Positions 1-27,465 of a DNA stretch of 27,465 bases are shown here, one piece after another (position 1 is the stretch's first letter; each line of letters begins with the position of its first letter). Where the stretch lies: IMG/VR virus record IMGVR_UViG_3300045911_000171, positions 1-27,465 of that record. The stretch is one strand, 5' to 3'. The translations under genes were made by a program, and so were the position numbers. The stretch comes from a virus. A model generated the notes under the pieces. The model saw nothing but the letters and a program-made list of their open reading frames with translations. It did no database searches and was not told where the DNA came from.

Positions 1-29
1 AAGAAAGAATCCAAAATATAGGTACTGTA

Positions 30-72
30 AAATATTACATAAAATATATGAAAAAGAAATATTACAAAATAT
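30..72. repeat. AT-rich direct repeat downstream of the glycosyltransferase
   Basis: AAATATTACA followed by an AAAATAT or AAATAT tail occurs at 30-47 and again at 57-72; the second copy lacks two bases. The stretch 1-147 is otherwise AT-rich, holds no gene I can support and shows no clear hairpin. It could be a 3' untranslated region of the leftward glycosyltransferase gene or a weak iteron-like element. In so AT-rich a sequence, two short copies are weak evidence. Confidence 0.35.
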
Positions 73-147
73 CAATCATCTAATTACAGATTATCCCAAG
101 AGATCAATGGACTGACATAGAATTGTGTGCGGTTAGAGGGATCGCCC

Positions 148-912
148 TTAATACAACTCTCCCTTAAATCCTGCCGGAAACTTTCGGGCAAACCAACTAC
201 CTTTTCGCTTAATCTGCTGTAATAATTGCGGGGATACTTTTTCAAACAATCCCGGATGCCTTCCGTCGAATGGATTAAGGTTGTTTGGTATCTGATTTCC
301 GCACCGATTTTCACCTTTCCACCACGTAAAGGTAGTTGGTTTATTTATTACTTCATGTGTTAAGCCTTTCCAATTTAGGCAACTGATCGCCCAGCTTTCG
401 TTATCCGCAAAGGTTTTTCGATGCGCCGAAAACATCCCGCTTTCCGAAAGCGAATCCTCGTATAATAATTCCATATGCTTGCGATTGACTATATACCACT
501 GTTCCCCTAATAGAATGAAGGGCTTTGCCCAATCTGCCCATCGCCGAGCACGGTATAAATGTTGAATCTTTTTATCGTTTCGGTCGGGATGGTAATTAAA
601 GTAGGTTCGCTGTGCATCAAATTCCGCCTCAAATTTCGTGATCGGCACACAGGGGAGGCATGATTCGGATAGCAAAATAAATGAATCGCAATCACATTCG
701 ATCGCACATTTCAATAATTCCCGATGTGCCGGCAAGGTCTGTTCCCATGTTGTTTGAACAGTCGGTACGCAACGATCTGCGATACCAACAGCCGGTTTAT
801 CCCAAGCATGAAACCCTAACTCGTATTCATGCGTTCCGTTTTGCAACCACCGATTCCACCTTTCCCCGTGAACCCACCCCGATTTTATTAAAAAAGCTAA
901 AAATACGCGCAT
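148..912 (-). CDS. GT14-like (Core-2/I-branching type) glycosyltransferase
   Basis: A 254-residue protein with the layout of the Core-2/I-branching beta-1,6-GlcNAc transferase superfamily (GT14, with bacterial and plant relatives). The N-terminus MRVFLAFLIKSGWVHGERW matches the family's first beta strand. FILLSESCLPC (residues about 78-88) is the family 'LLSESC-P' signature. EQWYIVNRKH (137-146) matches the 'W-NRKH' segment, ADNESW (about 169-174) corresponds to the 'DEhy' acidic region, and FARKF (241-245) is the terminal motif. The reading frame is open upstream to 993, but the family start fits the ATG at 912. Known members are sugar transferases; the donor, the acceptor and whether virion or host glycans are modified cannot be read here. 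The gene diverges from the early operon. There is no signal peptide, so the enzyme is probably cytosolic. Confidence 0.7.
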   Translation of the reverse strand: MRVFLAFLIKSGWVHGERWNRWLQNGTHEYELGFHAWDKPAVGIADRCVPTVQTTWEQTLPAHRELLKCAIECDCDSFILLSESCLPCVPITKFEAEFDAQRTYFNYHPDRNDKKIQHLYRARRWADWAKPFILLGEQWYIVNRKHMELLYEDSLSESGMFSAHRKTFADNESWAISCLNWKGLTHEVINKPTTFTWWKGENRCGNQIPNNLNPFDGRHPGLFEKVSPQLLQQIKRKGSWFARKFPAGFKGELY

Positions 913-925
913 AAATTGCAGAAAG

Positions 926-957
926 TTTTGGCAGTGTAGAAAGTTTGTGTTATTTTG
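926..957 (+). promoter_or_regulatory. Probable early promoter, Bacteroidota type
   Basis: TTTTG (926-930) is followed after 19 nt by TTATTTTG (950-957), a 7-of-8 match to the Bacteroidota -7 box TAnnTTTG. It lies in the only gap between the divergent glycosyltransferase and the first rightward gene, so it is the natural start of the rightward operon. The predicted transcription start falls within a few bases of the ATG at 962, implying a leaderless mRNA or use of the in-frame ATG at 992. Confidence 0.5.
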
Positions 958-961
958 CAGC

Positions 962-1192
962 ATGAAAGCCGACAACACAATACTCGAAATCATGTGCGAT
1001 AAGTCGCCTTTTCGTTATGACGAAATAGCGATAAAGGCGGGTATCCCTTGCAGATCATTGAAGCGAATATTCACATCGCAATCTACGATGAATCAGGGGA
1101 ATGCGAAAGCACTTGGCAAATTTTTTGGCGGTAAATTTACTTATGTTTTAACATTCACGCCCGATGAGCAAGAAGACGTTTGCCATAAGTGA
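962..1192 (+). CDS. Small putative HTH DNA-binding protein
   Basis: A 76-residue protein, first gene of the rightward operon. The segment YDEIAIKAGIPCRSLKRIF followed by NAKALGKFFGG resembles a Cro/CI-type helix-turn-helix: 'IA-KAGI' as helix 2, 'SLKRIF' as recognition helix, then 'NA-AL-KFFG'. This is a motif-level reading, and a role in controlling the divergent promoter region just upstream is inferred from position. The reading frame is open from a GTG at 947, but that codon overlaps the promoter box, so the ATG at 962 is preferred; the ATG at 992 is also possible. It overlaps the next gene by 29 nt in another frame. Confidence 0.5.
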   Translation: MKADNTILEIMCDKSPFRYDEIAIKAGIPCRSLKRIFTSQSTMNQGNAKALGKFFGGKFTYVLTFTPDEQEDVCHK

Positions 1193-1727
1193 TGCGCTTT
1201 GGCAACGCTTGAAAAGGCGCATTCCGGCCCATTTCAAAGGGCGTGAGTCTATTTGGCTGGAGCATCATCTCTTAGATTGGATGAACAGCCCAAACGGTGT
1301 AAATGTATCTGCCCAATTAGCCTTGCAATGCGCGCGGGGAAACAAGACGGAAGTAAATAGCATTCTTTATCTTACCGAAGCTGAATGCCCCGCGTTGATT
1401 ATGTACGACTTTGATATTGATTATTTTCGTACATTCCCGACCACGCCCCGAACCGATCGCATCGTTATAGTTTACAAGCACGCTGATTACTATTACTACT
1501 TTTGTAAGTATAAGCATCCGCAAGCTGAAATTTTCGAGGCGTGCGATTCGCTGGGGTATACCGAGCGCGAACTGCTTGCCATAGGCATCGAATACGACGA
1601 TGTGGTTAACCGAATCCTGCAACTTAAACACAACCTCCCAATTTTCCGGGCAGACTTTGACATACTTTTTAGAGCCAAAAAACTCAAAATCCGATATGAA
1701 CTACCCGAACCAACCCCCGATTTCTGA
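1164..1727 (+). CDS. Uncharacterised early protein
   Basis: A 187-residue protein I do not recognise. The basic N-terminus (MSKKTFAISDALWQRLKRRIP) looks helical. A tyrosine-rich stretch (HADYYYYFCKYKH, about residues 106-118) sits mid-protein, and a Lys/Arg patch (FRAKKLKIRYELPEP) is near the end. There are no membrane segments or signal peptide. The start overlaps the upstream HTH gene by 29 nt, and the 3' end overlaps the next small gene by 32 nt, so the three genes are a coupled set. Its place before the recombination genes suggests an early function, but none can be assigned. Confidence 0.6.
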   Translation: MSKKTFAISDALWQRLKRRIPAHFKGRESIWLEHHLLDWMNSPNGVNVSAQLALQCARGNKTEVNSILYLTEAECPALIMYDFDIDYFRTFPTTPRTDRIVIVYKHADYYYYFCKYKHPQAEIFEACDSLGYTERELLAIGIEYDDVVNRILQLKHNLPIFRADFDILFRAKKLKIRYELPEPTPDF

Positions 1728-1827
1728 TGCACAGCTGTTGCATGAAGGGAAACAACAAGGCTTAACGCAAGCCGAGTTCATCGAGATTGATAAGCGAATC
1801 CCTAAAAAGAAACGCAAAAAGAAGTGA
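1696..1827 (+). CDS. 43-aa protein with a lysine-rich tail
   Basis: A short reading frame starting at an ATG inside the 3' end of the preceding gene and running 43 codons. The N-terminal half is polar and proline-containing (MNYPNQPPISDAQLL); the middle (GLTQAEFIEIDKRIP) looks helical; the end is KKKRKKK. The strongly basic tail suggests nucleic-acid contact. Its position directly before the tRNA-like hairpin element and the annealase gene fits a small early protein. It is short enough that coding status is uncertain. Confidence 0.45.
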   Translation: MNYPNQPPISDAQLLHEGKQQGLTQAEFIEIDKRIPKKKRKKK

Positions 1828-1838
1828 TTTTTTCATAC

Positions 1839-1886
1839 AAGACGCGTCGTAACGGGCGGTTTCGGGTTCGACTCCCGACGCGCTTT
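1839..1886 (+). other. tRNA 3'-half-like hairpin element
   Basis: Positions 1862-1878 form a perfect tRNA T-arm: stem TCGGG/CCCGA around the loop TTCGACT, which matches T-loop consensus TTCRANY. Upstream, TCGTAA at 1847-1852 could be an anticodon loop (CGT), followed by CGGGC and a four-base variable region. However, the 5' anticodon stem does not pair and no D-arm or matching 5' acceptor exists in normal register. The same bases also form a competing helix, AAG(A)CGCGTCG at 1839-1849 with CGACGCGCTT at 1876-1885, ten pairs with one bulged A. It fills most of the 73-nt gap before the annealase gene. Options are a tRNA-derived attachment core, a decayed tRNA, or an mRNA leader structure. Confidence 0.5.
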
Positions 1887-1900
1887 CAAACAACTTTAAT

Positions 1901-2698
1901 ATGAGTAACTTAATTGCATCACTTCCCCAGACGATTTTTGGGGTTGATAAGACAGGGTTACAACAAACCCTGATTGAAAGATTTTCGACGGGTGGCAAGT
2001 CGCCCGATCTCCCAAGTTTGGCAATGTTTCTTTATACATGCCAGCAATCCGATCTTAACCCCCTGAAGGGGCAGGCATTCCTAATCCCTTTTAATGGGAA
2101 ATGGACAACATGCGTTTCATTTCAGGGATTAGTTACGATAGCGGAACGCACAGAACGCTTTGGGGGGTTTACCGAACCGCTGTACCTGCATCCCGAAAAA
2201 GGTTGGATTGATTTTTGGGTTGATAAAACAGCTCCTTTAGCAGTCAAGGTTGCTGTTAAAAAGTTAGTTGGCAATCAGATTACTGAATCGTGGGCGATTG
2301 CATACTTTTCAGAATATAACAAAGGCAATTCTATGTGGAAAGAAAAGCCTGTGCATATGCTTTTGAAAGTAGCAAAAAGTATCGCTGTTAGGGATGCCTT
2401 TCCTGACGCCACGAGTGGGCTGTATTCTCGGGAGGAAATGGTAGCGTCAGGTTATCAAGAGGAGGTTCAGCAGGCTGTTTATGAGGAGGTTATAGAAGAC
2501 CTCACAAACGAATGCAACGACCTAATCAGTAAAATCAAATTCATGGTTACTGATGAACAAGCGATCGAAAAATTCGATCAATGGCTCAAAGGTCGCCCTA
2601 AAGATCGCAAGATGTTTGATACGTTAAACTCGAAATACCAATCTCTCCTTAACCAACCCCAACCCCAACCCGAAGAGGAAGATGAACCAGCCCTTTAG
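1901..2698 (+). CDS. bet: Redbeta/RecT-type single-strand annealing protein
   Basis: A 265-residue recombinase of the phage Bet family, which anneals complementary single strands and works with a partner exonuclease. Family hallmarks are LYTCQQSDLNPLKGQAFLIPF (about residues 44-64), the VSFQGLVTIAERT core (about 72-84), and the late block 'MWKEKPVHMLLKVAKSIAVRDAFP' (about 146-169), matching the 'W-K-P-ML-K-A-A-R-AFP' pattern, followed by SGLYSREEM. The C-terminus is acidic (QPEEEDEPAL), as in several annealases and SSB-binding proteins. Length is typical of Bet. It overlaps the exonuclease gene by 17 nt, the usual phage recombination pair, so it probably serves replication-linked recombination of the phage genome. 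Confidence 0.9.
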   Translation: MSNLIASLPQTIFGVDKTGLQQTLIERFSTGGKSPDLPSLAMFLYTCQQSDLNPLKGQAFLIPFNGKWTTCVSFQGLVTIAERTERFGGFTEPLYLHPEKGWIDFWVDKTAPLAVKVAVKKLVGNQITESWAIAYFSEYNKGNSMWKEKPVHMLLKVAKSIAVRDAFPDATSGLYSREEMVASGYQEEVQQAVYEEVIEDLTNECNDLISKIKFMVTDEQAIEKFDQWLKGRPKDRKMFDTLNSKYQSLLNQPQPQPEEEDEPAL

Positions 2699-3416
2699 TG
2701 CGCGTCCGGTGATATTTAATGCGAAATATCACACATACAAAGACGCATTAACGTCCGAGAAACTAATTTCCGTATCGAAAATCAAGGGGGCAATAACGCC
2801 CCCGTTCGATCCAACCGGCGAAATCACAAAACGGTGCGCTGAAAAAGAGGGTATCGGCGTAACGGAATTAAAACAACGCTGGCAAAAACAAGCCGATGAA
2901 TCGAAAGAGCGCGGTACTTATATCCATAAACTTATCGAGGATGCGTTCGATGGCAGTGTTTCGGATGATCTGAACGAAATTGCTTTTACAACAAAAGCAA
3001 TTCAATACGTACATGATTCAAGGTACGAGCAAGTATTTGCCGAACAGATTATTTCCGACCCCTTTCTGCCCCTTGCCGGAACTGCCGACCTTATTCTCCA
3101 AACAGGCAATCATGTTTCGATACTTGACTGGAAAACCGACAAATCAATCGAAAGATATTCATTCGGTTATACGCGCGGGCGACCCGCCGAAATGCTGAAA
3201 CCGCCTTTTGATTCGTGGCATAACTGCAATTTCAGCATCTATTCCGTCCAATTGTCCATCTATGCATTTATGTTAGAACGACAAGGTTTTGTCGTTGACT
3301 CGTGTACCATTGCACACGTGGATAAAGAAACTCTAGAGCTTTCTTTTTACGCCGTTCCTTTCCGCCAACTTCCAATCACCGAAACCAACCTTCAACAAAT
3401 CATTAACTCATTATGA
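2682..3416 (+). CDS. PD-(D/E)XK exonuclease, partner of the annealase
   Basis: A 244-residue nuclease of the RecB-like PD-(D/E)XK group. Catalytic elements are in order: the N-terminal helix GTYIHKLIE with His82, Glu121 in FAEQI, AGTADLIL with Asp136, ILDWKTDK with Asp149 and Lys151, and the helix YSVQLSIYAFMLER with Gln190 and Tyr194 (the QxxxY motif). It would resect double-stranded DNA to single strands for the annealase encoded just upstream, the equivalent of lambda Exo/Bet. It overlaps both neighbours: 17 nt with the annealase and 4 nt (ATGA) with the Gp157-like gene. The motif set is complete, so the enzyme looks active. Confidence 0.85.
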   Translation: MNQPFSARPVIFNAKYHTYKDALTSEKLISVSKIKGAITPPFDPTGEITKRCAEKEGIGVTELKQRWQKQADESKERGTYIHKLIEDAFDGSVSDDLNEIAFTTKAIQYVHDSRYEQVFAEQIISDPFLPLAGTADLILQTGNHVSILDWKTDKSIERYSFGYTRGRPAEMLKPPFDSWHNCNFSIYSVQLSIYAFMLERQGFVVDSCTIAHVDKETLELSFYAVPFRQLPITETNLQQIINSL

Positions 3417-3943
3417 AAAACTTACCTTCTTTACACGAAATCCGCCTCAGGCATGAGGATTTATTTGCCTATCTCGCTGAAAACGACGGAGATATTACGG
3501 GGCAAGAGGAATATTTTGATCGGGTTTTTAACGAACTTGACCAAGACACGACCGATAAATTTAATAACATTGGTTTGTTATTAGAAGCACTTGAAGTTGA
3601 GGTTAAGGCAAATAAAGACTTAGCTAATCACTTTGCTAATAACGCCAAGCGAGCAGAAAAAACCATAGAGCGAATCAAATTCCGGGCATTGCAATTCATG
3701 CAAGCTACAAACCGGGATCGAATTGATGGCATATTCAAGTATTCGATCGCTAAAAATCCGGTTTCGGTTGTGATTATTGAAGATGATGCACAACTTTACC
3801 CTGAAAACTTTTTGAAAACAAAGGTTGAAATATCCAAAACTCAAATTAAGGAATGGATGCAGGAACGAAAACTTGAGCGTTTGGAAATTGACGGCAAGGA
3901 GTATGCAAGACTTGAGCAAACCGTAAGGCTAAAAATACAGTAA
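3413..3943 (+). CDS. Siphovirus Gp157-like protein
   Basis: A 176-residue protein with the layout of the Gp157 family (first described in Streptococcus thermophilus phages). A long charged coiled-coil helix spans about residues 50-95 (EALEVEVKANKDLANHFANNAKRAEKTIERIK, given here as a region), then LQFMQATNRDRIDGIFKYSIAKNPVSV and a C-terminal beta section with 'YPENFLKTKVEISKTQIK'. The family 'M...G..kik...f-isi-knp' pattern is clear. Members sit beside phage recombination genes; their mechanism is poorly known, and an early report linked one to phage resistance. Here it follows the nuclease with a 4-nt overlap and overlaps the membrane protein gene by 1 nt. Confidence 0.75.
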   Translation: MKNLPSLHEIRLRHEDLFAYLAENDGDITGQEEYFDRVFNELDQDTTDKFNNIGLLLEALEVEVKANKDLANHFANNAKRAEKTIERIKFRALQFMQATNRDRIDGIFKYSIAKNPVSVVIIEDDAQLYPENFLKTKVEISKTQIKEWMQERKLERLEIDGKEYARLEQTVRLKIQ

Positions 3944-4311
3944 TGATAAAAATCGAGAAAGTATTTATATCCCTAATCGTATTGACTGGGTTAGGGATAT
4001 TTATTTGTCTGTTAATTTCGACTTATCAAGTTGATAAGGAACGCGAAAGGCAAACAAATGCTAAATTGATTCGGGAATATTCGATGTGCGCAGAAAGGTT
4101 GTACTTTGCGGAAAGGAAAGTTGAGGCTATCCGGTACGCACTATGCACCTTTACCCGGAATGAATATCAATACGAGCCTAAAATAGTTGCTAATATGATG
4201 CAACTTGATGGGTTGACTGCCTTTTATTATACCTATGCCCCTGATTTAACTTGCCCCTGTGATTCATTAATTCGTTTTCATATCCGAACCGCTTATAATA
4301 CTCCCGAATAA
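3943..4311 (+). CDS. Small single-pass membrane protein
   Basis: A 122-residue protein with one strong N-terminal membrane helix (VFISLIVLTGLGIFICLLI, about residues 7-25), preceded by MIKIEK. A charged helix (DKERERQTNAKLIREY) follows, then a Cys-containing C-terminal domain ending near TCPCDSLIRF. The positive N-terminus and acidic/basic follow-on suggest either a signal anchor with the C-terminus outside or the opposite orientation; this is not decided by sequence alone. It lies between Gp157-like and primase genes, overlapping each by one base, so it is co-expressed early. Superinfection exclusion or membrane anchoring of replication are possible but unsupported. Confidence 0.6.
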   Translation: MIKIEKVFISLIVLTGLGIFICLLISTYQVDKERERQTNAKLIREYSMCAERLYFAERKVEAIRYALCTFTRNEYQYEPKIVANMMQLDGLTAFYYTYAPDLTCPCDSLIRFHIRTAYNTPE

Positions 4312-6965
4312 TGTACCGCTATTCGCTTGATGCAACCCCTAAAAAACATATCTGCCCGGCTTGCAAAAAGAAAACATTTGTACGTTACAAAGATAGTGCA
4401 ACCAATTCCGACTTGCCGGCGCAATATGGTAGATGTGATCGGGAGTTAGAATGTAGATACCACCTTAATCCTTATCAAGACGGGTACGCGAAAGGTGAAG
4501 CAAGCGAATATACGCCCCAAATAATCGAATCTAAACCGCCTTCTCTGCACACGATGCAAATCGTTGACAAAAGCGTTAAAAGCCGTGAAAATAATTTCGC
4601 GGTTTTTTTAACTATGCTTTTGAATGATGATGCGAAAGATCATTTGTTAAAATGGAAGGTCGGTACGTCGAATAAAAAGTGGCAGGGGGCTACGATTTTT
4701 TGGTACATTACACAAGACGGGGATGTTCGGGCTGGGAAGGTGATGTTATATGACCCCAATACAGGTAAGCGTGTTAAGGCTACACCGACACCGATTTCGT
4801 GGGCGCATGTTTTGTTGGGATTAAAAGATTTTAACCTATCTCAATGCCTTTTCGGCGAGCATTTATTAACCGATAAGCCCATTTGCATCGTTGAATCCGA
4901 AAAGACTGCCATCATTGCTTCGTATTATTTACCCGAATTTGATTGGCTTGCCACCGGTGGTCTGTCGAATTTGAATGAACGTAATACGAAAGTGCTTTCC
5001 GATAAACAAGTATGGCTAATCCCTGACTGCGGAGGCGAGGAAAAGTGGACTGAAAAGGCGAAATACATTGAAATCAAAAACGGGGTAAAGTTTAATATAT
5101 CAAAATGCCTTTCGGGATTGGAGCAAGGGATAGATTTAGCCGATGTTCTGATCGAATCCGACAGAGATAAATATATCAAATTACTAAGGAATGAAATAAC
5201 GACCTATGTCTCCGAAGTCCCTGCCACGATTGCGACCGAAAAGTCAAAAGAGTATCAACGAATCGAGGAAATAATATCGTTCTTTCATGCAAACAACCTT
5301 AGTGCATCGTTTGAGGATTCCGAAAAACGCATGTTAGCTTATTCTCTTTGCCAAGCTTTTGCGCGAAATGATGCGATCGAACTATTTATCAAATCCCTTT
5401 CACTTGATAAACAGGTCATTGAGACTAATCCAAAAGTTTTATATGACCAATTTATTGAGCAGCTCCCGAAAGGCAAGTCGTATTCTTTAGGTATATTGGT
5501 TAATATATTTAAGAAGAAAGGTTACGTTCCGAAAGAATTTAATCCCCAGCGATTTTGGGAAATCAGCCCGGAGGGGGGGGTCAAGTTCTACGAAGAAAAC
5601 TTTATCCCTTTTTTGCGTGGTCTCGGCTTTTACCAATGGACATTTGACGAAAAGTTTTATCAATTTGTGCGGGTGGATGCACATTTAGTACGTATCGTCA
5701 ATGAGAAGTACATTGTTGCAACGGCAAATACCGAGATCGAAAGCAGTTCCGCGCGGGTTAAGAACCGATTTGATGTTGTTTGTAGGGAATACACATCAAA
5801 AACGAAGTTACAACAGCTCCCGGTCAAGGATTTTGCTTTCAAAAAATGTACCCGTGATACCGCATTTCTGCCTTTTATGAACGGATGTATCGAGATGTCC
5901 CGCAATAGTGCGCCAGAATTGAAATCCTATGGTAAAGAATACATTTGGAAGGAACAACAAATAAATTTTAATCTTGACCTAACGAGCGAAGACGAGGCGA
6001 TTGATTCAATATTCGCTCAATTTTGTTTCAAAGCGATGGCACAAGAGCCGTCTAGACTTTCCGATTTGATGCGGACGATTGGTTACATGCTTCACAATTA
6101 CAAAGACGAGGTTTTAACGCGGGCGATAATCTTTACGGATGAACGCCTATCGCAATCGCGGGACGAGGCGCATGGCAGGACGGGCAAAGGATTAGTTATG
6201 AAAGCAGTTTCAAAGATGTTACCAATGGTTTCACATGAAAAAGCGAAGGTAATAGATAATTTCATGTGGGAGAATATCACCCCCGGCGTAACGCAAATAT
6301 ATTTATTTGAGGAAGTGGATAAGGACTTTGATTTTAGCGACCTATTTGGGTTGATCACGGGCAACCTTACTTACAATGTTAAAAACGTAAGTAAAGTTAC
6401 TGTTCCGTTTGAGCGTACGCCAAAGTTCGTATTAACAACTAACTTCGCAATGAAGGGGATCGGCGCATCGCATGAAGCCCGGCAAAAAATCATCGAATTT
6501 TCAGACTATTTCAACGGTACGACCCGTACCCCTGCGTCCGAATTTGGATGTCATTTCTTTTCCGATCAATGGGATACCAACGAATGGAATAGATTTTATT
6601 CGTTTATGGTTTATTGCCTGTCGGCTTATCTGCAAGAAGGATTAACAGAAACGAATGTGTTTAATTCACTTCGTAAGAAATTGATTATCGAAACTACTTT
6701 TAATTTCGCGGAGTTTGCTCGCACTGCCATCCCGATCGGGGAGTGGTTTAGCGCGAAACAACTAACCGATAAGTTCAATATCGAATACCAAGACTACCTT
6801 TCTACGAACCTGCATAGTAAAACGATGATCCGGTATATCAAAACAAAGCTATGTGGTATTTATGAATATAAATTTGAGGAGGAACGGAGGCAAGAAATGG
6901 GATCACGGGAAACTTATTTCCGCTTGACACAAAAAAACCCGGCAAAAGATCACCGGGTTAATTGA
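4311..6965 (+). CDS. Zinc-finger/Toprim/SF3 primase-helicase
   Basis: An 884-residue replication protein. The N-terminus carries a zinc site (Cys15, Cys18, Cys42, Cys48). Residues about 185-240 look like a Toprim domain: 'PICIVESEKTAIIAS' supplies the Glu strand, followed by LATGGLSNL and WLIPDCGG. The C-terminal half is an SF3-type helicase of the DUF5906/phage-primase kind: Walker A GRTGKGL with Lys626, Walker B IYLFEEVDKD near 663-672, then TPKFVLTTNFAM as motif C with its Asn, and a KIIEFSDYF arginine-finger region. The order zinc finger, Toprim, helicase fits a T7 gp4-like primase-helicase role with a different motor. It is the last rightward gene, ending 10 nt from the convergent leftward gene. 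An 8-G run at 5573-5580 stays in frame. Confidence 0.85.
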   Translation: MYRYSLDATPKKHICPACKKKTFVRYKDSATNSDLPAQYGRCDRELECRYHLNPYQDGYAKGEASEYTPQIIESKPPSLHTMQIVDKSVKSRENNFAVFLTMLLNDDAKDHLLKWKVGTSNKKWQGATIFWYITQDGDVRAGKVMLYDPNTGKRVKATPTPISWAHVLLGLKDFNLSQCLFGEHLLTDKPICIVESEKTAIIASYYLPEFDWLATGGLSNLNERNTKVLSDKQVWLIPDCGGEEKWTEKAKYIEIKNGVKFNISKCLSGLEQGIDLADVLIESDRDKYIKLLRNEITTYVSEVPATIATEKSKEYQRIEEIISFFHANNLSASFEDSEKRMLAYSLCQAFARNDAIELFIKSLSLDKQVIETNPKVLYDQFIEQLPKGKSYSLGILVNIFKKKGYVPKEFNPQRFWEISPEGGVKFYEENFIPFLRGLGFYQWTFDEKFYQFVRVDAHLVRIVNEKYIVATANTEIESSSARVKNRFDVVCREYTSKTKLQQLPVKDFAFKKCTRDTAFLPFMNGCIEMSRNSAPELKSYGKEYIWKEQQINFNLDLTSEDEAIDSIFAQFCFKAMAQEPSRLSDLMRTIGYMLHNYKDEVLTRAIIFTDERLSQSRDEAHGRTGKGLVMKAVSKMLPMVSHEKAKVIDNFMWENITPGVTQIYLFEEVDKDFDFSDLFGLITGNLTYNVKNVSKVTVPFERTPKFVLTTNFAMKGIGASHEARQKIIEFSDYFNGTTRTPASEFGCHFFSDQWDTNEWNRFYSFMVYCLSAYLQEGLTETNVFNSLRKKLIIETTFNFAEFARTAIPIGEWFSAKQLTDKFNIEYQDYLSTNLHSKTMIRYIKTKLCGIYEYKFEEERRQEMGSRETYFRLTQKNPAKDHRVN
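6931..6959 (-). terminator. Intrinsic terminator for the leftward transcripts
   Basis: On the minus strand, the 7-bp stem AACCCGG/CCGGGTT with a 10-nt loop is followed by a T run (7 Ts including the stem end), a standard Rho-independent terminator. It lies just past the stop of the last leftward gene (6976) and within the 3' coding end of the rightward primase gene. On the plus strand the hairpin is not followed by Ts, so it acts in one direction only. Confidence 0.75.
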
Positions 6966-6975
6966 AGGTCTTTGA

Positions 6976-7230
6976 TTATAACGAACCTTTCCTTTCTACA
7001 AAAAACAAATCCCTGCCGGACGCTTGATACAGCAGTGCGTTCCGTTTTTCGAGACTCCAAAAAGTCTCTTTAACAGACTGATCATATATATAATTCCAAC
7101 TATAAAGATCGTTGGAATATACGCCAATTTGTGGGTCGTCAAATATGATGACATATTCAACGCCGCTGCTTGGATCAAGAATCATCCCCCGCAACTCGTG
7201 CGGGGGGTGAGCGAAGTTTATTTGGTGCAT
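6976..7230 (-). CDS. Uncharacterised 84-aa accessory protein
   Basis: I do not recognise the family. The frame is open to 7329, but the ATG at 7230 gives a normal N-terminus (MHQINFAHPPHELRGMI), sits 19 nt after the preceding stop and follows an A-rich leader typical of Bacteroidota. The protein is acidic to aromatic (VIIFDDPQIGVYSNDLYSW) with the basic end FFVERKGSL, and has no membrane segment. It is the last gene of the leftward set before the terminator. The gene carries several perfect inverted repeats (7051-7068, 7093-7118, 7142-7157, 7186-7206), so synonymous codon choice may be shaped by RNA or DNA folding. Confidence 0.6.
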   Translation of the reverse strand: MHQINFAHPPHELRGMILDPSSGVEYVIIFDDPQIGVYSNDLYSWNYIYDQSVKETFWSLEKRNALLYQASGRDLFFVERKGSL

Positions 7231-7522
7231 AGTTTGTTTGCTTTGAATTCTATCTATTTGCCCATTCCTCGTCCCTTCGCCGGCGATACTCCCGCCAGGC
7301 GTCTTGATAGGTACCGTAAAAAACCGCATCGTACGAGTAGTCGTCTCTCATCTGAGAGACTGGTCTCAGCCACGTCGTTCCGTACGTGGTACTTACGTAC
7401 CACGTTTCTTTTTCCATAGCCGAGGCGATCGCCTCGGCTTCTATTTGCGTTGCGCAAATAGAATGCGCATCGCAGGGAAAAGTAGGCTCTTGGGAGATTG
7501 TTATCTCACCAAGATCTGCGAT
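7051..7522. repeat. Dense array of perfect inverted repeats
   Basis: Inverted repeats by arm positions: 7051-7056/7063-7068 (6 bp), 7093-7100/7111-7118 (8), 7142-7147/7152-7157 (6), 7186-7193/7199-7206 (8), 7343-7349/7354-7360 (7), 7384-7392/7397-7405 (9), a 22-bp perfect palindrome at 7418-7439, 7439-7449/7453-7463 (11), and 7488-7498/7503-7514 (11 pairs, one bulge) enclosed by 7469-7475/7516-7522 (7). Loops are mostly 2-10 nt. They run through the coding parts of two small genes. By simple expectation fewer than one stem of 8 bp or longer with such loops should occur in 480 bp; at least five are present. Confidence 0.8.
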
Positions 7523-7558
7523 TACGTAGAATTTGGGGGTGTTGTTTTGCGTTGTCAT
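7250..7558 (-). CDS. Uncharacterised accessory protein, MTTQNNTPK leader
   Basis: A 102-residue protein starting at the ATG at 7558. The first nine residues, MTTQNNTPK, are identical to those of the otherwise unrelated protein at 8212-8787, because the two genes share a duplicated promoter/leader cassette. The body (FYVIADLGEITISQEP ... AEAIASAMEKETWYVSTTYG) reads like a small beta-alpha domain, and the end is very charged (WREYRRRRDEEWANR). The 'ATQIEAEAIASAMEKETW' stretch resembles small phage proteins with a helix of alternating Ala/Glu. No function can be assigned. Many hairpins lie inside the gene. It is first in the promoter-distal accessory unit, 19 nt before the 84-aa gene. Confidence 0.65.
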   Translation of the reverse strand: MTTQNNTPKFYVIADLGEITISQEPTFPCDAHSICATQIEAEAIASAMEKETWYVSTTYGTTWLRPVSQMRDDYSYDAVFYGTYQDAWREYRRRRDEEWANR

Positions 7559-7649
7559 TGTTGCTGTTTGTTTGAGTGAAAGATTATGATACAAAGATAA
7601 CGGGTTGGCGGATACTGTGCAATAGTTAGACGGTTATAAAATGTTAAAA
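7536..7649 (-). repeat. Promoter-leader cassette, copy A
   Basis: A 114-bp segment aligned without gaps to 8765-8878, about 93% identical by direct comparison (8 mismatches). It covers the upstream region, promoter, 5' leader and first codons (MTTQNNTPK). Seven of the eight differences fall in the spacer between the -33 and -7 boxes; the boxes and leader are unchanged. Its upstream end reaches the stop codon of the XRE-like gene (7644-7646). Confidence 0.92.
7592..7622 (-). promoter_or_regulatory. Bacteroidota promoter, copy A
   Basis: On the minus strand, TTG (7620-7622) is followed by a 20-nt spacer and TATCTTTG (7592-7599), an exact TAnnTTTG -7 box. The leader from the predicted start to the ATG at 7558 is roughly 27 nt, A/C-rich, without a Shine-Dalgarno sequence. 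It would drive the two genes at 7250-7558 and 6976-7230. Confidence 0.85.
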
Positions 7650-7865
7650 TATAGTGGACGGGTTTACGGATAAGATTTCGCAGTAGGTTTTTAGTCTTTC
7701 CAACGAAACAGACGTTCGCCCGTCGATATAATTATTAATCGTATGTGGGCTTATCCCTACGGCCTCACAAAATCCCTTCCGGTCAAACGTTCCGTCATCA
7801 TTACGAAAACCCGCCTCGATCATGAGGCGGGTTATAATGAGTTGGGTGTTGGGGTATTTAGGCAT
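7644..7865 (-). CDS. Small XRE-like HTH regulator
   Basis: A 73-residue protein with a helix-turn-helix of the Cro/CI (XRE) type. RKGFCEAVGISPHTINNYIDGR (about residues 29-50, with 'AVGIS-HTI-NYI-GR' as the core) forms helices 2 and 3, followed by SLERLKTYCEILSVNP as helix 4. This length is usual for phage Cro-like proteins. It is the third gene of the promoter-proximal accessory unit, and its start overlaps the stop of the previous gene by 8 nt (ATGCCTAA). Its stop codon lies inside promoter cassette copy A, so it could readily feed back on either cassette promoter; that is inference. A terminator-like hairpin lies early in its coding sequence. Confidence 0.75.
   Translation of the reverse strand: MPKYPNTQLIITRLMIEAGFRNDDGTFDRKGFCEAVGISPHTINNYIDGRTSVSLERLKTYCEILSVNPSTIF
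7808..7833 (-). terminator. Terminator-like hairpin inside the XRE-like gene
   Basis: AACCCGCCTC/GAGGCGGGTT is a perfect 10-bp, GC-rich stem with a 6-nt loop. On the minus strand it ends in GGGTTTTC, a short T run. It sits 32-57 nt inside the XRE-like coding region, downstream of two genes and upstream of most of the regulator. It could attenuate regulator expression; the T run is short, so strong termination is doubtful. Confidence 0.45.
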
Positions 7866-8184
7866 TTGTTAGGAAGGATTGGGATTTTATCAATGCGTTT
7901 AGGTGAAAATAGTATTCCGCGTACCCGTTTTGATCTTCTGAATATAAGTCGATATTAACGTATTCATCTTCCCCGAATCCCAAAAAGTACATATCAAACT
8001 TAATCGTGTAATCGGTATGGAAAATGCCTTGCCCGATTGTGAATTTATTACCGTCCCTTTCATAGGGAAGTTCTTGTTCTTGAAGGAACGTTTCGATAAG
8101 GGACACTAGCCGTCCCTTTGTTCCTTTTAGTTGTCTGGCAAAATATTCGTTATCAGAATATTTTGAGTTGATGCTTACTGGCAT
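7858..8184 (-). CDS. Uncharacterised acidic accessory protein
   Basis: A 108-residue protein of unknown family. The N-terminal half is helical and mixed-charge (NEYFARQLKGTKGRLVSLIETFL). The C-terminal half is acidic and aromatic (FDMYFLGFGEDEYVNIDLYSEDQNGYAEYYFHL), giving an overall negative charge. Small acidic phage proteins of this shape are sometimes DNA mimics, but that is only a resemblance. It lies between the SEALKKAWAEAK-type protein (27-nt gap) and the XRE-like gene (8-nt overlap), in the same transcription unit. A 7-bp inverted repeat occurs at 8098-8104/8112-8118. Confidence 0.6.
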   Translation of the reverse strand: MPVSINSKYSDNEYFARQLKGTKGRLVSLIETFLQEQELPYERDGNKFTIGQGIFHTDYTIKFDMYFLGFGEDEYVNIDLYSEDQNGYAEYYFHLNALIKSQSFLTNA

Positions 8185-8211
8185 TGTTTTGAGTGATTAA
8201 GGATGAAAGGA

Positions 8212-8787
8212 TTAATGAGAAATAGAGTTAGTTGTGTATTCAGTACCATTTGGTCTTCTGTATCCAGTACGGCGCGCATATGAATCACTGCCTTTGTGAT
8301 AGTAGGATTCTGTCCACATGATTTCATCACCATTAGGAAGGAATTTGCCCGTGCCTTGTTTTACTTTCGCAACACGTACACGACCTTCCATAACTTCTAA
8401 AGTTTCTGCGGGGATCATAATTACACCGCGTTGTTTATTGATAATAGCAGTAATTTTATGTTCGGATGCAGGTTCGTGAGGCATGGAAGAAGAATCACGG
8501 CAAGGAATAACGCCAATTTTTTCTCCTTTAGAGTTGAATATTTCAGCATACTCGCCTACTCCAATTTTACCTGTTATTGTCAAGTCGCCTAATGTACGAG
8601 TTTTAATAGTAACAGAATAAGTGGTCGGTGCTACTACTGCCATTGCGCCGATGCCGGTTTTCGCTTCAGCCCAAGCCTTTTTCAAGGCTTCGGAGATGGT
8701 TAACGCTAAGGTGCGAACGTAGTTCCAAGCGTTTTTCATAATCGCGCTCAGGTCAAATTTTTTCGGGGTGTTGTTTTGTGTTGTCAT
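8212..8787 (-). CDS. Accessory protein with SEALKKAWAEAK helix
   Basis: A 191-residue protein starting MTTQNNTPKKFDLSAIMKNA. The N-terminal block 'IMKNAWNYVRTLALTISEALKKAWAEAK' (about residues 15-42) is a motif I know from the N-termini of assorted phage and plasmid accessory proteins, where it is joined to varied C-terminal domains; its job is unclear. The rest is beta-rich (TTYSVTIKTRTLGDLTITGKIGVGEYAEIFNSKGEKIGVIP), with conserved-looking glycines. It is first behind promoter cassette copy B and so the lead gene of the promoter-proximal accessory unit. A role against host functions is a guess from company and position. Confidence 0.65.
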   Translation of the reverse strand: MTTQNNTPKKFDLSAIMKNAWNYVRTLALTISEALKKAWAEAKTGIGAMAVVAPTTYSVTIKTRTLGDLTITGKIGVGEYAEIFNSKGEKIGVIPCRDSSSMPHEPASEHKITAIINKQRGVIMIPAETLEVMEGRVRVAKVKQGTGKFLPNGDEIMWTESYYHKGSDSYARRTGYRRPNGTEYTTNSISH

Positions 8788-8878
8788 TGTTGCTGTTTGT
8801 TTGAGTGAAAGATTATGATACAAAGATAGCAGGTTGGTTTGGACTGTGCAATAGTTAGACGGTTATAAAATGTTAAAA
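8765..8878 (-). repeat. Promoter-leader cassette, copy B
   Basis: This is the partner of 7536-7649, at an offset of 1229 nt and in the same orientation. It runs from the promoter upstream region through the leader to the ninth codon of the gene at 8212-8787. Beyond the ninth codon the two genes diverge completely. Copy B lies directly after the stop of the last virion gene (8900). Confidence 0.92.
8821..8851 (-). promoter_or_regulatory. Bacteroidota promoter, copy B
   Basis: On the minus strand, TTG (8849-8851), a 20-nt spacer and TATCTTTG (8821-8828) form a perfect -33/-7 pair, identical in boxes and spacing to copy A. It would start the unit 8212-8787, 7858-8184, 7644-7865, and could continue into the promoter-distal genes. 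Confidence 0.85.
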
Positions 8879-8899
8879 GAATTAGATAGGCAGTATGGG

Positions 8900-9397
8900 T
8901 TATACAAACGTACTGGAAATCAACGCCTCCGCAAACTCATCATTGAAGGGATTTAGGAATTTATCCGCACGCGTAAAGGCGTTTTCGATAAAGGGGCGTG
9001 GTTGGATTCCGCGCTTAAATATCGCCTTTTGGATTTTGATAATCATCTGATCTATCGTTTCGCCGGCACGGGGCTTGATCCCATACCGCACCGCCCAAAA
9101 ATACAAAGCGGAACGCGGGGGGTATGTTCCGGGACGACGACCGCCTTCGATAAATACCCAATAAAAGTTCGCAAGTAGATCAATCCCTGTGTCGGTTAGA
9201 GAATATTCGACGGATTTAATGAGATTAGAATCCGATAAGCTATTCCGGGAGCGGTCATTTCGGGTGGCGGATTGTGTTAACTCAAAGCGCACAATATCAA
9301 CCATCCCGCGCCCGATCGCTTCAATGTATGCCTGCGCAATCTCGGCAGGCGTCCCGCTTTGCAGTACGTTATTAATACGCTCTAATCGTGTTGCCAT
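8900..9397 (-). CDS. Head-tail joining / tail completion protein (HK97 gp10-like)
   Basis: A 165-residue protein. The central motif 'GGRRPGTYPPRSALYFWAVRYGI', with GGRRPGTYPP at its core, and the ending 'FKRGIQPRPFIENAF' are typical of HK97 gp10-type and neck proteins in Bacteroidota phages, where 'RPFI--AF' closes the fold. The start at 9397 overlaps the stop of the preceding gene by one base (TAATG), which sets it over an upstream in-frame ATG. It is the last virion gene of the leftward operon, downstream of the likely tail terminator. The exact site (neck or tail end) is inferred. Confidence 0.55.
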   Translation of the reverse strand: MATRLERINNVLQSGTPAEIAQAYIEAIGRGMVDIVRFELTQSATRNDRSRNSLSDSNLIKSVEYSLTDTGIDLLANFYWVFIEGGRRPGTYPPRSALYFWAVRYGIKPRAGETIDQMIIKIQKAIFKRGIQPRPFIENAFTRADKFLNPFNDEFAEALISSTFV

Positions 9398-9903
9398 TAT
9401 ATCATCACAGAACAAAGATCAATATCATCGAATACGTCTTCGCACACATAGCGAGCAATCCCGTTTTTCAAAGTGAAATCCATAAGCACACCTACTAAAT
9501 CATCATTGAATACATTTTCAACCGTAACGATTTGTGCTTTCGATACTTCCCACGATTGACCTTTGCACTTAGGTAATTTGATTGATAAGTATTGGTGGAT
9601 AGCGGATGCGATATGATCGCAAATATCAATCTGTTGATACTTCACATCTTCTTGAATATCCTGCCTTTGTTCCCGTGTGTACCGCGTCAGTACGTATAGC
9701 GATATGAAATATTCCTTATTATAGTACGTGTTGTTTTGAAAATCGCACGTGAATTGAACAGGCTCTTGCAAAAAGACCTGCGGATAAACCTCTTTTGAAT
9801 CTGCGTTTTTGTGCCACTTTTCGGCATGTAAAAAGCTATTTACTTGTTTGTGTGCAAGTGAAACGGATTCAATAATATCAACGATTTGGAGTAGTGAGGT
9901 CAT
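9397..9903 (-). CDS. Putative tail terminator / minor virion protein
   Basis: A 168-residue protein beginning MTSLLQIVDIIESVSLAHKQVNSF at the ATG at 9903, 13 nt after the tape-measure stop. The mid region (YPQVFLQEPVQFTCDFQNNTYYNKEYFISLYVL, given as a region) and 'DHIASAIHQYL' resemble the plan of small phage tail-terminator/completion proteins: an N-terminal helix, a beta sheet with a Y-rich strand, then a helix. The assignment rests on fold-like pattern and on the gene's pairing with the gp10-like gene. Its leader repeats 14 nt of the promoter cassette (9903-9916). Confidence 0.45.
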   Translation of the reverse strand: MTSLLQIVDIIESVSLAHKQVNSFLHAEKWHKNADSKEVYPQVFLQEPVQFTCDFQNNTYYNKEYFISLYVLTRYTREQRQDIQEDVKYQQIDICDHIASAIHQYLSIKLPKCKGQSWEVSKAQIVTVENVFNDDLVGVLMDFTLKNGIARYVCEDVFDDIDLCSVMI

Positions 9904-9916
9904 GTTTTGCGTTGTC

Positions 9917-12900
9917 TTAGATATTACTATTAGTATCAATTACGTTCATTCTTTGCAAACCTTCTGCGATGTCCGTAACCGCCACGCGGATGGGGGGTAA
10001 TTCGATTCCGGTATCTATGTTGTTAACACTTCGGGCGACGTTCGTATTTTGGGACGCTTCTAACGATTGCACAGAAGGCAAGAAACCGCCGTCCGCAAAG
10101 TGCTTTTGAGTCGCCGTTCCGGGTGCGGTCGAATCAATCTTACGACTTGCGCCCTCATGTATCAACTTATGAATCAAAACAGGATTGTTTTCGACAGCGC
10201 GTTTTGGGATAATCGCCTCCCCGCCTTCAACCTCAATCCCCGCAAAATGACCAGTCCCGCGCACACCCCCGCGCGCGTGCGATGGTCCTTGCACGATGCC
10301 ACCACCCGCCATTTTCCGCGCGGGTTTTAATTTACCGTCTTCCATAATCAACCCACCCTCTTCCGCAGGGTCAGGTGCGGATGCGATCGCGGCGATCTGA
10401 ATAGCACCAAGCGCGCCAATAGTGATAGGTAAAACTACGTTCACGGGAAAGGGCGCGGCGAGTGCGGACGTAATACCCAGCGCAGTATTGATCGTTGCGG
10501 ATATAATGCTAATCGCTTTTTGCCGGCGCGCGCCCTCTAATTCGATTTCCTTTTTCTGCTTTTCGAGCGCGATCTTTTGTTGCTCAAAGCGTTGCTTTTC
10601 TTGCTCTTGCGCACGTATAGACTCTTGCAACCTATCTCGCGTCGCGCGCTCCTGATTCAACTGCGTAGTCAGCTGATCGAAGTTGGCAGTACGCTCTTGA
10701 TTAAGCGCATCCTGCGTGTTCTTAATCTGTTCTAATGACTGATTTGACGCTTCAGTTAACTCGTCAATTCGACTTTGAGCATCGCCGATTTGCGCGTCTA
10801 TGTCTTCAATTTGCCGAGATATGTTTTCGATCCGCGCCTGCTCTAAGGTGTTAAGCAATTCGATTCCGGCTTGTACGACCTCTTGAAACTTGCTACCCAC
10901 TAACTCCCCAAAGCCCGATAACTTGTTCCCGAATTGATCCGTAAAGTTGGAAAAGAAACTATCTAAGGATGACGATAATGCACTACTAAGCGGGTCGGCT
11001 AATCGATCTTTAATGATGCCTACGGATTCATCCGACAACTTTTCTAATTCCTGCTTAGTCTTTTCCTTAGTGCGCCCTGTTTCTATTTCCAAATTAACCC
11101 GTATCGTTGCATCCTGCCCCTCAAGAAGTTGCTTCTGTTGATCTATGCGATCCTTTTCGCGTTGGAATTGTTCATCTGTTATTTGATTCGTTTCCTTTTT
11201 GAGTTCATTTTCTTTCGCTTGTAACTCAAGCTGTTGTCGTTGTAACTCAATAAGGTATAATTGTTCATCCGCTTGTTTTGTTAACGACTCTAATGCCTGT
11301 TCCTCTGATTCTAAAATCAACCCTTTGCGCTGTTCTAATAATGAAAGTTGATCTTTCAATAAGAACGTCGAACGCTGTTGCCGATCTATCCCCTCTTGTA
11401 TGATCTCTAATTCACGCTCTTGTAATTTGATGCGATTATCAAGCGTGATTTTTTGAATTTCAAAGGCGGTTTGTTGACTATCAATTACGAACTGCTCCGC
11501 TTCAATCCGACGATTGATTTCACGTAAAGATGAATCAGTGATTTGCTTTTGAGCATCCTGCGCAACCCGCACTTTCTCCCGTTCAATTTCTTCAAACCGC
11601 GCGCGGTTTTGTTCCGCGTTGACCGTATCATTTTCTAAAAGTTTCTTTTCTTCATCTAACGCTTTTAAGCGAAGGTCGGCAATCCGTTGTATTTGTTCTT
11701 TTTCTGCAATAAACCCCTCCTGCCCTAAGGCAATAATTTCATCTAAAAGATTTTGTTTTTGTTCTATTTGAAATTCCGTGTCAGCTTTAGACAGCTCAAA
11801 TAGGAATTTCTGCCTTTCAATAGATATGTTGTTTAATTCATTTTCCGCTGCTTTCTCTATTTGCGTGCGCTTAAGCGTGTACTCTTCAGCAAATTTTAAT
11901 GCTCCGCTTGCTCTTTCCAGTTCGAGCTTTTGTAGTTCCGCGTTTCGATTAGCAATGATCTCCTTTTCTCTATTCGCAAAGCTGTTAACAGATTTTAGTT
12001 CTTCAGCTTGTTTAGCTAATCGCAAGTCGACCAACGCGATTTGGTCTTGAAAATATCTTTGACGTATTTGATCTTGTTCATTTAAGATACTTTTTTCAGA
12101 TTGAGTAAACTTAGATAAACCTTCCAATACTTTTTCATTAACCTCCCCGCGCGCGTCGACAATCTTGCTTATTTGTTTAATCTTTTCTATGTTCCCCGAT
12201 TTGATTATCTGAATTTCAGCATCAGTTAAATCATTTTCAAGTTTCAATCTTTGTAACGCGATAGCTGAATCTTCTTTCAATTGTTGAATCCTTATTGCAG
12301 TCCTTGCTTCCTCCGTTGCCCGCGCTGATCCAAGCTGTGCCTCCGCGATCTCATTCGCATTCCGACGCGCCTCGTTTAGTGCCTCCCGTTGATCCAATAA
12401 TCGAATGGCTCTTGATCTGTCAAACTCTTTCTTAAAACCATCCGTAATCGCCCCCGCCGTCTTTTGCGCGCTCTCTTTTAGTTTTTCGAATTGCTTTTCT
12501 AATTCAGTCGTGCCTATATCAATTAATCCAATACTTTTCAGCGCGGTTTTTAGGGTATCAACGGGATTAATAACCAATTGGAAAAGAGTCTTGTAATATT
12601 CCTGAAAAGTGTTTTTAACCGAATCAAAGTTTTTAATCAAGCCCTTAATCGCACCTCCTATCCCCGCGAACCCGTCGATTGCCGTGTTAACCGCATCGCC
12701 AAGGGGTTTAAAGTATCGAGATAGCCCCACGATAGCAGCACCCAATGCAGCTATTAACGAAACAACAGCTATTAATGGATTAGCTTTTATAACATTCCAT
12801 AACACTTTGAAAGACCCGCCCGCCCCGTCAGCAGCTTTTGACAAAGACTGTTGCGCACCCGCATTAGCAATCGTTGCGGACGTATTTTCATTTGTTACCG

Positions 12901-13987
12901 CGGTCGATGTCTTAATAGCTGCTATTTTCTTTGCCTCCGCTGCTAAACGTAGCGTCTCCGATGCTTGCGTGATTGCATCAACGATTGCTAATGTTTGTTG
13001 TAAAACAAGTAACGCCTCTTGCGCATCCTTTGAGTCGCCGGCAAACGATGCAACCACCCCCGAAAGGTTGCCGAAAACTTGAAATGCCGACTGCCCTAAG
13101 TCCCGGAAAACCGCCTTTTGATCCTCGACAGATGACGATAAGAACCCGATTTGCAAATTAACTTCATCCAATCGCTTTTTTATGACCCCGTATTCCTGTG
13201 TACCAACGGGCATGCGTCTTAGTTGAATCTCAAGTTTTTCGGCCTCCGCTGTCAAACGACCCAATGACCCTTCGGGGAAGATACCCTCCTTCGCAACAGC
13301 TTCTAATAATTGTACTTCTGTTTTTATGTCTTCAATTTGTTTCGCTATCGTGGCTTTCTCGAATTCGTCTTGCGCTAAAGAATAGGCTGCTGTGAGCTGC
13401 TGTATCTTAACTTCCAACCCCTCTATCGTGTTCCCCGCCTTGCCGATACCCTTGAATCCAAGTCCCACCGCCTCCCCTTCCAACGCAACCGCTTGCAATT
13501 GTTTCTTTAATTGCTCAACACGTGTATTGACTTTGTTAAATTCATCCGAACCGATCTTTAGCCCCTTTGCGGTCTCCTCTAATTGCTTGATTTCTTCCTC
13601 AATGTCGTTAATCGTCCGACCGAAAGCCGAAATATTATCATTCCCTTGTATGCCATTTAGTTCCTTATCTAAATCAATCACCGCGCCGGTCGTGTCTTGC
13701 ACAGCCGTCGTTACTTCCTCAAAACTTTGAGCGATGAAAGCAATATTTTGGGCGGTATTATTGTTCCCCAGTTCCTTTTTGAGAGTCTTAATTGCCGTCT
13801 CTGTTTCTTTCAACGAAGCCCGTAACGCCTGCGTCGCGGTATCATCCACCCCGCCCGCTTCCAATTCCGCTTTGAGGTCTTCGTATCGCTGTTCTAACCG
13901 CTTTAATTCGTCCGATGCCTCTTGTAAAGATGTAATTGTTTTGGTGAGTCCGTCGGTTTTGAACTCAATTAAGACCGTCTTTTTCAT
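9917..13987 (-). CDS. Tail tape measure protein
   Basis: A 1356-residue protein, the longest in the window. The N-terminus is coiled-coil (EASDELKRLEQRYEDLKAEL). A hydrophobic pair follows at about 395-427 (NPLIAVVSLIAALGAAIVGL). Then comes a very long Glu/Gln/Lys/Arg-rich coiled coil (about 530-1140), and a second hydrophobic segment at about 1165-1204 (PFPVNVVLPITIGALGAIQI). The end has the glycine-rich tape-measure signature of Bacteroidota phages: 'AGGGIVQGPSHARGGVRGTG' and EGGEAIIPKRAVENNP. The family sets tail length; at about 1.5 angstrom per residue the tail would be near 200 nm. In this genome it follows the hub genes instead of preceding them. Confidence 0.9.
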   Translation of the reverse strand: MKKTVLIEFKTDGLTKTITSLQEASDELKRLEQRYEDLKAELEAGGVDDTATQALRASLKETETAIKTLKKELGNNNTAQNIAFIAQSFEEVTTAVQDTTGAVIDLDKELNGIQGNDNISAFGRTINDIEEEIKQLEETAKGLKIGSDEFNKVNTRVEQLKKQLQAVALEGEAVGLGFKGIGKAGNTIEGLEVKIQQLTAAYSLAQDEFEKATIAKQIEDIKTEVQLLEAVAKEGIFPEGSLGRLTAEAEKLEIQLRRMPVGTQEYGVIKKRLDEVNLQIGFLSSSVEDQKAVFRDLGQSAFQVFGNLSGVVASFAGDSKDAQEALLVLQQTLAIVDAITQASETLRLAAEAKKIAAIKTSTAVTNENTSATIANAGAQQSLSKAADGAGGSFKVLWNVIKANPLIAVVSLIAALGAAIVGLSRYFKPLGDAVNTAIDGFAGIGGAIKGLIKNFDSVKNTFQEYYKTLFQLVINPVDTLKTALKSIGLIDIGTTELEKQFEKLKESAQKTAGAITDGFKKEFDRSRAIRLLDQREALNEARRNANEIAEAQLGSARATEEARTAIRIQQLKEDSAIALQRLKLENDLTDAEIQIIKSGNIEKIKQISKIVDARGEVNEKVLEGLSKFTQSEKSILNEQDQIRQRYFQDQIALVDLRLAKQAEELKSVNSFANREKEIIANRNAELQKLELERASGALKFAEEYTLKRTQIEKAAENELNNISIERQKFLFELSKADTEFQIEQKQNLLDEIIALGQEGFIAEKEQIQRIADLRLKALDEEKKLLENDTVNAEQNRARFEEIEREKVRVAQDAQKQITDSSLREINRRIEAEQFVIDSQQTAFEIQKITLDNRIKLQERELEIIQEGIDRQQRSTFLLKDQLSLLEQRKGLILESEEQALESLTKQADEQLYLIELQRQQLELQAKENELKKETNQITDEQFQREKDRIDQQKQLLEGQDATIRVNLEIETGRTKEKTKQELEKLSDESVGIIKDRLADPLSSALSSSLDSFFSNFTDQFGNKLSGFGELVGSKFQEVVQAGIELLNTLEQARIENISRQIEDIDAQIGDAQSRIDELTEASNQSLEQIKNTQDALNQERTANFDQLTTQLNQERATRDRLQESIRAQEQEKQRFEQQKIALEKQKKEIELEGARRQKAISIISATINTALGITSALAAPFPVNVVLPITIGALGAIQIAAIASAPDPAEEGGLIMEDGKLKPARKMAGGGIVQGPSHARGGVRGTGHFAGIEVEGGEAIIPKRAVENNPVLIHKLIHEGASRKIDSTAPGTATQKHFADGGFLPSVQSLEASQNTNVARSVNNIDTGIELPPIRVAVTDIAEGLQRMNVIDTNSNI

Positions 13988-13995
13988 GTTAGTTA

Positions 13996-16617
13996 TTAAT
14001 ACCTTTTAATGAGTGTGATTTTTACTTTTTGGGGGCGAATAGGGTTGAAAGCGGTAATGGATTTCAGATAAAAGATGTTTCCATCGTACCGAATCGGACG
14101 ATTGATTTGCATCTCGTTATAATCAACAGCATTCATAAGGACTTCGCAAGTTGCCTCAAAGCCACGTGTCAAATCCGTCATTAGATATTGATAGTAATTC
14201 CGATATAGCCCGCTATCACTATTCCATGACAGATTAATATTCTGCACATTATTGGTATCCGCAAAAGATAATTCTGCGAATCGTGTCAATGTTGCGTATT
14301 GGTCAACGACCGTGCCGGTCAGCCCCTCGAAAACTTTGACTAAAAGCGGTATGCCAAGCCTCGGATTTTGGTCATCGAAATAGGAAACGTTTTTGATTTG
14401 TAATAAGCGCGGTTGAAAGTCGTAGTTGGTGGAAACGGATTTATTTAAGGGCGCGCTTAAATCATCCTTCGTTGCAAGGCGCGGGATTCGAACGGTGGTT
14501 GCGGACTGGTATTGCGGATTGGTAAAATCGCTCACGTCTTTAGCGACCGCCAACCCAAAATTATCAAATTCGGTTGATGCAAAGATACCACTACCTACCT
14601 CCGAAACGTCGGTATTATTGGAGATATTGGTATCAAATAGGTAATCGTAATTTGCCCCTATGCGTGAAGCGTAGTCATCCTTAGAATCTTTTTTCCATAT
14701 GAAATTGTATTGCTTATTTAAGTCGGGTGGGCTTGATACGAACGTACTTCGATTTGTTTTTTGTGTAATATCGTACGCTGTTTGGGTTGGGAGAAAGAAA
14801 GTATCAGCAGGATCGAGATAGGCAATACGGTTTTTCTCATCAACGCTTAAATATAGGTTAAATAAAGATTGAAAGGATTGGAGAAATTCGATTTGCTGTA
14901 TGTCGGGAAGGTTTTGAGCGAACTTTAAGTTAGCCCCAAATCGGTCGCGTTCCGGTGTGGATGGCAGGTTATCTATGTTTACTTGAATGCGAAAGCGACG
15001 GATTGATAAAACTGTATCTATTGCGATATGTTCGACATAAGCAGGGTTGCTTAGATAAATCGTGGAGAATATGAAATAAGGATCGGCGTAAGGCACGACC
15101 GGATCACCCGGAATAATCCCAAAATTCCCGCTATCATGCTCAAAATCACTGATGAATGTTAGTAGTGAAATCCAAAACACAACCGATTCACCGCGCTTTA
15201 ATTCTGCTGTAAATGTCCCCGAAATCACATCACCGATATTCGCATCTATTACCTCTTGTAGGTAGATATTATCCTCAAAAACGTTAGCCTCTGTGAAGGT
15301 ACGACCGCCGTCAAGGTTGTTAGGTATGTCCCCTTGAAACTTTGTCGCCCCGAACTTGCGCCGAGTAGCGAAACGTCGCCCCGAATTTCCTGCCCCGTGA
15401 GGCGAGTTGCGCTCAATTAGGAATGAATATTGAAACGTGTAGACACCATCCACCGGCGCCGTGTAGGTACTCCACTTGAAATTATTTTCATTATCCAAAT
15501 CCTTATTTGTGGATACGAGAAAGGCGTTATCTAACTGCGCATATTCAAAGTGTAACACATTATAAAGTATGCTATATTGTTGTGCGAAAACCGAAACCGG
15601 TGGAGCGTTGGTAGGGTATAGTACATCCGACAACTTGTATTGCCTGTCGTAATAAAGGGCTGACCATCCATAAGCGAATCTCAAATTTCCCTGATCCCCA
15701 TCCCAAACGATGCCAACCGATTGCGCGGTGTCCGATTGATTATTATTTGACGCACTGATTACCGTCCCTAACGACTGCCAATTATAAATGAACTCACGTT
15801 CCGCCGAATAGGGCATTATCAATTTCTTTACCCGTCTCGAATTGATCCAATTTCCTTGTAATTGATACCCTGCATTTGCAAATATCTGTTTAAGGATTGG
15901 TACGACAAAGAAAGATGGTGGTATATCCCGGAATCCTAAGTGAGGTGCGGAACGGTAGTCTAAATAATACGTCTTATTACCGAATATTTCGCGCCCTTCC
16001 GGCAGGTTGATCGTCGTGTTGGTTTGCGGGGCGAAAGGAACGTATGGCGTGGATGGTAAATAGGTCGTTAAATTAGACGATGACCATACGTTAGGCATGA
16101 AAAACTTACCCCGACAGATCAAAGGGAAGCAGAAAATAGTATCAGTATCAAAGTCGTTAGGGTTTTGGAAGTAGTTATACAGCAATTCCATATATGAAAT
16201 AATGGAATCACATCCATTAAAGCCCAATTCCCCAAAGCCCGTCAAGTCCCTTAGCGATTTCCCCTTCAAAGCCACCGCAATACTGCCCACTTTTGCCACC
16301 ATAAACCCCTCGATCGTAGTGTCAGAAACCGATTTGATCTTAAACACACCCCGAAAAACCTCAATATCACCGACGGTTACGACACATTTACGATCGTTTT
16401 GGGATTGAAACTTATACGATTGTTCTAAGATTTGCAGGCTACCGAAAACCAAACGGTTACGGGTGGAATTGGGGAGCTTTAAGGTATAGCTCACCTCCCC
16501 CTTTCGACTGGCAGGGTCTTTATAATCCGCCAATTCGCGCCGGAATCGGAGCGGGAAGTCGTCGTTATCTTGATAATCAATTTCCTGATCGTCAATTAAT
16601 ATGACTAAGTTTCCCAT
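13996..16617 (-). CDS. Tail tip / baseplate hub protein
   Basis: An 873-residue structural protein. The N-terminal motif 'FPLRFRRELADYKDPASRKG' followed by SYTLKLPNSTRNRLVFG (residues about 21-59) is the standard start of Bacteroidota phage tail hub proteins ('F-I-D--d-s-r-gs-s-ti-iPgT--N--iFg'). The rest is beta-rich with many aromatic residues. A C-terminal domain at about 580-870 includes 'FLQSFQSLFNLYLSVDE', the helix also common in this family. The start overlaps the previous stop by one base (TAATG). It probably binds the tape measure and the distal tail protein at the tail tip. Confidence 0.6.
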   Translation of the reverse strand: MGNLVILIDDQEIDYQDNDDFPLRFRRELADYKDPASRKGEVSYTLKLPNSTRNRLVFGSLQILEQSYKFQSQNDRKCVVTVGDIEVFRGVFKIKSVSDTTIEGFMVAKVGSIAVALKGKSLRDLTGFGELGFNGCDSIISYMELLYNYFQNPNDFDTDTIFCFPLICRGKFFMPNVWSSSNLTTYLPSTPYVPFAPQTNTTINLPEGREIFGNKTYYLDYRSAPHLGFRDIPPSFFVVPILKQIFANAGYQLQGNWINSRRVKKLIMPYSAEREFIYNWQSLGTVISASNNNQSDTAQSVGIVWDGDQGNLRFAYGWSALYYDRQYKLSDVLYPTNAPPVSVFAQQYSILYNVLHFEYAQLDNAFLVSTNKDLDNENNFKWSTYTAPVDGVYTFQYSFLIERNSPHGAGNSGRRFATRRKFGATKFQGDIPNNLDGGRTFTEANVFEDNIYLQEVIDANIGDVISGTFTAELKRGESVVFWISLLTFISDFEHDSGNFGIIPGDPVVPYADPYFIFSTIYLSNPAYVEHIAIDTVLSIRRFRIQVNIDNLPSTPERDRFGANLKFAQNLPDIQQIEFLQSFQSLFNLYLSVDEKNRIAYLDPADTFFLPTQTAYDITQKTNRSTFVSSPPDLNKQYNFIWKKDSKDDYASRIGANYDYLFDTNISNNTDVSEVGSGIFASTEFDNFGLAVAKDVSDFTNPQYQSATTVRIPRLATKDDLSAPLNKSVSTNYDFQPRLLQIKNVSYFDDQNPRLGIPLLVKVFEGLTGTVVDQYATLTRFAELSFADTNNVQNINLSWNSDSGLYRNYYQYLMTDLTRGFEATCEVLMNAVDYNEMQINRPIRYDGNIFYLKSITAFNPIRPQKVKITLIKRY

Positions 16618-18392
16618 TATGAAGGTAGGTTAGCGCGGTTAACAGTTAAAGCTACTTCAATACCTAATGCGTATGAATCATCTAAAGACGATCGCTCCCA
16701 TTTGAATCCTCTTACTGCCACCCGGCGCGGTTGCCACCCGTCAATCGTCCGGGTTTCGCGTTCCATAGTGGGATCAATCAAATAGATTTCAGTAGATTGC
16801 ATCATATCCCGCAACCAATCCGCATGGTCTTTGTCTAACCACCCCGTATTTATGGAATAACTTACCGTCGTTTGTGTGGCATATGTGGATTCGGTCGTAA
16901 CCTTTTCGTAATCAGGGTACGGTAATCCGTTATGCTTATTAACCGTCTCGTGTTTCAGCGTGCGATTGTAGTTATCACGGTCAACGTCTATGCTTTTGAC
17001 AATAGCCCCGCGCGGGGTTAACGAATCGTACCCACCCAGCGGATTCAAAAATAATAAAGTAGGTACATTATCCGCACAGTTATCTTCGTTAACTAAAACG
17101 TAAGTTTGTTCAACCGTTAAATCGATAGCCGGCGCGCTGATATTGAAAGACGATAGCACATAAAATGTGATCGAATAAGATGCAACCTTTGACGTTGATT
17201 CATAACTCGTAAGATCAAACATTCGCGGTGATACTTCAATACTAATGATCCCGTTTTGGATGTCGAAAGTTGAAAAAGCGGTGATCAGAAAGAATGATTC
17301 AACCTCTGTGCAATCTTCGAGCGTGAAGGTTACGCGCATTCCAAGCAAGTCGTATAGATTCAGATTTGCCGGACGGTCAAATACGAAGTAAAGGAACTCC
17401 AATGCATCTCGTCGAATCAATTTCCGAAGCGGTTGATGCGACAGTGGGTACACCAATCCCTGTCCATCTAACCGCCGACCTCTCCATCGAAAGTAAAAGG
17501 ATCGGTATGTATCGTCATCTGTGTATTCTAAACGTTCGGATGAACGTACAGCCCAAAAGGTTTTCTTCACTTCGTCCGTATCGTAATTAAAACCCCGAAT
17601 TTCGCGCGGGAATTGATACGAAATGCCATCCTCTACCCACCGCTCGGAGACGATGTAGGCAAAACGGGCGATCATCGGCAGGGCATAGTTCACGCCAAAA
17701 TCGCCAAACCCGGCAGTGTCTTTGACAAGCGGAACTTGGCTTTTCAAATAAGGAAAAAGACTTTCCGCAAGGTCAAATTCAAATAGGTTAACACCTGAAT
17801 ATCGCTTCTCAAGTGGCTTGGTATTGGCAAAATTGGCGGAAGTATAGGGCGGTGCGGATGGACTTATAAAAAGTCGCTGTGTTGCTGGAGTATTATCAAC
17901 GTAAAGATCAACAACAACACCGTAATCCTGCTTAGTTTGTGCGAATACGCCATCTTGCGCGCCCGTGTACGATGTTGCGAAAGCCGTTCCCGACTGGTTA
18001 ACGATAAAATCAAATTGTGTTCCTTCATATTTTGCGGTCAAATAAAGTGCGTCCCCTGATGGGGTTACAATAATACGATCTTTTAGATAAGGATGATACG
18101 CAATCGCTACCCAAAGTGCGGAAATAATATTGGCGACCGGGCTTGGGAATATCGGCAAGCCGTTATTCGGGTTGGCAGAAAAGGTAAATATGATATTATC
18201 AATCGTAATCGTATATCCTTCCACTACTTGGGTATGATTAAGCATAGTAATACTACCCCGCGCCGGCGTGGATATACCTACGGTTTCGCTTTCGTATATC
18301 AACCGTAACGGCGATCCGCACGGGAATACAGCATTGCTGTCTATCGAATGCTGTATCCGATCTTCTGGTGATAGTATTCTGTTTAATCCCAT
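16617..18392 (-). CDS. Distal tail / tail tip structural protein
   Basis: A 591-residue beta-rich protein. The segment 'LLFLNPLGGYDSLTPRGAIV' (about residues 439-458), with a following R-D-YNRTL, is a motif I know from distal-tail-type proteins of Bacteroidota phages. An N-terminal module (about residues 45-145: HTQVVEGYTITIDNIIFTF, then paired helices with IISALWVAIAYHPYL, then a 'YLTAKYEGTQFDF' strand) resembles a small domain also seen in the 501-aa structural protein at 23458-24963. The C-terminal WLDKDHADWLRDMM helix with an EIYLID strand is typical of tail-fitting domains. One nt separates it from the upstream gene. Confidence 0.55.
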   Translation of the reverse strand: MGLNRILSPEDRIQHSIDSNAVFPCGSPLRLIYESETVGISTPARGSITMLNHTQVVEGYTITIDNIIFTFSANPNNGLPIFPSPVANIISALWVAIAYHPYLKDRIIVTPSGDALYLTAKYEGTQFDFIVNQSGTAFATSYTGAQDGVFAQTKQDYGVVVDLYVDNTPATQRLFISPSAPPYTSANFANTKPLEKRYSGVNLFEFDLAESLFPYLKSQVPLVKDTAGFGDFGVNYALPMIARFAYIVSERWVEDGISYQFPREIRGFNYDTDEVKKTFWAVRSSERLEYTDDDTYRSFYFRWRGRRLDGQGLVYPLSHQPLRKLIRRDALEFLYFVFDRPANLNLYDLLGMRVTFTLEDCTEVESFFLITAFSTFDIQNGIISIEVSPRMFDLTSYESTSKVASYSITFYVLSSFNISAPAIDLTVEQTYVLVNEDNCADNVPTLLFLNPLGGYDSLTPRGAIVKSIDVDRDNYNRTLKHETVNKHNGLPYPDYEKVTTESTYATQTTVSYSINTGWLDKDHADWLRDMMQSTEIYLIDPTMERETRTIDGWQPRRVAVRGFKWERSSLDDSYALGIEVALTVNRANLPS

Positions 18393-18393
18393 T

Positions 18394-19017
18394 TTACTTT
18401 ATGAATATTTGGTTTTCGTGCATTACTGCCAAAGAAAATAACTGCCCTTGATACTTAACAGCCATCTTGAAAGTAGCCATCGCATCCGCATACTCATCGT
18501 CATTCTCCCATACAACACAGCCGGCGGATGAATTGTAAACCTTCTTAGCTATTTTCACGCCTTGCAAATGCCGATGTATGTTGATACCATACCACCCCGT
18601 CGTAATGCTCTTGCGATCCCAGTCGAATTTCTCATCACGGTTGCCATCACGGTAAATTGAAACCGCACCGACTTGCACTAATGCCTCTGTTCCGTAGTGC
18701 GTCCCCAACTTATAAGCCGATCGGTAGAATCCCTCCGCCAATAAAGCCGTTCCTCCCTTATCCATCAAATTTTTTAGCCAATATGAACCGGGATCACAGG
18801 TAACGCTGTACAGTTTTAGGGTGGGTTGGGTTTCGTTTTTCTTGCGATAAAGCAAGTACAACACATCGTCGAACGCATCTACGATGGGTTCTTTGGCGCG
18901 AATAACTCCCATGTTGATATTGTACGGAAGTTCATAATTAAACAGCGGATAACCCAACCTTTTAAGTGTACCCGCTATCAAATCTATGTTTAATGATTCG
19001 ATCAGTTTGGTGTTCAT
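18394..19017 (-). CDS. L,D-transpeptidase-like cell-wall enzyme
   Basis: A 207-residue protein. Catalytic-looking residues are His148 in WYGINIHRH and Cys167 in NSSAGCVVW, the His ... S-x-GC arrangement of the YkuD fold. The order 'VTCDPGSYWLKNLMDKGGTA', FYRSAYKLGTHYG, VSIYRDGNRDEKFDWD, GINIHR, SAGC matches a family often annotated as phage lysis or wall-associated proteins. The usual activity of the fold is cutting or forming meso-DAP cross-links in peptidoglycan. There is no signal peptide, so it may act from the cytosol with a partner or be a tail-carried enzyme. Its ATG overlaps the frameshift-extended chaperone stop (ATGA), so it is translationally coupled to tail genes. Confidence 0.6.
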   Translation of the reverse strand: MNTKLIESLNIDLIAGTLKRLGYPLFNYELPYNINMGVIRAKEPIVDAFDDVLYLLYRKKNETQPTLKLYSVTCDPGSYWLKNLMDKGGTALLAEGFYRSAYKLGTHYGTEALVQVGAVSIYRDGNRDEKFDWDRKSITTGWYGINIHRHLQGVKIAKKVYNSSAGCVVWENDDEYADAMATFKMAVKYQGQLFSLAVMHENQIFIK

Positions 19018-19744
19018 TTTTTCTTTGAGGCGTTAACGCTAATTTGGTATTGTAAATATAAAAAGACTTCCATTACAGTGAGCTGAGTAACCTGATCTGT
19101 TTTCGTAATATCGCTCGATAGCTCAAGGGCAACCCCATACCATCTGAACCGTTTTCCAATTTCTTTAGCTCCCGTAAAATCAATCCCTTCCTCACCTGCA
19201 AACTTGTTAAATACGTCCGGGAATTTGTGTTTAAGATGGCTGACAGAATCAAAAAAAAATTGATACACCCGAACGCAATAGTCATGGGCAAACGCATAAA
19301 CGACTTTTCCATTTCGTCGGTTTTGGCGATGTCGTATGGCAGTGTCTTTTCATCCTCAACGGGTTGGTAAAGGATAGATATAACTTTTGCTATGTAACTC
19401 ATGTCGCCAGGCTTGGCTTCGGCAGTTATCTTTTCACAATCAATAAACTGCCCAAACGTCGTTTGAGCTATGGACGGCAAACACGAATACTCTTTGCCTT
19501 CGTGCGTGAACCGCTTTACGATTGCGTCTAATTTCTCGGTTTGGATGAAGGCGATTAGGGGATTTAATTGATCTTTAATGAGCGATAAAGGCATTCTACT
19601 TAAAGCATCTTCACTAATCCCAATAAGCCCCGCAATCAAAGCCGTCCCAGTTTTTCCGTGAATGCGTTGATAATGTTCGACCGTAACCTCATGCCATCCT
19701 TCGGGGACGTTATACTTTTTCCCCTCGTAGATTATTGTTTTCAT
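19014..19744 (-). CDS. Tail assembly chaperone, -1 frameshift product (243 aa)
   Basis: The frame from the ATG at 19744 (MKTIIYEGKKYNVPEGWHEV) runs to a nine-T tract on the minus strand (19251-19259, codons AAT TTT TTT TTG). Slipping back one base there joins the 164-residue N-terminal part to a 79-residue C-terminal part ending 'ITKTDQVTQLTVMEVFLYLQY'. That ending is the helix-rich closing domain typical of Bacteroidota tail chaperones, so the long form looks like the conserved protein. The stop of this frame couples by ATGA to the next gene. Known gpG/gpGT-type proteins use such shifts to set two chaperone forms that wrap the tape measure. A single missing T from a 10-T run in the assembly would look the same. 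The start overlaps the portal gene by 35 nt. Confidence 0.7.
19073..19744 (-). CDS. Tail assembly chaperone, unshifted form (223 aa)
   Basis: This is the zero-frame reading of the same gene. Residues 1-164 are shared with the shifted product; the remaining 59 residues are an Arg/Leu/Ser-rich stretch (LILSAILNTNSRTYLTSLQV, then basic) with no domain look. That tail lies antiphase to a conserved-looking frame, and is either the natural short-form end or an artefact of a homopolymer error. The shared part carries helical segments and LSRMPLSLIKDQLNPLIAF. Which form is the major one cannot be told from sequence. Confidence 0.5.
   Translation of the reverse strand: MKTIIYEGKKYNVPEGWHEVTVEHYQRIHGKTGTALIAGLIGISEDALSRMPLSLIKDQLNPLIAFIQTEKLDAIVKRFTHEGKEYSCLPSIAQTTFGQFIDCEKITAEAKPGDMSYIAKVISILYQPVEDEKTLPYDIAKTDEMEKSFMRLPMTIAFGCINFFLILSAILNTNSRTYLTSLQVRKGLILRELKKLENGSDGMGLPLSYRAILRKQIRLLSSL
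19251..19259 (-). promoter_or_regulatory. Slippery T9 tract, probable -1 frameshift site
   Basis: Nine Ts on the coding strand (A9 on the plus strand) span codons AAT TTT TTT TTG. Slippage by -1, at translation or as transcript slippage adding one U, brings the downstream frame 19014-19268 into register. No downstream pseudoknot was checked. An assembly error in homopolymer length is the main alternative. Confidence 0.6.
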
Positions 19745-21098
19745 TTGATTGTGTATTAAAGGTTGTATTTGGTGTAAATAAAGAGCCTTGCTGTAAAGCC
19801 TTTTGCTCGTTTATGTATTGAACTGTATTAGCTAATTTATCATCAATGAGTGGGAAGCCGTTACGCTCGCGCACCTCGTTGATGCTTAGATAATTCAACC
19901 CGCTGTTTAATTCCAAGCCCGCCGAAAGCGGTGGCTTATACCCTAAATCGAAATCAGTTGAAAGCCCATTGAGTTTTGCCAATTCCCGCAGATTATCAAT
20001 GATCTTATTTTGATAATTACGGATACATAGTTTGTAAAACAATTCAGCAGACACATTGATTTCGTTTGCATTTCCTCCAAGCCCCCCGTTGCCCGGTAAC
20101 CCGGCAAGGGTCGGGGATGGTAATTGATGCGCCGAAACGATTTGCTGTTGTGTTGCTGTTAAAGTACCTGCGTACATTTCAGCATTATTGTTGATTGAAA
20201 GCGGGGTGATTTCCGGTAAAACACCATCACCATTGCCGTCAATACCGCCGAATGTAAATATCAACTGACCTGAATTTTTAGTACCTGTAAATTGGTCTAA
20301 AAAGTCTTTAATACGTTCTTCTTTTTTCTCGGCAGTCGGTTCGTCAGGAAAGGCAATAATCGCAGAAGGCATAAAGGCATTGTTAATTTGCGCGCCCGTT
20401 AGTTCAGCCAACCGAATATCGTTTCGTATCCATTCGATCCCACCCATGTAATCGGGTTCGGGGTACAATTCGTTAGAAGCATTATAAAAGAACTCGTATT
20501 TAATTGAGAACTTTGTATTATTCGCAATCGTTGACGCACCCCGCCAAACATCATAATAACGTGGTTGCTGGTGTGGTTTAAGAAAACCGGTGCGGAAGTA
20601 TATCCATGCGGGACAAACTTTCAAACCATTGTACTGCCCCGTCTCTTTATCCGGTATTGCCCACCGTACATTTGAAAAAGGTACTGGGTCAACCGCTACG
20701 ATTGCTGTATTGTATGCACCTAAAATGATCTTCCAACTTAGCCCGCCGAATACCACTATATCATGTGCCGATTGTTCTATTAATTTATTTACATTTATAA
20801 GATCAAACCATTTTTTTAGCTTTACACCTTCCGCGCTTTCTTTATCATAAACCAACCCGTCCGCGATGGTCATATTGATTTTAGTCTTTAAGATAGCGTT
20901 GTGAATGGCTGACCTTTTAAGTTCTAAGATGCGATCAGTATAGAGATTATCATCGTCGTATTTAACAATGCCGTACCATTCGTAAGCGGAAAAGGGCGCA
21001 TATTGATTGGCATTCGAGGGACGCTGTGCATCCATGCGAATTTGTCGCGGGTTGCCCCCGCTCATTTTGACTACATTAATTGAAACGTCCTTTGCCAT
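19710..21098 (-). CDS. Portal protein
   Basis: A 462-residue protein of the Bacteroidota-phage portal type. Hallmarks include SAYEWYGIVKYDDDNLYTDR and the crown/stem region 'YPEPDYMGGIEWIRNDIRLA' (about residues 216-235), followed by FMPSAIIAF, a 'LIFTFGGIDGNGDGVLPEIT' stretch, and the downstream 'TATQQQIVSAHQLPSPTLAG' region (about 310-329) leading to the long C-terminal wing helix. The start at 21098 (MAKDVSINVVKMSGG) is the first in-frame ATG after the fibre gene. The portal forms the dodecameric ring for DNA entry. Its position after the tail fibre and before the tail chaperone, instead of next to the capsid gene, is unusual. No terminase is visible in the window. Confidence 0.8.
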   Translation of the reverse strand: MAKDVSINVVKMSGGNPRQIRMDAQRPSNANQYAPFSAYEWYGIVKYDDDNLYTDRILELKRSAIHNAILKTKINMTIADGLVYDKESAEGVKLKKWFDLINVNKLIEQSAHDIVVFGGLSWKIILGAYNTAIVAVDPVPFSNVRWAIPDKETGQYNGLKVCPAWIYFRTGFLKPHQQPRYYDVWRGASTIANNTKFSIKYEFFYNASNELYPEPDYMGGIEWIRNDIRLAELTGAQINNAFMPSAIIAFPDEPTAEKKEERIKDFLDQFTGTKNSGQLIFTFGGIDGNGDGVLPEITPLSINNNAEMYAGTLTATQQQIVSAHQLPSPTLAGLPGNGGLGGNANEINVSAELFYKLCIRNYQNKIIDNLRELAKLNGLSTDFDLGYKPPLSAGLELNSGLNYLSINEVRERNGFPLIDDKLANTVQYINEQKALQQGSLFTPNTTFNTQSNENNNLRGEKV

Positions 21099-21115
21099 GA
21101 TTGTAAATATACGAA

Positions 21116-23455
21116 TTAATAGCTTTTACCAATAATATACCATTTGTCGCGTGCTTTACTGTACTGAATTATGACAGCATTCTCGTCGCCCGGGACATTG
21201 ATAGTCGCCGCGCCCTGTATCGTTTTACCATTTCCGTCAACCGTCGTAAAAGATAATGCGCCCGGGAAATCGGAAATAATAACATGTGTTTCTCCATCAA
21301 ACGGGACAGATGAGAGAGTTTGGGTAGTGCCTGCCGTATCTACAATAATACGAACAACGAAATTTGGAATTGGACCCGACCCCGAAACAATATTTTCAGA
21401 CGTAATAAGGATGCCCTCCTTGATTTCTAAAGACGGTACATAGGTAGTATATTCCCGCAATTTAGTCAATCCGTGCGATGCCTTGTAGCCCAATACCACC
21501 GCCGATTCGGCAGGTACAGTTTGGGCAATCGCCAATCCCGTGCATCCAATAAATGCACTGCTTGTTATATTATCACTTAGCGTTAACGTCGTATTTTTGC
21601 ATCCGACTAACGCAAATGAATTAAGGTTGTTATCGTTCGTATCAATTTCGCAATTATCACATGCTAACATATTTACAGCATACATGCTGCTAAAGTGCAA
21701 TATGCTTGTTTGCTGAATCGTGCAATTAAAGCACGATTGCATAGAAACAAGATTACATAGCTGTGAGTATGTTGTTGTTGATGCGCCGTGTGATTTGATT
21801 GTGCTTGACTGCGTTGCGGTCATTTCGGTATTCGTAGCCCCGCGAATCACCGAATTTTGAGACGATGATATGTGGCAACATTTGCTTTGCTTAACCGCAA
21901 CACCCGACGAATACGTCCGAATCTCTGAACTCAAGGACGACTCAATCAAACAATTATTGCTAACATTCGTAGCCGACGATGTGAACAAACAAGAAGTAGA
22001 ACCTATGATCGCGCACCGAGAACCGTAGTTAACTTGCGAATTTTGGGAGGCAGATATTAAATTATAATCAATGCTTTGATTAATACTGCAATTCTTAACC
22101 GCCACCAAACTTGAAAAGCCAGCCCCTAAATCAGATGTTGACTTGTTTATAACGCCCTGATCTGATGCAATGATAACCGCCCCGCCGATTTGTGAATCAA
22201 GTACGATGTTACATCTGAATGTACCAAGCAACGCATTGTACCCTTTGTGTGGTGTGCCAAGTGTTGGTACGGAATGGTTTACAAAAACAGGCGTTATGTT
22301 GTCCGTACCCGATGCCAAAGCGACAGAGGCATTTGCATTAATATCAAAGAACGCCGTGCCTTTGAAAACTGATGCGTATAATATGCAAGCATTGCCAACC
22401 GTTGGGGTTGAAATAGTTTCCCCGTAAAGGATCGTCGTCCATATGCCGTCATTAAAACGGTTGAATACGTTTTCGAGATATTCTGCCCCACCGGTATCCC
22501 AACGTAGAGTGCTATAATTCACCGTCCCCGTTGGCACAGTTCCACCACTCCCGCAGGGTGCAAGGCATACCGCCGTTCCGTTCCAATAAAGTGTCCCGCC
22601 GACGTTGTATAGTTTATTCGTAACCGTTCCGGGCGCGGATAGCAGGCTTTTATAAGTTACCCCGCCATCACTTAGCAATCGAATATCTCCTCCTGTTACT
22701 AACGAAAACCCATTCACGCCCGCGCCCAAATCCCCAAACGTCAAGATTGCGCTATTCGCCCCGCTCGTCCAGCTTAACGAGTTGATACTTGTATTAGTGT
22801 TTAAGTCTAATTGCGCAGTCTCTCCCCCGCCATCTTGTGCATTGAGAACGATACGATTAGTCCCCGTCAAAATCCCAAGAGTTGCGGTTGTATTAAAATA
22901 TGGACTGATTTCCCAAGCTGTCGTCCCGTTATTCCAAACCAATGTCTGCCCCGTACTCGTACCATCCACGACGCAACAGTCCGGGTCAGGCGCGGGGGTT
23001 GGCATACCCGCTGCGGGTACTAAGATTGTGGTAACCTCTAATTGTGTAGCCAATAGGGTGGGTTTTGCAGGGGTTGCGGACGGCGTACCGACAAGGTAAA
23101 CCGAATTACTTGACGTATCAACAGCTAATATATCCAAGCGGTCAAACATCGGGTCGGCGGCGGGGATCGGTTGGCTTCCTGCTAATATCGTATAGCCGTT
23201 ATTGCCGATTTGATATGTACCACCCGTGTAGTTTATCGTGAAACCGATAATGGATGTACTTAAACCCGTGAGAATTTTATCCTCTGATGCGGGAATAGGT
23301 ATAGTAATGTTACCCCCACCAAACTTATTTAGTATGAGATTATATCCCAGCACTGAACCTGCGACAACCTGCTCATCTGCATTATTATTATGCGATTCAT
23401 AAAGGTCTTCAAAGTTGTCGGTTAAGGGCGAGTAATCAACTTGAGTAACAGGCAT
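21116..23455 (-). CDS. Tail fibre with beta-solenoid repeats
   Basis: A 779-residue protein. The N-terminus (MPVTQVDYSPLTDNFEDLYE, then PAADPMFDRLDILAVDTSSN) is the attachment-like region of Bacteroidota phage fibres. From about 400 to 670 it is a stack of short strand repeats of the type 'SSxSSxI' and 'NC-I' (for example SQNSQVNYGSRCAIIGSTSC, CCHISSSQNSVIRGATNTEM, CFNCTIQQTSI, CDNCEIDT, GCKNTTLTLSDN). These suggest a right-handed beta solenoid with Asn/Cys/Ser ladders. The C-terminal region (ETHVIISDFPGALSF, then DGNGKTIQGAATINVPGDEN) looks like a compact cap domain. The fibre presumably binds the host receptor. It lies between the 501-aa structural protein and the portal. Confidence 0.75.
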   Translation of the reverse strand: MPVTQVDYSPLTDNFEDLYESHNNNADEQVVAGSVLGYNLILNKFGGGNITIPIPASEDKILTGLSTSIIGFTINYTGGTYQIGNNGYTILAGSQPIPAADPMFDRLDILAVDTSSNSVYLVGTPSATPAKPTLLATQLEVTTILVPAAGMPTPAPDPDCCVVDGTSTGQTLVWNNGTTAWEISPYFNTTATLGILTGTNRIVLNAQDGGGETAQLDLNTNTSINSLSWTSGANSAILTFGDLGAGVNGFSLVTGGDIRLLSDGGVTYKSLLSAPGTVTNKLYNVGGTLYWNGTAVCLAPCGSGGTVPTGTVNYSTLRWDTGGAEYLENVFNRFNDGIWTTILYGETISTPTVGNACILYASVFKGTAFFDINANASVALASGTDNITPVFVNHSVPTLGTPHKGYNALLGTFRCNIVLDSQIGGAVIIASDQGVINKSTSDLGAGFSSLVAVKNCSINQSIDYNLISASQNSQVNYGSRCAIIGSTSCLFTSSATNVSNNCLIESSLSSEIRTYSSGVAVKQSKCCHISSSQNSVIRGATNTEMTATQSSTIKSHGASTTTYSQLCNLVSMQSCFNCTIQQTSILHFSSMYAVNMLACDNCEIDTNDNNLNSFALVGCKNTTLTLSDNITSSAFIGCTGLAIAQTVPAESAVVLGYKASHGLTKLREYTTYVPSLEIKEGILITSENIVSGSGPIPNFVVRIIVDTAGTTQTLSSVPFDGETHVIISDFPGALSFTTVDGNGKTIQGAATINVPGDENAVIIQYSKARDKWYIIGKSY

Positions 23456-23457
23456 AT

Positions 23458-24963
23458 CTAATTATTTAAGAATAAATCTTTTTTGTCAAATAGAAAACAA
23501 GGGCGCAAGGGATCGAGTGGGACATCGCCTTCCGGTGTCAAATCATCGCAGGTAATTTCCCCAATAATGATTCCGGGATAATACACACCGTCCCCTTCAA
23601 CATATTCTTTTAGCACCTCCCGGACGTGTTTCCGAGAAGTATCTGTAATTTCATAAGTATGATTCGTCCCCGCCGTGTCGCTCTTATGCGCACGCACGCG
23701 CGCGGGATAGTCTTCGCCAAGCATCCAATAACGGTTATTTTTATCTTCAATAATAACCACGAGTGGGCGGTTAGCTAAGTGCATCAGGGCGTTGCGGTTT
23801 TCTTGACTCATCACATCCGCCGACATCGTTAGCTTATGCACATAACGATAGCCATTTTCGTCCCGTTCTTCGGTAGCCGTTAACCGTGCCGATGCGTAGT
23901 TGAAACAAAATTCCGTCCAAGCATATAAGCCCGTTTTGATTTCTATAATCTTACCATCAGCGTTCAAACATATACCCTCATAAACCTTACGATCTATTGC
24001 GATAACACGTTGTATTCCGGGTGCGCCAAACGCACAACACAAAAACGAAGGGATGCTTAAACAGAATCCGGGAAAAGCGATTGTCGGTTCGCTTGGCGGG
24101 TCATATTCCGGGTCGGGTGGCGGGACTTCGGGAACGATTGGGCAACATCCTTGCACGATTTCCAGAATATCAAAACCGGGATTAGTGATTGAACCAACAT
24201 ACCCGCAATTAACCCCAAGACCATCACAAAGCGGGGGCGGTGGATTCGGCGCAAAGTAATTATTCCAAGTTTCAATATCCGTTACCACCTCCATAATACC
24301 CGCGCCGAGATGTGTTACCGTCCCTCCGTAAGCCGAAGCCCATATGTATGATACTATCGCCGAAGCCCAACCGTCGAAAAATTCCGCTTCGGTTGCGTAT
24401 TGCGAAGGCGAAAGCAGGTAGTAATAGAAGGGTGCAAGGAAACATGGGGGCGAAAGAACGCCGGCAATCGCATCAAGTACATAGCGATAATCCGTAGCCC
24501 CAACCCCAAAAAGCACACCACCGGGATTAACAAACTTAAAACGGTAAACATGCTTGCCACGATATTGCGTACAATCTATCTCATCCAAACCCGGCGGAAC
24601 AGACTGGCATTCAACAACATAAGCCCCGCGCGGGGGTTGCCACGTTTCTGGACTACCTTCATCATCATATAAATAGAAATTCTCACCGCAACAAGCGTCG
24701 TTATATTCTAATTCGATGTTTACGTACCTATCAGAATAGGTAGCTCGGAGGTTGTAAAGATTGCGGGCGTTGACGATTGAGGGTGCAGTGCTATCGAAAT
24801 TGATCGCATCCGCAATAGCCTTAGCAGTATCTTGCGCCGAATTGCCCCGAATAAAAAACACATGACCACTTACGAAATTCAATTCTAACCCACAACCCAA
24901 CTCGATTCGAGTTAAGGCAGGGTTGGAATTAGGCACTACGAATTGTAGTTGTAAGGTCGTCAT
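23458..24963 (-). CDS. Structural protein with tube-like C-terminal domain
   Basis: A 501-residue Cys-rich protein. The N-terminal module (NSAQDTAKAIADAINFD ... SDRYVNIELEYND) is a small domain resembling that of the distal-tail protein at 16617-18392. The centre is rich in Cys and Pro (CGYVGS, QGCCPIVPEVPPPDPEYDPP). The C-terminal part 'YVHKLTMSADVMSQENRNAL', then RPLVVIIEDKNNRYWMLGED and HTYEITDTSRKHVREV, has the plan of tail-tube-type domains. Neighbours overlap or abut (ATGA with the 108-aa gene; 2 nt before the fibre gene). It may be a tail-tube extension or an adaptor below the fibre. The identification is by pattern only. Confidence 0.45.
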   Translation of the reverse strand: MTTLQLQFVVPNSNPALTRIELGCGLELNFVSGHVFFIRGNSAQDTAKAIADAINFDSTAPSIVNARNLYNLRATYSDRYVNIELEYNDACCGENFYLYDDEGSPETWQPPRGAYVVECQSVPPGLDEIDCTQYRGKHVYRFKFVNPGGVLFGVGATDYRYVLDAIAGVLSPPCFLAPFYYYLLSPSQYATEAEFFDGWASAIVSYIWASAYGGTVTHLGAGIMEVVTDIETWNNYFAPNPPPPLCDGLGVNCGYVGSITNPGFDILEIVQGCCPIVPEVPPPDPEYDPPSEPTIAFPGFCLSIPSFLCCAFGAPGIQRVIAIDRKVYEGICLNADGKIIEIKTGLYAWTEFCFNYASARLTATEERDENGYRYVHKLTMSADVMSQENRNALMHLANRPLVVIIEDKNNRYWMLGEDYPARVRAHKSDTAGTNHTYEITDTSRKHVREVLKEYVEGDGVYYPGIIIGEITCDDLTPEGDVPLDPLRPCFLFDKKDLFLNN

Positions 24964-25286
24964 ACTTTTGTCACAATGGATGTGTCTATGTGAAAATAAG
25001 GCGTGCCGTCAGGGAACGGAAAGGTATCCACATCATAAAATCTAAGTTCATATTTCAAGTCGGGTAAATTAACCATACCATTCAGCACGTCTCCCAAACC
25101 CGTCGTATGCTCAAAGAAAAAATGATAATAGATTGGATTTTTTACAACGGATGCTAAGACGTATAAGTCAGACTTAGATGTTGTATTAGTAAATCGAATA
25201 ATGACACCTTCGTTGATAGGCAAAGGTGTCATTACTGTTTTTGGAATTAATATTTCATTCGTTGCGTCTGGACGTATTACGATCAT
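24960..25286 (-). CDS. Small beta-rich structural protein
   Basis: A 108-residue protein starting MIVIRPDATNEILIPKTVMT. Proteins with this kind of start and a repeat of short strands (VIIRFTNTTSKSDLYVLASV, LKYELRFYDVDTFPFPDG) occur beside tail-fibre and tail-tube genes in Bacteroidota phages, where their job is poorly defined. There are no catalytic motifs, membrane segments or signal peptide. It overlaps the tail-tube gene by 4 nt at its start and the 501-aa gene by 4 nt at its end (both ATGA), so it is made together with virion components. Confidence 0.5.
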   Translation of the reverse strand: MIVIRPDATNEILIPKTVMTPLPINEGVIIRFTNTTSKSDLYVLASVVKNPIYYHFFFEHTTGLGDVLNGMVNLPDLKYELRFYDVDTFPFPDGTPYFHIDTSIVTKV

Positions 25287-25915
25287 CCTACAAACGATTG
25301 TACAACTTGTTGTAAAAACTCTTCGTGCGGGGTATCGGTTGTGAAAACCGTCGTGTCCGGCACGATCTCAACGTAAGGTACGGATGTTTCCGTATTTAAC
25401 GTAATCGTACTAATGCCATTGAAATCCGCAGGGGCAACACCCGAACCTGCTGTACCGCCGGTACGCATTGTTAGGAATGTTTTATCACCCAATAAGATCA
25501 AGCGCGGTTCGTTAGGGCTGTCTTCCGAAAGGTCTTTCAATTCCAAGATCGCCACCACCTTACTCGCCGCCAAGTCCACAATCCAATTCGCGTTCTCTTG
25601 TTTAAGTTTGCGAAGGGAGAAAACAAGGGGCTGTGTGAAGTAAGCGGAACTCGTCGTGCCAATGCCTTCAATCGTTCCCGTGAAGCCCGCCGTTAATTGC
25701 GCGATCGGTATCTCAAAGAACCCACCCAAATAGGCAAGTGCGGCTAAGTTTTGCAATGCACCAATCTTGCTACCTGTCGTAACATACGCATTGGTCGTCG
25801 CAGCCAAAGCAGCTTTGAAGTCGGTAAAGTTTGCAAGAAACAACCGATTCACGCCACCCGCACCGAACGGGCTACTACATCCGCCCTCTAATTCACCAAA
25901 TTTACAATTTGCCAT
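25283..25915 (-). CDS. Probable major tail tube protein
   Basis: A 210-residue protein starting MANCKFGELEGGCSSPFGAG. The run 'GGVNRLFLANFTDF' followed by FSLRKLKQENANWIVDLAAS and then AILELKDLSEDSPNEPRLIL, GDKTFLTM and 'GTAGSGVAPADFNGISTITL' follows the plan of Bacteroidota-phage tail tube proteins ('RIYLANF-D', 'V-il--kdG---llG', 'tG--aaD-nG--iTL'). The next gene but one has a similar C-terminal plan. Size fits a tube subunit. Its position directly downstream of the capsid gene fits an abundant virion protein. A decoration or other major structural protein is an alternative. Confidence 0.55.
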   Translation of the reverse strand: MANCKFGELEGGCSSPFGAGGVNRLFLANFTDFKAALAATTNAYVTTGSKIGALQNLAALAYLGGFFEIPIAQLTAGFTGTIEGIGTTSSAYFTQPLVFSLRKLKQENANWIVDLAASKVVAILELKDLSEDSPNEPRLILLGDKTFLTMRTGGTAGSGVAPADFNGISTITLNTETSVPYVEIVPDTTVFTTDTPHEEFLQQVVQSFVG

Positions 25916-25926
25916 GTCTGTTTATG

Positions 25927-26901
25927 TTAAGGGGCTGGACGGTAAAAGACGATTTCAGAAGGGAAGATCGGGAGTGTGCCGAGACGCATATCCTCACGCA
26001 TGATGATATTGCGTTTACCTAAGATGCGATCGGATGTGATTTGGATTGAACCGAAATCCGAAACCAAATCCGTTCCTACGTGCAAGCGATCCGGGCGCGC
26101 CAATACCATCGTATTTACAGGGATACCGAAAGATACGTTTACGCGGATATTTTCATAATAGAGAATCTCGCGTCCGTTTTCGCGCGTAACCGTGATACCG
26201 ACAAGTTGCTCTAATGCCTGTTCCTGTGCAATACGTGCATTTTTCAAAGCCATGTAAATGTTCGGAGAAACATGCAACCACATTTCTGTAAACATCATGT
26301 TTGAAACAATGCGATCCGGCAACTGGGAAAGCATAGATTGGATTTCCGTTACAACGTTTGTAGCCGTAACCGCATTCCCATCAATCTTGATAGTATCGGT
26401 TGCTTCCTCTAATTGTTGCAGAAACCCAGTACAAAGCGTTAGGTAATCCTCCGTGCCGTAAGGGTCGGGCGTATATCCGTCATAATTACCTTTCCAGAGG
26501 AGGTTTTCGATTTGCTCTTGCAGGGTTTTTGTCAATTCAACCACCGCAAAATCAATCAAATTCGCCGACGGTTCTGCGTTCGCCCCTCGTCCAAACCCAC
26601 CACGCCATTGATTTGTGAACAGCCGTTCAAAATCTTTTTCACACATGGTTGTTTGTAACGACAAATCACAAACCGTTAATTTCTTGCTATAAAGATATAC
26701 CGACCCGTTTGGTGTGAAATCACACGTCGCCGCGACTAATTGTGCATCGCTCGACGAAATCGGAATTTCTTTTTCATTCTTAACGTCGATATGTAAATCA
26801 ACCGCGCCCGATCCAATAGTGTTGGTTTCACCAAAGGTTCGCATCATGATTTCTTCACCTACCTCGCCAAGAAACGGTATATCAACAGGTACAAAAGCCA
26901 T
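25927..26901 (-). CDS. Major capsid protein
   Basis: A 324-residue protein with the layout of HK97-fold capsid proteins of Bacteroidota phages. The N-terminus is MAFVPVDIPFLGEVGEEIMM. A mid-protein core includes 'VSNMMFTEMWLHVSPNIYMA' (about residues 208-227) and QALEQLVGITVTRENGREILYYENI, where the A-domain and P-domain elements are expected. The end is 'ILGKRNIIMREDMRLGTLPI', close to the usual capsid terminal strands. The start overlaps the upstream scaffold-like gene's stop by one base (TAATG). It lacks the long N-terminal delta domain of HK97 itself, consistent with a separate scaffold protein just upstream. Confidence 0.7.
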   Translation of the reverse strand: MAFVPVDIPFLGEVGEEIMMRTFGETNTIGSGAVDLHIDVKNEKEIPISSSDAQLVAATCDFTPNGSVYLYSKKLTVCDLSLQTTMCEKDFERLFTNQWRGGFGRGANAEPSANLIDFAVVELTKTLQEQIENLLWKGNYDGYTPDPYGTEDYLTLCTGFLQQLEEATDTIKIDGNAVTATNVVTEIQSMLSQLPDRIVSNMMFTEMWLHVSPNIYMALKNARIAQEQALEQLVGITVTRENGREILYYENIRVNVSFGIPVNTMVLARPDRLHVGTDLVSDFGSIQITSDRILGKRNIIMREDMRLGTLPIFPSEIVFYRPAP

Positions 26902-27465
26902 TACTTTTTATTGGAATGATAGTTAGACATTTTTTCATTCAATCGGGCTACACGTTGTAATTCGGTCTCTTGCGGAGCGGATTGTCTTCCCATCTCCACG
27001 CGCGCGCGCATATCGTCAGCGTCCTTTGCATAGTCAAACTTGCTGGGGACTTGTTGACGTTGCGGTTTTTGATTATCGGAAGGCTGTGCCTGTGATTGCT
27101 CGACAGGCTTAGCCGTTTGCAAGGTGGTCGAAACCGATTCATTAAACTTCACTTGCGATTCTATGAATGCGCTCATTTGTTTAGTCAATTTAGCCTGACC
27201 ATCCGCGAGTTGCTTGATTTGATCTTGCAATCCCATGCTGTCTTCTTTACTAATAGTTTCAATAATGACTCCATTTGCGACGACTAATATTGCCCCATCA
27301 ACCGTCGTATATTCGCCGTCTTCCAACGGCACTAATGAACCATCCTCCGCTACCTCTGACACCGCGCCCGTTTCCTCATCTACCATCAATGCACGCCCAT
27401 CTTCCAATGTGAGCGCGGTTTCTTGCTTAGTTTCTTCTACCGGCTCATCGGCAGGCGCGGGTTCT
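26901..27465 (-). CDS. Scaffold-like protein, cut by the window edge
   Basis: The frame is open to the right edge without a start codon, so the gene is incomplete at its 5' end. The visible part begins EPAPADEPVEETKQ, then an acidic beta-hairpin-like repeat (TLEDGRALMVDEETGAVSEV, DGSLVPLEDGEYTTVDGAIL, VVANGVIIE), a coiled coil (QDQIKQLADGQAKLTKQMSA) and a charged, basic C-terminus (LQRVARLNEKMSNYHSNKK). The layout, directly before the capsid gene, is that of a scaffolding protein or the C-terminal scaffold part of a fused protease-scaffold. A TTG at 27407 is the only start-like codon near the edge and is probably internal. Confidence 0.55.
   Translation of the reverse strand, partial: EPAPADEPVEETKQETALTLEDGRALMVDEETGAVSEVAEDGSLVPLEDGEYTTVDGAILVVANGVIIETISKEDSMGLQDQIKQLADGQAKLTKQMSAFIESQVKFNESVSTTLQTAKPVEQSQAQPSDNQKPQRQQVPSKFDYAKDADDMRARVEMGRQSAPQETELQRVARLNEKMSNYHSNKK

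Follow-up and report, generated by a model that had tools for sequence, protein, structure and literature searches.

Quasi-palindrome frameshifts of phage T4 are known from the older literature. In genes of Saccharomyces cerevisiae, template switching between the arms of inverted repeats homogenises the arms and inverts the spacer in coding DNA (PMC8604942), and quasi-palindrome mutations have also been described in highly transcribed yeast DNA (PMC3820800). Perfect palindromes were found in the coding sequence of mitochondrial genes of Nematomorpha, where template switching was proposed (PMC6649704), and the origin of RNA hairpins was attributed to template switches which invert the loop and create a perfect stem (PMC8794818). 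Template switching at inverted repeats is known, then, from reporter assays and from scattered evolutionary events; here we describe about ten quasi-palindromes within 0.5 kb.

The locus lies in an IMG/VR virus record, a contig of 27,465 bases (the window in what follows is this whole stretch of DNA), and only two other copies were found, in the IMG/VR phages G001 (48,796 bases) and G002 (43,489 bases). It resembles the S. cerevisiae genes (PMC8604942) in the homogenisation of arms, in the inversion of a spacer within coding sequence and in the clustered nonsynonymous changes; however, in yeast these are scattered single events in a large genome, whereas a phage operon of about 0.5 kb has here accumulated several homogenisations and one or two inversions. 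As in Nematomorpha (PMC6649704), perfect inverted repeats stand in conserved protein-coding genes and are gained and lost between species, but the nematomorph palindromes are up to 284 bp long and spread through the mitochondrial genes, while the present ones have arms of 8-11 bp, about ten of them in tandem in one mobile cassette. Loop inversion and a perfect stem arising in one event are shared with the RNA hairpins of PMC8794818, which belong to rRNA and microRNA genes selected for RNA structure, in contrast to the protein-coding sequence without strand preference described here. No phage counterpart was found in the open-licence papers. The template-switch mechanism is already known, and it is the dense array in a mobile phage operon which appears to be new.

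The original prediction had placed ten inverted repeats with tight loops in two small genes, at least five of them with stems of 8 bp or longer, together with a perfect 22-bp palindrome, and all of these were located where they had been described (Table 1). Tight loops with arms of 8-11 bp are found in H9, H7 (7186-7206), H5, H4 and H2a, to which the palindrome H3 is added; H10, H8, H2b and H1 are weaker. The array is wider than first described (upstream to 7513 and downstream to 7013), and it continues, as had been supposed, through H11 toward the terminator stem. In the coding pair (6976-7558, 583 nt) the perfect stems with 8 bp or more number six, against a mean of 0.34 (maximum 2) in codon-preserving shuffles and 0.11 (maximum 1) in dinucleotide shuffles, in line with the early estimate that chance would give well below one. 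The comparison of folding energies which had been suggested as a check was also carried out: the minimum free energy of the leftward mRNA was -210.3 kcal/mol versus -161.9 +/- 6.9 in 300 codon-preserving shuffles (z = -7.0). Since the mean energy is -153 kcal/mol for dinucleotide shuffles, -162 for codon shuffles and -210 for the real sequence, the amino-acid sequence gives a little of the structure, and the codon choice and arrangement give most of it. It is right on average, as had been claimed, that the protein sequence does not by itself account for the repeats; nevertheless some hairpins are perfected by a change in the protein. All three codon phases are represented among the hairpins, including (1-2, 3-3), which has the least synonymous freedom.

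The density is not genome-wide, as a palindrome scan of the contig revealed at most two stems of at least 8 bp per 480-nt segment elsewhere. In a set of about 208 kb, consisting of this contig, parts of three relatives and three other, distant phages, the array was the densest cluster; six stems per 480-nt segment were reached solely by the arrays of the window and G002, and the best segment outside the homologous arrays had four (Polaribacter phage Leef_1). Among 232 ORF tiles of 252 nt from three phages the arrays of G001 and G002 were the two most negative in codon-shuffle energy; at the window copy the ORF rule picked an antisense frame, so this copy was measured separately. It is clear that the array is real and strongly non-random.

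Table 1. Features of the hairpin-bearing gene pair and its surroundings (positions in the window).
Feature	Position	Strand	Description
H1	7489..7513	-	CTTGG.GAGAT-AACA-ATCTCCCAAG; mismatch absent from G002 stem
H2b, outer quasi-palindrome	7446..7474	-	TGCGATGCGCA-TTCTATT-TGCGCAACGCA; 7-nt spacer inverted relative to G001 (AATAGAA)
H2a, perfect 11-bp stem	7439..7463	-	TTCTATTTGCG-CAA-CGCAAATAGAA; window only
H3, perfect 22-bp palindrome	7418..7439		AGCCGAGGCGATCGCCTCGGCT; one mismatch pair in G002, none in G001
H4	7384..7405	-	ACGTGGTAC-GTAA-GTACCACGT
H5	7343..7360	-	GTCTCTC-AGAT-GAGAGAC
H7, C-run/G-run hairpin	7182..7210	-	TCACCCCCCGCA-CGAGT-TGCGGGGGATGA
H8	7137..7162	-	CGTTGAATATG-TCAT-CATATTTGACG; 11 pairs, two of them G.U on the mRNA strand; no change among the three phages
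H9	7093..7118	-	ATTCCAAC-10 nt-GTTGGAAT
H10	7051..7068	-	GAGACT-TTTTGG-AGTCTC; invariant
H11	7013..7035	-	CTGCTGTA-TCAAGCG-TCCGGCAG; perfect in G002 through Ser to Tyr
Terminator of the pair	6936..6959	-	Rho-independent-like; sequence unlike the G001 and G002 terminators
Gene 1 (P0002 from its ATG)	7250..7558	-	102 aa; carries H1-H5; alpha/beta prediction; conserved in three phages
Gene 2	6976..7230	-	84 aa, start ATG 7230; carries H7-H11; 92% identical in G001
Leader	7532..7649	-	TTG-20 nt-TATCTTTG (at 7599-7592) and unstructured 5' UTR; 92% copy at 8761-8878
Cro/C1-type HTH gene adjoining the pair	7644..7865	-	Pfam HTH_26, 1.5e-7; own hairpin with 10-bp stem at 7808-7833

The hairpins sit in a real two-gene leftward operon, which is composed of a promoter-leader, gene 1, gene 2 and a terminator. 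By its consensus, the TTG-20 nt-TATCTTTG arrangement in the leader is presumably a promoter of the Bacteroidota type. The array had been set at the convergence of early and late transcription; this is true of the genes on either side, but the pair itself has a promoter-like leader of its own. Gene 2 most likely starts at 7230 rather than at 7329, because the ATG soon after the stop of gene 1 removes an overlap of 80 bases. An antisense ORF (7024-7419, + strand, 131 aa) was rejected, as the antisense ORFs listed for the relatives differ in extent and none of them spans the region.

Only a weak similarity to PHROG 22783 (E 0.002) could be detected at the N-terminus of gene 1, the AlphaFold model of which (pLDDT 68) gave no fold match at E <= 0.001, and the structure prediction of gene 2 was poor (pLDDT 38). 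Relatives of the two proteins were not found in annotated phages, plasmids and 84,980 genomes, nor was there a convincing match to anti-phage defence models. Next to the pair a replication protein is encoded (4311-6965, + strand) with DUF6371 and Zn_ribbon_16, matching VirE/primase-like proteins of Bacteroides, Polaribacter and gut phages, and the window also codes for a RecT-like annealing protein and a PD-(D/E)XK nuclease.

The DNA identity of the cassette to the window is 92% in G001 (loci L004, L006 and L009) and 88% in G002 (loci L005, L007 and L010), while the remaining alignments between the window and its relatives are few, mostly at 65-74%, or there is no alignment at all; short stretches align better, namely the leader copy (97%), window 1-134 (99%) and 1816-1887 (82-89%). 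The neighbour of the cassette is the replication gene in the window, a divergent 1411-aa tail-like gene in G001 and methyltransferase genes in G002, the tail-like and methyltransferase names being taken from reading the translations, with no family search behind them. Because its identity is 88-92% in such differing settings, while the rest aligns at 65-74% or not at all, the gene pair is best seen as an accessory cassette which would spread between Bacteroidota phages. The cassette was not seen in the examined part of a fourth phage (L016), which has the same leader and regulator gene. In length gene 1 varies among the copies by a few codons near the start. In the window, G001 and L016 the leader (promoter and ATAATCTTTCACTCAAACAAACAGCAACAATGAC) is followed by several genes which differ from one another, and recombination at shared leaders is a plausible route by which cassettes might be exchanged.

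Comparison of the copies revealed how the hairpins differ. The H2 unit reads TGCGCA-TTCTATT-TGCGCA in the window, TGCGCA-AATAGAA-TGCGCA in G001 and TGCGCA-AATCGAA-TGCGCA in G002, and at 7451-7469 the window is the exact reverse complement of G001 over 19 nt (7 differences), which recodes Gln-Ile-Glu to His-Ser-Ile. The H2a stem of the window, absent from the relatives, results from this spacer inversion together with the CGCAAATAGAA that follows. Since the flip is one of 7 nt between 6-bp arms, homologous recombination of long repeats cannot yield the 19-nt inversion, and an assembly artefact is unlikely to be its source, because a k-mer assembler would span 19 nt directly. The loop of H5 (AGAT in the window and in G002, GTCT in G001) was probably inverted too, the match of 10 nt with 3 differences corresponding to an inversion plus one substitution. 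When the same mutation clusters were placed randomly, a mean of 0.03 qualifying inversion matches was obtained against the two observed, and none of 400 trials reached the observed set. An arm swap in H7, also flagged by the inversion scan, was dropped, two independent transitions from a C-G pair being simpler.

Whether H2b, H5 and H11 are perfect depends on the phage, and several of them owe this to nonsynonymous changes. H2b and H11 are perfect in G002, where the other copies have Thr in place of Ser and Ser in place of Tyr, respectively. In H4 the second pair varies among all three phages (C-G in the window, a G.G mismatch in G001, G-C in G002), and the change in the window is nonsynonymous (Arg to Thr). 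Judged by the aligned copies, mismatched arms are perfected separately in different phages, and arm homogenisation would have acted on H4 in the window and on H2b, H4 and H11 in G002, the direction being deduced from three sequences. In G002 a single additional G in the stem of H7 (L010 392-421) shifts the frame of gene 2 after about 14 codons; the gene may have lost its activity in this phage, or there may be an error at the end of the contig.

On these observations we consider it probable, at about two chances in three, that replication template switching at quasi-palindromes is what built, perfected and shuffled the hairpins of this mobile phage operon. That palindromes might be perfected by template switching was among the original suggestions, and it is directly backed by the exact 19-nt inversion, the probable second loop inversion and the perfecting of arms in separate lineages. 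The imperfect inverted repeats with short spacers which mark the hotspots of quasi-palindrome template switching are present. The nascent or lagging strand would fold on an imperfect inverted repeat, and the polymerase would either copy one arm from the other, whereby the arms become homogenised, or switch strand across the hairpin, leaving the spacer inverted. We infer that the array is kept because the encoded proteins can bear the changes, and perhaps because the stems are to some extent selected. Template switching alone does not explain the confinement of the hairpins to the cassette, of which strong transcription from the leader is a possible cause (PMC3820800), and neutral arm conversion would not give a lower change in stems than in loops and other positions. 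Furthermore this reading draws on three copies only, most directions are deduced, and the H5 inversion needs an extra substitution.

A challenge to template switching comes from the conservation of the stems. Differences between copies amount to 2.4-4.2% in stems, 9-20% in loops and 8-11% at other positions (codon positions pooled), the stems changing 2-4 times less than their neighbours (Fisher p 0.002, 0.011 and 0.067, the three not being independent). Since the stems change more slowly, some selection on structure, in mRNA or DNA, is possible, and the stems themselves may have a role. The mRNA might be selected for its structure, as a transcript stabiliser, a translation tuner or a decoy of a host RNA-binding defence, with template switching as the mutational supply only; we regard this as a rather doubtful account. 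It would fit with the slow stems, with the array as the most negative ORF tile in both G001 and G002, with the GNRA-type GUAA loop of H4, with the two G.U pairs of H8, which exist on the mRNA strand only, with the retention of the regulator hairpin in L016b despite two C-to-U changes (pairing as U.G), and with the highly conserved 5' UTR of the leader. If the structure were selected as mRNA only, however, sense pairing would be expected to beat antisense pairing, because G.U survives only in the RNA sense. The energy z was -7.0/-6.2 (sense/antisense) in the window, -5.7/-6.0 in G001 and -6.2/-6.4 in G002, thus the sense-minus-antisense difference (z of -0.95, +0.54 and +0.97, the last for gene 1 only) showed no strand preference. 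Likewise the sense-strand G.U changes (H7 and H9 in G001) are balanced by A.C changes (H3 in G002, H7 in the window), and the equal strands together with this balance indicate a DNA-level process. The conservation of stems speaks for the proposed structured RNA, but neither strand folds better than the other when each is set against its shuffles. H2a, one of the two longest stems, is missing from the relatives; moreover, a covariance-model scan of the window against Rfam gave no match. It is less likely still that the array is under selection as a mobile structure, an almost continuously folded mRNA or ssDNA which serves the phage, for instance by decoying a host nucleic-acid sensor or by shielding against it, and in which template switching keeps the stems perfect while loops and protein vary.

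A fixed element at the DNA level (replication origin, priming site, packaging site or protein-binding palindromes) would agree with the strand symmetry of perfect palindromes, one of 22 bp, and with the adjoining VirE/DUF6371-type replication protein. It has become very improbable: the cassette is placed differently in the three phages, beside replication, tail-like or methyltransferase genes, and is unseen in the examined part of the fourth, the hairpin sequences differ and are not repeats of a single binding site, and the GC skew does not turn sharply at the array but reaches its cumulative maximum near 9 kb. In-frame mobile palindromic elements, similar to the Rickettsia palindromic elements or the mitochondrial double-hairpin elements, would likewise lie within coding sequence with the frame preserved. 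But one palindrome at several sites, as is characteristic of REP, RPE or double-hairpin elements, was not found in the contig, where the array matches only its own palindrome and the duplicated leader; every hairpin differs in sequence and no copy shows a clean deletion of any hairpin, so such elements are disfavoured as extremely improbable.

Under template switching, the preferred reading, the locus documents the natural process within a short stretch of DNA and shows how it changes proteins in jumps. Gene 1 has a dN/dS of 0.14-0.21 against the more distant copy, relative to which the proteins are under purifying selection, and of about 0.7 between the two close copies; window and G001 differ by 12 nonsynonymous and 4 synonymous codon changes in gene 1, several of which come from hairpin events. 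It is a warning that clustered amino-acid changes in fast-evolving accessory genes of phages can stem from mutation rather than from adaptation. Should selection on the hairpin stems be proved, the operon would represent a new kind of mobile structured phage mRNA.

Some further observations were made in the surroundings. One leader, with promoter and a near-invariant 5' UTR through the ATG, fronts different small genes in four phages (window 7532-7649 and 8761-8878; L009 18403 and 18949; L010 15; L016 1574 and 2730), and it looks like a common arm of exchangeable gene cassettes. At the other leader of G001 a 91-aa gene has a perfect 11-bp stem, CAAGCGCGCGA-ACCG-TCGCGCGCTTG (L009 18536-18561). 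The left end of the window (1-134) is 99% identical to L010 695-828, just past the G002 cassette, in otherwise distant phages. Upstream of the RecT-like gene (1901-2698), a largely intergenic stretch is conserved at 82-89% (window 1816-1887, G001 20680-20749, G002 14213-14281), while the genes around it do not align in G001 and G002; it is possibly a shared regulatory site.

The Cro-like gene has a hairpin of 9-10 bp near its start (Thr-Arg-Leu...Glu-Ala-Gly; window 7808-7833, L009 18715-18740, L016 2507-2536), which is retained in G001 and largely retained in the L016 homologues, one of them a 52% identical protein; in the L016b homologue the two changed positions still pair. In a late gene with unassigned function (16617-18392, - strand) two adjacent 252-nt tiles with codon-shuffle z of -4.4 and -4.8 are among the most structured coding stretches of this contig outside the array.
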